In this document: positions 1 to 64,000 of the stretch, piece by piece
How the letters are laid out: the number at the start of each line of letters is the position of its first letter
How positions within the stretch are numbered: the stretch's first letter is position 1
NCBI GenBank assembly: GCA_014297435.1
Contig: JACOQA010000001.1
Span: 1-64,000 of the forward strand
DNA from: Candidatus Nanohaloarchaea archaeon
Lineage (GTDB): Archaea; Nanohalarchaeota; Nanosalinia; Nanosalinales; Nanosalinaceae
Length of the DNA stretch: 64,000 nucleotides
Reading direction: 5' to 3'
The notes under the pieces: generated by a model
Databases searched by the model: none
The model's input: the letters and a program-made list of their open reading frames with translations, nothing else
Told to the model about the DNA's origin: nothing
Made by a program: the position numbers and the translations under genes

Positions 1-273
1 GCTATCAGCAAACTTGAAAGTGGAATTCATATCAGTTACTTGGGAGGTACATGCCTTGTATGCATTACTATTGTCAACCATGTCCTCTAAATCACTTTTA
101 TCGCCTGCAACCTCATATGTTACTCCATCCAAAGTCTTAGTTGTACCAGGAGAAACACCGTTGCAGTAAACAGTACCATCCTGCTTGTAGAAGTTGGATT
201 GCTGGGCTGTTCCTAATCCTGTTAGTATTAATGTTGCTGCAATTACTGAGATTATTTTGTATTTTTCTTTCAT
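1..273 (-). CDS. Secreted BspA-like (DUF285-type) repeat protein, 5' part only
   Basis: This gene runs off the left edge of the window; the first 91 codons are visible. It starts with a typical Sec signal peptide (MKEKYKIISVIAATLILTG, then GLGTAQQ), so the product is exported. The last visible residues, VTDMNSTFKFADS, resemble the VTDM-x-x-x-F-x-x-A-x-S core of BspA-like/DUF285 leucine-rich surface repeats, which are often arranged in long tandem arrays. The start codon overlaps the stop of the upstream pilin-like gene by one base (TAATG), so the two are almost certainly translated from one mRNA. Signal peptide and context are seen; the repeat family rests on a single partial repeat, so it is a moderate call. 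Function is probably adhesion or cell-surface contact. Confidence 0.6.
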   Translation of the reverse strand, partial: MKEKYKIISVIAATLILTGLGTAQQSNFYKQDGTVYCNGVSPGTTKTLDGVTYEVAGDKSDLEDMVDNSNAYKACTSQVTDMNSTFKFADS

Positions 274-752
274 TATTGTTTCACCTGGAAGTCTGAGTTT
301 GTCATAGGGCTTGGCACTGAACCACCGGAACTCTGAATGGTTTCTTCTTCAGCTGAAACCGGTAAATTCCGTGAAGATACTTCAACACGGTCAGGCTTTG
401 AAGAAGTATTTAACTCGACAGTAGCGATCCCGTTTTGAGATAAAGAAAAATCAACGTTTCTCTGAACGGGTTTCTCGCCGTAAGCGGTTATAGTAAAGTT
501 ATTCATTTCGGTTTGACCGGAGTTTTGTAAAACGACGGTTATATTACCAGAACCGGAACTGTAACTGGCCTGAGAAATATCTAGTCTTGCCTGTGAAGCG
601 TCCAGAACTGTATCACTGGTATCAGAAACGCTTTGCTGAGTATTATCTAAAAGATCTGGTACCCACTGTGCGAAAATGCTGGCAATAGCCATGGTAAAAG
701 CAATCAGTAAAACAGCCGCAATCAACGGCGAAATACCTTTATGGACGGTCAT
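273..752 (-). CDS. Type IV pilin/archaellin-like secreted protein
   Basis: 159 aa. The N-terminus is a class III (prepilin-type) signal: a short charged segment MTVHKG followed by a hydrophobic stretch beginning ISPLIAAVLLIAF. This is the pattern of archaeal pilins of the DUF1628 / archaellin N-terminal type, where cleavage after the charged part leaves a hydrophobic helix for filament packing. The rest is Ser/Asn/Thr-rich with likely beta structure and several N-x-S/T sequons (e.g. NIT, NFT, NTS), consistent with a glycosylated external domain. It shares one base with the next gene, a secreted repeat protein, suggesting a small surface-adhesin operon. A box TTTATATC lies about 27 bases before the ATG, pointing to a leaderless transcript. 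Whether it is a filament subunit or a membrane-anchored pilin-like protein is unknown. Confidence 0.7.
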   Translation of the reverse strand: MTVHKGISPLIAAVLLIAFTMAIASIFAQWVPDLLDNTQQSVSDTSDTVLDASQARLDISQASYSSGSGNITVVLQNSGQTEMNNFTITAYGEKPVQRNVDFSLSQNGIATVELNTSSKPDRVEVSSRNLPVSAEEETIQSSGGSVPSPMTNSDFQVKQ

Positions 753-774
753 ACTGGTATTTTATAGGAGGTCG

Positions 775-782
775 GATATAAA
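775..782 (-). promoter_or_regulatory. TATA box of the pilin-like/surface protein operon
   Basis: TTTATATC on the minus strand, centred about 27 bases before the ATG at 752. This spacing fits archaeal box A elements driving leaderless transcripts. Confidence 0.5.
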
Positions 783-815
783 CCTTTAATTCATGTTCGT
801 CTTGTGAGATAGAGT

Positions 816-888
816 TGGCAGGGGGAGGATTTGAACCCCCGTCCGTACCGCCCCGGGGTACGATGATAGTCCGCTACACTACCCCGCC
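816..888 (-). tRNA. tRNA-Pro (GGG anticodon), with C at position 33
   Basis: A 73-base cloverleaf reads on the minus strand. Acceptor arms are GGCGGGG and CCCTGCC (one G-U pair) with discriminator A and no encoded CCA. The T arm is GGGGG / TTCAAAT / CCTCC. The anticodon stem GTACC/GGTAC encloses the loop CCGGGGC, which places GGG at positions 34-36 (proline). The base at position 33 is C instead of the nearly universal U. G1-C72 and A73 agree with archaeal proline identity. An alternative register with a 9-base loop is possible but less regular. No intron is evident. Confidence 0.85.
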
Positions 889-1015
889 TAAACATGCTTA
901 CCTAAATTTCACGGATTCAAGGTTTTAAACCTGACTTTGAGCAGGGTTGTCCGATACTGGATGAAACCACTTGAAGCAAGGCATCGCAGAATTCGCAGGT
1001 GGAGGGGGAAATAAT

Positions 1016-1933
1016 ATGGTTACACCAGAGGAAGTCGGTGCATGCCCGGTCTGTGGAGCTGAAGAGTTTGAAGAAGACAAAACTCTAGGGGAAACAGTCT
1101 GCAGGAACTGTGGAGCAATAATAGAAGAGGATATGGTCGAAGAGGAGGGAGGTCCTCGCGCATTCACACAGGAAGAGAAGAATAAGATTGAACGCACAGG
1201 TGCACCTCTCACGTTCACCAAGCATGACAGAGGGATATCCACACAGATGGGTTCAGGAGGCGCTTTACGGAATGTATCGCCTTCTAAAAGAGGACAGTAT
1301 TACCGTATAAGAAAATGGAACCGCAGGCTTTCAGGATCAAAACCTAGAAACTTGCGTTATGCATTATCCGAGATAAAAACGTTGGTAGATTTAATGAATT
1401 TGCCGAGATCGGTTCACGAGGAGTCTGCCAGACTTTACGAAAAATCATGGGAAGATGAAGCCTTGAAAGGCAGGAAAATCGAAAAGATTGTTGCAGGTAT
1501 TGTCTTCCTTGTTTCGAGGATGCAGGGGGTTCCAAGAACTTTGAAGGAGGTGGCGGATGCTTCGGGTGTTGACAAGAGAGAGGTAGGTAAAAACTACCGT
1601 TACATCGCCAGGAAACTCGACAAACAGGTAATGCCTGCAAGACCTGAAGAGTTTGTCTCCCGTTTCGCAGAGGAACTTGAGCTTCCCGGAGAGGTACAAG
1701 CAAGAGCAAAGAACATAATAGAAGAAGTTCGTGAAAAAGAGATTTTGTCTGGTAGAAGCCCTGAAGGCGTAGTCGCATCAGCCCTATATATAGCGTCAAA
1801 GATCGAAGGTGAAGACCGACCTCAAAAAGATATCGCGGAAACAGTAGGTGTCACGGAGGTAACTATCCGGAAAGGTTACAAGGATTTTGTAGAGGCTTTA
1901 GGGCTGGAGGAAGAAATGGAGGAGGCTAGCTAG
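1016..1933 (+). CDS. tfb: Transcription initiation factor IIB (TFB)
   Basis: About 305 aa from the chosen start. TFB recruits RNA polymerase to TBP-bound promoters. The N-terminus carries the zinc ribbon (CPVCG and CRNCG about 18 residues apart), then a B-reader/linker region with GGPRAFTQEE and RGISTQMG, then two cyclin-like repeats (first around SEIKTLVDLMNLPRSV, second around IIEEVREKEILSGRSPEGVVASALYIAS). I chose the ATG at 1016 rather than the in-frame ATG at 971 because a strong GGAGGGGG Shine-Dalgarno sequence lies just before it and the protein then begins at the zinc ribbon. It converges with, and overlaps by a few bases, the next gene's stop. Family identity is very clear; whether the genome has other TFB paralogues cannot be seen here. 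Confidence 0.95.
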   Translation: MVTPEEVGACPVCGAEEFEEDKTLGETVCRNCGAIIEEDMVEEEGGPRAFTQEEKNKIERTGAPLTFTKHDRGISTQMGSGGALRNVSPSKRGQYYRIRKWNRRLSGSKPRNLRYALSEIKTLVDLMNLPRSVHEESARLYEKSWEDEALKGRKIEKIVAGIVFLVSRMQGVPRTLKEVADASGVDKREVGKNYRYIARKLDKQVMPARPEEFVSRFAEELELPGEVQARAKNIIEEVREKEILSGRSPEGVVASALYIASKIEGEDRPQKDIAETVGVTEVTIRKGYKDFVEALGLEEEMEEAS

Positions 1934-2772
1934 TTCTGTTCTGCGGCGTACTCCAGTACTTTGCCTTGGAACTGTTCGTATCTTTCTTTGAGTTTTCTCT
2001 CAACCTCGTCCTTATTTTTCCAGTTAAATTTCTCGCAAGCTAGGTAGCGTTCTTTCTGAGTCTGTAGGCATCTTGAGTCTGAAACCGTGAAATTACGACC
2101 AGGAAGCAAATTATTCTGATCTGAAGTAACATAGCTGTTTTTTTCCGCGTATTTCTGGCACTTCGATTTCTCAAGAGTTTTTCCCACGTTATAAGGTGTG
2201 TTTGAAGACCATTTTGTTCCTTCGGTGGCGTTAATTTTCATCTCGCAGTTACAGGTTTGTTTTTGTTTTAGTTTGCCGGTTATCTCTATTCTCGGTTTTG
2301 GTATATTTCCTGAATCTGAGAAGAAAGCGCTTATTCCGGATGCACCTTTCATCAAGTCAGAGGCAAGACCTGATTTTTCTTGACATGATCTGAAACTGAC
2401 TGTGCTTCCTGAACCGGTCAAAGTGTTGCTTGAACTTAACTTACCTGAAATCTTCACTGTCTCGCCTACCAGCTTTTGGCTGTTCGACAGCTTATCTATT
2501 GAAACTTGTTTGGGTCCGGAAGTGACAAGAGCTGCAGTTAAAACCACTGCAATCACTAATGTTGTCGCGCTACCGATCTTCAACCAGAACGTCTTGTTCG
2601 ACTTTTTCCCAGGTATTGTTGCTTCCTTTCCACTTCTCTTGACTTTTTCTATCGCTCTATCTATGTCTCGATCCGATATATCTTCATTGGCTAAAACATC
2701 TCTTATCTCTTCGAAACTATAGCCTTCTTCACGCTGTTCACTTATCCATTCTTCTAGCTCTCTTTCATCCAT
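1930..2772 (-). CDS. Single-pass membrane protein with N-terminal helical domain
   Basis: 280 aa, no family recognised. Residues about 1-50 are an acidic helical domain (MDERELEEWISEQREEGYSF...) of the type that often mediates small protein contacts. One transmembrane helix follows at about residues 64-86 (GSATTLVIAVVLTAALVTS region). The C-terminal part of about 190 residues would be outside the cell. It begins with a beta-rich segment (VGETVKISGKLSSS..., ITGKLKQKQ) that could be an OB-like fold, and contains at least six cysteines, including a CNC pair, so disulphides are likely. The 3' end overlaps the end of tfb (convergent). Topology is visible; function is unknown. Confidence 0.6.
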   Translation of the reverse strand: MDERELEEWISEQREEGYSFEEIRDVLANEDISDRDIDRAIEKVKRSGKEATIPGKKSNKTFWLKIGSATTLVIAVVLTAALVTSGPKQVSIDKLSNSQKLVGETVKISGKLSSSNTLTGSGSTVSFRSCQEKSGLASDLMKGASGISAFFSDSGNIPKPRIEITGKLKQKQTCNCEMKINATEGTKWSSNTPYNVGKTLEKSKCQKYAEKNSYVTSDQNNLLPGRNFTVSDSRCLQTQKERYLACEKFNWKNKDEVERKLKERYEQFQGKVLEYAAEQN

Positions 2773-2816
2773 GCAAAAACCGTTATAGAAACTTTCTTTT
2801 GAATTTAACTTCCCTT

Positions 2817-4721
2817 CTACTTCAGGTCTGACTTGCCTGGCGGCATCGATCTCATGATGTAGTCGAGATCCAGTTTCTCATCGAACTGTTTCCGAATCTT
2901 TTTTGCGATATCTGACTTTTTTTCCCTACCAGGAACTATCTCAACTGCATTACCGCAGTGTTCCTTGACTGCTTCTATTGGTCCGCACATAGGAACGAAT
3001 ACATCATCCTCTATTTCGTAGGATCCTACGCCGGCTTCGACAGAAACGTTCCTGATGTACTCTCTTTCGCCCCGGATAACGAAAGCGCCTTTTGCCAGGT
3101 ATTCGCCTGACTCCGCTTCCTGTGTGACTTGATCAGGTTCAACGTAGTAGACGTCGTCAGCTCCTATACCTGCTTTCCAGGTCTTCGTGAATGTTACTGC
3201 AGCTTTCGCAGCTTCCTGTCTTGTTTTCTCTCCAGCATCCTGACCATCTTTCACTACTACAGATGGCGCTCCATCAAAGTTGGCGTGGAAGTATAGATCG
3301 TTCTTCTCCATATGCTTCTTCACAAGCATCTCGTTGGTCTGAACATCTCTACCCATCAAAACTAGGTGTCCTTCGGAAGATTTGAACCAGCGGTACTTCT
3401 CGAACCATTCTTTTTCTCTCTTCTCTGACTTGTCCTCCATGACTTCGTCGAGATCTATATCCTGTTCTCCCAATTCTTCTAACTGTTCTTCTACGTCTTT
3501 CAGGGCGTTTTTGGCGCTTTCTATCTTGCTTTCCGAATCCTTGGCTTTGTCGTATAGTTCGGAGGCTGTGGCTTCTAAGTCCTGGAATAGGTTGATCTTC
3601 AGGGTTTTATCCCCTACATCGATTGATATGAATTCTTCCTGTTCGTTCATGCCTTTGATTTTCTCGATGTCGCCATGATCTTCTTCACTCTCTTTAGCCT
3701 CCTCTATCTTTCCACGTGTTTCGGGCCATGAATGCTCCTTTATGGCGTTTTCGAACTCGGTCTTCAGTTTTTCAAGTAGCTGGTAGTTTTCGTAGATCGA
3801 TTCAGCATCCTCTCTTTTCTGTTCAGCCGACTTCTTCAGACCTTCAATCTTGCGCTCCATCTGCTTTTTCTGACGTTCCAAACCCTGCTTTTCTTCCTGA
3901 TAGACCTTCCTTCTCTTCCTCTCCTCTTTCCTCTTCTCCCGGCGGTAGAAAAACTCGTCTAGAGCAGTACTAAATAAGTCAAACTCCTCGACTTCCAGAT
4001 TAGAATATTCTTCTAGAGGGAATGGAGAAGCCCTCCTCAACTCTTTTTCGTCCTGGTAAATCCGTGGAGACCGTTCTCCTTCAATTATTTTCTCAATATT
4101 TGAATTAATTCTTTCTACCTCTTCTTCACTTAGCTCCGAGATCTCTGTATGTTTATCGATATCTGCGCGTGAACAGATCTCCTCTGCATAGGTTCCTCCA
4201 AGACTTAGGTCTGATGCAATTCTTCTCACAACTTCGCCTTCTTCCAATTTTTCAACATAATCCTCCATTTCCCTCGGGTCAGGTGCAGGATCCGGGTAAA
4301 CGTACTCTTCTCCGACCTCTATGGTTCTGTCAGCCCACTGCTCCTGCCTCAAAGCGCCGATAATCTTCCCGTCCTTTACCAGAATGAAGTTGCCTTTTCC
4401 GAAGATCTCGCAAATTAGTTTAACATCGCCCGATTTTAACTCGAGAATTCTGTCAAATCCGCGTTGTTTAACCTCGTCAAGTTTGCCGAGATGTTTTCTT
4501 AGCTCCATTGCGAAGCCTGGAGGCTTTGTAGGATTGTCTCTCTTGTACTTGGAAAGAAATGCGTAGCTTGTTCCGATTAGAAGTCTTTTCTTGCCTTCTC
4601 CGCCGATGTAGACCTCGACCGTTAACTCTTTGTCTCTCTGGTAAACTTTCTGGACATGACCTCCCTCTAACTCTCTGAAGTCGTCCATCAATATTGAAAG
4701 ATCGAGGCTTGTAAGTTCCAT
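2817..4721 (-). CDS. rqcH: NFACT family protein, RqcH/Rqc2 homologue
   Basis: 634 aa, the usual length for this family. It has an N-terminal NFACT-N domain (MELTSLDLSILMDDFREL...), a helix-hairpin-helix region, a long charged coiled coil at about residues 265-340 and 400-435, and a C-terminal NFACT-R (DUF814) domain with the typical GRDVQTNEMLVKKHMEKND and LYFHA core. Members bind obstructed 50S subunits carrying peptidyl-tRNA and, in bacteria and eukaryotes, add C-terminal tails that mark stalled chains for degradation. It is the last gene of a run smc-scpA-scpB-rqcH, with a 39-base gap to scpB. Nothing in the sequence links the two activities directly. Family assignment is firm; tailing activity in archaea is inference. 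Confidence 0.9.
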   Translation of the reverse strand: MELTSLDLSILMDDFRELEGGHVQKVYQRDKELTVEVYIGGEGKKRLLIGTSYAFLSKYKRDNPTKPPGFAMELRKHLGKLDEVKQRGFDRILELKSGDVKLICEIFGKGNFILVKDGKIIGALRQEQWADRTIEVGEEYVYPDPAPDPREMEDYVEKLEEGEVVRRIASDLSLGGTYAEEICSRADIDKHTEISELSEEEVERINSNIEKIIEGERSPRIYQDEKELRRASPFPLEEYSNLEVEEFDLFSTALDEFFYRREKRKEERKRRKVYQEEKQGLERQKKQMERKIEGLKKSAEQKREDAESIYENYQLLEKLKTEFENAIKEHSWPETRGKIEEAKESEEDHGDIEKIKGMNEQEEFISIDVGDKTLKINLFQDLEATASELYDKAKDSESKIESAKNALKDVEEQLEELGEQDIDLDEVMEDKSEKREKEWFEKYRWFKSSEGHLVLMGRDVQTNEMLVKKHMEKNDLYFHANFDGAPSVVVKDGQDAGEKTRQEAAKAAVTFTKTWKAGIGADDVYYVEPDQVTQEAESGEYLAKGAFVIRGEREYIRNVSVEAGVGSYEIEDDVFVPMCGPIEAVKEHCGNAVEIVPGREKKSDIAKKIRKQFDEKLDLDYIMRSMPPGKSDLK

Positions 4722-4760
4722 AACTAAGTCTGTTAAATCAAGTTACAAAAAGGGGTCTTA

Positions 4761-5294
4761 CTAGAACATGTCGACGCCTTCCTGCTCTCCGTCTCTTCCA
4801 GCCTGCTCGTTCTCGAACTGTCGCTTGAACTCATCAAAATCCGAAAGATCGAAGTAGTCTAGGAAGTGATTAGTAACGTCTAGGATGGCGGTTCTACCGT
4901 CTTTCTCCTTGGAGATAAATCCTCTCGATACCATTTCCTTCACGTGCTGGTAGGCTCTGTTACCTCTGATTTCAACGATATCTGTCTGTTCGACAGGTGC
5001 GTTGTAAGCAATAAGGGAAAGTGTTCTAAGCTGTCCTTCGTTGAGGTCTTGATGCGGTGCTAGATGGGAAACATGCTCCAGGTGATCTTTCTTGACCTTT
5101 AGCTCGTATCCTTCAGGCGTTTTAACAAGTTCTAGACCTCTATTATCTTCGTCAAGATCATCACGGAATTCCTCTATAAGCATGTCGACGTAGCCCATAG
5201 AACCTAGGTCTAGTATATCGGCTATTTCATCAGAGTCTACCGGTTCCTCTGCCAAGAAAAGCGCAGCCTCAAGTCTTGATTTCTTGTCTTCCAT
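4761..5294 (-). CDS. scpB: Segregation and condensation protein B (ScpB)
   Basis: 177 aa. It contains the tandem winged-helix architecture of ScpB/kite proteins: an N-terminal ...SRLEAALFLAEEPVDSDEIADIL motif and a second winged helix around LSLIAYNAPVEQTDIVEIRGN, which matches the conserved ScpB signature. ScpB dimers bind the ScpA kleisin and complete the SMC ring that organises and segregates chromosomes. The gene lies 32 bases downstream of scpA, which follows smc, so all three ring components are co-located. The acidic C-terminal tail fits the salt-adapted character of the window. Confidence 0.92.
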   Translation of the reverse strand: MEDKKSRLEAALFLAEEPVDSDEIADILDLGSMGYVDMLIEEFRDDLDEDNRGLELVKTPEGYELKVKKDHLEHVSHLAPHQDLNEGQLRTLSLIAYNAPVEQTDIVEIRGNRAYQHVKEMVSRGFISKEKDGRTAILDVTNHFLDYFDLSDFDEFKRQFENEQAGRDGEQEGVDMF

Positions 5295-5326
5295 GTTGAG
5301 AGTTTATTGCCTCCATTAAAAAATAC

Positions 5327-6061
5327 TTAGTTCGCTGCCTTCTCTTCCTCTCGTGGTTTAACTTCAAGTTCTCCTAGCCACTCGTCCTGTATACAGTCAA
5401 CCTTCCTATCATTTTCCAAGTGTAGGACGTGCAGGAACTTCTCTATCTGTTCCTCCTGATCCTTTGATTCGAGCAACTGGTCGAACTTTACCTTTTCTTT
5501 GCTTGAACCGACTAAACCGTTAAGCCTTGAGAAAAGCGAGTTTATCTTCTCGTTCAAAGACTTTTCGTCGATATCAACGGGATCGTCCATTTCCTCTCTA
5601 AGCTCTCTTCGCTCCTCTCTCTTTTCCTTAACTTCCATCGCGTCATCCAGAGCGTCCTTTAATTCATTGAGGCTCATACGTCTTTTTGGCTTAGCTTTTA
5701 CAGGGACTTCCAAGTCCGGTCCTACCTCTAGGTCGGGTTCTTCGTCTTCCTGTATCTCTTCTTCCTCTATCATTTCGTCTTCCTCGAAGTCCATAGGGTT
5801 CTCCGGTTCCTGCTGCTCTTCCTCTTGATAGTCTCCAGCTAAAGCCAAGGTTTTCATCCTGAGTAATGCGGCAGAAATTCTGACGGCCTTTGCAGGAATC
5901 TCTAAATCAAAATCTTCCAGCTCGGAAATATACTCTCGGTATCTGTCGGTAAGAAGGCATATATCTATGTTCTCGGGGTTCATGTCCGCGGTAAGAACTT
6001 CTAAAGTCTCTTCCCAAGGTTGTTCTGCGAGGGTCTCAGTATCTATTTCCAAATTTTCCAT
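5327..6061 (-). CDS. scpA: Segregation and condensation protein A (ScpA kleisin)
   Basis: 244 aa kleisin. The N-terminal helix bundle (LLTDRYREYISELEDFDLEIPAKAVRISAALLRMKT) is the segment that contacts the SMC neck. A very acidic linker of about 40 residues follows, rich in Glu and Asp, and then a basic helix (KPKRRMSLNELKDALDDAM), typical of ScpA middle regions. The C-terminal winged helix (KVKFDQLLESKDQEEQIEKFLHVLHLEND) would bind the SMC head. It is placed between smc and scpB with short spacers. Kleisin identity is supported by both ends and by the neighbours. Confidence 0.92.
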   Translation of the reverse strand: MENLEIDTETLAEQPWEETLEVLTADMNPENIDICLLTDRYREYISELEDFDLEIPAKAVRISAALLRMKTLALAGDYQEEEQQEPENPMDFEEDEMIEEEEIQEDEEPDLEVGPDLEVPVKAKPKRRMSLNELKDALDDAMEVKEKREERRELREEMDDPVDIDEKSLNEKINSLFSRLNGLVGSSKEKVKFDQLLESKDQEEQIEKFLHVLHLENDRKVDCIQDEWLGELEVKPREEEKAAN

Positions 6062-6133
6062 TCTTTATCATCCTTTACTCCCTCACTCCCCATTGAATTG
6101 TTAGAACGCGTTTCTTTTAACTTTTCAGGTGGT

Positions 6134-8731
6134 CTAGGCATCGAGTTCGATGCTTCTCATTTTTGATACACCTTCCTGCATAGAAACGCCATAAGCTCTC
6201 TCAGCGTGTCTTACAGTAATTTCGTTGTGGCTGATAACTATGAACTGGTTGCCTTCCGCATAATCCTTAAGTAGTTCGGACAGCTTCTTTGAGTTCGATT
6301 TGTCTAATGCTGCATCGATCTCGTCCATGATGTAGAAAGGGCTTTCCTCATACTCTAAAATTGCGAATACGAAAGCAATTGCAGTCAATGTTTTTTCTCC
6401 GCCCGATAAGGCCTGGATGATGTGTGGTTCTTTCTTCGGAGGTGCCGCCCTGATCTTCAAGCCTTTCTCGATATTATCTTCCTCTAGTTCAAGTTCTGCG
6501 TTTCCTCCGTCGAATAACTGTGTAAAGATCCTTGAGAAGCTCTCCTGTAGCTGTTCAAGTGTTTCCATGAAGCATTCTCGTTTCTTCTTATCGATCTCGT
6601 TGATCAGGTCCTCGATCTCAAGTTTTTCCTGCCTTATCTCGGATACACGTTCTTTGAAGTCGTCGAAGTCTTCTTTCTTTCTCTTGTATTCGTCTATCGC
6701 CCTCATGTTGACAGGACCCATCGAGTTCTGTTTCCTAAGTACTTTCTTCTTTTTCTTCTTCAGATCTTCAGGACTAGAGTCCAACCCGATGAGTTCGTCC
6801 TCATCGAAATCATACTCTTGTTCGTCCTCTTCGATATTGTCAAGCTCGGCCTTGAGACGGGCTTTCTTCGAGCCTACATCATCAATTTTGGTTTCAAGTC
6901 TTTGCTGTTCGCTGTACTTTTCCTGCCTTTCCTCTCTCAGATCTCTTAAATCTTCTCTTATCTGTTTTTTCTCGTCTTTTAGATCATCGTCAGTCTCTTC
7001 CTCGTTCTCCTTGTTCTTCTTCATCTCCTTCAGTTCGGCAACATCTTTCTGAAGTTTTTCTATCTCTTTCTCAACTTCTTTCTTCTCATTTTTCTTCTTG
7101 TCGGGGTCAAGCGACTTTGAAAGCTTTTTAGTGTCGCTGCTTCGTTTCTTCTTCTTTTTACCTCCGGACATAGCTCCGCCGCGTGACATAACGTCGCCGT
7201 CAAGCGTCACAACTCTTACGCCGTCAATATTCTTAACGGATTCCAGGTCTTCGGCGATTAACGTGTCCGAGAAGACATGGTTGATCGCTTTCTCATACTC
7301 GTCGTTGTAATTTACCAGGTTCGAAGCGTAATCAATCACACCTTTCTTCTTTTTCGCCATCTTCGATTTGGCGCTTTTAGAACGATCCTTAATCTTGTCA
7401 AGAGGAAGCATCCGCGCTCTTCCGATATTCTCTCTTTTCAGATAATTAATTGCGTCGACAGCAGTATTTCTATCTTCAACCACAACATCCTTCATGTGTC
7501 CTCCTGCCGCCGTATCGATCGCGATGGAGAAACGGTCATCTGCTGAAATCAGGTCCTGGAATGCCCCGATAATCTTATCGTTGTCCATAGAAAGAACGGC
7601 GTCAACAGCCCGTGAACCTGTGTTCTGTCTTTTCTGCATTTTTTGAAGGTCTTCGATCTGTTCCTTGAGATCTTCAAGCTTGTCTTTCTTGTTCTCTATC
7701 TTTCCGCGCTTCTTCTCGATACGGTTCTCAAGGTGCTGTACATCAGAGGTGCCTTGGGACTGGTTCTCCTCTATCTCGTCAATTCTGTCCTGTTTCTCAT
7801 CTATTTCGTTATCAATTTTTTCGAGCTGTTCTTCCAGTTCATCGATCTGCTCTTTCTTCTCTGAAGTATCGGTATTGATGTTTGCAAGTTGGTTGGAGAG
7901 CGCACGTTTTCTTACTTCTAGTATTGATGCCTCCAGCTTTTCTTTCCGTTCTTCAAGTTCGCGGTACTGGAGAGCAAGCTCTTTATCCTCTTTCAGTTTC
8001 TCCAGCTGTTCCTTCTTTTCCTCTAGAAGTATTTCTTGTTCTTGAAGCTTTGATTCGACCTCTTCAAGCTCTTCTTCGGCCTCATCCTTCTTTTCGTCGA
8101 AGACTGCGACCCCTGAGAGCTCATCAACAACCTTTCTTCTTTCAATTTCTGACTGTTCTACGATCTCTGTAACTTTTCCCTGGCGTACGAAGTGGTAGCC
8201 TTCAGGATCAATATTTGCTTTCTGAGCGATCTCATCTATCTTAGATTTTTTGCAGTTGGAGCCCTGGAACTTGTAGATAGAGCTACCGGCTTGAGTCACT
8301 TTTCTAGCAACTTTGATTTCCTCTGCCTCATCCTCTTCTTCAAGAAACTCGTCAAAAATTCCGGAGGAATTATCAAGATAGATTGATACCTTAGCGTAAT
8401 CAGCTTCTTTCCGGTTCTCGCCACCGTTAAATATTAGCTGTGTTAATTTCTCGGCTCTTAGGTTAGAAGAACGTCTTCCAAATATGAAACTAATGCCGTC
8501 AATTATGTTCGACTTACCATTACCATTCTCTCCGACTATAGCGGTCAGTCCTTCGTAGAATGGTACTGCAGTCTTCTGCTGGAACGACTTAAATCCTTTC
8601 GAGGTCACTTTGTTTATCTTTGTCGAGCCGTTTACTTTCTCCTCCTCTATCTTTTCTTCCATCTCCTCGAGTTCCTGTTTCTCTTCCTCGAGGTCTATAT
8701 CGTTAGATTCCTGCGCCACAGCCTCTGTCAT
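6134..8731 (-). CDS. smc: Chromosome segregation SMC ATPase with short arms
   Basis: 865 aa from the ATG at 8731. An in-frame ATG 16 codons upstream gives an unlikely hydrophobic extension. Walker A GENGNGKSN is at about residues 67-75, the hinge at about 380-525 (with GGHMKDVVVEDRNTA and GGAMSGGKK), the signature LSGGEKT at 775-781 and Walker B FYIMDEIDAAL at 799-809. SMC dimers with ScpA and ScpB entrap and extrude DNA. The two coiled-coil arms are only about 160 and 180 residues, against roughly 300 or more in typical 1,150-1,200 aa SMCs, so the rod would be about half the usual length. All catalytic parts are intact, so this is a compact but probably functional SMC. An acidic, non-globular segment precedes the head domain. 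Confidence 0.95.
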   Translation of the reverse strand: MTEAVAQESNDIDLEEEKQELEEMEEKIEEEKVNGSTKINKVTSKGFKSFQQKTAVPFYEGLTAIVGENGNGKSNIIDGISFIFGRRSSNLRAEKLTQLIFNGGENRKEADYAKVSIYLDNSSGIFDEFLEEEDEAEEIKVARKVTQAGSSIYKFQGSNCKKSKIDEIAQKANIDPEGYHFVRQGKVTEIVEQSEIERRKVVDELSGVAVFDEKKDEAEEELEEVESKLQEQEILLEEKKEQLEKLKEDKELALQYRELEERKEKLEASILEVRKRALSNQLANINTDTSEKKEQIDELEEQLEKIDNEIDEKQDRIDEIEENQSQGTSDVQHLENRIEKKRGKIENKKDKLEDLKEQIEDLQKMQKRQNTGSRAVDAVLSMDNDKIIGAFQDLISADDRFSIAIDTAAGGHMKDVVVEDRNTAVDAINYLKRENIGRARMLPLDKIKDRSKSAKSKMAKKKKGVIDYASNLVNYNDEYEKAINHVFSDTLIAEDLESVKNIDGVRVVTLDGDVMSRGGAMSGGKKKKKRSSDTKKLSKSLDPDKKKNEKKEVEKEIEKLQKDVAELKEMKKNKENEEETDDDLKDEKKQIREDLRDLREERQEKYSEQQRLETKIDDVGSKKARLKAELDNIEEDEQEYDFDEDELIGLDSSPEDLKKKKKKVLRKQNSMGPVNMRAIDEYKRKKEDFDDFKERVSEIRQEKLEIEDLINEIDKKKRECFMETLEQLQESFSRIFTQLFDGGNAELELEEDNIEKGLKIRAAPPKKEPHIIQALSGGEKTLTAIAFVFAILEYEESPFYIMDEIDAALDKSNSKKLSELLKDYAEGNQFIVISHNEITVRHAERAYGVSMQEGVSKMRSIELDA

Positions 8732-8833
8732 CGCTGAAAAAGGTTTGAACTGGCAGGAATAAAAAGGCTGTTGAACCACGGTCTCAGGGTAAAAAAGAAG
8801 GTTAAATGGGGGTGGCAGCTTGAAATCAAACTT

Positions 8834-10000
8834 CTAAGTAGGTGTGGTGTTTTCTGTGTTATTGATTGTCTGATTCATGTCTCCGGGTGTCTCTGTCTGA
8901 TTCTCGGACATGTTTTCCTCAGGCGTCTCTGTCATGTTCTCATCAGGATTTTCTGTTGTTGTTTCTGTGGTGTTCTCCGTCTGGTTCATCTCTTCCTCAG
9001 GAGTAGCTGTTTGGTTGTCGGTTGTTGTCTCCTGAATTTCGAGTTCCTCTCCGGGTAGCTGGCTCCATTCTTCCTGTTTTCTCAGAACCAGTTCGGATGC
9101 TATTTCCGAAGGTTCTCCTGTAAAGGATTCAGCTTCCATGCCTGTTGCCTCTGAAATGGTCTGTCCAAAGTCTTCCGGTCCGATAGCCCAGATCTCTTCG
9201 ACCTCAACATCCTCAAGTGTCTGGGTTGCATTCTCTGGATCTACAGATACTACTGCTGCATTAGGTACGTAAGGAGCAGGTATTGAGTAGCTGAAGTTTT
9301 CTCTTGATGTAACGACCAATGTGTCGGCTCCGGCTGTTTCAGGTCTTGCGTCCTCCAGAATCTGATCAACTGAGCCTGTGTACTCCTGTGTTTCGACTCC
9401 TGTGATGTTGCCTACTTCTCCTGTAGTGAAGATGTTGGCTGTTTGAGGCTGAAGCATCTCAAGCGCTTCGTTGGTTGTGTTAGATGCGTTCTGGGTCACT
9501 AGAAGTGTTGGAGCATCATTGAAATGCACTGCACCAGCTAAGAGAGTAGGGTCATCATCAACCAAGTTGACTTCCTGGCTTCCTTCAGCCCAGAACCTCT
9601 GAGCGACCTTACTTGCGGTCTCTTCTGCGGTCTCCCCGGATACTCTCTCTACATTGTAGTTCTGTGAGAGCTGCATCTCAAGTTCGGGTGCGACTACTGC
9701 AGGACCTCCAACAATCACTATATTGGAGGGCTGGAGCTGTTCAAGGGTTCCGGAAGTTGTCTCGGGGATCTCTTCTGACTCTGTCAGAAGCACTGGTGCT
9801 CCGTACTTCTCCGCGACTTGTCCCGCTAACAGGGAGTCGTGGTAGGTCTCTGTTGTTGTCATTATTACTGTGTCTACCTGCTGTTGCTGCGCTTGGTTAT
9901 CTGGTTCAACGGTTGTGTTGTCATCCTGTGCCATTACTGTTCCTGATAGGACTAAGATAGCTGCCACCAATAATCCTAGTTCTTCTTTACTGAATCTCAT
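8834..10000 (-). CDS. Secreted protein with cell-wall-binding repeat 2 (CWB2) domains
   Basis: 388 aa. A signal peptide (MRFSKEELGLLVAAILVLSG) is followed by about 300 residues of CWB2-type repeats. The clearest is TYHDSLLAGQVAEKYGAPVL with LQPSNIVIVGGPAVV, and there are two more divergent copies. CWB2 domains anchor proteins to polymers of the clostridial cell wall; homologues also occur in archaeal surface proteins, where the ligand is not known. The last 60 residues are a Thr/Asn/Glu-rich stalk with at least seven N-x-T/S sequons and no C-terminal membrane helix, implying heavy glycosylation. It is transcribed toward the smc cluster. It is likely an S-layer-associated or partner-contact protein; that role is inference. 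Confidence 0.75.
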   Translation of the reverse strand: MRFSKEELGLLVAAILVLSGTVMAQDDNTTVEPDNQAQQQQVDTVIMTTTETYHDSLLAGQVAEKYGAPVLLTESEEIPETTSGTLEQLQPSNIVIVGGPAVVAPELEMQLSQNYNVERVSGETAEETASKVAQRFWAEGSQEVNLVDDDPTLLAGAVHFNDAPTLLVTQNASNTTNEALEMLQPQTANIFTTGEVGNITGVETQEYTGSVDQILEDARPETAGADTLVVTSRENFSYSIPAPYVPNAAVVSVDPENATQTLEDVEVEEIWAIGPEDFGQTISEATGMEAESFTGEPSEIASELVLRKQEEWSQLPGEELEIQETTTDNQTATPEEEMNQTENTTETTTENPDENMTETPEENMSENQTETPGDMNQTINNTENTTPT

Positions 10001-10090
10001 ACAGGTTGTAAGTCTCTTATTTTCCTTATCAAGATTCTAGTGAAGTTATCGTTATCTTTGATGGCTAAGGTTGTTCTACATACCCCACAG

Positions 10091-10098
10091 TTTATTAT
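10091..10098 (+). promoter_or_regulatory. TATA box for the gene at 10120
   Basis: TTTATTAT is centred about 25 bases before the ATG at 10120, the spacing of a leaderless archaeal promoter. The gap 10001-10119 is a divergent promoter region serving this gene and the CWB2 gene on the other strand. Confidence 0.5.
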
Positions 10099-10119
10099 TA
10101 CGAAAATCAAGTTATCCGC

Positions 10120-10977
10120 ATGAGGAAAATCTCTGAGAAATTACTAGCCTTATTAGTGATATTGGTTTTAGCTTTGGTTTTGTTTGTGATGCCAAAAATC
10201 GGCTTTTCTTCGCCTTCAACAGATTCAGAAAGTTCAGTTTATTACAACGTAGTCGGAGGAAACTCGAACAAAACGGAATGGATTCCGGAGAAAGAATTTT
10301 CGTTTCAGAACTATTCGGCAGGAACATTTGAGGTGAATAGGCATCCGGATGAAAATGTCACTGAAAACGATATTAGAGAAGCTTGGAAGGTCTACGACAG
10401 AAGTTTTGAGGCTGCAAGAAACAATGGCTGGTTCGATTACGAAGAGGCAAGGAAAGATGGTTACCGATTGGAGAGTACTGGTTATCACTGGCTTGACTTA
10501 GATAGGAAAACCAGGACAAAGAAGGCTGTGAGTCCCGAAAATCCTCACAACCTAATCTATTATGATAATCCTAATAATGAGAGCCAGAAGATTCTTGCCG
10601 GTTTCATGTACCACAAAAGACTTGGCTCTACCGAGCATGGTCCGCAGTTTGGAGGTCCTCTCACGGTATGGCACTTCCATCCTATGAGGACAGCAGGTTA
10701 TTCTGGTTTCATTAGGAAAGTTGTCTCTATGAGAGATGATATCGCTGATACTTCAGAATATTTCGATATATTTAGTCCAGAGTTTGAAAATCTGGAGGAT
10801 TACCTAAATAAAACTCCTAGAACTGCTGAAATGATTCATGTATGGTTTATCAAACATCCTGACGGTCCTTACGCCACAGAATTCGTCGTTGATGAAGAAT
10901 ATATAGAAGAGCCGGAGAAAATGAATTATACAGAATTCCGTCAGTTCGCGCTTGAGAATTATGCGAATGAATCATAA
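10120..10977 (+). CDS. Unknown exported/membrane-anchored protein with His-rich core
   Basis: 285 aa, no family recognised with confidence. An N-terminal hydrophobic segment (residues about 8-27, LLALLVILVLALVLFVMP) acts as a signal anchor. The external part contains a conserved-looking core GYHWLDLDRKTRTKKA, then GFMYHKRLGSTEHGPQFGGP followed at once by LTVWHFHPMRTAGYSG, and later MIHVWFIKHPDGPYATEFV. The several histidines close to aromatic residues and acidic groups could bind a metal, and the compact core suggests an enzyme or binding protein. An AT-rich box 25 bases upstream of the ATG suggests leaderless transcription. The function is not known. Confidence 0.55.
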   Translation: MRKISEKLLALLVILVLALVLFVMPKIGFSSPSTDSESSVYYNVVGGNSNKTEWIPEKEFSFQNYSAGTFEVNRHPDENVTENDIREAWKVYDRSFEAARNNGWFDYEEARKDGYRLESTGYHWLDLDRKTRTKKAVSPENPHNLIYYDNPNNESQKILAGFMYHKRLGSTEHGPQFGGPLTVWHFHPMRTAGYSGFIRKVVSMRDDIADTSEYFDIFSPEFENLEDYLNKTPRTAEMIHVWFIKHPDGPYATEFVVDEEYIEEPEKMNYTEFRQFALENYANES

Positions 10978-11000
10978 AATTAGAAGATAAATCCTATTTT

Positions 11001-11516
11001 ATGCCCTTTAATAGAGCTGAAATAAAAGCGAGAATTGATGGGGACGATCTTGTACAAAGTTACGTACATCTAGAAACACAACTACAGCCCAACGGCTTCG
11101 ACATGACTGCTGGTGAAATCCACAGATACAAGGGAAAAGGCAAGCTTGATTTCTCAAACTCTGAAAGAGAGATACCGGAAACAGAAAAAGTAGACACTGA
11201 GAAAAAGAATGAAGCAGATGAATACGGCTGGTGGGACTTAGAGCCTGGAGTCTACAAGGTTGTTATGAATGAAAAAGTTGACATACCGAAGGATGTGACG
11301 GCTTTAGCTTTTCCACGCAGCTCTTTACTTAGGATGGGCTGTACGATAGAGAACGCAGTATGGGACTCGGGCTACACAGGTACAGGAAGCTTCATGCTCG
11401 AAGTTCACAACCCTGAAGGTGTTGAAATAAAGGAGAATGCTAGAGTGAACCAACTGGTCTTCTTCGAGATGGAGGAGGCTGGAGAAGGATACTCAGGTAT
11501 CTACCACGAGGGCTGA
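11001..11516 (+). CDS. dut: dUTPase / dCTP deaminase family protein
   Basis: 171 aa. It has the trimeric dUTPase fold motifs in order: LQPNGFDMTAGEI (motif I region), FPRSSLLRMG (motif II), WDSGYTGTGSFMLEVHNPEG (motif III, with the catalytic-type Asp and the Glu used for deamination in Dcd) and RVNQLVFFEME (motif IV). Enzymes of this family keep dUTP low, supply dUMP for thymidylate synthesis, and may deaminate dCTP. The exact activity (Dut, Dcd or bifunctional) cannot be decided from these motifs alone. A short AT-rich box (CATAAAATTA) ends close to 20 bases before the ATG. It lies between two unknown genes on the same strand, with short gaps. Confidence 0.85.
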   Translation: MPFNRAEIKARIDGDDLVQSYVHLETQLQPNGFDMTAGEIHRYKGKGKLDFSNSEREIPETEKVDTEKKNEADEYGWWDLEPGVYKVVMNEKVDIPKDVTALAFPRSSLLRMGCTIENAVWDSGYTGTGSFMLEVHNPEGVEIKENARVNQLVFFEMEEAGEGYSGIYHEG

Positions 11517-11549
11517 CTGATTTAAATTTTTTACTTGTTTATAACAAAT

Positions 11550-12584
11550 ATGGCTGAGGTCGAGTCTGATCTATCCGATTTAGAGGATTTAATCTGGGAA
11601 GGCTTCGATATAGTGGGAGATAGACACGGTCATATCAGCTATGATCCTTATTTGAGAGGTCAGGGCGAAATTCTGGATGAAAAGGAGCTTTATGAGTTTC
11701 TAAATGAGACGGCAGACTTCTACGATGAGCTTTTAGAGGTAGATTCTTCAGATCTAAGAGAGGATTTTCAAAAGCGTACTGTTTACAATCCTGATAGGAA
11801 AGAGGGATTGAAGTTAATGATGGATCCTCCAGGTCAACGAGTTGAACTTGGCGGCGAGGAGAGAAACCTTTTTCCAATGATTTACGGGGGTTTAACTGGA
11901 GCCACTATTATCGGTTCGTTTACTTTTGCGCCCTTGGCTGCATTGATAGGAGCCTCTGCCGGATATACGATGCATAAAGTGAAGAATCAAGGCGAAGATG
12001 CTATTGAAGGGGTGAGCGGTTCTTACTTTAGAGATACCGGTACTATCGGAATAAGTATGGGGGAGAAAAGAGAGTCGGATGCGTATAGGAAAGTAACATC
12101 AGAGCTTTTGCACGCTTTTCAGGATGACTTTGATTCGCCTACCTACGACCATCCAACGCTTAAGGAGGGAATGGATGTGGGAGTAAGTAACTTGGTCTGC
12201 CACCATTTCGATCAAAAAGATAAGTATGACCATATAGACTGGGGTTGGCAGAGAGATCAGCAATGGATTTACTCTCTTCTACATGCTTGGGGGAGTCTCA
12301 ACCGCCCTGAAACACCCGGTATGGATATTGGATCTTTCAGCAGTTTCTTTGAAGATGTGGGACTGAACTCTGAACATGTGAATGAGATGCTTAGGGAGTT
12401 TCAGAACCATCATCATGGTCACTCTAAAAACCTGAGTGAGTATTTTGTGGGTGCAGCAGGTTTGTTTGTTGCCGAGTCAAAATATGGGGATGATGTCTAT
12501 TCTGACGTTTTCCATGGGAATTATGATCTTCTTCCGAGCTGGGTCGAGGAATACAGCGAGTTTGTCAATGATAATGATTATTAA
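11550..12584 (+). CDS. Unknown protein with degenerate HExxH-like motif and internal hydrophobic hairpin
   Basis: 344 aa from the ATG at 11550. A TTG five codons upstream is possible, but TTTAAATTTT lies 25 bases before the ATG, favouring leaderless initiation there. Residues about 107-140 form two short hydrophobic segments rich in Gly/Ala (GGLTGATIIGSF and APLAALIGASAGY), like a membrane hairpin. Downstream, SELLHAFQDDFDSPTYDHPTL is followed by KEGMD. This resembles the zinc-peptidase pattern HELTHALQD...EG, but the first His of HExxH is Ser here. Many other His residues (CHHFDQ, NHHHGHSK) are present. It could be an inactive peptidase-like or a differently coordinated metal protein. Function unknown; family assignment is tentative. 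Confidence 0.55.
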   Translation: MAEVESDLSDLEDLIWEGFDIVGDRHGHISYDPYLRGQGEILDEKELYEFLNETADFYDELLEVDSSDLREDFQKRTVYNPDRKEGLKLMMDPPGQRVELGGEERNLFPMIYGGLTGATIIGSFTFAPLAALIGASAGYTMHKVKNQGEDAIEGVSGSYFRDTGTIGISMGEKRESDAYRKVTSELLHAFQDDFDSPTYDHPTLKEGMDVGVSNLVCHHFDQKDKYDHIDWGWQRDQQWIYSLLHAWGSLNRPETPGMDIGSFSSFFEDVGLNSEHVNEMLREFQNHHHGHSKNLSEYFVGAAGLFVAESKYGDDVYSDVFHGNYDLLPSWVEEYSEFVNDNDY

Positions 12585-12605
12585 GAATCGGTTTTGAAAG
12601 CAGAA

Positions 12606-12686
12606 CTATTCAATGATGAGGTACTGACATCGTCTGATGCCCGACCTAAAGGGCAAATGATGACACACGAACACCTCTGAGAATGA
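12606..12686 (+). ncRNA. C/D box sRNA with internal D'-C' hairpin
   Basis: In the gap between two convergent genes are, in order: C box ATGATGA (12613-12619), guide GGTACTGACATCGT, D' box CTGA (12634-12637), spacer, C' box ATGATGA (12657-12663), guide CACACGAACACCT, and D box CTGA (12677-12680). A short terminal stem ATTC/GAAT closes it exactly outside C and D. The 14- and 13-base guide spacings match archaeal 2'-O-methylation guides acting with fibrillarin, Nop5 and L7Ae. By the N+5 rule, targets would contain ACGAUGUCAGUACC (U methylated) and AGGUGUUCGUGUG (G methylated). The D'-C' spacer is 19 bases and folds as TGCCC/GGGCA. Targets have not been identified here. Confidence 0.7.
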
Positions 12687-12687
12687 T

Positions 12688-14163
12688 TTAACTATTTCTA
12701 AAAGAAAGAAGCTTCGAAATCGTTTCTCTAACAGTGCTGTTTAATTCGTAAAGTTTCTCTACCACAAATCCGTGATCTTTATCATTCACCACGTTCTGTT
12801 TCCAGGTTCCTTTCCTAAACCATAGGAATGCTATCAAACCGCCCAGTACGTTTGAGGCTGCAAACGCCATCCAGACACCTTCCGGTCCGAAGAGACCGGA
12901 TCCGAAGAAGGCTAAAGGTACGCGTGTAAGCCCGAGGAATGAAATTGATATGGCTGCTGCGATCAATGTCTTGCCTGAGCCTCTGAAACCTCCTGAAAAG
13001 GCTCTTATAACTCCTATAAAGCCGAAAGTAAATGAAACGTATCTTAGGAACTCTGTTCCTACATTCAGTACTTCAGGTTTATCTGCAAACACTCCTGCTA
13101 TCGGCTCGGCGAAGATAAACGTTATTGATCCTACAAGAGTCAATAGGATGAACATGAACTTTGCTGCAATATAGTTGGTTTTCTCAGCTCTTCCATATTT
13201 TTCTACTCCGACGTTTTGACCGGTCATGGTTTCAACGCCTTTACCTATGGCTATTGCAGGGAGAAATATCATCGAGAAAATCCTTATGGAGATTCCGAAT
13301 CCTGCCACTACTGCCGTCGAAAATGTTCCGACAATTGCAAGCACGAGATTTACCGATATTGATCTTCCTACGCCATCAATTGAGGCGGGAATTCCTATGC
13401 CAAGCATCTTTTTCAGGAATCCTCTATCAGGTACCATGTTCCGCCACGATATTTTTACGCCTCTTTTACCCGAAAAGAGAATTGCTATTCCTGCGAGGAA
13501 CGCCAGTCCTCTGCAGAAGATGGTTGCGTAGGCAGCGCCTTCTATACCCATCTTCGGGAAAATCCACCAGCCAAAAATTAGGAACGGATCTAGAACTATG
13601 TTTAATGCGACAGAGCCTAGCATGAGCAGCATAGGTGTTATAGTGTCGCCGTAACCTCTCATCAAAGCTATGAACATTGAGAAGCCGAAAAGGAAAACAA
13701 GTCCGAGTGTAATTACCTGCATGTAACTGCTTGCTAGAGGTACAACATCGGGTTTTGCGCCAAGAAGCTTCACTATCTCTTCTACAAGGAAAAAACCGAT
13801 TGTTCCTAAGGTGATGGCTGCTATTGATCCGAAAGTAATAGTCTGAGATGCTGCCTTGTCAACCATTTCTCTATTTTTCCTTCCTTCATACTGCGCGACC
13901 AGAACACTTCCTGCGACAGCTAGTCCAAGTCCTAACGATATGAAAAAGAAGACCAGAGGGAAACCGAATGTGATGGCTGCCAATGAGTTCTTACCTACTT
14001 CTCCGGCAAGTTGAGCCACCCAGAAAGTGTCTGCTATGTTGTAAGCAGTTCTTAACAGATTGATTATCACGATTGGAAGGGATAGGTAGAACAGGTCTTT
14101 CCAGATCGTGCCTGTAGTAAGCTCTAGATCTTCTTTGTCCTTAAACAGCTTTTGAAGTATCAC
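12688..14163 (-). CDS. MATE family multidrug/metabolite exporter
   Basis: 491 aa with about 12 predicted transmembrane helices in two homologous halves, the standard MATE layout. The first half contains the typical NIADTFWVAQLAG segment near residue 45, and the repeat in the second half includes the AFSGGFRGSGKTLIAAAISI loop. MATE proteins export cationic drugs and metabolites using Na+ or H+ gradients; Na+ coupling is plausible in a salt-loving cell, but the substrate cannot be inferred. The start is GTG; no in-frame ATG fits the first helix better. The 3' end abuts the C/D box RNA, and the gene is convergent with the unknown gene before it. Confidence 0.88.
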   Translation of the reverse strand: MILQKLFKDKEDLELTTGTIWKDLFYLSLPIVIINLLRTAYNIADTFWVAQLAGEVGKNSLAAITFGFPLVFFFISLGLGLAVAGSVLVAQYEGRKNREMVDKAASQTITFGSIAAITLGTIGFFLVEEIVKLLGAKPDVVPLASSYMQVITLGLVFLFGFSMFIALMRGYGDTITPMLLMLGSVALNIVLDPFLIFGWWIFPKMGIEGAAYATIFCRGLAFLAGIAILFSGKRGVKISWRNMVPDRGFLKKMLGIGIPASIDGVGRSISVNLVLAIVGTFSTAVVAGFGISIRIFSMIFLPAIAIGKGVETMTGQNVGVEKYGRAEKTNYIAAKFMFILLTLVGSITFIFAEPIAGVFADKPEVLNVGTEFLRYVSFTFGFIGVIRAFSGGFRGSGKTLIAAAISISFLGLTRVPLAFFGSGLFGPEGVWMAFAASNVLGGLIAFLWFRKGTWKQNVVNDKDHGFVVEKLYELNSTVRETISKLLSFRNS

Positions 14164-14254
14164 AAAGAAAATCTTGGAACCAGTTTTTTAAGACGTCAAG
14201 TTTCCAAACTGAAAGTTATCTTTAATAACTGGCTTGGAAAAGTTTGGAACAGAG

Positions 14255-14605
14255 ATGTCGAACGAACGAGAAGAGCTTTATGTGAGAGTCGACGGATACA
14301 GAGTACTTCTACAAGACCTAGAGGCGGTAAACCAGATAATCGAAAATATCCATGAAGCCTCAGAAGTTCTCTCACAGGTAAGAGATGTCAAAGAAAAGTC
14401 AATCGATACGATCTACGAGAACATCGATCGTCTGAACGAGAAGCTTGAAGACATCGAGATGGAGATGCCGGAAGTCGATGGCGCACCAACAGTAGAGTAC
14501 GCTCCCGAAAATCATGAAGAGCCTGACCGTATTGATGACTCGGTACAGGAACTTCACTCTGAACTAGAGAATCTTCAAAGCGAGCTTAGTGACTTAGGAA
14601 ACTAG
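14255..14605 (+). CDS. Small acidic coiled-coil protein
   Basis: 116 aa from the ATG at 14255. A further ATG seven codons upstream is possible, but TTTAATAA lies about 30 bases before 14255 and the shorter protein starts cleanly with MSNEREELYVRVDGY. The protein is nearly all helix: heptad-like repeats at residues 15-70 (LLQDLEAVNQIIENIHEASEVL, then LNEKLEDIEME) and again in the last 25 residues, separated by an acidic Pro-containing linker. This two-helix layout is prefoldin-like, but no prefoldin signature is evident and I do not assign it. Function unknown. Confidence 0.6.
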   Translation: MSNEREELYVRVDGYRVLLQDLEAVNQIIENIHEASEVLSQVRDVKEKSIDTIYENIDRLNEKLEDIEMEMPEVDGAPTVEYAPENHEEPDRIDDSVQELHSELENLQSELSDLGN

Positions 14606-14632
14606 AAATCGCTTCAATCGAGCCGTCCATAA

Positions 14633-14851
14633 TCATTTACTACGTTCTCTAATTCCTCTGTATAAAGCTTCTCGGTAGTATTTCCACCCTTTCTGTAATT
14701 CTGCATGTTTCATCCCCTTGAGATCTTCGAAGATCTGGTTGTTACTCTCTAAGTCGTTTGCTACGACTTCTAGAGCCTCCTCGGTCAAAGATGGGTTAAT
14801 GAAGTCTAGTTCATCCAAACCTAAGCTGCCGTCTTCTGATCTTCGTTCCAA
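14633..14851 (-). CDS. Small hypothetical protein
   Basis: 72 aa with a TTG start; the frame is closed by a stop just upstream and has no ATG or GTG at its beginning. It has a plausible soluble alpha-helical composition (LTEEALEVVANDLESNNQIFEDLK). It lies between the small coiled-coil gene (convergent) and tRNA-Leu (same strand, about 100 bases upstream). The gap 14852-14950 holds no gene that I can see, only a 16-base near-copy of part of the tRNA-Leu sequence. It may be real or a chance frame. Confidence 0.4.
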   Translation of the reverse strand: MERRSEDGSLGLDELDFINPSLTEEALEVVANDLESNNQIFEDLKGMKHAELQKGWKYYREALYRGIRERSK

Positions 14852-14950
14852 TACTTATTCTGCGTAGAGGCATCCTATTGTGTGTGCCGCTGGCTCCGAA
14901 TATAGGCTTGATAGTTCTCCGCTTCTAACTCTCACGAATATCACGTTAAA

Positions 14951-15073
14951 TGCCGGGGACAAGATTTGAACTTGCGAACCCCTAAGGGAGCAGATCTTGA
15001 GTCTGCCGCTTCTAACCCTCATAGAGTCCTCCGAAAAGGGCTCTGTAGAGATTGGCCACTTAGCTACCCCGGC
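14951..15073 (-). tRNA. tRNA-Leu (CAA) with a 40-base insertion in the D-loop
   Basis: The minus strand gives acceptor GCCGGGG/CCCCGGC with discriminator A, anticodon stem GCAGA/TCTGC around the loop CTCAAGA (anticodon CAA), a long class II variable arm with CCC-TTA-GGG, and T arm GCAAG/TTCAAAT/CTTGT. These are all leucine-type features. The D-stem pairs GCT with AGC, but the D-loop contains about 40 extra bases between AAGTGG and TTAGA. Removing them leaves an 83-base tRNA with an ordinary 11-base D-loop, AAGTGGTTAGA. CCA is not encoded. The canonical intron site next to the anticodon is empty. The insertion is best read as an intron. Confidence 0.88.
15016..15055 (-). other. Probable D-loop intron of tRNA-Leu(CAA)
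   Basis: This 40-base segment starts CCAATCTC and ends ATGAGGG on the minus strand. It can fold into AGAGCC/GG-A-CTCT with a CTTTTCGG-containing loop. A second possible short helix (AATC/GGTT) lies at the borders, as would be needed for a bulge-helix-bulge site, but I could not place a perfect canonical motif, so the exact splice points are uncertain by a few bases. Introns outside the anticodon loop are known in several archaeal lineages. Confidence 0.6.
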
Positions 15074-15198
15074 AAATGTTTACGCTCTTTTTGTGAAAAC
15101 CAAGCTCCTTCCTGTAAGGGAAGACCTCTTGATAAACCCTGGGTCGTGAAATCTTTTGAATCCATTCTCTTATTAGACGCGAAGCTGAAAACAGTTAT

Positions 15199-15687
15199 AT
15201 GAAGTTCTCCGAACTTGTCGAAAAGACAATTTTCAAGATTATCCCATCAAAAGGAAAAAGTCAGGAACAAGGTGATAAGGTCCCGGTTTTCGAACTAGAG
15301 AATCAAGAAGGGAAAAAAGTAAGTTCGGATCAAATCGAAAATGCTTTAATTTATTTCTACCCGAAGGCAGGAACTTCAGGTTGTACAGAACAGGCGTGCG
15401 ACCTCCGTGACAACATAAAGAGGCTTGAGGAGCTAGATCTCAATGTCTACGGTATTAGTGTCAACTCTGTTGATGAACAGAAAGAGTTTCACGAAAATCA
15501 GGAGCTTAACTTCGATCTTCTTGCCGATGAAAATGGCGAGGTGGCGGAGAAGTTCGGTGTGTTGACTGAAGCAGGTGTCTCGGAGAGAACGAGTTTTCTT
15601 GTTAGAGATGGAAAGATAGAACGGATTTTCCGGAAAGTAAGTCCTTCAGAGCACGTCCAAAAAGTACTTAAGTCAATAGAGAATTAG
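15199..15687 (+). CDS. bcp: Peroxiredoxin, PrxQ/BCP type
   Basis: 162 aa thioredoxin-fold peroxidase. The peroxidatic cysteine lies in YPKAGTSGCTEQACDLRDN, the PrxQ/BCP signature P-x(3)-T-x-x-C, and a second Cys five residues later is the usual resolving Cys of this class. The later GVSERTSFLVRDGKIERIF matches the conserved Arg region. It reduces hydrogen and organic peroxides, with thioredoxin (one is encoded at 61097) as a likely electron donor. The N-terminus has an extra stretch of about 25 residues before the domain. TTATTA lies about 27 bases before the ATG, suggesting leaderless transcription. The 125-base gap before it also holds the upstream region of tRNA-Leu. Confidence 0.9.
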   Translation: MKFSELVEKTIFKIIPSKGKSQEQGDKVPVFELENQEGKKVSSDQIENALIYFYPKAGTSGCTEQACDLRDNIKRLEELDLNVYGISVNSVDEQKEFHENQELNFDLLADENGEVAEKFGVLTEAGVSERTSFLVRDGKIERIFRKVSPSEHVQKVLKSIEN

Positions 15688-15709
15688 TAAAGGGAGAAAG
15701 AAAGAAATT

Positions 15710-16264
15710 TTACTCGAGGAGCTCTGTCTTCCTGACTTCAAGCTCTCTGAAAGGATAGATCTTGTTGATCTCTTCTCTCAGCTCGTCCTGAAGGTTGTCG
15801 AGGAAGATGTTCTCCATCAATTCGTTGTAGCTCTGTTCGGAAGCTCTTTCCTCGATAATTTCCTTGATCGTGTTTCTTGCATCGCTGAGTGTCTGTGAGG
15901 AAGTTTTCTTGACTGTTGCCCCGACGAGCTTGATTCTTACTGTTCTGTCGTCTGCTGTCTGGAAGTCTTCGACCATGTCCATGCGGTCGCTTCTTTTCCT
16001 GATCATTCTGGAAACGAATTCTGAGCTGCATTCCATTCCGTTGATCTCGGAGAATGCTTTGTTTCCTTCGACTTCTGTGACTTTGAATTCGACGTCTACG
16101 TAGTATTTGTCTGAATCTTCTAGTAGTTCGGTTAGAGATTCTTTAACCGTTCTTCCGACGACCTGGGACTGCTTCTCTGCCGGTGTCTCCGTTACGGAGT
16201 CCTCGGTGAAGATGTCCGGGGTCTGGATCTCGTACCAGTTTTTCTGGATAACTGCCTTGGCCAT
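15710..16264 (-). CDS. rps3ae: Small ribosomal subunit protein eS1 (S3Ae)
   Basis: 184 aa from the ATG at 16264, giving MAKAVIQKNWYEI. An in-frame ATG four codons upstream is less likely because a TATA box lies 26 bases before 16264. Family features include KNWYEIQTPDIF near the N-terminus, VVGRTVKESLTEL, and SRMIRKRSDRMD in the middle, which contacts rRNA near the mRNA exit. It is last in a group uS15-RecJ-kinase-eS1 on the same strand, but a separate promoter in the 62-base gap suggests independent expression as well. Confidence 0.92.
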   Translation of the reverse strand: MAKAVIQKNWYEIQTPDIFTEDSVTETPAEKQSQVVGRTVKESLTELLEDSDKYYVDVEFKVTEVEGNKAFSEINGMECSSEFVSRMIRKRSDRMDMVEDFQTADDRTVRIKLVGATVKKTSSQTLSDARNTIKEIIEERASEQSYNELMENIFLDNLQDELREEINKIYPFRELEVRKTELLE

Positions 16265-16286
16265 ACCCCGAATCACGAATCAAAAC

Positions 16287-16294
16287 TTTATAAA
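16287..16294 (-). promoter_or_regulatory. TATA box of eS1
   Basis: A palindromic TTTATAAA centred 26 bases before the eS1 ATG, ideal spacing for a leaderless archaeal transcript. Confidence 0.6.
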
Positions 16295-16326
16295 CGGTAG
16301 GCTGTATAGGATTGAACCGAGTTCTT

Positions 16327-17241
16327 CTAACTTTCTGACATCTTTTCAAGCATATTACTCTGGCGTTTTATGTAGCTTCTATACCTGTCTATTTCGTCCT
16401 GCTTTTCTGATTTCGAGATTCGTTGAAGACACCAAACTATGTTGAAGATATGTCTGATCTGTTTCGCGGCATCAACTTTTTCATCAAAACCTTCTTTCCG
16501 ATCTAATTTTTCTTTGTATTTTCGCCTGATCGCTTCCCTTTTCTCTTTATTAAGTTGGCTGTGCGCAAGTATTATGCCTAGATCTGAGTAAGGGTTTTGA
16601 TTGAAACCGGAGAACTCCCAATCGATAAAGAAGAAATTATTACCGGTTCTCCTTGTGCTGTTGGAAAGATCTGAGTGAGTTAGAAAAGCACTTCCCGGGG
16701 TTTCGGTTTGTAAATCTTTTTCTAGATAGTCTAGTCTATTCTTCAGAAGTTCGATCAAACCGTTGGATTCTGATAGTGACTCAACATCCTCACGTAACTC
16801 GTTGAGGTTCTCTCCAGGAGTTCTAGGCTCTTCATAATCGAGACCTTTTCTCTCGCAGTAATCCTTGTATTCGCTGAATTTCAGTCTGTTAATGCTTAGA
16901 AGTTTTTTTGTCCATTCATCTAGGTCGGGCTGATTCAGGTGACCGATTTCAACATCTTTCTGACCGACAAAAGTTATTATGTGGATTTCTCGGTCAGTAT
17001 CGTAGCTTACTGATCGAGGAACACTTTCAATCTCTTTGAATTCTAGAAATTTCAGGATATTTCTCTCGTTCTCGAGGCTTTTATCCTCTGAAATTTGTTT
17101 TTTCCTTCGCAGAACGTATTTGTTGTTTGAAGACTCGAAAATGTAGTTGTGGTTGTTATCGCCAGTCTTTTTCCTTAGAATATTACAACTGTCAAACTCG
17201 CCTTGACTTCTCAAATACTCTCTGGCAGATCTAAGATCCAT
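16327..17241 (-). CDS. APH/choline kinase-like phosphotransferase
   Basis: 304 aa small-molecule kinase of the aminoglycoside phosphotransferase/choline kinase superfamily. The catalytic loop reads FLTHSDLSNSTRR (H-x-D with the later Asn), followed by the metal-binding FFIDWEFSGFNQNPYSDLG. The N-lobe has a nucleotide-binding region with YVLRRKKQ providing the lysine. Substrate unknown; choline/ethanolamine-type or sugar kinases share this form. It lies 32 bases after the RecJ-like gene and before eS1 in a ribosomal group, where a small-molecule kinase is not the usual occupant. Resistance to aminoglycosides should not be inferred. Confidence 0.8.
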   Translation of the reverse strand: MDLRSAREYLRSQGEFDSCNILRKKTGDNNHNYIFESSNNKYVLRRKKQISEDKSLENERNILKFLEFKEIESVPRSVSYDTDREIHIITFVGQKDVEIGHLNQPDLDEWTKKLLSINRLKFSEYKDYCERKGLDYEEPRTPGENLNELREDVESLSESNGLIELLKNRLDYLEKDLQTETPGSAFLTHSDLSNSTRRTGNNFFFIDWEFSGFNQNPYSDLGIILAHSQLNKEKREAIRRKYKEKLDRKEGFDEKVDAAKQIRHIFNIVWCLQRISKSEKQDEIDRYRSYIKRQSNMLEKMSES

Positions 17242-17273
17242 CCTATCAATAACAACTTGTTATTCCCTTTTAA

Positions 17274-18641
17274 TCAGTTTGAAACCTCTTCTAGGACACC
17301 TTCCCGTACTTTCTCAATAAACTCTTCTTTCTTCTCACGTGGGAATTTGGCGCCTGCCGCGACGTTGTGACCGCCACCTTCGCCATCAATCTCCTCGCAG
17401 ATCTCTTCAATTATTTCACCAAGGTTCAAACCGTTCTCGACAGCATCCTTGTCCGCACGTGAAGAAGCCTTTATTTTGTCTTTTTCGGACTCAGCTACTC
17501 CCAGAATTACGGGAACGTCCGAGAAAAAGCCGTTACTCATTGTTATTGTTGTGACGGTTCCGATAAAGTCGTCTTCTACTTCATCTTTTCCATCGATTAT
17601 GCCGATTCCGTCTTCGTAGATAACTTCTGTATCATCTTTGTTCTCTTCCACATAGCCTAGTGCGGAGCTTATCTCCCGGCTGTACTTTCTTGATATCTTT
17701 CCGGCGAGCTCTAAGTCTTGTTCGAGAAGTATTTTCACGCCGGTCTTCGGTTCACCAAGCCTCCCGCATGCGTTAATAATGGTGGAAAATTCGTCGATCC
17801 CATGACTGTTATTCAGGACGTAGATGTTCTGCATCAGCTCCTGGGCAGGATAGCCGTGTTTGATCATTCCGCTGATCAATTTTTTCTCTTCCTCTTCGGA
17901 GAGATCTTCCAGAGTTCTGAAGTCTCCATCCTCTCTAATCTCTACGCCGCAGCTTTTGACGAACTGTATAGCGCCAGACTCGTTGTTGGTAATTCCTTCA
18001 AGATGAGGATCGGAAGTATACATCAACGACTTGTGAAGTGGTTTGGTGCTTCTTCCGTAGAGATCTAGACCCTGCCGTTTCTCTATCAGCTCCCGTTCTT
18101 CTGCTCTTTCCAGAAGATCTTTGTTCAACCCCATGAATTCGCCGTCCTGTTTCTGGACATCTCCTGTTGCTCCGATTAGAGCATATTCTACAAGTTCATG
18201 GTTTTCTTCCGAGGCTTTCTCGGCCAGCAAGTAGGTCATTCCTGCTGCGGAAATCGCTTCTCCTCCATCATGACCTAAAAAGTGCGGGTTCAAATGAATG
18301 AATTCGCCTTCTATCTGGGGTTCGTGGTGGTCGCTGACAATAACTTCTTTGCCTGCTTCTTCAACTATGTGTTCCTGTACGAATTCTGATTGACCGGAAC
18401 CGATGTCAACAAATAGAATAAGTTCTTCATCTTCTTCAGCTATCCGTTTAACGTCCTCTTCGTAGAGCTGTTTCAGTATTTCGTATTCGAAGTCTTTGCC
18501 CATCCGGTCAAGCATTTCGTGTGCGATGGCTGTCGCAGATATGCCGTCAGCGTCGTACTGACCTACCAGTCTAATCTTTCCTTCAAAGTTTTCGAGTTTC
18601 TCAACTGCGGGCTCACATTCTTCGAGAATATCTTCAACCAT
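17274..18641 (-). CDS. recJ: Archaeal RecJ-like DHH phosphoesterase
   Basis: 455 aa. The DHH-domain motifs appear in order: DADGISATAIA (motif I), VDIGSGQ (motif II), VSDHHEPQ (motif III), and a GATGDVQKQDG segment. A C-terminal DHHA1 domain carries GGGHNVAAGAKFP. Archaeal RecJ-like proteins (GAN and HAN types) are 5'-3' or 3'-5' exonucleases, or partners of the GINS/CMG replisome. All catalytic Asp/His positions look present. It sits downstream of uS15, a position that is conserved in many archaea. Which RecJ subtype it is cannot be told here. Confidence 0.9.
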   Translation of the reverse strand: MVEDILEECEPAVEKLENFEGKIRLVGQYDADGISATAIAHEMLDRMGKDFEYEILKQLYEEDVKRIAEEDEELILFVDIGSGQSEFVQEHIVEEAGKEVIVSDHHEPQIEGEFIHLNPHFLGHDGGEAISAAGMTYLLAEKASEENHELVEYALIGATGDVQKQDGEFMGLNKDLLERAEERELIEKRQGLDLYGRSTKPLHKSLMYTSDPHLEGITNNESGAIQFVKSCGVEIREDGDFRTLEDLSEEEEKKLISGMIKHGYPAQELMQNIYVLNNSHGIDEFSTIINACGRLGEPKTGVKILLEQDLELAGKISRKYSREISSALGYVEENKDDTEVIYEDGIGIIDGKDEVEDDFIGTVTTITMSNGFFSDVPVILGVAESEKDKIKASSRADKDAVENGLNLGEIIEEICEEIDGEGGGHNVAAGAKFPREKKEEFIEKVREGVLEEVSN

Positions 18642-18728
18642 CGCTGGAAAAGTGTAAGATCAGAGCCTATTAAATGGGTTTTGATAGCTCGTGGAAAATA
18701 AATTATATTAAGAATATGATTGAGAGAG

Positions 18729-19166
18729 TTATTCGTCTCTCTCGTATTCCCAGTCTTCGGGAATGTCTCCTTCTTCTCTGTGGTAGGAAGCGATTCTTCT
18801 GATCTTTGCCTCTGTAAGTTCGAGGTTTCTCTGTGCGTCCTCGTCCTTAGGGTTCTCGTTTACGTGGTTCTGAATTGATTCAGCTTTTTCTAGAAGGTTC
18901 TTCAAGTCCTCTGGAACTTCAAGTTCGAGACCTTCTTCCTCAAGAATTTCTGTAATCTTCATGTCTGTGACTTGTTTGACTGAAGGGATTCCGTACTGGT
19001 CTCTCAGCTTCATACCGATCTGTGAAGGATCGTCTCCGTTCCTTCTCAGCTTGACAACAAGGTCTTTGACCTCTTGTTCGTCGTACTCGACCCAGCGCGG
19101 GTTTTTCTTGTTAACGGGTTTATCAGAACCTGAAGATCCTCTTCCTTTAGAGTGCATTCGTGACAT
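18729..19166 (-). CDS. rps15: Small ribosomal subunit protein uS15
   Basis: 145 aa, the usual archaeal length. The N-terminus MSRMHSKGRGSSGSDKP and RWVEYDEQEVKDLVVKL are the archaeal/eukaryotic uS15 extension, and the helical core follows with DPSQIGMKLRDQYGIPSV and RRIASYHRE. It binds helices of the 16S central domain early in assembly. It is first in the uS15-RecJ-kinase-eS1 arrangement. The 127-base region between it and the divergent PH-domain gene must hold its promoter, including a run TTAAAAAGTTTT about 70 bases upstream on this strand. Confidence 0.93.
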   Translation of the reverse strand: MSRMHSKGRGSSGSDKPVNKKNPRWVEYDEQEVKDLVVKLRRNGDDPSQIGMKLRDQYGIPSVKQVTDMKITEILEEEGLELEVPEDLKNLLEKAESIQNHVNENPKDEDAQRNLELTEAKIRRIASYHREEGDIPEDWEYERDE

Positions 19167-19293
19167 TATTAATTTTCACCTGATCCGGCTTAGCTCTCAC
19201 CTCGCCGGTCTTAAACAACGAGTCTCGGTAAAACTTTTTAACTATGGACGGATGTCGCCGACCTTTTATTCGTGAAACCTCCATAGCTATAAC

Positions 19294-19752
19294 ATGAAGA
19301 AACTCGAAAAACAGATTCTCAAGGCATGGATCCTAGGTTCACTGATCTTTGCGGCTTTTCTCGGCTTCGTAACTGAGATAGCAGCCAGAATAGGTCTTGA
19401 AATGCCGTGGCTTGGAGTCGCCGTGTTTGCGGTATCCAGCGTGATTGGAACTGTCTACAGTCTTTACAGGTACAAGAACTGGGGGTACGAGAAAAAAGAA
19501 GGTTATCTGTACCTGGAGCACGGTGTTCTGCGGAAGGTGAAGTCCATGGTTCCTCACGTCAGGATACAGCACGTTGACTCTCAGAGAAGCGTTATGGACA
19601 GGGTTTTCGGTCTATCAAGTGTTGTGGTTTATACTGCCGGAAGTAGAGGTGCCGATGTGAATATCCCTGGTTTGACGCCTAAGAAGGCGGAAGAGCTTCA
19701 ATCGTATCTGAGGAAAGTTGCGATAGAGTCTGAAGACGAGGACGCAGTATGA
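19294..19752 (+). CDS. YdbS-like PH-domain membrane protein
   Basis: 152 aa. Two transmembrane helices (residues about 12-32 and 38-55) are followed by a bacterial-type PH domain (bPH2, formerly DUF304) with the typical YLEHGVLRKVKSMVPHVRIQHVDSQRS core. YdbS/YdbT pairs are membrane proteins of unknown role, implicated in some bacteria in bacteriocin resistance. The stop overlaps the start of the next gene (ATGA), a strong sign of co-expression, and the next gene is the YdbT-like partner. Confidence 0.85.
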   Translation: MKKLEKQILKAWILGSLIFAAFLGFVTEIAARIGLEMPWLGVAVFAVSSVIGTVYSLYRYKNWGYEKKEGYLYLEHGVLRKVKSMVPHVRIQHVDSQRSVMDRVFGLSSVVVYTAGSRGADVNIPGLTPKKAEELQSYLRKVAIESEDEDAV

Positions 19753-21161
19753 AACTAAGCAAGCTTTCGATACCCTACAAGGCAGCTCAGAAAGCCGGTA
19801 CGCTCGTGCTAGTACTTGCATTTGGAGGTTCTGCGAGTCTTCAAAGCCTCTTAATTGCTGTGTTTCTTTTTATAGTTCTTGGAACAGCTATTTTGGTTTA
19901 CGAATATCTTTACTGGCGTAACTACAACTACGAGATTACCGAGGACACCTTTGACATTCGTTCAGGTGTTTTCCAGAAGAGGAAAAGAGAAATTCCGATC
20001 CACCGAATACAGAATGTTGATATCAGCAGGAACGTCGTGATAAGACTCTTAGGTCTATCACAGGTGAACCTTGAGACTGCAGGCGGCGGCTCTACAGAAG
20101 CATCAATAAAATTTGTAGGGCTTCAGGAGGCAAGGGATATCCAGAAAAAGGTCAGAAGACTGAAGCGCGATGAAAAACAGCAGGTCGATGATGAGGATGA
20201 AGAGCTTCTCTTTGAGATGGATATGCGTGAACTGCTCGTTATGTGCGCTTTTTCCGTGAAAGCCCGGGCGATTGTAGGCTTAGGTCTTCTCTTTTCGGTT
20301 GCCGGCGGCTTCATGGGTTCGGCAATAGAGGGTACAGGAGTTGGCATAACAGCCGGTCTTTTGATAACTGCAACCTTGTCTGTATTCGCAGTATGGCTAT
20401 TCAGTGCGGCTTCTAGCTTCATTCAGTACTTTGATTTCAAACTATATAGGAGGGATGACGCATTAGAGTACGAGAGAGGTTTACTAAGTAGATCTAGTGG
20501 GAGCATTCCTTTCAAGAAGATTCAAACGGTTTCATTCGAGGAAAACCCCCTAAAACGTATTTTCGGTTATTCGACTGTTAAGATAGAGACTGCAGGTTAT
20601 TCTGCTGAAACTGCAGCTGAAAAAGGTGCAGAAGCAGCAATACCGCTTGCAAAAAGAGATAGGGCTATAAATCTTGCTAGAAAGATTAGGGGCTACGAAA
20701 ACTTAGAATTTAAGATGTATGAAATACCGAAAAGAGCTATGCACCGTTACATGGGGAGGTATGCAGTTATCTGGTCTTCAATTATGATTTTAGGCTTTAC
20801 GTTAAAGTATTTCGCATCCGGAGTCAGACTGATTCTTCCAGGTTTGCTTGTGCTGGTTATACCTCCTGCAGCATACTTCAAATGGAAGAACAGGGGTTTC
20901 GGGACAGATGAAGAGTTCTTCTACAGTATGAACGGATTTTGGAACAGAAGAATAACGGTTACTCCGTACTTCAGAGTTCAAAACCTTATGGAATCCCAGA
21001 ATATCTTCCAGGCTCGTTTCAGGCTTTCCAACCTGACACTTGATACGGCAGGTTCTGGTATTCTCGGCAATAATCCTAAAGCCTTCGATCTAGATGTGAA
21101 TAAAGCATCTGAGCTAAGGAAATCTGTTTTCGAGAAGTTTGAAAAATCTCTCTACTTGTAG
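19749..21161 (+). CDS. YdbT-like protein with several PH domains
   Basis: 470 aa. It has three repeats of membrane-helix pair plus bPH2 domain: the first with KREIPIHRIQNVDISRNVVIRLLGLSQ cores, the second with GSIPFKKIQTVSFEENPLKRI, the third with RITVTPYFRVQNLMESQNIFQ. Each repeat ends in a variant of LETAGG or TAGSG. This is the YdbT layout and it is translationally coupled to the single-domain partner before it. The pair probably forms one membrane complex; its activity is unknown. The 3' end overlaps that of bud32 (convergent). Confidence 0.85.
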   Translation: MKLSKLSIPYKAAQKAGTLVLVLAFGGSASLQSLLIAVFLFIVLGTAILVYEYLYWRNYNYEITEDTFDIRSGVFQKRKREIPIHRIQNVDISRNVVIRLLGLSQVNLETAGGGSTEASIKFVGLQEARDIQKKVRRLKRDEKQQVDDEDEELLFEMDMRELLVMCAFSVKARAIVGLGLLFSVAGGFMGSAIEGTGVGITAGLLITATLSVFAVWLFSAASSFIQYFDFKLYRRDDALEYERGLLSRSSGSIPFKKIQTVSFEENPLKRIFGYSTVKIETAGYSAETAAEKGAEAAIPLAKRDRAINLARKIRGYENLEFKMYEIPKRAMHRYMGRYAVIWSSIMILGFTLKYFASGVRLILPGLLVLVIPPAAYFKWKNRGFGTDEEFFYSMNGFWNRRITVTPYFRVQNLMESQNIFQARFRLSNLTLDTAGSGILGNNPKAFDLDVNKASELRKSVFEKFEKSLYL

Positions 21162-21724
21162 CGTCCCCGTTTCTCTACTTTCTTTAACCAGTTTTGAACC
21201 TCTTCTGAGTCTTCATAGCTGCTGTAGCCTTTGAGGAAGCTTTGCCAGGCTTCTTCCGCAACTTCAGGATGTGAGGAGTTTAGAACCTGTTTTAATAGGT
21301 GGATATCTACAGCCTTGTCCTCTGTTCTTTCTGATCTGAAGGAGAGACCGAAATCAATAATTGTTGTAGAATTGTCTTTGACGATTACGTTGCTCGTAGT
21401 GAGATCGCCGTGGATAATCCCAGTTGAATGAAGAAGTCCTACGTTCTTCCCGAGATCCTTGAAAAGCTTGTTTTCCGAAGCCTTTTCCTTCAAGATCACT
21501 CCATCAACTTTCTCCATATCAAGTTCGAAATTACCTGTTTTCTCGACTTCCGGCACGGAGACATTATGGTTCCTGGCTTCTTCGATTAGTCTTGCTTCCG
21601 TCTCTGTTCTATCTTTTCTGATTCTATCATCGAGTTCAGGGTGTCTGTATTTCTTCTTCTCTCTTTTCTTTGAGACCTTTTCTCCTATCTTTACTGTGGC
21701 TTCGGCGCCTTTTCGCTCACTCAT
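21152..21724 (-). CDS. bud32: Bud32/PRPK atypical kinase of the KEOPS complex
   Basis: 190 aa, the compact size of archaeal Bud32. The catalytic loop STGIIHGDLTTSNVIVKDNS and the metal-binding TIIDFGLSF are intact, and the N-terminus has GAEATVKIGEKVSKKR with the short KKYRHPELDDRIRKDRT signature of this family. As part of KEOPS it supports Kae1 in transferring threonylcarbamoyl to A37 of tRNA (t6A). Here it is separate from Kae1, unlike the Kae1-Bud32 fusions of many euryarchaea. Its start overlaps the end of the antiporter gene by eight bases, so it is translated from the same mRNA as the sua5-antiporter operon. Confidence 0.93.
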   Translation of the reverse strand: MSERKGAEATVKIGEKVSKKREKKKYRHPELDDRIRKDRTETEARLIEEARNHNVSVPEVEKTGNFELDMEKVDGVILKEKASENKLFKDLGKNVGLLHSTGIIHGDLTTSNVIVKDNSTTIIDFGLSFRSERTEDKAVDIHLLKQVLNSSHPEVAEEAWQSFLKGYSSYEDSEEVQNWLKKVEKRGRYK

Positions 21725-23366
21725 GTTCCTGAAGGTAACGCCTTATCTCTAAAAGGTTTCTTCTTCTCAGCTCCTCCCGGTAGTGCCTGTCCTCGATAAC
21801 GCCGTTGACGTGTTCAACAAGTTCTTCAGAGGAAAGAATGTCTGGAACATTTACATACAGGGCGCCATCCTCCAGCAATTCTCTGGCTTCTAAGGTGCTC
21901 TGTGCTCTCAGAATCTTGTCGGCATCAGTCTCTAGGTCAAGTATTTTCTTTGAAATCCTTCTGAAAGGAATTGTTGATATTACCATTTTCGCACTTCTGG
22001 AACTGGCTTTTTTCCATGTCTCTTCGTCCATCACGTCACCAAAAATGTAGTTGTCGTGTTTCTTTGAGAACTCCTCGATCTTCTCAGGGTCATTTTCAAT
22101 TAACACAAAGCTTTGATCTTCCTGTCTCAATGCTTCTGCAATTTCTCGTCCTTGCGTATCGAAGCCGAGAAGAATCACATGGTCTTCTAGTTTCTCCGGT
22201 AGACTTGTTTTCTCGTTGATTTTTCTCGAGTTTACCTCCACAAGCTGCAGATTCGAAACATAGTTGTACAGCTCCTCCTCGTATCTCGAGGTATAGGAAG
22301 AGACTATCATGGTTAATGTGGCGGAGAGTATGATCGACTGGAAGATCGCAGGATCTATAGTTCCTGCAATATGGGCTTGGATCGCTATAATTAGAGCGAA
22401 CTCACTGGTCTGGTCAAGGCTCAAACCGGTCAAGTAGGCGGTTCTCCTATCGTATCCGTTGATAAGGAGTGCTACACCAGTCATTACAGGTTTCAGCAAT
22501 AGTGTTGTTGAGGTGAGGACGGCTGTGAGGATTAAGGTTTCGAAAGTTGGAACTGCGATCAAAGCTCCCAGGGTAACGAAGAATATTGAGGAGAAAAAGT
22601 CTTTCATCGATCCCATAGTGTCTAGGATCTCCATGTTGTGTGGGAACTTTGAGACGGCGAGTCCTGCCGCGAACGAGCCTACAACTAAAGATGAGTTGAT
22701 GTACTGCGAAGTGCTTATGAAGAGAATTAGAACTGAAAGCGAGAACAGTGTTATGAGTTCTCTTGAGCCTTCAGCAAGTCTAGCGACTTTATCCATGAGG
22801 ATTTGTCTGATTATGAGGGCGCCGAGGATCGTAACACATAGGTAGGAAAGGTTTAGACCTATACTCTCAACTGTGAAGCCTGAAAGTATAATGGTGATTG
22901 CGATCACGGCCACTAAGTCCTGGAAGAGCTGGATAGCTTCTGCCAATCTTCCATGCAGTATGTCGACCCGTACCTCACTCTTGACAAGTTCAAGTCCCAC
23001 AAGCGAGGAGCTTAACGCTCCGGCTAAACTAAAGTAGAGAGAGTCGGATAGGCTGAAACCGATTCCTTTGGCTACGAGGAACAGCATCGTTCCAACTACA
23101 AAGATCTGAATTAAAGCGGTTGAAACTGATTCTTCTCCTACTGCTCTTATCCGACCTAGATCGGATTTAATGCCGAAAACGAAAACTAGGAATGCAATTC
23201 CTAATTGTGAGAGTCCTAGTATCTCGGATTGGTTAATGAATGTTCCTACAAAGATCCCTGCAAGAATATAAGCGGGTATTCGCGGGTGTGAAAGTTTTTC
23301 AAGTAGGAATATCATTATCGAAGAAGCTACGAACACTGCAGTCAGTATGGTTATTAGTTCAGACAT
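21717..23366 (-). CDS. CPA2-type cation/H+ antiporter with regulatory NAD-binding domain (copy 2)
   Basis: 549 aa. About 12 membrane helices with the Na+/H+ exchanger fold (IFQDLVAVIAIT, the Asp-containing helix; later LSLDQTSEFALIIA) are followed by a RCK/TrkA-N domain beginning HVILLGFDTQGREIAEAL, with FGDVMDEETW nearby. Such proteins move K+ or Na+ against H+ and are gated by nucleotides. It overlaps the previous antiporter gene by 8 bases and bud32 by 8 bases. The two antiporters are only distantly alike in sequence, so they may form a heteromer or have different ion preferences. This is the second of a tandem pair between t6A genes. Confidence 0.88.
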   Translation of the reverse strand: MSELITILTAVFVASSIMIFLLEKLSHPRIPAYILAGIFVGTFINQSEILGLSQLGIAFLVFVFGIKSDLGRIRAVGEESVSTALIQIFVVGTMLFLVAKGIGFSLSDSLYFSLAGALSSSLVGLELVKSEVRVDILHGRLAEAIQLFQDLVAVIAITIILSGFTVESIGLNLSYLCVTILGALIIRQILMDKVARLAEGSRELITLFSLSVLILFISTSQYINSSLVVGSFAAGLAVSKFPHNMEILDTMGSMKDFFSSIFFVTLGALIAVPTFETLILTAVLTSTTLLLKPVMTGVALLINGYDRRTAYLTGLSLDQTSEFALIIAIQAHIAGTIDPAIFQSIILSATLTMIVSSYTSRYEEELYNYVSNLQLVEVNSRKINEKTSLPEKLEDHVILLGFDTQGREIAEALRQEDQSFVLIENDPEKIEEFSKKHDNYIFGDVMDEETWKKASSRSAKMVISTIPFRRISKKILDLETDADKILRAQSTLEARELLEDGALYVNVPDILSSEELVEHVNGVIEDRHYREELRRRNLLEIRRYLQEHE

Positions 23367-25032
23367 CTTCTCTACCTCCGTACTTAATATGGTTTACATC
23401 GTCCTCTATTTCTTTCAAGAAGAGTTCTCTATCCTCCAGGAACAGTTTTACATAGTCGCTCATCTTCTCGCCTGTCAAAATGTTTCTGATGATTACATAG
23501 TGGGCTCCCATTTCGTAGAGGTCAGCTGCTTCGTCAACCTCGTCAGCTTTCACGAATACAGTGGTTTCAGGTCTTACGTGTTCAAGTATCTCTCGGTTTA
23601 CCTCAAATTCTGGTGCAACGCTGACCAGTATCTCTGCATCTTTTAGTCCTGCCGCCCTACGTATCTCGCTGTGTCTGAAATCGCCGTAGATAAACTCGAA
23701 GTCCGACTCCGCCAGTTCATCGACTTTTCTGGAACTTCTGTCGACAATCACAACATCTTCGTAATGCCTCTTAAGATCGTCAAGAAGCTTTTCAGTAATC
23801 TTATCGTATCCGACAACCACTGCGTGTTCTTCAAGTCTTTCAATACTGACATCTTGTTTGTCTTCTGACTTGAAACGTTCGAGCAGGTGCTCGACAGCCT
23901 CAAAGATCTCTTGATTGTAATTAAGCAGATAAGAGGAGATTCCCATGGTTATGACTGCCACTAGGCTGATAAATCCGACTAGTTCGCTTCCAATCAATCC
24001 TTCGGAAAGAGCTAAAGCCCCAAGTATAAGCGAGAACTCGCTGATCTGTGTCATGTTAACAGCCGCTTTAAAAGAGGTCTGTGGAGTAAACTTCATCCTG
24101 TCAGTTAATAGGAAGATTATCACAAACTTTCCAGCAATCAGAACTGCTGAAGCGATTAAGGCTTCAGTAATATAGGCTGTAAGCTGTCCTGGAACTATTT
24201 TTAGACCGAAATTAATGAAGAAAACCGCCATAAAAATGTCTGTCAAAGGTCTAACTCTTTCCTGAAGCTCTCTACTGTAAGGAAGCTGTGCAAGGCTTAA
24301 ACCCGCAAAGAAAGCTCCAATCTCCATCGAAAGGTTGAGTTGCTGAGCTAAAAATATCAGTGCAAACGCCCAGGCAATTCCGTGGATAAAGAACGAGTGA
24401 AGATCTTTGGAAAGTTTTTTGAACGCCTGAGGCAGAAGATACTGAGACGAAAGATAGGAAAGAACGCCGATTACTCCTATCATAACAAAGACCTCGCCAA
24501 GTCTTAATATTGCCTGTGTCGGAGAGTTTAGCTGTGTTGAAATAAGTGCGAGTATTATCACGACTGCCACGTCCTGTATAAGCAGTATTCCGACATCGAG
24601 CCTTCCAGGAAGTGAAGAAGTTTCATCCTTGTCTGTCAGAAGCTTTACTACTAGTGCGGTGGAGCTGAACATCGAAGCTGCTCCGATGAATATTGATTCA
24701 ATTAATGTAAATCCTAGCAGAAACCCTGTAATTGCTCCAAGTCCGAAAGTAAGAATCATTTGAAAGATTCCGATTAAGACTGTAGGTCTCAAAACCTCTC
24801 TTACCTTCTTAACATCGATCTCAAGACCGATCAAGAACAATAGGAAGACAAGTCCGAGTTCGGATAAAATTTTGGTTAGTTCTGTCTGTGCCAGTATTCC
24901 TAGGCCTACAGGTCCTAGAACCATCCCGGCAGCGATGTAGGCTATAATCGTAGGCTGGTGGGTCTTCCTCGCGATAAAGGCGAATACTGTGGCGACCGCC
25001 ACTGCCATTCCAAAGGTTTCGAAACCTGTCAT
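23359..25032 (-). CDS. CPA2-type cation/H+ antiporter with regulatory NAD-binding domain (copy 1)
   Basis: 557 aa. It has a 12-helix antiporter domain with the key LIQDVAVVIILALIS motif (the Asp of the ion site) and MTQISEFSLILG. A C-terminal RCK/TrkA-N domain starts HAVVVGYDKITEKLLDDL and contains FIYGDFRHSEI. It probably exports K+ or Na+ and controls internal pH and osmotic state, which is relevant in a cell that appears to keep high internal salt. Its start overlaps the end of sua5 by four bases (ATGA). Confidence 0.88.
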   Translation of the reverse strand: MTGFETFGMAVAVATVFAFIARKTHQPTIIAYIAAGMVLGPVGLGILAQTELTKILSELGLVFLLFLIGLEIDVKKVREVLRPTVLIGIFQMILTFGLGAITGFLLGFTLIESIFIGAASMFSSTALVVKLLTDKDETSSLPGRLDVGILLIQDVAVVIILALISTQLNSPTQAILRLGEVFVMIGVIGVLSYLSSQYLLPQAFKKLSKDLHSFFIHGIAWAFALIFLAQQLNLSMEIGAFFAGLSLAQLPYSRELQERVRPLTDIFMAVFFINFGLKIVPGQLTAYITEALIASAVLIAGKFVIIFLLTDRMKFTPQTSFKAAVNMTQISEFSLILGALALSEGLIGSELVGFISLVAVITMGISSYLLNYNQEIFEAVEHLLERFKSEDKQDVSIERLEEHAVVVGYDKITEKLLDDLKRHYEDVVIVDRSSRKVDELAESDFEFIYGDFRHSEIRRAAGLKDAEILVSVAPEFEVNREILEHVRPETTVFVKADEVDEAADLYEMGAHYVIIRNILTGEKMSDYVKLFLEDRELFLKEIEDDVNHIKYGGREDV

Positions 25033-25601
25033 TCAACTACTTTTTCGATCTCTTTCTTCTTAATAGGTCCCTCTCTATGGATCACGACTTCGCCATCAAC
25101 GATTTCAGTTATCGTCGAGGTAGGTCCGTCCTCGAGTTTCCCTGTATCAATAACAAAATCAACTTTCTCAAGTAACTTGTCCGAAATATCTTCTATGGAG
25201 TAAGAAGTTTCCTCGCCTGAAATGTTGGCGCTTGTCGCAGTGATTGGAATATTTTCAGCTAGCGTCCTTGCAGTCTTACTGGAGGAAACCCTGAAGACAA
25301 ATTTCTCATTCATGCTGTCCGGGATTCTGTCTTTTTTCTCTGATACCAGTGTTATGGGTCCGGGCATCAACTCCTTAACGATTTTTCTCTCATTATCTGA
25401 AAGCTTCGCGTACCTTTCCGCCTGCTCGAGAGAAGACACTATCGCAGTCAGACCTTTCTCTTGGGGTCGCTGTTTCGCTTCGTAAACCTTCTCCACTGCA
25501 TCAGGGTTTGTTGCGTCCGCGGCTATGCCGTAAGCAGTTTCTGTCGGGAAGACAACAAGACCGCATTCTTCGATCACTTTTCTAGCTTCCTGTAGTTCCA
25601 T
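25029..25601 (-). CDS. sua5: Threonylcarbamoyl-AMP synthase (Sua5/YrdC)
   Basis: 190 aa, a single YrdC-like domain without the C-terminal Sua5 extension. Characteristic segments: VFPTETAYGIAADATNPDAV (start of the fold), VYEAKQRPQEKGLTAIV, and ITATSANISGEETSYS. The enzyme makes the threonylcarbamoyl-AMP used by KEOPS (Kae1, Bud32) to form t6A37 in tRNAs reading ANN codons. It is the first gene of an overlapping operon that continues with two antiporters and bud32. Kae1 is separate, about 1.4 kb upstream and in the same direction. Confidence 0.93.
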   Translation of the reverse strand: MELQEARKVIEECGLVVFPTETAYGIAADATNPDAVEKVYEAKQRPQEKGLTAIVSSLEQAERYAKLSDNERKIVKELMPGPITLVSEKKDRIPDSMNEKFVFRVSSSKTARTLAENIPITATSANISGEETSYSIEDISDKLLEKVDFVIDTGKLEDGPTSTITEIVDGEVVIHREGPIKKKEIEKVVE

Positions 25602-25616
25602 AATTATTCACGTCTC

Positions 25617-26399
25617 CTACCCAAATTTAATATCGCCTAATGATTTGCTTAACGGGACAGCTCTATAGATGTCATAGAGCGCTTGCGCGTCACGGTCAAG
25701 ATCATCATAATCCTCCCTTCCATTAACTCCGCTGTAATCGGCAGGGCTGAGCACATCTTTCAGCCCCAGGTTCTCGTTATGGAAATGAATTCTTACCTTC
25801 CTGCCATCGCTCCAAGCATCAAAATGATTGCCGGTGTAATGACTGTCGCCGAACGCTGTCTCGGTAGATAAGGTAGGCTGACTATCAAGCCCGTGGATCT
25901 GAACTACGTTCTTGCCATCAATAACGTAGCTCTCGACAGGATGTAGCTTTTCTCTGTCAAACTCCTGTGCTTCCTCTAGGCTAAATTCTCCCTCGAGTTC
26001 TTGGAGCTGTGAGTCCATCCTGCGTAGTTCCTCATCCCCAAGTCTTACTTCCGAACCTGAAGTATAAGGATTCAGGAGCTTGTAAAGAGGATCTTCTGTA
26101 TCCAAAGATTCAAGGCTCTCGTAAGGTATTTTGGAGAATCTTTCAGGAGTTTCTCCGCCTTTGAAAATCGTTTCCATATCCTCCGCTATCTGTGACAAAG
26201 GAGGTCCTTCTTCGGGATAAATGGCAGCCTCAATTATTCCCTCGTCTTGCTTCAGGTTAATCTCCCAGCCTCCTCCCATTCTTTCGTCTAATGGTGATCC
26301 CTTTGAGAGCGTGTCAATTTCGGTTCCTATAGTTGCAGCGCCTAGAACTCCCCCAAGAAAACTTCTGCGACTCTGTTTAAATTTATCATCCTCAACCAT
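25617..26399 (-). CDS. Tat-exported protein of unknown function
   Basis: 260 aa. A twin-arginine signal reads SRRSFLGGVLGAATIGTEI at residues about 10-28, so the product leaves the cytoplasm folded via Tat, the preferred route in many salt-loving archaea. The mature part is acidic, with segments such as EINLKQDEGIIEAAIYPEE and VRIHFHNENLGLKDV, but shows no domain I can name. It lies between an unknown 166 aa gene and the sua5 operon, on the same strand, with only 15 bases to sua5. Function unknown. Confidence 0.65.
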   Translation of the reverse strand: MVEDDKFKQSRRSFLGGVLGAATIGTEIDTLSKGSPLDERMGGGWEINLKQDEGIIEAAIYPEEGPPLSQIAEDMETIFKGGETPERFSKIPYESLESLDTEDPLYKLLNPYTSGSEVRLGDEELRRMDSQLQELEGEFSLEEAQEFDREKLHPVESYVIDGKNVVQIHGLDSQPTLSTETAFGDSHYTGNHFDAWSDGRKVRIHFHNENLGLKDVLSPADYSGVNGREDYDDLDRDAQALYDIYRAVPLSKSLGDIKFG

Positions 26400-26466
26400 C
26401 TAGCAACATTCCTCTACTATCTCACTAGGTAAATTTTCTTGTTTTTCTACGCTATTCGTTTTTACT

Positions 26467-26967
26467 CTAATAATCGTTTTCTGATAACGTCTCAAATGTC
26501 TGAAGAGTATCTCTTAGTTCTGTCTCGTCAAGTTCGTGAAGAGATTTCCTAGCCTCTACAACATCTTGTTTATAACCATCTAGTTTCTCAGCTCTTTCAT
26601 TTGAAATCGTGTAGCTGAACTCCTCGGAACCTATTCTTGCCTCGATTCTTGTATGGTCTGTAGTCCGCACTAAAGAAACGCTGTGCACGTTTCTCTGGTA
26701 AGGCTCTAGTAGTCTATCTTTGGCGTCTACTAGTGTTTCATCTTCCTTTAGGCTTCCTTCCGAAAGCTGTTCCAGTTCTTCAGATACGCTTATCCATCCG
26801 TCCTCTGTATATGGGGTAGTCTCTATCAGTTCTACAGCTTTGTCTCTGTGTTGGCTTGGAATCAGGTAGCTGAACCGTTCTTCTTCAGTCTCCACTTCTA
26901 TTGCTGAAGCTGCCGAATCGAAGATATGGCTGTATGAGAACTCAGATATTTCTTCACGTGCAGACAT
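26467..26967 (-). CDS. Conserved-looking soluble acidic protein
   Basis: 166 aa, no recognised family. It contains two similar-looking beta-rich stretches, one with AIEVETEEERFSYLIPSQHRDKAVEL and one with RIEARIGSEEFSYTISNERAEKLDGY, each a strand pair followed by a helix. This suggests an internal duplication of a small module. No signal peptide or membrane segment is present. It follows kae1 by about 40 bases on the same strand, so it may share the kae1 transcript. Function unknown. Confidence 0.55.
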   Translation of the reverse strand: MSAREEISEFSYSHIFDSAASAIEVETEEERFSYLIPSQHRDKAVELIETTPYTEDGWISVSEELEQLSEGSLKEDETLVDAKDRLLEPYQRNVHSVSLVRTTDHTRIEARIGSEEFSYTISNERAEKLDGYKQDVVEARKSLHELDETELRDTLQTFETLSENDY

Positions 26968-27005
26968 AGTTAGTTGTTATTGAGTAAGAGTTAAAATTCT
27001 CGGTT

Positions 27006-27980
27006 TTACTGCCAGATTACCTCTATCTCATCAGGTCTCCAGTTCGGCATCTTTCCAGAATTCTCCATACTTGTTTTCCTTCCGGCTTTCAGCTCTAGCA
27101 TTCCTTGGTGGGCAATCATCACTCCGTTGTCCATACAAAACTCTGGTGGCGGAACATAAGCTTTTGCGCCTCGTTGCTCACACATTTTCTCAACCATTTC
27201 TCTAAGCCTTGAGTTCATCGCCACTCCGCCAGTCAGGAGCGCTTCATCGCTTCCTTCCTGCGCCATAGCTCTCTCCAGGGCTTCAACCGCTACAGCGTAA
27301 GCATGTTCCTGGAATGAGTTTGCGAGTAGTTCATCTTCAAAGTCCCCGACCTTTCTCTGCACCTCTGTTACAAGACCGGAGTAAGAAAGATCCATTCCTT
27401 TGATGGGGTAGCTCAGTTCAATTATATCATCTGTCTTTTCTGCAAGCTTTTCTATTTCCGGTCCTCCGGGATGTGGGTAACCGAGAGTACGGGCAAGTTT
27501 GTCTAACGCGTTTCCGAGAGCGACGTCCTGCGTCTCTCCGACTATTCGGTAACGACCTTTTCTGAAATCCAGTATCTGAGTGTTGCCACCTGAAACGTAG
27601 AGCGTAGTTGGGTTTTCTGCCTCCGTAGTTCTTGTACCGATTGAGATGTGGGCGAGGCAGTGGTTTACACCTATCATAGGAATATCGTGCTTTATTGAAA
27701 GTGATCTTGCGATTACTGCGCCAATGTCAAGGCACTGAGGGATTCCGGGTCCCTGAGAATAAGCGATGCCGTCAACTTCTTTGATTTCAATATCTGCTTC
27801 CTGCTCTGCGTTGTTTAGTAGTTCGAGTGCGTGCTGGTAGTGATGTTCTGCAGCTTTCCTCGGATGTATTCCGCCTTCCTCGGGTTCGAACATGTCCTTC
27901 TGGTTCGCCAGAACTTCATCTTCATCGACGATTCCGATTCCTAAAGTGTGGGCGGTTGACTCTATTCCAAGGACTTTCAT
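27006..27980 (-). CDS. kae1: Kae1/TsaD tRNA N6-threonylcarbamoyltransferase, catalytic subunit of KEOPS
   Basis: 324 aa. ASKHA-fold enzyme with LGIESTAHTLGIGIVDED at the N-terminus, the iron-binding pair in VNHCLAHISIG, the nucleotide site in LYVSGGNTQIL, and C-terminal LTGGVAMNSRLREM and FCMDNGVMIAHQG. It transfers threonylcarbamoyl to A37 of ANN-decoding tRNAs, using the product of sua5 and together with Bud32, both encoded nearby. It is not fused to Bud32. An AT-rich box (AAATTAAAC) about 24 bases before the ATG suggests leaderless transcription. In many archaea kae1 directly follows eS31; here an HTH gene, a membrane protein and a tnpB element lie in between. Confidence 0.95.
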   Translation of the reverse strand: MKVLGIESTAHTLGIGIVDEDEVLANQKDMFEPEEGGIHPRKAAEHHYQHALELLNNAEQEADIEIKEVDGIAYSQGPGIPQCLDIGAVIARSLSIKHDIPMIGVNHCLAHISIGTRTTEAENPTTLYVSGGNTQILDFRKGRYRIVGETQDVALGNALDKLARTLGYPHPGGPEIEKLAEKTDDIIELSYPIKGMDLSYSGLVTEVQRKVGDFEDELLANSFQEHAYAVAVEALERAMAQEGSDEALLTGGVAMNSRLREMVEKMCEQRGAKAYVPPPEFCMDNGVMIAHQGMLELKAGRKTSMENSGKMPNWRPDEIEVIWQ

Positions 27981-28026
27981 ATCTAGATGATTGAGGTTTA
28001 ATTTGAAATAGAAAGGGTTGTGAAAC

Positions 28027-28338
28027 TTATGCTTCTACTGCATCGGTTGAACTCTTCTGATTTCTCAGCTTCTGATCAAGCTTGTAGAGCTGTTTAATTA
28101 CTTCTGAGTCTTGGTTTAGCTTGTAGAGCTGCGTTTTTCCGTATTTCCGAGATTCTTTTACTGCATTTATCTCTTCGATTTTATCCCATCTTCTGTGTAC
28201 TGTTGATTCCGCTATTCCTGATGCTTCGGCTAGCTCTTTCTTAGAGTAATCCATAGAGGGGTGTTTCATGAGAATGTCCAGGATCTTCAGTACCGTGGAT
28301 TCTCCGAACAATTTTCCTAAAGCAGTTTTCTTGGTCAT
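28027..28338 (-). CDS. Winged-helix transcriptional regulator
   Basis: 103 aa. A winged helix-turn-helix spans residues about 15-75: ESTVLKILDILMKHPSMDYS then KKELAEASGIAESTVHRRW with the recognition helix, and the wing KYGKTQLYKL. It is of the ArsR/MarR-like small archaeal type without a visible sensor domain. A short Gln/Lys-rich tail follows. It reads toward kae1 and is upstream of it; a role in regulating neighbours is possible, but nothing in the sequence shows its target. Confidence 0.7.
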   Translation of the reverse strand: MTKKTALGKLFGESTVLKILDILMKHPSMDYSKKELAEASGIAESTVHRRWDKIEEINAVKESRKYGKTQLYKLNQDSEVIKQLYKLDQKLRNQKSSTDAVEA

Positions 28339-28401
28339 TATGTTTACATTTTGAGCGCGACTGATAATGTTTTGTTGAAAGATGTCTCGACTTTCAAACT
28401 T

Positions 28402-28869
28402 CTACGGACATTTTATGTATGATATCTTCGACTCTAGACAGAAGCTTTCTTCTGAGACATAAATTTTCCCTGAGTTCGGTTTTTCCTCCGAGAAGCTGGA
28501 GCTCTCCGTCAGATTCTCCACTTCATCAAAAGCTGGGTCCTTCGAGTCCTCACCGCATTTCTCCGGCTGTTCAGGACACAGAGGGTGGTACGACTCGTAC
28601 TTCTCGTACCTTAGCTCGGAACCGTTGTCGAGTTCAACTTTATACGCCGTCAGTGTTCCCGTGTTCCCGGCGCCGGTTGTTTCATGAATTCTCTGAACCT
28701 CGGCTGGCTCTCTACCTGTCAAGAAGAATCCGATAGCTGTGAAAACCAGAACGATGCCGACACCGATTCCGTCCGGCTTCATCTGAAATCCTGGACGGAA
28801 AGATTCATAGAATAACTGAATGAAGGGGGAAGAAAAAAGTTTACGTTGAAATTGATTGAGAGAATTCAT
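28402..28869 (-). CDS. Small membrane-anchored protein of unknown function
   Basis: 155 aa. One hydrophobic segment at residues about 34-50 (GIGVGIVLVFTAIGFFLTG) anchors the protein; the remainder, rich in acidic residues and with three Cys near CPEQPEKC, would be outside. Another ATG at codon 30 (MKPDGIG) is an equally good start just before the membrane segment. No family recognised. It is divergent from the tnpB element, whose left hairpin lies 47 bases away. Confidence 0.5.
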   Translation of the reverse strand: MNSLNQFQRKLFSSPFIQLFYESFRPGFQMKPDGIGVGIVLVFTAIGFFLTGREPAEVQRIHETTGAGNTGTLTAYKVELDNGSELRYEKYESYHPLCPEQPEKCGEDSKDPAFDEVENLTESSSFSEEKPNSGKIYVSEESFCLESKISYIKCP

Positions 28870-28926
28870 CTAGGTTGAGAAAGATAACAACAAAGCCTAA
28901 ACAATTGTATCTCTAATCGTCAAACG

Positions 28927-29943
28927 ATGGCCAGAAAAACTGTAGTCTGCCGGTTCCAGAAACCAAATAAAAAGAAGCTGGAAGCTGTAGAACGGGAGTA
29001 TAGGAATACCCAGAAGTATCTTCAAGGGGAAGACGATGTGGATTTGTATTCTGCTACGAAACAGCAGATGGATAGGAGAGCCGGCAATGAAGATAATGAG
29101 CAGCCGTTGTTTATCCGCAACGACTCCTTTGAAGTTGTGGAGAGGGATACTGATTTGACGAAATACTGGGTGAGGGTTCCGGTTGCTTCTGTGTATGGGG
29201 GAGTTTGGATACCTATACAACCCCACACGGATATTCAAAGTGGTTGGGATATCGGCGATTCTATGATTGTTCGGAAGGATCATGGTTTTGAACTCCACCT
29301 TGTTGTCAAAAAAGAAGTAGAAGAACAAGAGGAGTATGATGGAGCTCTGGGCGTGGATTTGGGTTTGAGGAAGTTGGCGACTGCCACGGAATGTTTCTGT
29401 GGTTCTGACACGTCCTCAAAAACGCTGTGCCTCGGAAGCTCTGTTGAGAACTACTTTGACAAGTATTTCCACTTACGTAGAAACTGTCGTGATGGTTATG
29501 TCCGGAAACGGTGGGATGGAAAAGTAGCAGATAAGACCGAAGACCTCTGCCATCAAATCAGTCGAAAAATCGTAGACCACGCACAAGAAAACAACCTGTT
29601 TATCGCAGTAGGAGACCTCGAAGGAATACAGGACAAAGACAGAGGAAAAAGAATGAACAGGAAGCTACATCATTTCCCACACTGGAAACTCCGCAACTAC
29701 ATCAGGTATAAAGCGGATTGGGAGGGAATCAGGGTAGTTGAAGTAGACGAAGCCTACACCAGTCAGACCTGCTCGAGGTGCGGAGAAAAAGGGGAACGGA
29801 ACAAAGGAAACTTTCAGTGTCCTGAGTGTGACTACGAAACGGATGCAGATAAGAACGCTTCTCATAATATTGGGGAGCGAGGGATTGGAAAGCTGAATGC
29901 CTCTTCTGATTCTGAGGGTTGCGTGACACAGCCCTTAGTTTGA
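28927..29943 (+). CDS. tnpB: TnpB-type RNA-guided nuclease, compact form
   Basis: 338 aa. RuvC-I is GALGVDLGLRKLAT (catalytic Asp) at about residues 141-154. RuvC-II reads FIAVGDLEGI, where the usual Glu of a (L/V)-E-D-L motif is Gly, though the neighbouring Asp is present. RuvC-III is DADKNASHNIG. A zinc ribbon CSRCG...CPECD lies between. The N-terminal region before the wedge-like YWVRVPVASVYGGVW is only about 110 residues, so the recognition lobe is reduced; the family is usually about 370-430 aa. TnpB uses an RNA from the element's right end to cut target DNA. Activity here is uncertain because of the RuvC-II change. Confidence 0.85.
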   Translation: MARKTVVCRFQKPNKKKLEAVEREYRNTQKYLQGEDDVDLYSATKQQMDRRAGNEDNEQPLFIRNDSFEVVERDTDLTKYWVRVPVASVYGGVWIPIQPHTDIQSGWDIGDSMIVRKDHGFELHLVVKKEVEEQEEYDGALGVDLGLRKLATATECFCGSDTSSKTLCLGSSVENYFDKYFHLRRNCRDGYVRKRWDGKVADKTEDLCHQISRKIVDHAQENNLFIAVGDLEGIQDKDRGKRMNRKLHHFPHWKLRNYIRYKADWEGIRVVEVDEAYTSQTCSRCGEKGERNKGNFQCPECDYETDADKNASHNIGERGIGKLNASSDSEGCVTQPLV

Positions 29944-30053
29944 ATCTATCGTTTGATGACGCAACCTCTGCATAGTCAAGTTGTCGAGACGGATAGAAAC
30001 CCAAGGAAACGTCGCTAACAAGAAAAATGTGTCAGGAAACCGCCTAAAGGCGG
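29917..30053 (+). ncRNA. Candidate omega RNA / right-end region of the tnpB element
   Basis: The 3' end of tnpB and the following 110 bases contain a paired segment, GGTTGCGT (29917-29924) with ACGCAACC (29959-29966), a perfect 8-base stem spanning the stop codon, followed by the ATCGTTTGATGACG motif and a terminal CCGCC-TAAA-GGCGG hairpin. In this family the sense-overlapping transcript from this place is the guide scaffold, and the guide would be the sequence just past the element end, here eS31. The exact ends are not determined. Confidence 0.45.
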
Positions 30054-30061
30054 GTGGGATG

Positions 30062-30211
30062 TCACTCGTGCTTTGTGTAACCACATTTTCCGCAGCTTTT
30101 GCGGTCGCCGTGGTCTGCTAGGAAGCTTGAGCATCGAGGACACTTTTCTGTGTCTGTTGTTCCGTCTTCGTCGTACTTCTCCCATCTCTCGACTTTCTCG
30201 TGTTTTGCCAT
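30062..30211 (-). CDS. rps27ae: Small ribosomal subunit protein eS31 (S27ae)
   Basis: 49 aa from the ATG at 30211. In-frame codons upstream would add 11 unlikely residues. The short protein is the zinc-ribbon eS31: [21 protein letters not shown] provides four Cys. It lies on the 30S beak. It is the last gene of Rpo7-Spt4-eS24-eS31, with 7 bases to eS24. The tnpB element ends within about 10 bases of its stop codon, so its original downstream neighbour has been displaced. Confidence 0.92.
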
Positions 30212-30218
30212 TAGTGAA

Positions 30219-30659
30219 TCACTTCTGGCTTTCGAGCCAATCAACTAGGGTTGTACGGTTTTTGTTGTCTTTCTCTGCCTGTACGGCTGCGTCCCAGTCA
30301 ACGGAGTCCATCGAATTAAACGCGTCCTTCGCGTCTGTAATGGTTCCTGCGACTGCTTCTTCGTAGTCAGCGGAAACTTCTACTTCTTCTCCCTGATCTT
30401 CACTAGGGTCTCTTTCGAGTTCTTCGTCGTAGTCGAAGTCATCGTAGACCTTGAGTGTTGCCTTAGAAGTGTTTGAACCGAATCCTGTGTAAACTGATTC
30501 GATTTCAACTTTTTCGACATCTAGGTCGTTTTCTGCTGCTACACGGTTTTTAACGTCTTCGTTTGAAGGAGTAGCTTCTCCTTCGTGGTCGATCTCGACC
30601 TCTACCTCTCTTCTTTCGAGGAGAGGATTTTCTTTTACAGATACAAGTGTTGAATCCAT
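30219..30659 (-). CDS. rps24e: Small ribosomal subunit protein eS24 with acidic C-terminal extension
   Basis: 146 aa. The first 95 residues are the eS24 fold ([22 protein letters not shown] and [17 protein letters not shown]). About 45 further residues are acidic and helical ([25 protein letters not shown]) and are longer than the typical archaeal protein of about 100 residues. It belongs to the cluster with Spt4 and eS31. The extension may be a lineage-specific addition; the surface role is unknown. Confidence 0.9.
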
Positions 30660-30668
30660 AGTATGAAT

Positions 30669-30857
30669 TTACCTCGTTCGAATTGCGTAACGTCCTGGTG
30701 TCTGGATTTCAAGCTGTTCGGCGATCTCCGAATCCTCGGGATCGTATATTACAACCAGTCCGCTCCAGTTTTCTGATAAATCGTTGTTTTTACATACAGG
30801 ACACTCGTCTGAATCTTCGACGATCCTGTTACATTCTTTACATGCGCGCTCTGCCAT
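30669..30857 (-). CDS. spt4: Transcription elongation factor Spt4 (RpoE'')
   Basis: 62 aa. The zinc site is CKECNRI and CPVCKN, followed by SGLVVIYDPEDSEIAEQL, the Spt5-contacting strand. Spt4 pairs with the Spt5 NGN domain to keep RNA polymerase processive. It lies three bases after rpo7, with eS24 next, the usual archaeal order. Confidence 0.93.
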   Translation of the reverse strand: MAERACKECNRIVEDSDECPVCKNNDLSENWSGLVVIYDPEDSEIAEQLEIQTPGRYAIRTR

Positions 30858-30860
30858 TTT

Positions 30861-31433
30861 CTATTCCTCCTGTTCTTCCTCTTCTTCGGCTTTTTCTTCC
30901 TCGTAAAGCTCTATCCATTCGTCTTTGCCGAGTCCAGGCTGTCTCATCGTCAAGTTGATCTTGTTAGTGTCCTGTTTCTCCATAGAGACTGCGATAATTC
31001 GAGCGGTAACCGTATCGTTTACCTGTAGGTTGTGCTGTTCTTCCTCGGATACAAGCATCGAGTTCTCTTCGTCTAGGTTGACGTACTCGTCCATTACCTG
31101 GCTGACGTGGCATAGTCCGTCGAAAGGTCCGATTCTGATGAATGCACCGAACTCTGTTATGTCAACTACTTCACCGGTGATAACTTCGTGTAGTTCCGGT
31201 TCGAAGACTATTGCGGTGTATTCTACTTCATAGTGGACTCCTGCGTCCTCCGGTTTGATATCACCGCCTTCAATATCTTTTACTTCTTCTATTCCGATTA
31301 CTACACCGATTTCTTCGTAGATGTTGCCCTCTACCTCGGACTCGAGTCCTGCTTTGACGCTTTCGTCGACGTCCTCACCGAAGTGTTGTGGAGGAACTCT
31401 TACCGAGTCCTCGACTGTCAGCCTTTTGTACAT
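30861..31433 (-). CDS. rpo7: RNA polymerase subunit Rpo7 (RpoE')
   Basis: 190 aa. The N-terminal RNP domain (MYKRLTVEDSVRVPP...VEGNIYEEIGVVIGI) and the C-terminal S1 domain (ITGEVVDITEFGAFIRIGPFDGLCHVSQVMDEY) together form the stalk subunit, which pairs with Rpo4 and binds emerging RNA. A short, very acidic tail of Glu residues ends the protein. It heads the Rpo7-Spt4-eS24-eS31 run. A TTTAAAG element lies on this strand about 40 bases upstream. Confidence 0.94.
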   Translation of the reverse strand: MYKRLTVEDSVRVPPQHFGEDVDESVKAGLESEVEGNIYEEIGVVIGIEEVKDIEGGDIKPEDAGVHYEVEYTAIVFEPELHEVITGEVVDITEFGAFIRIGPFDGLCHVSQVMDEYVNLDEENSMLVSEEEQHNLQVNDTVTARIIAVSMEKQDTNKINLTMRQPGLGKDEWIELYEEEKAEEEEEQEE

Positions 31434-31495
31434 CTTTTTTACCTCTAAAACAAATATCGAATGTTTCGCAAGCTTTAAATTGGGTTTGTAAATTT

Positions 31496-31894
31496 CTAGA
31501 TTTGGGTTAGTTCTAGTTCCAGGTATCCGTCATCTGCAGGATCTAGGTCTTGCCGCAATCGCATCTTTGTTTTCGGGTCATATCTCCTGTCAATTAATAT
31601 CTCTTGTTCTCCTGCGGTCACCACCCCTCTATATGTGCCTTCAATTTCTTCGACATTATTTTCAGGTTCTAGTAGGTGGAGAAAGTTGTTCACATTTGGT
31701 GCTTTTCGGGCAATAGCTAAAGTAGGTTCAAGCCCAGCTTGCTTGTAGATTCCGGACGCGTCTGTCGCAAGTCTTTGATCCTTCCAGAAATCTACAAGAG
31801 TGCCCTCCACCGCAGTTCCTTCTATGTTTAGCTGTCCCGAGAATTCTATCTCAGCTTCGTCAAAAATATATCGACCCTCTGCAGCGTAGTTCAT
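31496..31894 (-). CDS. Unknown soluble protein
   Basis: 132 aa, no family recognised. Strand-rich composition with MNYAAEGRYIFDEAEIEFSG at the start and LELELTQI at the end. A middle helix AGLEPTLAIARKAPNVNNFL is the only clear helical segment. It is wedged between the PIN gene and rpo7, which are adjacent in the ancestral archaeal cluster, so it is probably a later insertion in that cluster. Function unknown. Confidence 0.5.
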   Translation of the reverse strand: MNYAAEGRYIFDEAEIEFSGQLNIEGTAVEGTLVDFWKDQRLATDASGIYKQAGLEPTLAIARKAPNVNNFLHLLEPENNVEEIEGTYRGVVTAGEQEILIDRRYDPKTKMRLRQDLDPADDGYLELELTQI

Positions 31895-31929
31895 AGAACA
31901 AATATTTGTGATTTAAAATTTATTATAGT

Positions 31930-32313
31930 CTACAGTCTATTTGTTCTTCCTTCCACGACCTCAAGATGGTCATTAGTCCTGATGATTACAACGGGATTAC
32001 CTTCCTTTCTAATCCTCTGCTTCAACTCCTTGTCGTTGGTAGCCACTAAGTAATCTGAGGAAACATCTAAAAGGAGATCGTCGACAGTTCCTTCTCCTTC
32101 AGTCTCCAGAACCTCAATATCAAGCTTCTCAATCAGTGTCTCGACCAAGTCTCCATACTTCCCGCCCTCGATACTCTTAGCCTCCTGAACCGCATCTTCC
32201 AAGGTATAGAGCTGGTGGAATGGATAGAGTCGGTCGAACTCGTCCTCCAAGGTCATCGAAAGCTGGAAGGGCGCTACCAAAAAATTGGTGTCAAGCATGA
32301 TTTTCTCGTCCAT
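31930..32313 (-). CDS. Fcf1/Utp24-like PIN-domain protein
   Basis: 127 aa from the ATG at 32313; a GTG three codons upstream is possible. PIN-fold acidic residues appear as MLDTNFLVAPF near the N-terminus, later YLVATNDKELKQRI (the D of motif III) and VVIIRTND. This is the PIN protein usually found beside aIF2-gamma and rpo7 in archaea, with a likely role in rRNA processing as in eukaryotic Fcf1. Here it is separated from aIF2-gamma by about 4.2 kb of inserted genes. Its start faces the ATP-grasp gene at 32366, sharing a 52-base divergent promoter region. Confidence 0.8.
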   Translation of the reverse strand: MDEKIMLDTNFLVAPFQLSMTLEDEFDRLYPFHQLYTLEDAVQEAKSIEGGKYGDLVETLIEKLDIEVLETEGEGTVDDLLLDVSSDYLVATNDKELKQRIRKEGNPVVIIRTNDHLEVVEGRTNRL

Positions 32314-32365
32314 ATAAACCACTTAATGGTCAAACGTCAAAAAGTCCGGTCCCGAAATAGACTCC

Positions 32366-33298
32366 ATGAATATTGTATCTCTCTGGGATAGCGCTGTAAG
32401 TGATTGGGAACTTGAGAGACCGTTCTCAAAGCAACAATACAACCGAGACTACGAGCACTACTCTAAACTAGCAGAGGAGAAAGACGCGAAACTGTTCCTC
32501 GCCCACTACACATGGTATAAAGATGGAAGGATGAAGAAAGCCTTTACCTATGAAAACGGTGAGTGGAGGAAAGTAAACGATATTGAAGTTAACGGAGTCT
32601 GGGATGCCTTTAAGGTCAACGATGAAACCTTGGAGATAAAGAGGCGGATGGAAGAAAGGCACGTCATAATTAACAGACCTAATGTCGACAGATTGTGTAA
32701 AGACAAGCTAGAAACTTACGAAAGATTCAGCAATTTGGTTCCAGAGACTAGGAAAGCCTCAGAAACAAATATTGAGAGAATGATAGAAAAGTATGGTGAA
32801 GCTGTCGTGAAACCGAGAGATGACTGGGGTGGAGAAGGGGTACAGATAGTTGAAGATGTTTCCGGATTTAATGATGATTCGGAGGACTGGTTGGTACAGG
32901 AGTTCGTTGATGCTTCAGAGGGAATCTCGAAACTTGGAGTAGAAGGAGTACACGATCTCAGGGCCTTAGTCGTAAACGGGGAGGCAGTGACAGGTTTCCT
33001 GAGGCAGCCGGACGAAGGCTTCGTCAGCAACGTACATCAGGGAGGGAGTATCGAAGTAGTTGAACTTGAAAACTTTCCTAGTGGGGCGCTGAATATTGTT
33101 GAACAGGTTAAGGAAGAGATGTCGGATTTAGAACCTTACTTGATGACTGTAGATATGATATATGATTCAGAGACGGATGAGTTCAGGGTGCTGGAGCTTA
33201 ACTCTAAACCAGGAATGAGCTTCTACGGAAGAGAGGATATGAAAAAGGCAAAGTCAAGGGTTATGGAAAGGATTGTTGAGTCTTTCAAAAATGCCTAA
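32366..33298 (+). CDS. ATP-grasp ligase, RimK-like
   Basis: 310 aa. The ATP-grasp core has AVVKPRDDWGGEGVQIVED (lysine and glycine-rich loop), WLVQEFVDASEG (lid and hinge), LRALVVNGEAVTGFLRQ, and the Mg-binding end TVDMIYDSETDEFRVLELNSKPG. All expected residues are present, so it is likely active. Substrate unknown; members join amino acids to peptides, cofactors or proteins. It is convergent with the next ATP-grasp gene, overlapping its end by four bases, and divergent from the PIN gene. Part of a cluster of three ATP-grasp genes beside a channel with a C39-like domain. Confidence 0.8.
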   Translation: MNIVSLWDSAVSDWELERPFSKQQYNRDYEHYSKLAEEKDAKLFLAHYTWYKDGRMKKAFTYENGEWRKVNDIEVNGVWDAFKVNDETLEIKRRMEERHVIINRPNVDRLCKDKLETYERFSNLVPETRKASETNIERMIEKYGEAVVKPRDDWGGEGVQIVEDVSGFNDDSEDWLVQEFVDASEGISKLGVEGVHDLRALVVNGEAVTGFLRQPDEGFVSNVHQGGSIEVVELENFPSGALNIVEQVKEEMSDLEPYLMTVDMIYDSETDEFRVLELNSKPGMSFYGREDMKKAKSRVMERIVESFKNA

Positions 33299-34176
33299 TT
33301 TCTCTGTTTCTTCATAGCTCTTTCATGAAGCCTTTCAACCATTAGAAGCATAACATCTCTCCCGATTATTTCGTTCATTTCCTCATTTATCCCGTATGAT
33401 CCATTTACCTCAAGCACGTAGGCATCTTCTTCTGTCTCGATTACGTCACAGCCGCAAATGTCGAAACCTGTAGCTCTTGCTGCTCTTAATGCAGCTGTCT
33501 TCATTTCCTCGGTAAGTTCTGCTTTTTTTCTTTCTCCGCCGCCTGAAATGTTGGAACGCCATTCATCACCGCTGCTTGATCTACTGTAGGCCATAACTTC
33601 GTCACCTATAACTATTACTCGGTTATCGGTTCCCGCATGTTCCTTAAAATCCTGTAGACATATTTCTTGCTCGAAAGATTTCATCGTGTCCATAACCGGT
33701 TTTAACTCGTTTTCTGAGGAAGCGCGCATCACCCCCTCCCCGCCACCGCCCTTAATGGTCTTCATGATGATCGGGTATCCTAGTGTTTCGGCTGCTTCGA
33801 CGGCTACATCGGGTGAGAGCGTATAGACGCTGTCCGGTACTTTGATACCTGTCTCGGCAAGAACTTTCATCGAGTAGAACTTGTTTGATTCGTAGCTGTA
33901 AGTGTCGTTAGCAGCTTGTGTAACGACTCCTTCTTCGTTTAGGATCTCGACTAGATGTTCTGAGAATAGCATGTCTCTGTCGGAGGTTCTAATGTAGACT
34001 GCATCGAATTCCGTCAGATCGACGTCCTTGTAGAGAACTTTCTGCCCCTCATCTGTGTGCACCATCTTTAATCCGTCTACAGGAGCTGCTAATACGGAGT
34101 CGAAGATATCTTCGGCTCTCTCCATAAGCAACTGGTGCTGAGTCGATATCTCCCCGTAGATAATGCCTAGTTTCAT
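33295..34176 (-). CDS. rimK: RimK-family alpha-L-glutamate ligase-like ATP-grasp enzyme
   Basis: 293 aa. RimK signature elements: TLGYPIIMKTIKGGGGEGVM (ATP lysine and P-loop), ICLQDFKEHAGTDNRVIVIG, and GCDVIETEEDAYVLEVNGSYG (Mg-binding Glu and Asn). Relatives add Glu to ribosomal protein S6, to coenzyme F420 or to tetrahydromethanopterin, or add amino acids to the carrier protein LysW; the residues here do not decide which. It overlaps the upstream ATP-grasp-like gene by four bases (ATGA), so the two are translationally coupled. Confidence 0.85.
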   Translation of the reverse strand: MKLGIIYGEISTQHQLLMERAEDIFDSVLAAPVDGLKMVHTDEGQKVLYKDVDLTEFDAVYIRTSDRDMLFSEHLVEILNEEGVVTQAANDTYSYESNKFYSMKVLAETGIKVPDSVYTLSPDVAVEAAETLGYPIIMKTIKGGGGEGVMRASSENELKPVMDTMKSFEQEICLQDFKEHAGTDNRVIVIGDEVMAYSRSSSGDEWRSNISGGGERKKAELTEEMKTAALRAARATGFDICGCDVIETEEDAYVLEVNGSYGINEEMNEIIGRDVMLLMVERLHERAMKKQRN

Positions 34177-34982
34177 TTTTCATCCTCCTTCAAAAGATCG
34201 GCAACTGTCTCGTACACGTTTTTGCCGCTTGCATCCGAGAAAAGCTGTAGGTCGGGATTAGGATTGATATCGAAGATCTGTTCGCCTCTTAGCTTTACTT
34301 CGGCTACAGAGGTCCCTAAGGAGTTCATGCATTCCCTGATTTTTTGTTCCTTTGAGTCTGAAATGTTCGAATATTTAGGGTTTTCATCCTTGAATTTCCA
34401 AGAATCGGAGTCGTCTTTTAGTGAAATTATTTCGTCTCCGACCACCAAGCATCGATATTTCTCTCCTTTGTCGTAGTTCTGGAATAGCAGGACGTCAGTC
34501 TCATATTCTGTTCCTTCGGCAAAGCTTTGGATGTCCTCAACGGTTTCCAGTTTTCTTATTTCCGTCTCCTCCAGATTCTCGATTTTTCTACCTACTAAAG
34601 GAGGTTCGACTTGGTTGTGAACATTTCTGGCAGCCTTTTCGCTTGGTACAACCACGGTATTCGGAGATTTGATATCTCTCTTCTTCAGGACGTAGTATAG
34701 GTAATTTTTCTTTGACAAGGTGAAGAAACAGGTTGAGGATATGTTTGTATTAACGCCTTTTTCTTCTGTCATTTCGAGAAGAACTCTTCCGAAGACAGCG
34801 TTTTTTGGTCTTATTGTTGCGAAAACTGCGTCGTAGTCTTCAATACTGTTTCCGTTCACTCTTACATCCTTATTTCCTTCGATAACTTCTGGCGCTATAC
34901 TATCAAGTTTTTTGTGTTCAACATTATCGAAGAAAGGTTCAAATTCTTCTACAGGTTCCTCAGAGATCGTCAGAAGTTTAAT
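34173..34982 (-). CDS. Degenerate ATP-grasp-like protein; probable AUU start
   Basis: 269 aa if it starts at the ATT at 34982. The first canonical start (GTG at 34859) would remove 41 residues that look coding, beginning IKLLTISEEPVEEFEPFF. With ATT as start the product begins MKLLTIS, and a GAGGA sequence lies about 8 bases before it. ATP-grasp parts are partial: a hinge-like VLLFQNYDKGEKYRCLVVGDE and a Mg-type end IFDINPNPDLQLF, but the glycine-rich ATP loop is missing (PPLVGRKIENL). It may be a regulatory or substrate-binding partner of the RimK-like enzyme, with which it overlaps. It follows the channel gene's stop codon directly and in the same frame. Confidence 0.65.
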   Translation of the reverse strand: MKLLTISEEPVEEFEPFFDNVEHKKLDSIAPEVIEGNKDVRVNGNSIEDYDAVFATIRPKNAVFGRVLLEMTEEKGVNTNISSTCFFTLSKKNYLYYVLKKRDIKSPNTVVVPSEKAARNVHNQVEPPLVGRKIENLEETEIRKLETVEDIQSFAEGTEYETDVLLFQNYDKGEKYRCLVVGDEIISLKDDSDSWKFKDENPKYSNISDSKEQKIRECMNSLGTSVAEVKLRGEQIFDINPNPDLQLFSDASGKNVYETVADLLKEDEK

Positions 34983-34988
34983 TGTGGA

Positions 34989-36485
34989 TCAATCCTCGTT
35001 AGGAGACCATAGACGTGTTACATCTCCGTTTTTACGCCATTTCTCCATGTAGCTGGATACTGATTCGGGCATGCTCTCCTGCATAAGTCTTCCTTGTCTC
35101 ATAATCTTTGTAAGCCTCGATTCCAGAGTCTTCGAAAGCTCATCGTAGTAATTTCTGTCGGAGTAGATCAAATCGTTCTTAATCCTCCAGAATGCTGTTG
35201 TTCCCTGAGGTGCGAAGACGTAGTATCCCGAATCGTCAACTATTGCGTCCTGAAGTTTTTCTCTTTCAACATAGTATACTCCGCCATTCTTCACAGGGTC
35301 TACAACCAGGACTTCTCTGTTTTCAACTCCTACACATAGAACGAACTGCTTGCCATCTGATTCAGGGAAAATTTCACTTTTCTCTATCTCCGTTGAAGCA
35401 AGTCCGCCATCATTGAACCAGGTCTTAAGTTCGGCGGAAAGATCAGTTATCTTTTCTTTTTCTATAAATGCAGTTTTTACCTCAGACTCGGTGACCTGTC
35501 TTACCGTCTCATATATTTCTTCGGGACTTGATTCTTCCAGTTTCTCATCTATTTCTTCCTGAGTGGATCGGTAGCCAAAGATTTCTAGTGCCATAACTAT
35601 CGAGGCTGCTCCGCTTGTCTCAGGCTTTTCAGCCACGAAATATTCCTTTATATCTTCAAGTGTTTCAAGGTCGCTCTGGGTTCTCTTGAACGCCATCTTT
35701 GAATCCATCATTTTCTGGTTAGGAACAACTATTGTCCGTCCATCCATGGTGTTGAGGCTTGTACTGAAAAGTGATACTTTCTGAACTTCTGCGATTTCGT
35801 CTTCTATCTCGGCTTCTTCGCCAGGTCTGACGTTCCTTGTGTTTTTGAGGTAGATTCCTGCTGCGTAGTTTTCGAAAAGATCCTTAAAGCCGTAGAACAC
35901 TAGTCCTGCGACAAGGAATGCTACTGCCCAAGATGAGGCAGTGACAAGCTCGTCGACAAACGTACTGCCGATCCCAAATTCAGCAAGAGCTACCTGCATC
36001 AATAACAAGTATAGGAATCCTTTGAGTAGTCCTCCCAGAAGATCTATCGATCCTCCGGAAAGCCCTAGTTCATTCATGTAGCTTTCTGTTCCTAGATTCT
36101 TCAGTAGTTCTCTTCCCAGTCTCGTCGATAGATTGATCGCGATGAAGCCAAGTACGGCTACCATTATCGCAGATATTACTCTAGGTACGTAGCTGGCAAG
36201 GCTTGAAAGAACATTGGCGGATAAACCGGTATTTATGTAGAGTAATGCTAATAGAAGAACTCCTGCGTCTAAAATATAAGATAGGTATTCAAGGATCTCG
36301 TACCGGTTCTCAACCTCTCTTTTAGTGAGTTCCTGGCTTCTGTTAGCCCAGTATTTTTTACCTAGTATGTTTACCAGCTTTACGCCTAGATGTCCTAGTA
36401 CAAGAATTAGGAGCGCTACGCCGGTACGTACCAAAGGGTTTTGCCCCATTCCAAAGTCTAGGAGAGAAGCTAGTAACTGAGCCAT
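34989..36485 (-). CDS. MscS-like mechanosensitive channel fused to a C39-peptidase-like domain lacking the cysteine
   Basis: 498 aa. Residues about 1-215 hold several membrane helices, then an MscS beta domain (VRPGEEAEIEDEIAEVQ and TMDGRTIVVPNQKMMDS) to about 260. The C-terminal 200 residues have a papain-like C39 layout: KPETSGAASIVMALEIFGY at the place of the Q-x-x-x-x-x-C-G motif, with Ser where C39 peptidases have Cys, then an ISTIY-like middle, FVLCVGVENREVLVVDP at the His/Asp position and YYVEREKLQDAI. The Cys and His appear lost, so it would bind peptides rather than cut. It lies 41 bases after aIF2-gamma and directly before two ATP-grasp genes. I know of no described channel of this form. 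Confidence 0.7.
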   Translation of the reverse strand: MAQLLASLLDFGMGQNPLVRTGVALLILVLGHLGVKLVNILGKKYWANRSQELTKREVENRYEILEYLSYILDAGVLLLALLYINTGLSANVLSSLASYVPRVISAIMVAVLGFIAINLSTRLGRELLKNLGTESYMNELGLSGGSIDLLGGLLKGFLYLLLMQVALAEFGIGSTFVDELVTASSWAVAFLVAGLVFYGFKDLFENYAAGIYLKNTRNVRPGEEAEIEDEIAEVQKVSLFSTSLNTMDGRTIVVPNQKMMDSKMAFKRTQSDLETLEDIKEYFVAEKPETSGAASIVMALEIFGYRSTQEEIDEKLEESSPEEIYETVRQVTESEVKTAFIEKEKITDLSAELKTWFNDGGLASTEIEKSEIFPESDGKQFVLCVGVENREVLVVDPVKNGGVYYVEREKLQDAIVDDSGYYVFAPQGTTAFWRIKNDLIYSDRNYYDELSKTLESRLTKIMRQGRLMQESMPESVSSYMEKWRKNGDVTRLWSPNED

Positions 36486-36526
36486 ATAATTAGTTCATCC
36501 TCCTTCAGCCTATAAAAAACCGTGTG

Positions 36527-37717
36527 TCATTCTTTCGACACGATCTCTCCATGGCCGATTAGGCGCCATCTGGAGCCTATCTGGCGGGAGATAGCGACCC
36601 TGTCACCTTCTTCTGCGCATACAGGCACTTTGAGGTCTACTTTGATCCTGTCGCCGGCCTGAGTTACGTAACCTGCTGACTTGCTTGTGCCGACGTTGAG
36701 CATAAGAGGTTCTTTCTCCTTGATGTTCTCGATCTCCTGCTCGTTCTCAGAACCTACAAGACGGTCCATAAGCTCAACATCTACTGTTATATTGTACGTG
36801 ACTTCAGGAAGTTCTCCTTCACGTCCCATGATGTTGCCTGAAAGACCATCAGATTTTCCAAGTGAAGGATCTAGCTTTGTTTCTACTGCGAGAAGTCCTC
36901 CAGGTTTACCTTTCCCTACAGGATTGCCTCCATGGAAAATGTTGGAAACCTCGGTCTTTACAGGCTCCCATTCGTCTTCGGCGACTTTTACGCCAGGACG
37001 GATCTCGACTTTCTCGCCCTTCTCCAGCTCGCCTTTAGTCAGGGAGCCTCCGACAACGCCTCCTTTTATCTCGGAGATCTCGCTTCCTGGCTTGTTGATG
37101 TCGAAAGATCTTGCAAGAAGCATCTTCGGTGCTGCATCATTGTCTCTTTCCGGTGTAGGGATCTCTTCATCAACTGCTTCAAGCAGCGCATCGATGTTAA
37201 CCTGTTGCTGTGCAGAGACAGGTATAATAGGTGCTTCCTCTGCAACAGAACCTTCTAGGAAGTTCTTGATCTGTTCGTAGTTTTCTCGGGCTTCTTCTTT
37301 AGATACTTTGTCTATCTTGTTCTGTACTACTACAATGTTTTCTACTCCTGCGATATCCAGGGCTGCGAGGTGTTCTCTTGTCTGTGGCTGAGGGCAGTCC
37401 TCATCTGCGGCTACAAGAAGGATTGCGCCGTCCATAATCGCTGCTCCTGAAAGAACGTTTGCCATCAGGGTCTCGTGTCCTGGTGCATCGACAAGCGAAA
37501 CAGTTCTCTCAATTTTGCCGTCTCCATCTACGTTCAGCTCACCATCATCATTATAGTATGTGATGTCGGCGTAGCCGAGCTTGATGGTGATGCCTCTCTT
37601 CAATTCTTCTGAGTGTTCGTCAGTCCATTTGCCTGAGAGGGCGTTTGTTAGGGTTGTCTTTCCGTGGTCTACGTGACCTACGAGCCCGATGTTTACCTCG
37701 GGTATTTTATCTGTCAT
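36527..37717 (-). CDS. aif2g: Translation initiation factor aIF2 subunit gamma
   Basis: 396 aa GTPase. GTP motifs: [14 protein letters not shown] (G1), DAPGHE (G3), QNKIDKV (G4) and [10 protein letters not shown] (G5). The two C-terminal beta-barrels follow ([23 protein letters not shown] at the end). As part of aIF2 it delivers initiator Met-tRNA to the 30S subunit. Its start overlaps the stop of the small upstream gene by four bases, which in turn overlaps eS6, so eS6, the small gene and aIF2-gamma form one transcript. Confidence 0.96.
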
Positions 37718-37977
37718 AATATAATTTCATCCTCCGGAACCTTGATAGTTCTTTCTTCGTTCGAAAGTTGGTATTTTTTGGCGAAGGAGAATGAAAATCT
37801 CTCCTCCACTGTGTACTGATTGTCTCGATAACTTACTTCTTCTCCTTCTTGAAACCTAAAACCTCTTAGAGACTCGGTATAAGATTCGACTTCCTGTTTG
37901 TAAGGAAGTGAATCTGCCTTTTTCTCCAGCTTGTTTACTTTTCTATGGAGTTTCCGAGTCCAGGGTTCGTGAGTCAT
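37714..37977 (-). CDS. Small unknown protein between eS6 and aIF2-gamma
   Basis: 87 aa, basic N-terminal half ([19 protein letters not shown]) and strand-rich C-terminal half ([18 protein letters not shown] and [12 protein letters not shown]). It overlaps both neighbours by four bases, so it is certainly translated as part of the ribosomal operon if real. No known family; a translation-related role is possible because of the context only. Confidence 0.6.
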
Positions 37978-38345
37978 TCCTCGTCTTCTGAGAGAAGTTC
38001 TTCGATCGATTCAGATCCTTCATCGACAACTGTCGTGTTAAGCTGCTCGATCGCATCCGATACAGTATTTCCTCTTACTGACTTTCTCTTTCTTTCTCCT
38101 TTCTCTTCTGCGTCGATCCCTGCACCTGAGTCGAGAAGGATTCTACGTCTTCCTGTGCCTTCGATCGATTTTCTCATAGGGAAGCCTTGCTTGTCGCTTC
38201 CGCCGGTAATTTCAAGTTCGTATCCTTCGAGACCGATGATTCCGCCGTCAAAGGTTTCGCCAATCTGTTTTCCTGCGAGTTTGGAAGATTCTTCGGTTTC
38301 GACTTGATGTGTATTTCCGTCGTTGTCTCCGACTGTAACTTTCAT
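37974..38345 (-). CDS. rps6e: Small ribosomal subunit protein eS6
   Basis: 123 aa, the archaeal eS6 size. Clear signature LAGKQIGETFDGGIIGLEGYELEITGGSDKQGFPMRKSIEG, followed by RRILLDSGAG and an acidic C-terminal tail. It heads the eS6/small gene/aIF2-gamma group. The divergent trkH gene begins 105 bases away; this strand carries ATATTTAAAG about 64 bases before the ATG. Confidence 0.93.
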   Translation of the reverse strand: MKVTVGDNDGNTHQVETEESSKLAGKQIGETFDGGIIGLEGYELEITGGSDKQGFPMRKSIEGTGRRRILLDSGAGIDAEEKGERKRKSVRGNTVSDAIEQLNTTVVDEGSESIEELLSEDEE

Positions 38346-38420
38346 TATTTGTTCACCTTTGCTCAGTTCGGTTAGTTCCGAGCATCAATAACCGGTCTTC
38401 TAAGCTTTAAATATGAACAC

Positions 38421-38428
38421 TTTTTATT
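38421..38428 (+). promoter_or_regulatory. TATA box for trkH
   Basis: TTTTATTC is centred about 26 bases before the trkH ATG at 38451, the spacing of a leaderless transcript. Confidence 0.45.
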
Positions 38429-38450
38429 CAGGCCATCGGAAATACGGTTT

Positions 38451-39878
38451 ATGAGGAGTTCAGTTATAGATGATATTGTCGGAAGCTTCCTGAAGATATA
38501 CTCTTTAGTGCTCCTCGTACCGTTTTTTGTCGGAATCTACTTCATGGACTCTATTTTGACAGTTACAGGATTTGGTCTTGCATCTCTGGTTTCTTTCACA
38601 CTAGGTTATGGGCTTTCCGGTTCTACCAAGAAACCTACTGTTTCCGAAGCCATGTTCGCTACAGTACTTGGATGGATACTGGCTATCATACTGGGGGCGA
38701 TACCTTTCATGAGCCACGTTCCTATGATCGATGCTATATTCGAGTCAAGTGCAGGTCTTACAACCACAGGAATCTCTATGGTTCTTGAGCCTTCCAGCCT
38801 GCCTCAATCACTGCTGTTCTGGAGAGGTTTCTCCCAGTGGATCGGAGGTCTAGGAATACTAACATTCTTTATAGCGGTTGTAAGAGAGTCTGGAGGCGTC
38901 ACGAGAAGGCTTTACTCCGCAGAGTCGCATAAGACAGATTCTGGCTCTATAAGACCTTCGCTTAAGAAATCAATAGTTGATCTATGGAAGGTTTACGGTT
39001 TCATAACTGTTCTTTTCGGAGCTATCTATCTGGGTCTCGATATGTCGATATTTGACTCTTTAATGCACGTCTTCTCAGGTATCTCAACAGGAGGTTTTTC
39101 AACACAGGCTTCAAGCATAGGAGGATTCTCTTTAGGCGTCCAGATAGCGACGATTCCGCTAATGTTGCTTGGAGGGATCAACTTCGTCCTGCTATACAAA
39201 CTTCTGAAGATGGATGTCCGCCCTCTTATCGGTAGTTCGGAGTTCAAGATGTACGTTATGATCTTTCTCGGAGTCGCTCTGATGACTTCTACAGAACTAT
39301 TCGTTACCGGAGGGAACTTAGTTGTTTCGATCTTTGAGGGAAGCTTCAAATCAGCCGCAGTGATTTCATCGACAGGGTACTCTACCTTTTCTATCACATC
39401 GCTTTCCGTAGCTTTACAGGTTGTTTTCCTCGCAGTTATGTTTGTCGGAGGATCTTTAGGTTCAACATCAGGAGGATGGAAAGTCTTCAGACTAAAGACG
39501 ATGTACGAAGCTTTGAAGGTCAGGTTAAGAGGTTACAAGCTTCCAGAATCTGCTATAAACAAGGTCAAGATAGATGGAGAGATTGTAAATAATTCAACGG
39601 TTAGAACGATCTCGGTTCTATTCTTTACGTGGATTTCGATGATATTTGTCTCAAGCGTTCTGGTTTTGGTTGCGGATGGAACAAGCTTCATGGCTGCGCT
39701 TTCAGGCTCTATTTCAGCTGCTGGAAACATGGGTCCGGTGTACATGTCGGGGAACGAGATGCTTGCTCTTTCCGGTTTCACAAAGATTCTCTGGAGCTTC
39801 CTGATGCTTGCCGGTCGTTTGGAGATGCTTCCTCTGCTGGCAATATTTAATAGGGAGCTTTTCGAAGGTTCTAAATAA
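38451..39878 (+). CDS. trkH: K+ uptake channel protein TrkH/KtrB type
   Basis: 475 aa, membrane protein with the four pore loops of the Trk/Ktr family: SSAGLTTTGIS, FSGISTGGFST, ISSTGYSTF and SAAGNMGP, each with the filter glycine. It conducts K+ (with Na+ or alone) into the cell, in a complex with the RCK protein TrkA encoded immediately after it. For a cell keeping high internal K+ this would be the main uptake route, opposed by the antiporters at 21.7-25 kb. The gap to trkA is only one base. Confidence 0.94.
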   Translation: MRSSVIDDIVGSFLKIYSLVLLVPFFVGIYFMDSILTVTGFGLASLVSFTLGYGLSGSTKKPTVSEAMFATVLGWILAIILGAIPFMSHVPMIDAIFESSAGLTTTGISMVLEPSSLPQSLLFWRGFSQWIGGLGILTFFIAVVRESGGVTRRLYSAESHKTDSGSIRPSLKKSIVDLWKVYGFITVLFGAIYLGLDMSIFDSLMHVFSGISTGGFSTQASSIGGFSLGVQIATIPLMLLGGINFVLLYKLLKMDVRPLIGSSEFKMYVMIFLGVALMTSTELFVTGGNLVVSIFEGSFKSAAVISSTGYSTFSITSLSVALQVVFLAVMFVGGSLGSTSGGWKVFRLKTMYEALKVRLRGYKLPESAINKVKIDGEIVNNSTVRTISVLFFTWISMIFVSSVLVLVADGTSFMAALSGSISAAGNMGPVYMSGNEMLALSGFTKILWSFLMLAGRLEMLPLLAIFNRELFEGSK

Positions 39879-39879
39879 T

Positions 39880-40539
39880 ATGTATGTAGTAATCGCAGGA
39901 ATCACGACGCTGGGAAGAAAGCTGGTTGAAGAGCTTGAAGACAATCATGACATAGTCGTGATCGATGAAGACCAGGACAGATGTGAAAGACTTTACTCTT
40001 CATCTGGTGCGACAGTGATCAACAAATCTCCATCGAATATTACAGCTCTGGAGGATGCGGGAGTTACGAAAGCAGATGTACTAATATCTGCTCTGGATGA
40101 TGATAACAGCAACATGGTTGTATGCTCGCTTGCGAAGAAATATGGTGTACCTAAAGTTGTTTCAAGAGTGGAAAATGATGAGTATCTTGAGGCATTCGAG
40201 ATAGTGGGAGCTGAACCTATCGCCCACACAGATATCTTACTATCCGAGTTCTTGTCTTACGTAGAACATCCGTATTTGTTGAAGCTTGCGAACCTTTCGA
40301 ATAATCGTGAGATCTTGAAAGCTTCGATCAAAGAAGGTTCGGGTCTCGAAGGAAGGACTCCTAAAGAAATGCAGCAGGACGATAAGTTTCCTGACCGTTT
40401 TAAAGTAGTTTCAGTTCTACAGGACGATAAAACTATCTCCGACGACCTGAATATCCAGTTGAATCAGGAGGACAAGATGATTATGATAGGTCCTTCGGAT
40501 ATGACGGACAAACTTGATCGGTATTTCCAGAAACAGTGA
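39880..40539 (+). CDS. trkA: TrkA-type K+ channel regulator
   Basis: 219 aa from the ATG at 39880, one base after trkH. The RCK_N domain starts MYVVIAGITTLGRKLVEEL and has HDIVVIDEDQDRCERLYSS; the usual G-x-G-x-x-G is altered to G-I-T-T-L-G, but the glycines at each end are kept. A TrkA-C domain fills the last 80 residues (ILKASIKEGSGLEGRTPKEM). It binds NAD(H) or ATP/ADP and gates TrkH. Clear operon with trkH. Confidence 0.92.
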   Translation: MYVVIAGITTLGRKLVEELEDNHDIVVIDEDQDRCERLYSSSGATVINKSPSNITALEDAGVTKADVLISALDDDNSNMVVCSLAKKYGVPKVVSRVENDEYLEAFEIVGAEPIAHTDILLSEFLSYVEHPYLLKLANLSNNREILKASIKEGSGLEGRTPKEMQQDDKFPDRFKVVSVLQDDKTISDDLNIQLNQEDKMIMIGPSDMTDKLDRYFQKQ

Positions 40540-40573
40540 AAGAATTCTTAATCTTTCTCTCTAACTATCTTCC

Positions 40574-42001
40574 GTGACAGCTGTAGTCTGGATTCGACGA
40601 AGTTTGAGAGAGTATGATAACACTGCTTTAGTTGAAGCTTCGAAAGAACATGAAGAGTTAATACCGTTCTACGTTGTGGACGACGATTACTTCTCAAACG
40701 CCGAGCTAGGCTATCCCCGTGTTAAGTTCTGGCATGATTCCTTAGTCGAACTCAAAGAAGGTATGAAAGAGGAAGGAAAGGATCTGATAGTTAGGAAGGG
40801 AAGACCGATCGAGCAGCTGAAAAACATAGTTGAGGAGACGGATCCTGATGAGGTTTACTATAACCGGGATTATTCGCCGTACTCGAAAAAAAGAGATAGC
40901 AGGGCTGAGGAAGAGCTTGAAGTACCCGTTAATTCGTTTAAAGACATCGTGATGTTTGAGAAGGAGGAAATTCTTACTAATTCAGGAACGCCTTACAAGG
41001 TTTACAGTTATTACGCGAAGAAATGGTTTGATAAAAAGAAGCGTAGACCGGGAAAACCTGAAGATTATACTGTTCCAGAGCTTGGGTCGGATGAAATTCC
41101 TTCCGTGAATGATTTAGGCTACGAAAAACCTGAAGAAATGAATTGGTACTGGAATCCGGGTAGAGAAGGCGGCAAAAAGAGGTTAGAGGAGTTCAAGGAT
41201 AAGATCTGGAACTATGATGAGAACCGGGATTATGCCTGGAAAGACTCGACTTCAAAACTTTCTCCGCACCTGAAGTTTGGAACTGTCTCGATCAGAGAGG
41301 TTTTCTGGGAGGCTGAACGTATCAAAGCCCGGAAACCCGATATGGATGCTGAAGGAATAAAGACATGGCAGGAGGAACTGGCTTGGCGCGACTTCTACTT
41401 CCAAGTCATGTGGAACTTTCCGTACTGTGTCGAAAAACCTTTCCTCGAACAGTACGAAGATCTGGAATGGAGATCTAAAGAAGAGGCAAGCGAGGAATGG
41501 GAGCGTTTTATCGAAGGCAGAACTGGTTATCCGTTTGTAGATGCTGGTATGCGCCAACTGAAAGAGGAGGGTTGGATGCATAACAGATTGAGAATGGTTG
41601 TAACCAGTTTTGCCTGTAAGGACCTTTGGCTTGACTGGAAAGACATTCATTCTTACTTTAAGAGGATGTTCGTTGACGCTGAACTCTCAGCCATGATAGG
41701 TGGGATACAATGGGCATACTCAATAGGTACTGACGCTCAACCATACTTCCGAGTTTTCAACCCACGTAGTCAGAGCGAAAGCTATGATCCGGATGGAGAA
41801 TACATCCGGGAATACGTTCCGGAGTTAGAGGATGTTCCTGATAAGTACATCCATAACCCGCAGAAGATGCCTAAGACCGCACAGCATGATGCGGACTGTA
41901 TTGTTGGAGAGGATTACCCTGAACCCATCGTAGATCATGATGATTGTAGGAAGGAGGCTGTATCGAGGTTCGAAAAGGTAAGAGAAGATGAAGATGATTA
42001 A
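40574..42001 (+). CDS. phrB: Deoxyribodipyrimidine photolyase (class I CPD type)
   Basis: 475 aa with GTG start. The antenna-binding domain opens VVWIRRSLREYDNTALVEA. The FAD domain carries WQEELAWRDFYFQVMWNFP, GRTGYPFVDAGMRQLKEEGW, HNRLRMVVTSFACKDL and GIQWAYSIGTDAQPYFRVFNP. It repairs UV-made pyrimidine dimers in blue light, useful in a sun-exposed brine. All the FAD-contact residues look conserved. The next gene's start overlaps its end by 14 bases. Confidence 0.93.
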   Translation: MTAVVWIRRSLREYDNTALVEASKEHEELIPFYVVDDDYFSNAELGYPRVKFWHDSLVELKEGMKEEGKDLIVRKGRPIEQLKNIVEETDPDEVYYNRDYSPYSKKRDSRAEEELEVPVNSFKDIVMFEKEEILTNSGTPYKVYSYYAKKWFDKKKRRPGKPEDYTVPELGSDEIPSVNDLGYEKPEEMNWYWNPGREGGKKRLEEFKDKIWNYDENRDYAWKDSTSKLSPHLKFGTVSIREVFWEAERIKARKPDMDAEGIKTWQEELAWRDFYFQVMWNFPYCVEKPFLEQYEDLEWRSKEEASEEWERFIEGRTGYPFVDAGMRQLKEEGWMHNRLRMVVTSFACKDLWLDWKDIHSYFKRMFVDAELSAMIGGIQWAYSIGTDAQPYFRVFNPRSQSESYDPDGEYIREYVPELEDVPDKYIHNPQKMPKTAQHDADCIVGEDYPEPIVDHDDCRKEAVSRFEKVREDEDD

Positions 42002-42356
42002 GGCAGCTAAATCAAGATTTTCTAAGCTTTCAGCAAGTTTGGTCCTGGTTTTTCTAGGCTTTGCAATATCATTTGTTTTAGAGGGTTACATGACCCTGCT
42101 TCCTGGATTTTTAATGAGCGTTCCGGCTATTCTGCTTGTATCAAGTTCGAGAACTGATAGTGTGAAAAGCGCGGTCGCCGGATTTCTCTTCGGATCATGG
42201 TTCATGCTGGTCCTTGTGAGGGTCACTGCGCCCGTTCTCGTGGCTTTATTCATCTGCTTTTTCTACTTCATGTTCCGAGCCGATCAGATGATTCTACTTG
42301 AACTCTATGAGACAGGGAACGTAGGTCTAAAATCCGAGGAAAACCGGGAGAAATAA
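41988..42356 (+). CDS. Small membrane protein
   Basis: 122 aa, three or four hydrophobic segments: SASLVLVFLGFAISFVL, YMTLLPGFLMSVPAILLVS, and AVAGFLFGSWFMLVLV with VLVALFICFFYFMF. Basic N-terminus suggests cytoplasmic side first. It overlaps phrB by 14 bases on the same strand and so is probably co-expressed. No family recognised. Confidence 0.6.
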   Translation: MKMIKAAKSRFSKLSASLVLVFLGFAISFVLEGYMTLLPGFLMSVPAILLVSSSRTDSVKSAVAGFLFGSWFMLVLVRVTAPVLVALFICFFYFMFRADQMILLELYETGNVGLKSEENREK

Positions 42357-42414
42357 CTGGAAGCCGAAAAATTTACTTAAACATTCATCTCTAACCCATG
42401 TTTAGTGATACACT

Positions 42415-44565
42415 ATCAGTCGCGGCAAGCTTAAAGCCGGAGCACTCGCAATCTTTGCAACCCTTTTTATAGTACATGCAGCCGCAGTGGAATGGAACGA
42501 CCCTTCCTCAGACGGAGACTTTGACTCGGATGTCTTTCTATCTGTAGATCCCTCGTCCGACAGCAACGTCCATAATGTCACGCTGTACGTGCAAGGTCCG
42601 GATCAGGATTCCTTCGCCTATACTGATGAAATGACGCAAGGTGATGGAACAAATAATTACACTACGACACTAGGAAAAGATCAGCTCTCGGGCACGCATG
42701 GAGATTATGATGTGAAAGCTGCTGTATACAACGCATCCGATGAAACAGCTCCCGAAACGGAAACAGATACTCTTACACTAACTCTAGATGGAAAATCTCC
42801 GTCCATTAATATAGAGGGGGGCGACTATGTCGCAGACGATCCTACTATCTCTATTGAGCTAAGTGATGAGCATACCGGTGTAGACAGTTTCTCAGTCGAT
42901 GCTACTGATGATGCTTCAATCGAGGATAACGGAGACTTTGATTCCTGCGACGCGGATGAAACATGTACGGTTGAGGTTCAGGTCGATACTTCGGATCTGG
43001 ACTCCGGCGACTCTTTCGATCTTGATGCCGATGCTACTGATGATGTAGGAAACCAAGGTTCGAGCTCGAAGACCTTTGACTTCGACACAGAATATAATGG
43101 AGATACTTCACCGTCCTTCGATCCGGAAGAAGGAAATATTCTACTTACAGATGACGATGAGGAGACCTTGGAGATAACGCTTGACGGTCAGGGAGACGAC
43201 GCAGAAGAGTCTGATATAACCGTCACCTGTTACGATGGTAGTGACGATGAATTTGATTCGGAAACACAAGATGTTGACGAAGAAGATTCGACCACTTTCG
43301 ACTGTGATGTTGAAGGCGATGAGTACGCTGGATCAACTGAAGATATTTACGTCGAAATGTGCGACGAAGCAGATAACTGTGAGGAGTCGGAAACAAGAAC
43401 TTACAACTTTGATGCAAACCCTCCAGTTTTAACAGATGTCGAAGCAGCATCAGAGGTCAACTCTTTCAACTCAGACTTCGATGTCAACTTTGAAGTTGCG
43501 GATGATGCATCCGGAGTCGAAAGTCTTGAATACTACTTCGATAGCTCGACAGATGAAGGAGACGGAACTTCGATCGATTACTCTGATGATTCATCAAGTT
43601 TCGAAGTTGACACATCCGGACTTTCGGAAGGAGATCATACTCTATACCTGAGAGCTAAAGATAATGCTGAAAGATGGAGTGAGCCAGAAACAATAGACTT
43701 CAACTTTTATCCTAACGCCGACCCCAAAGTCAGTCTAAGCTCCGATTCAAGTATAGAAGTTGCTGCAGGAAGCTCTAAAACCCTAATAGCGACACTAGAG
43801 AACACGGGTAAGTTCTACATAGGTTCTCTAGATTTCTCAGCTTCCTCGCCAGTTTTCAGTGATTCACAGACTATTTCAGACTTTGGTAAAGGCGACACAG
43901 CTAATTTGGAACTTGAAATAAATCCAGCTGAACAGGATATCGGAAGCTATGATCTCCAGCTTTCGACCTCAAATCCTTCCAGCTCTAAAACAGTAAATCT
44001 GAGAGTAAAGGCTAGCGAGGATCAGAGATCCAGTATTGAATCTGAGTTCCAGAGCCAGCTTTCAAAGTATGAGAGGCTTAAATCCAACATAACAAGCTTA
44101 AGAACAAAGGTAGGACAGCAGAAGACCCAAAACCTGAACGCCAACTTCTCAGCTCTAAACGAATCAATTAACAACGCACAAACCGCGATGGATAACGGAG
44201 AGTACTACAAGGTGGAGTCCGAGCTTTCAAGTTTGAATGATGAGTACTCGAAAGCATCCCAAACATATCAAACCGTAAAGGAACACTACGATAGTTCTCG
44301 CACAGCCATGATGTTCATAGCGCTCTTCGGAATTGTAGTTATCGGAGGTCTAGGTGCAGGAGCGTTCCTTATCTACTCTGATGATTTCGATGTTGGAATC
44401 GAACCTGAAGATCTTAAGCAAATCGGTTCGGACGTGGACATGGACTCGGTAGATGAAGTGAAGCAGAAAGTCGAGTCGAAAGTAGAAGACTTGACCGATT
44501 CGAATGGTTCAGGAGCCAAATCGGAGGAAGGGGAGTTCGAATGGGATGGGTTTAAAGATGCTTAA
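42415..44565 (+). CDS. Large Asp-rich surface protein with Ig-like repeats; start codon unclear
   Basis: About 716 aa if it starts at ATC 42415. The first canonical codon in frame (GTG 42487) falls after a clear signal peptide: SRGKLKAGALAIFATLFIVH. The only nearby ATG (42398) is in another frame; a stop (42406) bounds the coding frame. So initiation is at ATC, or one base is missing. Several beta-sandwich (Ig-like) domains follow with DDHTG/SGVESLEYYFDSS patterns and many Asp, then a NEW3-like ADPKVSLSSDSSIEVAAGSS domain, a coiled coil (residues about 540-610), a membrane helix (MMFIALFGIVVIGGLGAGAF) and a cytoplasmic acidic tail. It is a type I surface protein; function unknown. Confidence 0.65.
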   Translation: MSRGKLKAGALAIFATLFIVHAAAVEWNDPSSDGDFDSDVFLSVDPSSDSNVHNVTLYVQGPDQDSFAYTDEMTQGDGTNNYTTTLGKDQLSGTHGDYDVKAAVYNASDETAPETETDTLTLTLDGKSPSINIEGGDYVADDPTISIELSDEHTGVDSFSVDATDDASIEDNGDFDSCDADETCTVEVQVDTSDLDSGDSFDLDADATDDVGNQGSSSKTFDFDTEYNGDTSPSFDPEEGNILLTDDDEETLEITLDGQGDDAEESDITVTCYDGSDDEFDSETQDVDEEDSTTFDCDVEGDEYAGSTEDIYVEMCDEADNCEESETRTYNFDANPPVLTDVEAASEVNSFNSDFDVNFEVADDASGVESLEYYFDSSTDEGDGTSIDYSDDSSSFEVDTSGLSEGDHTLYLRAKDNAERWSEPETIDFNFYPNADPKVSLSSDSSIEVAAGSSKTLIATLENTGKFYIGSLDFSASSPVFSDSQTISDFGKGDTANLELEINPAEQDIGSYDLQLSTSNPSSSKTVNLRVKASEDQRSSIESEFQSQLSKYERLKSNITSLRTKVGQQKTQNLNANFSALNESINNAQTAMDNGEYYKVESELSSLNDEYSKASQTYQTVKEHYDSSRTAMMFIALFGIVVIGGLGAGAFLIYSDDFDVGIEPEDLKQIGSDVDMDSVDEVKQKVESKVEDLTDSNGSGAKSEEGEFEWDGFKDA

Positions 44566-44906
44566 AGAGCTCTTTCCGCGTCCTTAAACCTTTCCTTAAA
44601 TAATCCTTTGTCTCTTGATGTCTTAATAATCTCTCTTATCTCGGATCCAAATTTTTTGTTTTTTGCTGCATTCGATACCGCATCATCCAATATTAAGTTG
44701 ATTTGTGGATCTGATTTCAGTTTTTTCACAATTTCGGAGTCGGATCGTTTGCCTTTCAAGTACTGTGAAACCGCGGGCTGTGTCACGTCAAGCTTGGCGG
44801 CCACTTCTTCCTGTGTGTATCCATAGTCTTTCTGGAGTCTGTCGGCTATGATCTTCCGTATTGCGGGAAGAATATCCTCTGACACGATTTCCGACTCGAA
44901 CCTCAT
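44562..44906 (-). CDS. XRE-like helix-turn-helix regulator
   Basis: 114 aa from the ATG at 44906. A longer reading with 17 more residues is possible but starts less convincingly. The HTH is at residues about 18-55: IIADRLQKDYGYTQEEVAAKL with DVTQPAVSQYLKGK as the recognition helix. The rest is helical. It resembles archaeal small predicted regulators (COG2522-like). It is convergent with the surface-protein gene, overlapping its end by four bases. Targets unknown. Confidence 0.75.
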   Translation of the reverse strand: MRFESEIVSEDILPAIRKIIADRLQKDYGYTQEEVAAKLDVTQPAVSQYLKGKRSDSEIVKKLKSDPQINLILDDAVSNAAKNKKFGSEIREIIKTSRDKGLFKERFKDAERAL

Positions 44907-44999
44907 AGAAAATATAACGGCGTGATAATCTATTAATACTTCTTCCAAAAGAAACATCTCGACAAAATGAGAGATAGAAAAGAGAAGAAGGAAGGGTTG

Positions 45000-45341
45000 T
45001 TATTCGTCAGCCTGGTTGACTTCGCGGGACAGATGTTCAATATCTGAAGCCAGTGCATCAAGCTTTCTGGAGACTCTTTCCTTTTCCTTCATAATGTTCT
45101 CGACCTTCTCGTACTTTCTTGCAGCTCTATCAAGATCGTATTTCTCTACATAAGCTGCGTTCGTATCCATCATTTTTTCAATGATCTCGTCAGCGATCTC
45201 TCCTAGAAGCAGGTTTAGTCCGTAGTATACCTCGCTTCTTACATACTGACCGTCTTCAGCCTTTTCTCTTACCATCCTCTTTATCCTTGCGTGAGTGAAC
45301 GGGAGGTCCGAAACTTCAACATCTTCAGGTACGTTTACCAT
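45000..45341 (-). CDS. Histone-fold protein with C-terminal coiled coil
   Basis: 113 aa. Residues about 12-75 match a histone fold: SDLPFTHARIKRMVREKA (helix 1), a loop and GQYVRSEVYYGLNLLLGEIADEI (start of the long helix 2 to IEKMMDTN), then AYVEKYDLDRAARKY (loop strand and helix 3 with the expected Asp/Arg). A further 40 residues (NIMKEKERVSRKLDALASDIEHL) form a coiled coil not found in canonical 65-70 aa archaeal histones. The fold is inferred from pattern and helix lengths. It may bind DNA or form tetramers that bridge it. It is divergent from the gene at 45423, with a palindrome in between. Confidence 0.6.
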   Translation of the reverse strand: MVNVPEDVEVSDLPFTHARIKRMVREKAEDGQYVRSEVYYGLNLLLGEIADEIIEKMMDTNAAYVEKYDLDRAARKYEKVENIMKEKERVSRKLDALASDIEHLSREVNQADE

Positions 45342-45378
45342 GTTATCACACCCAAAAATTCGCCCTAGAGGCTTTTAA

Positions 45379-45393
45379 GGGTTTCCGAAACCC
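45379..45393. promoter_or_regulatory. Palindromic operator candidate
   Basis: GGGTTTCCGAAACCC is a 15-base perfect dyad with 6-base arms. It lies in the 81-base divergent promoter region, between the TTAAAAG-type box of the histone-like gene (minus strand, 45372-45379) and CGTTTATTTC of the gene at 45423 (plus strand). Its location suits a repressor site for both genes; as RNA it would also form a hairpin. Confidence 0.45.
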
Positions 45394-45422
45394 GTTTATT
45401 TCAGGCTTCCGCATAAGTCTCT

Positions 45423-46019
45423 ATGGAGTTTGAATGTACTGAAAAAGAGTTCAGAGTGTTCGAGAGCCTTGTAGAGGAGGGGTTTAAAGGATCCTTTCCT
45501 TACTTCCTTGAACTGGTTTTACTGGGTCTGAAGCCTGCAACAGTTCCTACAGCTTATGAAGAGATTGAGTTTACTGAAAACCAAATCCTGGAGATGGGTC
45601 TAGAAATCCGAGTTGTTGAACTTGACTTTGTAGATACCGAAGATTTGCCTGATTATGCCAAGAAGCCGGGAAAAATGTTCTTCGTTGGACGTAAAGAGGA
45701 TTTGAAGGATCTCAAAAACTCGTACGAGGAGAGGAAAGAGTATCGAAAAGACTTTGGAATAGTTATGGGCTATCCTCGAGAGGATGTTGAATGGTTCGTC
45801 AGACGGGAAGAAGTAGCTTATGAGAAGGCTAGATCCGAAATCAAAAACCTGGAAGAGTTACTTGCATTCGTAGGTTACGTACCTAAACCAGAGAAAGAGA
45901 GGATAGAGAACGCGAGAAACGCGATGGAGGAATACAAGAAGGCGATCAGGGAAGCTGATAGAAGGTTTGGCTCAACTGTTGGCGGAGAACTACTAGGCTG
46001 TCTGAGAGAGAACCAATAA
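45423..46019 (+). CDS. Unknown soluble protein
   Basis: 198 aa, mixed alpha/beta. N-terminal part holds MEFECTEKEFRVFESLVEEGFKGSFP; a middle segment DFGIVMGYPREDVEWFV looks like a conserved core; the last 50 residues are helical (KERIENARNAMEEYKKAIREADRR). It has some resemblance to DUF483-type archaeal proteins, which is only a weak impression. No membrane segment or signal. TATA-like TTTATT lies about 25 bases before the ATG. Confidence 0.55.
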   Translation: MEFECTEKEFRVFESLVEEGFKGSFPYFLELVLLGLKPATVPTAYEEIEFTENQILEMGLEIRVVELDFVDTEDLPDYAKKPGKMFFVGRKEDLKDLKNSYEERKEYRKDFGIVMGYPREDVEWFVRREEVAYEKARSEIKNLEELLAFVGYVPKPEKERIENARNAMEEYKKAIREADRRFGSTVGGELLGCLRENQ

Positions 46020-46050
46020 CTATAAACCTCGGAACACCACAACAACCGAT

Positions 46051-46269
46051 ATGGTAGAACTTGCAACCATCGACTTAACCTTAAGCATTCTCCTGAAGAC
46101 TATAACGATAGCCTTGCTTGTGATGTTCCTAGTACTTCTCAAGAACCTAGATGAGGCTGTTCAAGGACTTGAACGTTCTATAGAGTCGATGGAGCGCTCG
46201 GCAGAAACGGTTGAAGACATAATCGCTATCGCACGACACATCCCGTTCGTAGGTGGTAAACGTGACTAA
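46051..46269 (+). CDS. Small single-pass membrane protein
   Basis: 72 aa. One hydrophobic helix at residues 8-30 (DLTLSILLKTITIALLVMFL) is followed by an amphipathic helix with heptads (LDEAVQGLERSIESMERSAETVEDI). This layout resembles small membrane scaffold proteins. Its stop overlaps the start of the next gene. Function unknown. Confidence 0.55.
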   Translation: MVELATIDLTLSILLKTITIALLVMFLVLLKNLDEAVQGLERSIESMERSAETVEDIIAIARHIPFVGGKRD

Positions 46270-46501
46270 CGACTTCCTAGAAGCAGCAAAGAACTCGAGC
46301 GACGAATCCTCTGAAGAAAGGTATGAGAAGGCGAAGAAGAAAGAGGCTGGAACTGACAGGAACATGGCTGAGAAACGTTACGAAGAGCTGAAGGAAGAAG
46401 CCAAAGAAGAGATGATGGAGCAGGAACACAATCAGGAGAAAGAAGAGGTAGAGGAAAAAGACAAAGAGGACGAAGAGGACGAAAGCTTCGTCACTTACTA
46501 A
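46262..46501 (+). CDS. Small very acidic coiled-coil protein
   Basis: 79 aa from the GTG at 46262, eight bases before the end of the previous gene; another GTG three codons earlier is possible. Nearly half the residues are Glu, Lys or Asp (KKKEAGTDRN, EELKEEAKEEMMEQ, EKDKEDEEDE), predicted as one long charged helix. Overlap with the upstream membrane helix protein suggests the two work together, one as anchor. Function unknown. Confidence 0.5.
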   Translation: MTNDFLEAAKNSSDESSEERYEKAKKKEAGTDRNMAEKRYEELKEEAKEEMMEQEHNQEKEEVEEKDKEDEEDESFVTY

Positions 46502-46533
46502 GCTTTTAATTCGGAGTTACGAACCTATTTTTT

Positions 46534-47706
46534 ATGGAGCTGGACAGGGTACCTGAAGTAGCAAAATATCTATCCTTAGTTTTCCTGTTCGGCTGGATAG
46601 GAAGAAGCACGGTCTGGAACTTTCTACCGGTATTCTTCAAAACACATATCGAAAGCGTTTTTCTTATAGGCATAATAACTTCTATACCGCCGATAATAAC
46701 AGTTTTATTCGATATACCTGCAGGCAACTTGGTTCAGAGAGCAGGCGAGAAAATAGTAGTTTTAATGGGTTTGATAGCAGCAATATTCCCAGCATTTCTT
46801 TACATAACAGCTGCTCCAGTACTACTTCTGCTTGGAAAAGTGTTTGAAGGCTTTACGAAAGTCCTAGTTTGGAACGGTAGCTGGAGCCTAACACTAAAGC
46901 AATCAGATGACGACGTTGAGTCAGAAACTGTCTCAGTCGTTTTACTTGGCGCAAACCTTGGAGCGGTACTCGGACCTATCTTAGGAGGATACCTAATCGC
47001 CTCCGAAGGATTTAGTATAACATTCTACATATGGGCTTTCACCTCAGCTGTTGCGGTACTTGTTTTCTACAGCTACATAGGCGCATCAGCCAAAAAACTC
47101 AGGAGCTCGGTCGAAAAACTGGGGCACAGAAAAACTTACTTCGATGACTGGCATCACTTGAGAAACAACTGGAAAGAGTTGAGGTTTGCATTCGGACTTA
47201 CATTCCTCTACTCGATTATTTTCTCGTTTTACTGGCTGGCTGTACCTCTCTTACTAGACAAGATGGGGGCAGGATTCGAACAGATGGGCATAATCTTCGG
47301 TGTGGCGGCTTTACCTAAAGTATTCCAGTTCGTCTTTGGAGGTATCGCCGACCGTTACGGAAAGCTGGAAACTATTTCAGTACTTTCACTCGTGCTTTCA
47401 CTGACATTGGTTGGTGTTTTCTATGTCCAGAGTTTGATAGCGATTGGCGTTCTCTTCTTTGTAGCAAGAACGTTTTCTTCAGGGATGTCGCCACCGGTAC
47501 ACGCATTTTATGATTCGAAAGTACCTGACGATATAGAAGGAGAGATGACAGGTTTCTTCGAGATGTTCAAACACCTTGGACAGATGCTTGGTCCATTTCT
47601 GGCTGGAACAATCGCATCAATATGGAGCGTCAACGCATCCTTCCTAGCAGCCGCAGTTGTTTCTCTTCTCATAGGAGGTCTTTCACTGGTAGCCAGGAGA
47701 TATTAG
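46534..47706 (+). CDS. MFS transporter
   Basis: 390 aa, 12 predicted membrane helices in two halves. The first loop has the MFS-type pattern in ...FDIPAGNLVQRAGEKIVVLMG; the second half carries GGIADRYGKLETISVLSL, the matching loop with its Arg. Substrate unknown. A CTTTTAATTC box lies about 27 bases before the ATG. The 3' end converges on the PdeM-like gene with an overlap of four bases. Confidence 0.85.
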   Translation: MELDRVPEVAKYLSLVFLFGWIGRSTVWNFLPVFFKTHIESVFLIGIITSIPPIITVLFDIPAGNLVQRAGEKIVVLMGLIAAIFPAFLYITAAPVLLLLGKVFEGFTKVLVWNGSWSLTLKQSDDDVESETVSVVLLGANLGAVLGPILGGYLIASEGFSITFYIWAFTSAVAVLVFYSYIGASAKKLRSSVEKLGHRKTYFDDWHHLRNNWKELRFAFGLTFLYSIIFSFYWLAVPLLLDKMGAGFEQMGIIFGVAALPKVFQFVFGGIADRYGKLETISVLSLVLSLTLVGVFYVQSLIAIGVLFFVARTFSSGMSPPVHAFYDSKVPDDIEGEMTGFFEMFKHLGQMLGPFLAGTIASIWSVNASFLAAAVVSLLIGGLSLVARRY

Positions 47707-48434
47707 ATCTTACCTATCTCTGGGAATTTGAATATTCCGGCTTCTCTCGACACCGCAACGGCTTTCAACTTATTTTTGTTTACATGATCTCTCATGATAG
47801 GGGAAAGAAGCTGCGATTGCGGTGTTTCATTCACATTTGTTCCGTTGGAGATGCTGGAAAAAGCAGGTAGAACTAGAATCCGTTTATCTTCCATATCGCC
47901 GTAAAGAAAACAGGCTACTTTTTCTCTAATACCTATCTCGTCTTCCAGAGCAAGCGCAGGGTGTTCGTGGCCGATAACCACCGTCTCGAAGCTTTCAGCT
48001 TCCAGTTCTTCGAGTTCCAGATGACCATGTGTAAAGAGAATGTCGTCTTCTAGATGGTATTCCTGGAGCTCAAGACCGTAGTCCTCTACTGTTTCTTCAA
48101 GGAAAGTGTCGTGGTTTCCTTCGATAAGTATTATCTCCTCGAACTCTCTGTCAAGAAAACCGAGAAAGTTCTCTATCTCATCTGTCTCCGAGTAACGTGT
48201 CTTGAACTCGTTTTTCAGGTCGCCGTTAACGATTATTCTCGATGCGTCTGTCTCTTCCTTCATCTTCTCTATATCCTTTAACAGTTTCTCAAGCTGATGC
48301 TTCGGCACGTAGTTGCCGTCAAAGGTCATCGATCCCTCAAGACCTAAGTGGAGATCTGATATCACTATAAGTTCCAGTTCGGGATGGTAAAGCCCGGGTA
48401 TGCTGTCAACTGTTTGGAACCCTTCGATCTCCAT
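47703..48434 (-). CDS. PdeM-like metallophosphoesterase (COG1407 type)
   Basis: 243 aa. Calcineurin-type metal motifs in order: ISDLHLGLEGS (D-x-H), NGDLKNEF (G-D), EGNHD (G-N-H-D), THGHLE and GHEHPAL (G-H-x-H). Relatives sit beside Lhr-family helicases and DNA ligase in bacteria (ligase-associated phosphoesterase PdeM); here an Lhr helicase lies about 7.2 kb upstream on the same strand. It follows DUF58 by 27 bases, so it may belong to the MoxR operon. Nuclease activity is likely by family but not shown. Confidence 0.8.
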   Translation of the reverse strand: MEIEGFQTVDSIPGLYHPELELIVISDLHLGLEGSMTFDGNYVPKHQLEKLLKDIEKMKEETDASRIIVNGDLKNEFKTRYSETDEIENFLGFLDREFEEIILIEGNHDTFLEETVEDYGLELQEYHLEDDILFTHGHLELEELEAESFETVVIGHEHPALALEDEIGIREKVACFLYGDMEDKRILVLPAFSSISNGTNVNETPQSQLLSPIMRDHVNKNKLKAVAVSREAGIFKFPEIGKI

Positions 48435-48461
48435 AAAATCGTTTTTCTGTAAGTCACCTTT

Positions 48462-49319
48462 TTACCGGTTGACTGCACTCCAGAGATCGAGAAATGATTC
48501 GAAGAAATCGTCCTGTGTTGACTTCAGAAGATAGCTGGCGCCGTATTTGTCAGAAAGCTCTTCGATATTGTCAGTATGTTCGTTCAACTGTCTCTTGTAT
48601 TTTTTCTTCGTTCTCTTGGATAGAAAAGTTCTTAGTTTTGAGGATGATTCAGGATCCTTGAGTATCTTGTCGCCCTTCATCTCTGGATCCATTTCTTCCT
48701 CGTCAAGAACGTTTACAAGTATAGTTTCCGAGCCCTTCAAGCGTTCGAGAGCGGATTCAATCTCGTCCAAGTCGGTTAAGAAATCTGATATTATGATCAC
48801 GACTGATTTGTTTTCAATTCTGTTGCTGTACTCTGTTACGCAACGCTCTACCCTTGATTCCGGAGTCTTCCTCAGCTCGTTTAACGTTTCGACAAGATCT
48901 CCTAGGTTGGCGTTCCTTCTTGCGCTTGAGATGTCTGTAACTGTCTCTGAAAATACGGAGAAGCGGAAGCGATCGTTCGTGTTTGAAACCATGTAAGCCA
49001 TAGCCAGTCCAAGCTTAGAGGCAAAGTCATACTTGTTCACCTCTCCATAATCCATGGAGCTTGAACGATCGACAAGTATGTGGACTGTTACGCTTTTCTC
49101 TTCCTCGAAACGTTTAATGAAGAGCTCGTCTGTTCGTGCGTATGCTTTCCAGTCAACTTTTCTGATGTCATCCCCGGCAACGTATTTCTTGTGATCTTCG
49201 AAGATCATTCCATGCCCTGTGCTGGATGAGGACTGTTCTCCTTCCTGTATCTCTGTCGAGTTCTTCTTTAAGGCTAGGTTGAACCTGTCGAGCTCCTCTA
49301 TAAAGTCTGCCTCTATCAT
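48462..49319 (-). CDS. DUF58 protein (vWA-like fold)
   Basis: 285 aa. DUF58 features: DDIRKVDWKAYARTDELFIKRF, then the vWA metal site VDRSSSMDYG and a beta-alpha repeat (VVIIISDFLTDLDEIESALE). DUF58 proteins are partners of MoxR ATPases and are found in membrane protein or enzyme assembly systems. It lies six bases after moxR, completing the usual MoxR-DUF58 pair. Confidence 0.88.
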   Translation of the reverse strand: MIEADFIEELDRFNLALKKNSTEIQEGEQSSSSTGHGMIFEDHKKYVAGDDIRKVDWKAYARTDELFIKRFEEEKSVTVHILVDRSSSMDYGEVNKYDFASKLGLAMAYMVSNTNDRFRFSVFSETVTDISSARRNANLGDLVETLNELRKTPESRVERCVTEYSNRIENKSVVIIISDFLTDLDEIESALERLKGSETILVNVLDEEEMDPEMKGDKILKDPESSSKLRTFLSKRTKKKYKRQLNEHTDNIEELSDKYGASYLLKSTQDDFFESFLDLWSAVNR

Positions 49320-49324
49320 AAGGT

Positions 49325-50293
49325 TTAGACTTCCTCTATTATCTCCTCAATAACGTCGTCGGCGTTTTTGCCTTCTTTCTCCGCCTTGAAGTTCAAACCT
49401 ACTCTGTGCCTTAGAACCGGTTTAGCCATCGAGTTAATATCTTCAGCAGACACATAACTTCTTCCTTCGAGTAAGGCCTTCCCTTTGCCACCAAGCACAA
49501 GATTGATCGAAGCCCTTGGTGAGGCGCCGTAGTTAAGGTCTTCGTGCGCACGGGTTGCTGACACAAGCGCCACAGCTCTCTCACGGATATCATCGGCGAT
49601 CGGAACCTGCCTCACGAACTCCTGGAGTTTGATTAGCGAGGGTTGAGAAAGAACCTGTTCAAGCTTCGGATCGTAGTCAAGTTCGGATGAGAAACGCTTA
49701 ACGATCTTCTCCTCGTTCTGTTCTTCAGGATAGTCAAGAGAAAGCTTCATCATGAAACGATCCTTCTGTGCCTCTGGAAGAGGATAAGTTCCCTCCTGAT
49801 CGATAGGGTTCTGCGTGGCTATAAGGAAGAAAGGCTTCTCAAGTTCGTAGCTTTTGTTGCCGGATGTAACCTGTTTCTCTTGCATAGCCTCCAGTAGTGC
49901 GGACTGCGTCTTAGGCGTTGCACGGTTGATCTCGTCCGCAAGGATCATGTTGGCGAAAATCGGACCTTTCTGGAACACGAACTCCTTTTCACCTTTCTCG
50001 TTCTCGTTAATTATGTCGGTACCTGTGATATCGGAAGGCATTAGATCCGGTGTGTTCTGAATTCTTGAGAAGCTGAGCCCTAGAACTTCGGATAAGGTTG
50101 AAACCATTTTTGTCTTGCCAAGTCCTGGATTTGATTCTAGTAGGACGTTACCGTCACATATTATTGATATCAGTACGTTTTCGATTATTTCTTCCTGTCC
50201 GACCATTACTTTGCCGGTCTCGTTCATTACTTCTTGGAGCTTTTCGCTTGCCTTCTCATACTTGGTGGCTTCATCCTGCGACTTGAGCTTCAT
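49325..50293 (-). CDS. moxR: MoxR family AAA+ ATPase
   Basis: 322 aa. Walker A ESNPGLGKTKMVSTL, Walker B NMILADEINRATPKTQSALLEAM, sensor I LIATQNPIDQEGTYPLPEAQ and the sensor II Arg in the C-terminal GASPRASINL. MoxR proteins act as chaperone-like ATPases with vWA-domain clients. The cluster with DUF58, two BatA/vWA membrane proteins and two small membrane/coiled-coil proteins is the recognisable MoxR-vWA system. 40 bases separate it from the gene before it. Confidence 0.92.
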   Translation of the reverse strand: MKLKSQDEATKYEKASEKLQEVMNETGKVMVGQEEIIENVLISIICDGNVLLESNPGLGKTKMVSTLSEVLGLSFSRIQNTPDLMPSDITGTDIINENEKGEKEFVFQKGPIFANMILADEINRATPKTQSALLEAMQEKQVTSGNKSYELEKPFFLIATQNPIDQEGTYPLPEAQKDRFMMKLSLDYPEEQNEEKIVKRFSSELDYDPKLEQVLSQPSLIKLQEFVRQVPIADDIRERAVALVSATRAHEDLNYGASPRASINLVLGGKGKALLEGRSYVSAEDINSMAKPVLRHRVGLNFKAEKEGKNADDVIEEIIEEV

Positions 50294-50332
50294 GATATAT
50301 CGTTTGAAACGGTATCGTTTAAATCGATTGAT

Positions 50333-51091
50333 TTAGTCGAGGGACTTTATCTCCAGGCTGTACTGCTTCGCCAACTCGAGATCTTCCGAAAGCTCCGGTC
50401 CGGTAGAGTCTAGCCTTGCAGGTCTGGAAACAGGATTAGCAGAAAGATCGGAACTCTCTGGGTTCCCTGTACCCTCTATAGAATAATTTACGAGCTTTCC
50501 TGAAAGCTTGATATCTCTACTTCCCTCAATATTCGATGCGTTCTGCACTTGGAACCTTTGTTCTCTTTCCTTTTCTTGGTTGAGAACGTCATCAATAGGT
50601 CCTAGATCGTTGATTAACTCCCCGCTGTCATCCAGTACTTGGAAGTTGGCGATCCCGGATATAACGGTTATGAAGCTGAGGGCGCCGACAGCCAGAATCT
50701 TCTGGATAATTCTCTTACTCGGGACAATACTTTCAGAGGTAACGGAACGAGACCTATCCATTAACTCGTCAAAAAGAGCTTGTGAAACAATATTTCGACT
50801 ATTAAGGTTATCTCTTGCAGTTCTGAGAATTTCTCTTAGCTCCGGGTTTTTCTGCTCGTATATCTCAAGAGTATAGTTTTTAGACCTATAGTAGAAGTCA
50901 GCTCCGAAGAAAGCAAGAGATGAAAGCGCTATAACTGCCTTGTTGTCCACGCTTCCTACAAGGCTGAAGTCGAGCAAGAAGAGAACTATGTTAGCTGATA
51001 GGAAGAATAAGATAGAGTCTAGACACGCCTGCATCAGGTTTACTTTCAGAAACTCTCTCTTCAACCGCTTGAGGAGTTTTTCAACTCGCAT
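50333..51091 (-). CDS. Membrane protein of the MoxR/vWA cluster
   Basis: 252 aa. Three membrane helices (residues about 22-45, 50-66 and 130-150), basic N-terminus, and about 100 residues after the last helix (NFQVLDDSGELINDL...) that contain Asn-rich glycosylation sites such as NAS and NYS. No named family. It sits between the coiled-coil protein and MoxR with 2- and 39-base gaps, and may be the membrane scaffold of this system. Confidence 0.6.
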   Translation of the reverse strand: MRVEKLLKRLKREFLKVNLMQACLDSILFFLSANIVLFLLDFSLVGSVDNKAVIALSSLAFFGADFYYRSKNYTLEIYEQKNPELREILRTARDNLNSRNIVSQALFDELMDRSRSVTSESIVPSKRIIQKILAVGALSFITVISGIANFQVLDDSGELINDLGPIDDVLNQEKEREQRFQVQNASNIEGSRDIKLSGKLVNYSIEGTGNPESSDLSANPVSRPARLDSTGPELSEDLELAKQYSLEIKSLD

Positions 51092-51093
51092 TT

Positions 51094-51582
51094 TCAGTCC
51101 ACTTCATGACCCCAGTTCTCACATTCATCTTCTGAGGAGTCAGTAAGGTTTTCCTCGGGAGCGTCCTCACATACCTCACCCAGGCTTTCATTAATCGAAG
51201 AAGCTGTTATCTCCAGATCCGTCAGGTTTTCCTCCAGATTCGAGACCTCTGTCTCAAGATCGGACTTATCCGATTCCAGATCTGAAACCTCCGATTCAAG
51301 CTCGCCTACCCGTGAACGCAAGTTCTTAGTTTCAGATACGTATGTGTTTACATCCTCCCTTTTCTCGGAAAGCTCTTCTGTAAGATTCTGGTTCTCAGCT
51401 CTCAACTGGTTAACTTCACTTTTCTTTTCCTCTAATTGTTGATCAAGTCCCTGTTTCTCCGAGAGTATATCGCTTAACTGTCCCTGCCACAGAACTGATA
51501 GTCCTGCAAGCAAAGCAAGTATTAGTACTGTTGACGCAACTAGAAACGGGTTCAATCTTCTTTTTAGCATTGTGTCGCTCAT
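51094..51582 (-). CDS. Membrane-anchored coiled-coil protein
   Basis: 162 aa. One membrane helix near the N-terminus (FLVASTVLILALLAGLSVLW), then about 100 residues of clear leucine/charged heptads (LDQQLEEKKSEVNQLRAENQ, LESEVSDLESDKSDLETEVS). Two Cys near the C-terminus (EVCEDAPEE, SSEDECENW). Architecture suggests an extended spacer at the outer membrane face. Its first bases overlap the stop of the vWA gene. Confidence 0.65.
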   Translation of the reverse strand: MSDTMLKRRLNPFLVASTVLILALLAGLSVLWQGQLSDILSEKQGLDQQLEEKKSEVNQLRAENQNLTEELSEKREDVNTYVSETKNLRSRVGELESEVSDLESDKSDLETEVSNLEENLTDLEITASSINESLGEVCEDAPEENLTDSSEDECENWGHEVD

Positions 51583-53882
51583 TTTCTACCACTTCTCTTT
51601 CTGTAACCAACTTCGGAAAGGAAGACTAATAGAGCCGCGATAATGAAGTAGTCGCCAAGGTTCTTCTGTTTCTGTACCTTTCTGTCCGAGAAGCTCTTCA
51701 AGTCCTCCACTATAGATTGTTTCTCGTCGGGCGTATAAACGTTTCCTCCGGTGTTCTGAACCACATCCAAGTTATCCTTGTTTAGACCAACCTGCTTTAT
51801 CTCAGGATTATAGCTGTAAGCATAGACTTTTTCCTGGAAACTGTGGAATCCTGTTGTTTCGGGTTCGACCTCTGCCGAGTAAAGATCTTCGCCCTGTCTC
51901 TTCAATCCATCAACATCGTAAGATGCCTCAATTCTTACTTTTTCGTCGTTATAGCCGTCCTGAACTCTTATCCATTTTTCCTGCTTTCTCTGTGGCTGTC
52001 CTACAGCCCAGCTAACTGATCTGGTCGCCATCAAGGGGTCAGAGTTGAGTATTCTTGAGAGGTCCTTGTCTCCTGCGGAGAAAGCCGCGACACGACCCAA
52101 CCCATATCTCCAGGAGGTTAAAACAGGGCTTCCTGAACTAGATGTTGCGAGAAGGTCTGCACCACTCTTAGGCTTAACAGGATCAAAACCGGTAATCACT
52201 CCATTAGGGTTCAATCCTTCCGTAATCATGTGATCTGGATCGGTTACAACGATGCTTTCAGCTTCTTTTGAAGCCCCACCAGCTTTGAAACGGGTTGTCA
52301 ACCTGTTGTTGTTTTCGGAGCTGAAAGGCATGTACTGGTCGCCGGAACGAGTCAAACTTCTCAAGAAGTCGTCGTTGGGGTTTCCGGTACCTATAATCAG
52401 GAGTCTTGAATCCAGACTGTCAACAGCCCTCCGTGTCTTTGCCGGAATGTTCTCGTTTATCTCCTTCGGACTCAACTCTCCAGGAGTTATCCAGATAATG
52501 TTTCCTTCTCCCTCCATAACCCGGTCAGCGTACTTGAGACCGTAGTGGTGAGGTGCCCATCCACGGATAGAGTAGTCAGATTCAAGCTGGCTCTTCAATT
52601 TAGACCTATGAGTGGAGTCGAGGGCTTTAGGACTGCTGAACTTAACTAGTTGAGGTCCATCAAAGTTCCCTTTGTAAGCTACCGCACCCACCTTGTTGTT
52701 TGAAGGAAGACCAACAGGAGGTCGGTGAATCAGCGAGTAGGCAATTCTCAGCGCCTTCTGTGTCGAGTTCTGTGTGCTTATAGAGCCAGAGAAATCGTTT
52801 TCTTCCCTATTTTGCAGGTACTGTGATCCACAGAACTCTTGATTTGTGCAGTCGGATGAGGTGTGTGATATGTCAAACACGATCATGATCTTGGAGCCTT
52901 TAGACTCCTTAGCCTCTTCCGAGTATCTTGCTGGAAGAACCGAGTTCTGTTCCTCATAGTTGCCTGTATAAACTAATCCGTTTCCTTCAGCTAGGTATCC
53001 GCTGATCTCAGACTCATCGAACTGCTTTTTTGCGATAACGGCATAGTATTCGTCCATGTTCTCCGGGAAGCTCGAACGGTACTCGAGACTGTAAAATTTA
53101 TCGAGTTCATCCGACATACTGCCCTCGTTCCCTAAAACCAGTATATTCGGTTTTTCAACCACTTCAACGGTCTTATAGAACACGTTGTTCGACCCAAATT
53201 CATCTTCCGAATCTATAGAAGCCTTAATCCTATGCGATCCTTTCTCATCAAAGCTCCTTGTAAAACTCCATGTGCTGTTGTCAGCTCTTTCCAGATCGGT
53301 CTTATCGCCGTCTACTAACACTTCGGGTTTTTGAGGCATAGTTGTTGAGCTCACTTCCACGGTAAAACTGTTTTCTGCTCCAGGAACGGTAGAGCTTGGA
53401 CCTTGAACTGAAACTGCGGATTCTTCCTCGGAATCGGTTTTCAAAAGGTTTAGACTGGCGTTCTTCCGTCTTATTTCCCTAGCTGTATTTTCTAGCGATG
53501 AAGAGGATTGGAGATCGCTGACTAGGAGGTAGGCCTGGTTTTCCTTGATATTCCGTGTCAGACCACTTTTTAGGTCCGAGTTGTTGCCTGATGCTATAAT
53601 TTTACGATTAACTTTTACGTTCTCTAGGCTTAGATTCTCTTCCTCCATAACCGACATAGAGGTTGAAGAGTCCTCTAAGATTGTTAGTTGTGGTTGCTTG
53701 GAGATCTCTTCTTCGCCTGTCACGAATGGTGAAGCTGCGGCAACTGCCAGTAGAATAACTGTTATAGCTTTCGTGACTCCGACTATCTTCTTGAATCGTT
53801 CTTCTGCTTTAATTGTTGTAAAAAGCGCCGGCAGGGCTAATAGGCTTAAAGCAAGGAGTAACGGGTTTTGAATTCCTACCAT
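51579..53882 (-). CDS. BatA-like membrane protein with vWA domain (larger copy)
   Basis: 767 aa. The N-terminus has the BatA-type hydrophobic pair (LLLALSLLALPALFTTI and AITVILLAVAAASPFVTG). A vWA-like region at about residues 325-500 carries IMIVFDISHTSSDCTN, where the metal motif D-x-S-x-S is altered to D-I-S-H-T; a second extracellular part ends in a membrane helix (YFIIAALLVFLSEVGY). It overlaps the neighbouring BatA-like gene by seven bases. With MoxR and DUF58 it is a core part of the cluster. Metal binding is uncertain because of the altered site. Confidence 0.75.
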   Translation of the reverse strand: MVGIQNPLLLALSLLALPALFTTIKAEERFKKIVGVTKAITVILLAVAAASPFVTGEEEISKQPQLTILEDSSTSMSVMEEENLSLENVKVNRKIIASGNNSDLKSGLTRNIKENQAYLLVSDLQSSSSLENTAREIRRKNASLNLLKTDSEEESAVSVQGPSSTVPGAENSFTVEVSSTTMPQKPEVLVDGDKTDLERADNSTWSFTRSFDEKGSHRIKASIDSEDEFGSNNVFYKTVEVVEKPNILVLGNEGSMSDELDKFYSLEYRSSFPENMDEYYAVIAKKQFDESEISGYLAEGNGLVYTGNYEEQNSVLPARYSEEAKESKGSKIMIVFDISHTSSDCTNQEFCGSQYLQNREENDFSGSISTQNSTQKALRIAYSLIHRPPVGLPSNNKVGAVAYKGNFDGPQLVKFSSPKALDSTHRSKLKSQLESDYSIRGWAPHHYGLKYADRVMEGEGNIIWITPGELSPKEINENIPAKTRRAVDSLDSRLLIIGTGNPNDDFLRSLTRSGDQYMPFSSENNNRLTTRFKAGGASKEAESIVVTDPDHMITEGLNPNGVITGFDPVKPKSGADLLATSSSGSPVLTSWRYGLGRVAAFSAGDKDLSRILNSDPLMATRSVSWAVGQPQRKQEKWIRVQDGYNDEKVRIEASYDVDGLKRQGEDLYSAEVEPETTGFHSFQEKVYAYSYNPEIKQVGLNKDNLDVVQNTGGNVYTPDEKQSIVEDLKSFSDRKVQKQKNLGDYFIIAALLVFLSEVGYRKRSGRK

Positions 53883-55570
53883 TTTAGCTCACCTATTCTA
53901 TAAAGGTAAGCCATTTCTGCTGTTACCAGAAGTCCTAGTAACACTGCAACCAGGTTTTGGATATTTTTTTGCTCAGTGCCTTCTTCTACATTACTGCCGG
54001 TCTTAGTTTGGATCTGTTCTTCGGAGGATTCGTCCTCGCTTTCGAGATTAGCTGCATAAGTTCTACCGGAGCTATTGTAGAAGCCTGTGTCGTATAGTGT
54101 TTTGGTTTCACCCTGTATTTGAAGCTGTTCGCCTGTTTCAACGTTTAATTGGTTGACGGAAGGTTCATCTACAAGCCTGCGGGTTATCTGTTTCCAGAAA
54201 ACAGGGTAAAGAAAGTCTTTATTGAAGTCACTATCGTCAATATTGTAGAACAGAACTTCGCCCTCTCCGTACTCTGCTTGTACTAATGCGTTTGAGCTAG
54301 CTGTAAGGCTTTCACCTCTCGTCCTATTAACCTCGATGACATTTGTAGTGCCTATGTCTATTCTACGAGGTTTTCTGATTTCAACATTCATATCTCGTGC
54401 TTCCCCGGTTTTTTCAACAGGAACTGAGTCCATGCCTGTTTCAATACCTGTTTCAGCAAAGGCTATCATGGCTTTACCAGATTTTGTCTGTGACTCTATT
54501 TCTGACACCGTCTCTGAAAGTAAATTGTCTGACTCGCCGATTATGTAGATGTCGGAATCAAGTTCCTGCTCGACTGGCGGCGTCAATTTTTCGAATTCAG
54601 TGAAATCAATCAAGTCGAAAGCCTTCCTCATGTAAGGATTTTCCTCTTCCGAAATCAAGGTCACCTTATAGTCGTTCTGTTCCGGATAGAAGAAGTAGGC
54701 TTCGTTATCAGCTTCAAGATCATCTGAAGGTAAGGAAAATCGATTCTTGCCTTCGTTTAAATCGAATTTAACTGTTGCTACTGCATTAGACTCTACTGTA
54801 ACATCCTTTATAGTTTCTCCATGTTCTACCGGCAGCTTTCTCGTCGAATTCGCAAAGTTTTTCACATCTATTGAAGCTTGACCTTCCTGGCTACCAACAC
54901 TCACTATACCCCAAGAGTTTGAAGTTTTCGCTTCGTAGGTTTTTACTGTTCTTCCGCTATCTCTTAACTGTTCTACTATCTCGGATGCATCTCTACTGTT
55001 GACTGTCTGGTCAAGATCGCTTGCGATTATAATAGGTCCTGAGTATCTGGATGCGACCTGTAGAGCGTTCGATATATCGGTCTCGGTCTCGGTGGCTTCG
55101 AGCTGATCTATTTTTGAGCTTGTCTGCGATCTATGTGCATTCTCTAGCGGTATATCGGTAGTTTCAGCGACTGTGAGAAGCGTGTTTTCAGGTCCTAGAT
55201 TCGATTTTGCAAAACTTTTCACGTCTTCAACTTCGTCAGTTATGCTTGCCGATCTATCCATAACTATTACTGCTCTGTCCGAGTTCGCTGGTGCATCAAG
55301 AAAAGGATCTGCTATCGCCGCAGCCATCCCAAGCACTAGAAGTATGTGGAATAGCAGCAAAAAGTTTCTTAGGAATGTTCTGAGAGCTGTTCTTGCTTTT
55401 CCTGACTTCCTGTTCTTCATGAAAAACATTATAGACGGCATTACTTCTTCGTCCGGCTTTTTCTTCACTAAATAGAATATTATCAGCGGGATAAGAGCTA
55501 GAGCTGCCAGAAATCCTTCCGGCTGAAGGAAGTAACCGCTCAAGAATTGCTGTCCCGGGAATGCCATCAT
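53876..55570 (-). CDS. BatA-like membrane protein with intact vWA metal site
   Basis: 564 aa. BatA N-terminal region with two hydrophobic segments (FLAALALIPLIIFYLVKK and LLLFHILLVLGMAAAIAD), then a vWA domain with a standard site VIVMDRSASITDE (D-x-S-x-S), and a further extracellular part. One membrane helix closes it (NLVAVLLGLLVTAEMAYLY). Start is uncertain between two adjacent ATGs. First gene of the MoxR/vWA operon in this direction; Lhr helicase ends 46 bases upstream. Confidence 0.8.
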   Translation of the reverse strand: MMAFPGQQFLSGYFLQPEGFLAALALIPLIIFYLVKKKPDEEVMPSIMFFMKNRKSGKARTALRTFLRNFLLLFHILLVLGMAAAIADPFLDAPANSDRAVIVMDRSASITDEVEDVKSFAKSNLGPENTLLTVAETTDIPLENAHRSQTSSKIDQLEATETETDISNALQVASRYSGPIIIASDLDQTVNSRDASEIVEQLRDSGRTVKTYEAKTSNSWGIVSVGSQEGQASIDVKNFANSTRKLPVEHGETIKDVTVESNAVATVKFDLNEGKNRFSLPSDDLEADNEAYFFYPEQNDYKVTLISEEENPYMRKAFDLIDFTEFEKLTPPVEQELDSDIYIIGESDNLLSETVSEIESQTKSGKAMIAFAETGIETGMDSVPVEKTGEARDMNVEIRKPRRIDIGTTNVIEVNRTRGESLTASSNALVQAEYGEGEVLFYNIDDSDFNKDFLYPVFWKQITRRLVDEPSVNQLNVETGEQLQIQGETKTLYDTGFYNSSGRTYAANLESEDESSEEQIQTKTGSNVEEGTEQKNIQNLVAVLLGLLVTAEMAYLYRIGELKW

Positions 55571-55616
55571 CTAATAATTGAGCAGGGGGTTATAAACAAG
55601 TTTTACCAGTCCAGCG

Positions 55617-58307
55617 TTACTTTTCCTCAATCCTCTCCATCACCTGTTCATGAAGGTTCTGAAGCCTCTCCTTCTTATCCTCCATCTTAACCACATCAGT
55701 TGAGCCTTGGAGCAGCAGGTTATGGGAGAATGGCGAGGGTATATCCGAATCTATAACCTCGAAACTTATGTCTCCGCCGTCAATCTTTTCCACAACCTCT
55801 TTGGTATGCTTGATATCCATAGCATCCTCCATGATCTCCCGGTAAGTCTCCTTTACCATAGGGAAGTCCTCGGAATGCTCGTTCCTTATTGTCGAAAGAA
55901 GGAAGTGTCCTTTCATCTGTTGCTGTCCTACTGTCTTCGAGTTTCCGCCGTAGTTTCGAAGTATCATGAGAGACCTTCCGGCTACGTGCCTGAAACGTCT
56001 TTTCATAAGCTCGGTCTTTCCAACAGCATCTTTAAGTTCCTCTTCAAGATCGCAGCTCGCTAACTCGTCCATCAGCTTTTCTATATCTATAGGTCTTCTT
56101 GGAGTGATTAGAATGAAGCCGTTGTCGTCTATAACCATGCCAATGTTTGAACTTACTCGTTTCTGGAGAAGATGTGCCATTATTCGAGCCATCGCATCGT
56201 GAGTTCTTCTTCCGTAGATAGTATGGAAGATAAAGTTCTGTCTATTGTCTTCATCGATGTGTTTCTCAACTGTGATATCTTCATGTGTTGAAACTTTTCC
56301 GAGGAACTGTTTCTGCTGTTTAATATACCTGTAAATGGCTTCTGCAGTATTCTCATCGAGGTAGTAGTTGTGCATGATCCACTGGATGATGTCGTCGTCC
56401 CCCGCTCCAAGTTCAAGCTGGTCTGCTACCTGTTTACGGAATTCCCCGATTTTAACACCTAGATCATATGAGAGAGGAAGCCTCTCCGAGTACCAGGAAG
56501 GTACTGTAGGTGATGCATTAGGTTTAGGATCTACAAATACCTTCATGCCTTTTGCATAGCTGAACTTGTACGTGCTTCCTCCGAGCGTGAAAATATCTCC
56601 TTTGGTAAGTCTGTCAAGAAATTCCTCATCCAAGGTTCCAACATAGTTTCCTTCGCCCCTGGTCTTCACATCGTACCCGGTTTCATCCGGTATAGTTCCG
56701 ATGTTTGTCATGTAGATTACTCGAGTCATCTTGCCTGAGCGTCCGAGAAGGTTTTCATCTCGGTCAATCCATATCTTCCTGTAGACGTTCTGATCCTCTA
56801 ATTCGTACTCTCCGCCTAAGTACTTCAGAACATCATCATAGTTGTTTCGTGAAAGAGTTCTGTAGCAGTAAGATTTTCTTATGACGTTGAAAGCGTGGTC
56901 CAGATCCCACTTATGGTTACACGCCATACCGACCATGTGCTGTGCTAGTACATCAAGAGCGTTCTCCGGTATCTGTATACGGTCGAGCTCGTCTTCTTTA
57001 GCGCATTTTGTAAGAACAGAGCATTCCAGCGCATCGTCTCTATCGTTTACAATCATTTTGCCCTTTGCTTTTTCACCTATCTGGTGTCCTGAACGACCAA
57101 CTCTCTGTATCCCTCTCGCAACACCTTTCGGAGAACCGATCTGTATCACAAGATCAACGGAACCGATATCGACACCTAGTTCCAACGATGTTGAGGTTAC
57201 ACCGACTTTCATTTCGCCTTTCTTCAGCTTCTCCTCGACTTCCAAACGTTTCTCTCTTGACATCGATGAGTGGTGCGCGCCTATGTTCTCATTGTAATGG
57301 TCTGGAAACCGATCTTTTAGGTTGTTCACAACTCTCTCCGTTGCGCTCCTAGTATTCGTGAATATTATAGTTGATTCGTGGTTCTGCGCTAAGTTGTGGA
57401 TTTTGTCGTACATCGCCTCGTTTACGATCCCCGGATCCTCGTTAATCAGATCTTTAACGGGTGAAACTGTTTCAAGGTCAATCTCCTTTGAAGCCGCAAC
57501 GTCAACAATATTACACCCTCTTGTATCGTATTCGCCCTCTTCGGCGGGCTCTGCCGCTTTTATCTCCTCATCGTACTCTGTAACGGTTGTAGAAGTATCT
57601 TCTTCAACATCGTAACCTACGAGGTATTTGGCTATTTCATCGATAGGTGCCTGTGTAGCTGACAGTCCTATACGTGTGAAATCGTTGTTAGCCATTTCCT
57701 GCAGTCTTTCCATAGATAGTGAAAGATGAACTCCTCTCTTGTTCTCTGAAATCGAGTGTATCTCGTCGATTATAGTATACTTTACGTTCTTCAGCTTCTC
57801 CTTGAACTTTGGCGAGTTTATCAAAATGCCTAGTGTTTCTGGGGTTGTTATGAGGATATGCGGAGGTTTGTCAAGCATCTTTGATTTTTCCGCGTCAGTA
57901 GTATCGCCTGTTCTAACAGCGCTTCGTACTTCGGGAACATCGTAACCCATTTCCTCTGCCCTTTCCTTTATTCCATCTAGAGGTTCTTCGAGGTTACGTT
58001 CAATGTCGTTTCCAAGAGCACGTAGAGGGGAGATATAGAGAACATATACTTCATCGTCCAGTTCGCCTTCGTCTCCCATCATGAAAAGCTCGTTTAGACC
58101 CGACATAAATGCGCTTAGTGTTTTACCCGAACCGGTCGGCGCACAGATCAATGAGTTCTTATTTTCGTGGATCAGGTCGAAAGAAAACTTCTGTGGAGGG
58201 CTGAGAGATTCAAACTTCGAATTAAACCATTCCTTGACGTAGGGTTCGAACTCTTCCGGAAGTTCTTCTGATGCGTCTTCCTGATCAACAAAGTTTATTC
58301 TGTTCAC
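55617..58307 (-). CDS. lhr: Lhr-type DEAD/DEAH helicase
   Basis: 896 aa with GTG start. Motifs: Q-type SPPQKFSF, Walker A APTGSGKTLSAF, motif Ib TTPETL, DEIH box IDEIHSIS, SAT motif LSATQAP, then TIIFTNTRSATERVV, and the RecA2 motif QRVGRSGHQIGEKAKG. A winged helix and the Lhr-core beta-barrel follow in the second half, the length expected for Lhr-core. Lhr unwinds DNA/RNA forks and is a likely repair helicase. A PdeM-like phosphoesterase, a known partner family in bacteria, is in the same run. Confidence 0.92.
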   Translation of the reverse strand: MNRINFVDQEDASEELPEEFEPYVKEWFNSKFESLSPPQKFSFDLIHENKNSLICAPTGSGKTLSAFMSGLNELFMMGDEGELDDEVYVLYISPLRALGNDIERNLEEPLDGIKERAEEMGYDVPEVRSAVRTGDTTDAEKSKMLDKPPHILITTPETLGILINSPKFKEKLKNVKYTIIDEIHSISENKRGVHLSLSMERLQEMANNDFTRIGLSATQAPIDEIAKYLVGYDVEEDTSTTVTEYDEEIKAAEPAEEGEYDTRGCNIVDVAASKEIDLETVSPVKDLINEDPGIVNEAMYDKIHNLAQNHESTIIFTNTRSATERVVNNLKDRFPDHYNENIGAHHSSMSREKRLEVEEKLKKGEMKVGVTSTSLELGVDIGSVDLVIQIGSPKGVARGIQRVGRSGHQIGEKAKGKMIVNDRDDALECSVLTKCAKEDELDRIQIPENALDVLAQHMVGMACNHKWDLDHAFNVIRKSYCYRTLSRNNYDDVLKYLGGEYELEDQNVYRKIWIDRDENLLGRSGKMTRVIYMTNIGTIPDETGYDVKTRGEGNYVGTLDEEFLDRLTKGDIFTLGGSTYKFSYAKGMKVFVDPKPNASPTVPSWYSERLPLSYDLGVKIGEFRKQVADQLELGAGDDDIIQWIMHNYYLDENTAEAIYRYIKQQKQFLGKVSTHEDITVEKHIDEDNRQNFIFHTIYGRRTHDAMARIMAHLLQKRVSSNIGMVIDDNGFILITPRRPIDIEKLMDELASCDLEEELKDAVGKTELMKRRFRHVAGRSLMILRNYGGNSKTVGQQQMKGHFLLSTIRNEHSEDFPMVKETYREIMEDAMDIKHTKEVVEKIDGGDISFEVIDSDIPSPFSHNLLLQGSTDVVKMEDKKERLQNLHEQVMERIEEK

Positions 58308-58330
58308 GATTCAGGAATGAGATACAATCT

Positions 58331-59179
58331 TTAAGACTCTGGCGCAGCGAGCTTACCTGCTAGTAACCGGAAAATCAGGGCGGAGAGCGCTGTGAAAACA
58401 CCGATTAAAGGATGCAGCGAATAGAAACCTAGGGCGACTACCGGAACTAAGAGAATCAGATTATCGGTAAGGAAGCTGCTCATATTGCTGGAAACCTCTT
58501 CGACCATTTCCTCCGTGTTCATTCCGGACTTTGACTGGTTAATCAATGTTTCAGGCACTTCATTCCTTGCATTGGAAAAAGAATCCAAAATAGTCATGTT
58601 TGCTTCTCGTGAAAGATCGCCAGAGTTGTTCAAGACGTGCTGTTGTGTCAGACTGATCGAAGCCCTGCTAGTTTGTCTTATCACTCTTTCTCCCGCATTT
58701 TTCTGCGTCTCCATGATTCCGGAGGCATCTAGAATCTTAGACGTCTGGTCTGACATAAATCCGCTAACCGAGGATTCGATCTGGTTTTCAAATGAGGGCT
58801 GTGTCGACGCACCTACAAACAACCCGGCGCCAAGCAAGACACCAATTGTGAGCATAGGCAGGCTTACCGAGCTGTAATAATCTTTGAAGCTATCGCCGCT
58901 TGCGAAAACAGAGGTCAAGATATTTCCTAAAATAATGATTATAGCTATCGGAGCTAGCTTTTCGATAAGCAGGAAAGGTAAAGCAAAAATAGTTAGTAAG
59001 GATGAGAAATGAAAGCTCTCGCTCGAAATAAAAGCTGTATAGCCGAACAAGATAGTCACTGGGATCAGAAATACTCCGGTCGTGATTTTGGAAGTATTGA
59101 AGAAATAGGCTGATGAAAGCGCCAGCATTACCAGACTGAATTCTGCAACATACTCCAGATAGTTATCCTCAAGACCCAT
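58331..59179 (-). CDS. Polytopic membrane protein with long outside loop
   Basis: 282 aa from the ATG at 59179; a TTG four codons upstream is possible. N-terminal half has four or five helices (LVMLALSSAYFFN..., PMLTIGVLLGAGLFVGAS), then about 100 hydrophilic residues with Asn-x-Ser/Thr sites, and two terminal helices (LILLVPVVALGFYSLHPLIG, VFTALSALIFRLLAG). No known family. It lies between the E1-like and Lhr genes, 23 bases before Lhr. Function unknown. Confidence 0.6.
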   Translation of the reverse strand: MGLEDNYLEYVAEFSLVMLALSSAYFFNTSKITTGVFLIPVTILFGYTAFISSESFHFSSLLTIFALPFLLIEKLAPIAIIIILGNILTSVFASGDSFKDYYSSVSLPMLTIGVLLGAGLFVGASTQPSFENQIESSVSGFMSDQTSKILDASGIMETQKNAGERVIRQTSRASISLTQQHVLNNSGDLSREANMTILDSFSNARNEVPETLINQSKSGMNTEEMVEEVSSNMSSFLTDNLILLVPVVALGFYSLHPLIGVFTALSALIFRLLAGKLAAPES

Positions 59180-59208
59180 TACTAAAGCCAAATTTCAGAG
59201 TTTCAAAT

Positions 59209-60144
59209 TTAAACCCCGATGGTCTCAGAAATTATAGATTCGGCATGTCCCCGGTCTTCAGCCTCGACAATTGCTCTACCTGAATGAAAGAAAACTATTT
59301 CTCTCCTGTCTAACTTTGCTCTAACCAGATACTCATTTTCTGCAATTATATTGCCGGCTTCTTTGACAGATTCATACGCTTCCTCACCAAAATCTTTCTC
59401 AATCTGAAACTTGTTTTCTCCACAAACGGAGGAAACTTTCTTTTTGGAGTTAAGTGTATCGAAGTTCTTGTATTCGCATACTTCACAGCCATGGCTTTCG
59501 ATTTCAAAACTCTGACCATCAGTAGTATCAAGTGTTTCTTTTGGAGGTTTGTCTGTAAGGTACTTGACGGCTTTTTCTGCACTTATTGAAGCTGCAGTTG
59601 TTGAGGTTTCTCTCAGGATTCCAGCTGACTCACAAGTGTCCAAAGCTCCCGGACTCACTTGTTCAAAAACACAGTTGAAGCATTTAGAGTCTAGAAACAT
59701 CGAATAACCTTTTTCAGCAATTGCGGAAGTGTATATCCAAGGAGTGTCTGTTTTCTTAGAAAATTCGTTTAGCAAAAACCGTGTCTCCATATTGTCGGTA
59801 CCGTCTACCATAAGATCGACGTCTTCAAGCTTCTCAACTGTTTCCGGGTTAAGCGATTCGTTAAATGACTCAACTTCTGTGAACTTTTCCAAGTAATTTT
59901 CCGCCGCTACGGCTTTTGGAAGGCTTTTCTCGCATTCTTCAGGAGTATAGATATTCGAAGAATATACATCGTTCTCTTCTAGATAGTCTCTATCAAATAG
60001 AACCAGGTCCACTCCATGTCTTGCAAGATGTTCGGCTATAGCCGAGCCTGTAGCTCCCAGACCTATTACAGCTACTTTCGAATTCTGTAACTGTTTAAGC
60101 TCGGTCTCTCCAAATTCTTGAAGCGCTTTGAAACGGCTGTACAT
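59209..60144 (-). CDS. ubaA: E1-like ThiF/UbaA adenylyltransferase
   Basis: 311 aa. Nucleotide motif VAVIGLGATGSAIAEHLARHGV (G-x-G-x-x-G), adenylation residues in DRDYLEENDVYSSNIYTPEE, and a GTDNMETRFLLNE segment. Zinc Cys pairs CFNC and CEVC bracket the ATP fold as in MoeB/UbaA. A 60-residue C-terminal extension follows. E1-like UbaA activates ubiquitin-like SAMP proteins for conjugation or for thiolation of tRNA and molybdopterin. No SAMP is visible in this window. The putative catalytic Cys is likely in the TCESAGILRE region. Confidence 0.85.
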   Translation of the reverse strand: MYSRFKALQEFGETELKQLQNSKVAVIGLGATGSAIAEHLARHGVDLVLFDRDYLEENDVYSSNIYTPEECEKSLPKAVAAENYLEKFTEVESFNESLNPETVEKLEDVDLMVDGTDNMETRFLLNEFSKKTDTPWIYTSAIAEKGYSMFLDSKCFNCVFEQVSPGALDTCESAGILRETSTTAASISAEKAVKYLTDKPPKETLDTTDGQSFEIESHGCEVCEYKNFDTLNSKKKVSSVCGENKFQIEKDFGEEAYESVKEAGNIIAENEYLVRAKLDRREIVFFHSGRAIVEAEDRGHAESIISETIGV

Positions 60145-60208
60145 ACGGTTTCAACAGCTCTGGAAGCTTTATTAAGCTGGCGGAGTCAAGCCTTGACTGT
60201 GGTCATTC

Positions 60209-61036
60209 ATGGTATCTCTTCCTCCGCAACTTACCAACAAAATTGAACTAATAGGCTTCTCAATCTCCCCACAAATCATAATTGTAGCTCTTCTAGTCGT
60301 TTTCGGCGGCTGGGTGGCTAACAAGATATCAAATGTCTTTATCCAAAGAGCAGTAAAAAGGAGAGGTGGTGACTTGCATGCAGCAGTTACGGGGAAGAAG
60401 ATATCAGCTTACATCATATACACATTAACGTTTATAGTCCTTCTAGGCGTATTTGGAGTACCTCTAACTTCACTTGGTGCGGTAGTAGGTCTTGTAGGTT
60501 TAGGGCTTTCCTTCGCCCTGAAAGACATGATTGCCAACTTCATTTCAGGGGTCTTTATCCTTGCGAACGGAGAGTTCAAGATAGGAGATCAGATCGAGGT
60601 CGCTGGAGAGGAAGGCACCATCAAGGATATTAAGATCCGAGCGACCGATATCAAAACCTTTGATGGACGAAAAGTAATCGTTCCGAACTCACAGCTCTAC
60701 AGCGATGTAGTTATCAACAACACAGCTTACGATGAAAGAAGGTTCGAGGTCGTAGTCGGAATAGGTTACGATGACGATATTGAGAAGGCAAAGGAACTTG
60801 CTTTCGAAGCATTGGAGGAAGCAGAAGGAATAGAAGCTGAACCCGAACCTCAAGTCTTAGTTAATGAGCTAGGAGGGTCTTCTGTTAATCTGAAGCTTAG
60901 AGGCTGGACTAAACCGACCAGAGCGAGTCAGGTAAAGGCTTCGTCTGAACTAACTCAACTCGTCAAGGAAAAGTACGATGGAGCAGGAATAGACATTCCG
61001 TATCCAATCAGAACAGTTTACATGAACGAGGAATAA
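60209..61036 (+). CDS. mscS: MscS mechanosensitive channel
   Basis: 275 aa, the standard MscS size. Three membrane helices are followed by the pore-lining helix 3 (GLVGLGLSFALKDMIANFIS), the beta domain (FKIGDQIEVAGEEGTIKDIKIRATDIKTFDGRKV with PNSQL) and an alpha/beta domain. It opens on membrane tension and protects against osmotic downshock. It differs from the fused channel at 34989 in having a complete, ordinary architecture. A GGGAG/CTCCC hairpin and T-run follow its stop. Confidence 0.92.
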   Translation: MVSLPPQLTNKIELIGFSISPQIIIVALLVVFGGWVANKISNVFIQRAVKRRGGDLHAAVTGKKISAYIIYTLTFIVLLGVFGVPLTSLGAVVGLVGLGLSFALKDMIANFISGVFILANGEFKIGDQIEVAGEEGTIKDIKIRATDIKTFDGRKVIVPNSQLYSDVVINNTAYDERRFEVVVGIGYDDDIEKAKELAFEALEEAEGIEAEPEPQVLVNELGGSSVNLKLRGWTKPTRASQVKASSELTQLVKEKYDGAGIDIPYPIRTVYMNEE

Positions 61037-61040
61037 GGAA

Positions 61041-61069
61041 GGGAGTTACCTCCCTGTTTCCCATTTTTT
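61041..61069 (+). terminator. Hairpin plus T-tract after mscS
   Basis: GGGAG-TTAC-CTCCC (61041-61054) is followed by TTTTTT (61063-61069). A T-tract is sufficient for termination in many archaea; the hairpin is a bacterial-style addition. It separates mscS from the thioredoxin gene. Confidence 0.5.
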
Positions 61070-61096
61070 CTTAAGCCTTCCATTCAAACCTGAGGT

Positions 61097-61408
61097 ATGC
61101 CAACCAATATTGATTCCGAGAAGATGGAGGATATCAAAAATTCTGATGAGACATGGGTAGTGGATTTCTGGGCTGAATGGTGCGGTCCCTGCAAAAAACT
61201 GGCGCCAAGATTCGAAGAAGTCTCCGAAGAACTGGACTCAGTCAACTTTGGAAAAGTCGATATGGAAGAGAACCAACAGATCGGAACCAGCGAAGGAATA
61301 AGAGCCCTTCCCACGCTCGTAATATACAGTGATGGTGAGGAAGTCGCGAGAAAGAGTGGCTTGATGAAGAAAGAAGAGTTGAAGAACTGGATTCAGGAAA
61401 AAGCCTAG
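61097..61408 (+). CDS. trxA: Thioredoxin
   Basis: 103 aa. The active site is WAEWCGPCKKLAP with the CGPC pair, and the cis-proline loop is GIRALPTLVIYSDGEE. It reduces disulphides and would supply electrons to the PrxQ peroxidase. A short GAGGT sequence before the ATG is a Shine-Dalgarno site. It converges with the AK6 gene with a four-base overlap. Confidence 0.92.
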   Translation: MPTNIDSEKMEDIKNSDETWVVDFWAEWCGPCKKLAPRFEEVSEELDSVNFGKVDMEENQQIGTSEGIRALPTLVIYSDGEEVARKSGLMKKEELKNWIQEKA

Positions 61409-61905
61409 AGATACTCTGTCCAGTCAACACTTCCGAAACCGGTTTCCCCGTTTTCTACCTTCTCTATTACTTCTTCTGCAACGCGTTCAGCGCTTCTCTC
61501 TGTAGTATCAACTTCTATAATATCATCTTGTTTATGGACAGCTTCTGAAAGTATTATATCCAGTATCTCGGACTCAACATTCTCCTCAATCTTTTGCTCA
61601 GAGTAATCTCGGGTAGAAAGTCTTTCACGTAGTTCCTCAGGGTTGCATCTTAGGGCTATACAGTAATCTGCTTCGAAATGGTGCGAGAGATGACCTTCAA
61701 TTACAATATCTTTTTCTCTATCAATTTCTTTTTCCAGTGCTTCAACCATTTCCGGGATATCGACTTCGAACTCATCTCCTGGTTCTCCAAGACCTCTCTG
61801 CTTCACGAACTTAGTAAGATCTACTACTTCAAAGCCTTCGTTCTTCAGGTTCTCTGCGACTGAGGTTTTTCCGGTTCCGGGCGTCCCGGTTAATGCTATG
61901 ATCAT
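61405..61905 (-). CDS. AK6/Fap7-like adenylate kinase
   Basis: 166 aa from the ATG at 61905; longer readings add an implausible N-terminus. P-loop ALTGTPGTGKTSVAENLK, NMP-binding lid with DIPEMVEALEKEI, and the LRCNPEELRERLSTRDYSEQKIEENVESEI core with the family Arg-rich region. AK6 family enzymes are adenylate kinases linked to late 40S/30S ribosome maturation (Fap7). It is divergent from the RFC small-subunit gene, about 50 bases apart, sharing a promoter region. Confidence 0.88.
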   Translation of the reverse strand: MIIALTGTPGTGKTSVAENLKNEGFEVVDLTKFVKQRGLGEPGDEFEVDIPEMVEALEKEIDREKDIVIEGHLSHHFEADYCIALRCNPEELRERLSTRDYSEQKIEENVESEILDIILSEAVHKQDDIIEVDTTERSAERVAEEVIEKVENGETGFGSVDWTEYL

Positions 61906-61958
61906 AGTTTCAAAGCGGGATTGGAAAGAATAAAAGGTTGGTTTCCAGAACTTTAGGT

Positions 61959-62906
61959 ATGATTGAAGTTTGGACGGAAAAGTACAGACCTGACACACTT
62001 TCGGAAGTCGTCGGACAGGAAAAAATAGTAGACAGGCTTTCAGCCTTCGAAGACAGAGGTTCAATACCTCACCTAATGTTCACGGGTCCAGCAGGAACAG
62101 GAAAGACAACGTGCGCTATTGCATTAGCTAAGGATATCTACGGCGATGAATGGAAGCAAAACTTCATGGAGACAAACGCCTCAGATGAGAGAGGTATTGA
62201 TGTCGTAAGGGAGAAGATCAAAGACTTCGCACGTACAAAGGCAGTTAATGCCGAGTTCAAGATAATCTTTCTTGACGAAGCTGACGCACTCACTCAAGAT
62301 GCACAGCAAGCTTTGAGGAGAACTATGGAGCAGTTTTCGGAGAACTGCAGATTTATTCTCTCATGCAACTACTCGTCCAAAATTATCGATCCGATACAGT
62401 CCCGCTGCTCCGTCTTCCGCTTTAATAGGCTTGAAGAAGAAAAAGTAAAAGAATATATCAAGAGAATAGCAGAAAATGAAGGATTCAAGGTTTCCGAGGA
62501 GGCTGTTAACGCTGTCTTACGTGTTTCAGATGGTGATCTTAGAAGAGTTACCAACGTTCTACAGACAGCTTCGATGGAGAACGACAAGGTTGAGGAAGAT
62601 GACATTTACGGCGCTGCAGCATCTCTAAGACCTGAGGAAATTAATGAAGTCCTTGAAAAAGCTTTAGATGGGGAATTTATGGATGCACGTGATCAGCTTT
62701 CAGGACTTATGATTGATCGAGGGCTTGACGGACAGGACGTTATAAACGCGATCCATAGGGAGGTTCTTGATCTTGAAATCTCAGATGAAGGAAAACTTAG
62801 GATCATCGATAACTTGGGAGAGTTCGAGTTCAGAATTGCGGAAGGCGGATCAAGTGATATACAGATCGAAGCACTTCTAGCCAAAATCGCAGATCTCGAT
62901 GAGTAA
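61959..62906 (+). CDS. rfcS: Replication factor C small subunit
   Basis: 315 aa from the ATG at 61959, giving MIEVWTEKYRPDTL, the normal RFC start. AAA+ clamp loader: Walker A GPAGTGKTTCAIAL, Walker B IIFLDEADALTQDAQQALRRTME (RFC box with the SRC motif QSRCSVFRF), and the C-terminal collar. Four copies with one large subunit load PCNA. The large subunit follows after six bases, forming an operon. Confidence 0.95.
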   Translation: MIEVWTEKYRPDTLSEVVGQEKIVDRLSAFEDRGSIPHLMFTGPAGTGKTTCAIALAKDIYGDEWKQNFMETNASDERGIDVVREKIKDFARTKAVNAEFKIIFLDEADALTQDAQQALRRTMEQFSENCRFILSCNYSSKIIDPIQSRCSVFRFNRLEEEKVKEYIKRIAENEGFKVSEEAVNAVLRVSDGDLRRVTNVLQTASMENDKVEEDDIYGAAASLRPEEINEVLEKALDGEFMDARDQLSGLMIDRGLDGQDVINAIHREVLDLEISDEGKLRIIDNLGEFEFRIAEGGSSDIQIEALLAKIADLDE

Positions 62907-62912
62907 CTGACT

Positions 62913-64000
62913 ATGTGGGTAGAAAAGTATAGACCGGAAAGCCTCGATGAGTATCGAGGAGCGAAGAAAGAAAAGAAGAAGCTGAAAGAATGGGCGGAAG
63001 ACTGGGAAAAAGGCGATGGTCCTGCCATGCTTCACGGTCCGGCAGGAACAGGAAAAACCTCTCTTGTTGAAGCTCTGGCAAACGACCTTGATCTTGAAAT
63101 GGTCGAGACGAACGCCTCTGATGTTAGGACGAAGAAAAAACTGAAGAAGGAGTTGAAAGAGGCAACAAGACAAAAATCATTCTTTGGAGGTCAGAAGCTG
63201 ATTCTGATAGACGAAGTTGATGGAATGGGGTCAACTGACAGAGGCGGTACTCAAGAACTCAATAGAATTGTGGACGAAACACGTTTCCCAGTGGTTATGA
63301 CGGCTAACGATGCCTATGATTCAAAGATCCGTAGTCTAAAGAATAAATCTAAGATGATTGAGATAGGGAAAGTCCATACAAACTCGATTAATGCACATCT
63401 GAAGAAAATACTTGAAAACGAAGGTGTCGAGTATGAAGATGGCGCAGTAAAGCGTATCGCAAGACAGGCGAACGGGCAAATGCGCTCAGCTATAAATGAT
63501 CTTGAGGCGGCTGCTGCAGGACAGGAAGAACTAGCCAAAGATGATTTACAGGCGATAGGTGTAAGAGATAATGAACAGGAGATCTTTGATGCTTTGAAGA
63601 TGGTTTTTAAGACCGATAGCGCTTCTACAGCTAAGAGAGCTACTGATAACCTTGATGAGGACGCAGATACCTTCCTCCAATGGATAAGGGAGAACGTTCC
63701 ACGTGAATATGAAAGATCAGAAGATATCTCTTCTGCATATAACTGGGTTTCAAAAGCAGATATATTTAACGGAAGAATTCATATAAGGCAGAACTGGAAA
63801 CTGCTGAAATACGTCTATCTCTACTCTACAGTCGGAGTAGCGCTTTCGAAGCGGCAGAAATACAAAGGCTGGACTAAGTACCAGTATCCTTCAAAGATCC
63901 GGAAGATGGGCAGTTCGAAAGCAGCACGTAACCAGATGGACTCGGTTTCGAAGAAGATAGGTGAAAAACTACATATCTCCATGAGGGAGTCAAAGTCGAC
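62913..64000 (+). CDS. rfcL: Replication factor C large subunit, 3' part outside window
   Basis: The first 362 codons are visible and open to the window end. It begins MWVEKYRPESLDEYRGAKKE, with Walker A GPAGTGKTSLVEAL, the sensor region ETNASDVRTKKKL, Walker B LILIDEVDGMGSTDRGG and a later Arg-rich collar (RRAM-type helices, SQYNWV-like ISSAYNWVSKAD). It pairs with RfcS to load PCNA onto primed DNA. The C-terminal tail lies outside the window. It starts six bases after rfcS. Confidence 0.93.
   Translation, partial: MWVEKYRPESLDEYRGAKKEKKKLKEWAEDWEKGDGPAMLHGPAGTGKTSLVEALANDLDLEMVETNASDVRTKKKLKKELKEATRQKSFFGGQKLILIDEVDGMGSTDRGGTQELNRIVDETRFPVVMTANDAYDSKIRSLKNKSKMIEIGKVHTNSINAHLKKILENEGVEYEDGAVKRIARQANGQMRSAINDLEAAAAGQEELAKDDLQAIGVRDNEQEIFDALKMVFKTDSASTAKRATDNLDEDADTFLQWIRENVPREYERSEDISSAYNWVSKADIFNGRIHIRQNWKLLKYVYLYSTVGVALSKRQKYKGWTKYQYPSKIRKMGSSKAARNQMDSVSKKIGEKLHISMRESKS

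Follow-up and report, generated by a model that had tools for sequence, protein, structure and literature searches.

The rlo operon of Pseudomonas aeruginosa, genetically linked to hypoosmotic stress, encodes the retropepsin RloA, an inactive transglutaminase with seven transmembrane helices (RloB) and the ATP-grasp protein RloC (PMC12239564). Among channels, MscCG of Corynebacterium, an MscS-like protein, exports glutamate (PMC9861469), which makes glutamate-related cargo plausible for the channel considered here. In the papers that we searched, no MscS channel with an attached papain-fold domain is described. The architecture presented below is real and conserved, and it appears to be hitherto undescribed.

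The window, i.e. the whole analysed stretch of 64,000 nucleotides (contig JACOQA010000001.1, positions 1 to 64,000), comes from a member of the nanohaloarchaea, host-dependent salt-in archaea for which osmotic control is critical. Its minus strand carries at 34989..36485 a gene for a fusion protein (P0001, 498 aa, ATG start). The protein consists of an MscS-like channel, a papain-fold C39/phytochelatin-synthase-like domain that is degenerate in this genome (residues ~272-428, 35202..35672) and a conserved C-terminal tail with the pattern TTAxWRIxxxLIY ... RQGR ... W (residues 429-498, 34992..35201). The channel part was delimited by Pfam, AF2 and Foldseek to residues 1-265 (35691..36485), and five membrane helices are predicted in the AF2 model (17-47, 55-86, 90-130, 145-170 and 174-215). 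Pfam search with the window protein matched the beta-domain MS_channel_2nd (PF00924, residues 202-264) at 1.4e-9, above cut-off, and the conserved MscS helix MS_channel_1st_1 at 2.4e-5; Foldseek paired the channel half of the model with E. coli MscS (about 2e-8). The beta-domain follows the pore helix as in the MscS family, and the N-terminal MscS-like channel named in the preliminary description is thereby borne out.

The alpha/beta cage domain that terminates MscS (PF21082) was not found by Pfam in the fusion, and the papain-fold domain stands where it would be. An ordinary MscS paralogue in the same window, at 60209-61036 on the plus strand, has a complete beta-domain together with PF21082. 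Since full-length AF2 modelling of the window protein yielded a pTM of 0.41, the arrangement of its domains is not predicted; by analogy with the MscS fold, rather than from an oligomer model, the papain-fold domain would lie below the pore.

The preliminary description had assigned the C-terminal part to C39 double-glycine peptidases from motif spacing. The window copy alone matches the C39 profile weakly (0.046, below the Pfam cut-off), whereas orthologues with intact active sites pass the curated cut-off of Peptidase_C39_2 (PF13529; 1.3e-7 in L018, 3.6e-7 in L013 and 8.1e-7 in L008), and some of them also that of Peptidase_C39 (PF03412). When the 25 domains were taken in isolation, 22 hit PF13529 with E<=0.1. 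In the AF2 model of the window protein, pLDDT is mostly 77-89 across residues 290-440, and Foldseek matches the C-terminal domain to the peptidase domains of PeiR, PCAT1 and ComA, in agreement with the papain-like fold of the C39/C39-like superfamily. Structural matches include C39 exporter domains and one domain complexed with leader peptide. A search of PDB sequences with a profile of the domain gave no match. Sequence and fold together confirm membership in the C39-like superfamily; a chance motif is ruled out, as orthologue profiles, AF2, Foldseek and the alignment all agree on the C39-like layout.

The closest structure is nevertheless not an exporter peptidase. For the intact L018 domain (pLDDT 86, pTM 0.86), the best Foldseek match is the primitive phytochelatin synthase Alr0975 in its glutathione acyl-enzyme form (9.8e-10, TM about 0.68), followed by PeiR (4.7e-8), PCAT1 (1.2e-7) and ComA (~1e-6). 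The nearest fold is therefore that of family C83 and not of exporter C39. As to the Phytochelatin profile (PF05023), its curated cut-off was reached by no member examined singly (in L008, 9.2e-4 and 18.9 bits against a cut-off of 24.9), and its best value among isolated domains is 7e-5, in one member. C39 domains of ABC exporters are fused to the exporter and act on leader substrates, whereas this one is fused to MscS; given also its best fold match, an ABC-type leader peptidase is not supported. Hence the earlier C39 assignment holds at superfamily level only, and with phytochelatin synthase as the closest structure, one would not naturally predict that the domain binds double-glycine leaders. 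A separate 193-aa C39-like/guanylate-cyclase-2-like protein with an intact DCGPAA motif is encoded elsewhere in the genome to which the window belongs (G000 contig C10, L053:2143-2724; Pfam PF09778 at 2e-23, PF11814 and PF03412).

Alignment of orthologues locates the active site. On the minus strand of the window, the oxyanion-hole Gln of intact relatives corresponds to E286 (35628..35630), the catalytic Cys (CGPAS in intact relatives) to S291 (35613..35615) and the catalytic His (AHYSLCVGV) to Q380 (35346..35348). Only the third triad position, D396 (35298..35300), is kept; it is Asp in 25/25 orthologues and invariant in alignments A1 and A2 too. The two motifs picked out from the window sequence beforehand were placed correctly: ETSGAAS, proposed as the Cys position, aligns with PSYCGPAS, and QFVLCVGV, proposed as the His position, aligns within KQFVLCVGV to AHYSLCVGV. 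The AlphaFold check suggested at that time returned a papain-like fold with Ser (S291) at the Cys position.

The description of the domain as non-catalytic fits the window copy, which lacks Cys and His, but it does not extend to the family. The complete Gln-Cys-His-Asp set is found in 15/25 orthologues, and the family is therefore not intrinsically non-catalytic. In 10/25 Cys is replaced by S, A, N, T or Q, mostly with loss of Gln and His as well; both orthologues with Cys to Ala replacement have His present. Changes of Cys state were mapped on a tree built from columns outside the domain. A minimum of four changes is needed, at least two of them forced by well supported branches. Since intact members are found on either side of the deepest split, Cys is probably ancestral and, judging from these sequences, catalysis was probably lost secondarily. 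Many lineages can do without processing, as their loss of catalysis shows, and this weighs against the reading favoured below. Constraint on the dead domain persists, its dN/dS in a single close pair being 0.072, compared with 0.049 in its channel. On conservation and this single-pair dN/dS, a decaying domain was rejected.

The preliminary description proposed to look for the same domain pair in other nanohaloarchaeal genomes. It is present in 25/28 genomes of the phylum and in 19/19 of the family; order-level and phylum-level genome sets are identical. The three genomes without it (G019, G020 and G022) have completeness of 61-93%. No relatives of the fusion were found on plasmids or viral contigs, and a plasmid or viral origin was rejected on this ground. 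A contig scan with one query sequence retrieved solely nanohaloarchaea and one unrelated MscS. The least acidic sampled genomes, G019 and G020, are without the module, and the third non-carrier, G022, is acidic; these samples are small.

The fusion gene is the first of a cassette. The conserved next gene, G1 (34173..34985, minus strand), encodes a degenerate ATP-grasp protein that is RimK-like, as is that of G2, and G2 (33295..34176, minus strand), which overlaps the end of G1 by four bases, encodes a RimK-family alpha-L-glutamate ligase with intact ATP-grasp motifs. MscS-C39, G1 and G2 are adjacent in 24/25 genomes, a contig end cutting the 25th, and are spaced by about 41 bases or less, or overlap. 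G2 scores 145.5 bits against TIGR00768 (cut-off 143.4), it matches solved RimK structures, and the RSN..GG and D...E.N motifs are retained; these family motifs, also common to LysX and MptN, suggest that it may act on glutamate. No match of G2 was found in the three genomes devoid of the fusion. In G1 the glycine-rich loop is gone, as are the metal-binding residues in most genomes, and it is therefore likely to be a pseudo-ligase; it could serve as partner of some other enzyme. Export of leader peptides, the direction taken by the preliminary description, is not borne out by this organization: the cassette is without ABC exporter or precursor gene, and the two ATP-grasp genes that travel along instead point to glutamyl-peptide chemistry. 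Peptide conduction by the channel found no direct support.

G1 homology reaches about 34985, where ATG, GTG and TTG are lacking, the first GTG being at 34859. Its frame (window 34859-34991) opens with IKLLTISEEP from ATT right after the channel stop, and the relative in L067 (G002) opens with IKLLKI from ATC. Rare AUU/AUC starts are thus possible. A third ATP-grasp gene, G3 (32366..33298, plus strand), is convergent and accessory; it accompanies cassettes whose G2 is of the same subtype and is usually present in those with type-A ligase. Immediately upstream of the cassette, nearly all genomes have genes for aIF2-gamma and ribosomal protein S6e (window 34173-40536 and relatives), and TrkH/TrkA potassium uptake genes diverge on its other side. 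In many Cys-retaining genomes, G2 is followed on the opposite strand by a gene for a P-loop protein of about 340 aa with the motif ASRMDAGKTTL (L062:8119-9144, L063:2502-3515 and similar), in which no Pfam family scored above cut-off.

Further, we compared the history of the cassette with that of its neighbour. Grouping into a single clade of the cassettes with type-A ligase, one of the G2 subtypes, is rejected for aIF2-gamma, with a log-likelihood difference of 86 and p 2e-37, and is not rejected for the non-C39 columns of the channel (p 0.228); as the ligase groups were named post hoc, after the trees had been seen, these p-values are indicative. Two genomes of one genus, G001 and G002, are sisters on the aIF2-gamma tree and carry cassettes from different groups. 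Because the two histories differ, MscS-C39, G1 and G2 look like a single heritable unit that has been exchanged among genomes.

All G2 proteins of Cys-less cassettes come from one supported branch, comprising type A and its sister G027. Cys state requires two changes on the G2 tree, compared with a shuffled mean of about 8, so that the link is strong there, and seven on the aIF2-gamma tree, a number reached by half of the shuffles. On the latter tree, ligase subtype and Cys loss are linked by only two (starred) independent pairs, which puts significance out of reach. Three type-A cassettes (G010, G011 and G016) retain Cys; the change of ligase therefore does not force Cys loss. G027 is the sole Cys-less genome outside the family of the window, and in its contig L074 additional ATP-grasp copies, sharing 43% and 27% identity with G2, lie close to the cassette.

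Other genes join some of the cassettes. A GCS2-family ligase is its fourth gene in 4/15 Cys-retaining versus 0/10 Cys-less cassettes, an association that is suggestive only; GCS2 occurs in just 8/28 genomes. AstE/AspA-like enzymes accompany the cassettes of G021 and G023, and a gene similar to the microtubule tyrosine carboxypeptidase family (MATCAP-like, E 3e-5, below cut-off) lies beside the G017 cassette at L058:8888-10129. A gene of similar length occupies the matching position in G009 (L059). The chemistry of these accessory families (GCS2, MATCAP-like, AstE/AspA-like) is in all cases that of amide bonds.

Since two genes resembling peptide ligases invariably come after the fusion, we suggest an osmotic valve tied to glutamyl-peptide chemistry, in which the papain-fold domain has taken the place of the MscS cage and G1 and G2 are co-inherited with it. 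This is the reading we favour, tentatively, as possible rather than probable. G2, helped by the pseudo-ligase G1, would make or extend cytosolic glutamyl peptides or tails. From its place under the pore, the papain-fold domain would bind what the ligases make and, in lineages with an intact triad, also trim or transfer it. Occupancy by the product might then tune opening or filtering of the valve, so that osmotic release would be coupled to the glutamyl-peptide pool; in the lineage of the window, binding and a structural role alone would be left. A fuller version, in which glutamyl peptides are ligands that tune the valve and are read or edited by the domain, and in which an editor has repeatedly evolved into a pure sensor, we consider more doubtful.

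Several other explanations of the same data were weighed. The domain might be a mere structural replacement of the vestibule, acting as sieve or in assembly, with unrelated ATP-grasp genes kept by linkage. In its favour, catalysis is gone in ten orthologues while the fold remains under selection, the MscS C-terminal domain is absent exactly at the place of the papain-fold domain, and synteny in any case covers the entire neighbourhood, TrkH and the anchor genes included. Against it, Gln, Cys, His and Asp occur together in 15 orthologues, the cassette has a common history in which the equally adjacent aIF2-gamma takes no part, and the genomes without the fusion are also without G2. We therefore hold this explanation to be unlikely, though worth keeping in view. 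Another improbable reading takes the intact domain for an enzyme of phytochelatin-synthase type whose substrate is gamma-glutamylcysteine or some similar thiol, and which would couple redox or metal stress to the channel. The glutathione acyl-enzyme of Alr0975 as best fold match, the Phytochelatin profile value of that one member and the four Cys-retaining cassettes joined by GCS2-family genes speak for such an enzyme; the scarcity of GCS2 across the phylum, Phytochelatin scores below the curated cut-off in members examined singly and the affinity of the window G2 to RimK, not glutathione synthase, speak against it.

The ligases might instead act on the channel itself, e.g. by glutamylating its variable acidic C-terminal tail, a modification that the intact domain would reverse in cis. 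RimK adds Glu to protein C-termini (PMC12239564), the rim system sets a ligase against a peptidase, and many orthologues have Glu/Asp-rich tail ends. However, tails are short in the window protein and several others, which leaves this possibility rather improbable. Very improbable, finally, is that the channel exports a ribosomal peptide modified by ATP-grasp enzymes, whose leader would be bound by the C39-like domain. Ribosomal peptides are modified by ATP-grasp proteins in graspetide pathways (PMC8939145), and the exporter domains and leader-peptide complex among the structural matches would suit this scheme; but no precursor gene fits into the narrow gaps of the cassette, phytochelatin synthase is the best fold match, and an MscS pore lacks the energy supply that directed export would need.

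With respect to known systems, the fusion resembles E. coli MscS in its membrane helices, pore-lining helix and beta-domain, both by sequence and by fold, and differs from it in having the papain-fold domain instead of PF21082. With Alr0975 (C83, PF05023) the intact domain shares the fold, Cys-His-Asp and a motif of P-S-Y-C-G-P-A-S type; in contrast to Alr0975, the fusion has a membrane channel, a profile score below the curated cut-off and, in the window, a dead copy. C39 peptidases, both those of ABC exporters (PF03412) and C39-like ones (PF13529), are related through profiles above cut-off in relatives and through superposition of ComA and PCAT1, but the fusion is without ABC transporter, they are not the best fold, and Cys and His are lost in the window. 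As to RimK/RimB, G2 belongs to the RimK family, whereas its partners are a pseudo-ATP-grasp protein and a channel, and not RimB.

The nearest analogous system and best precedent is the rlo operon, where a RimK-like ATP-grasp protein likewise goes together with a membrane protein whose domain of papain-like fold is inactive (PMC12239564). RloB, however, forms no channel and has its domain assigned to the periplasm, whereas that of the fusion was probably active ancestrally and should be cytoplasmic by MscS topology; the retropepsin RloA and 7TM transglutaminase RloB families were not among Pfam matches of the cassette proteins. The locus would thus be a second, unrelated case in which an ATP-grasp ligase has as its partner a membrane protein with an inactive papain-like domain and a plausible osmotic role, found across most of a phylum that depends on osmotic control. 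Its orthologues form a natural series in which one and the same channel-borne domain is catalytic in some and dead in others, and together with the likeness to rlo this makes the role of such pairs directly testable.
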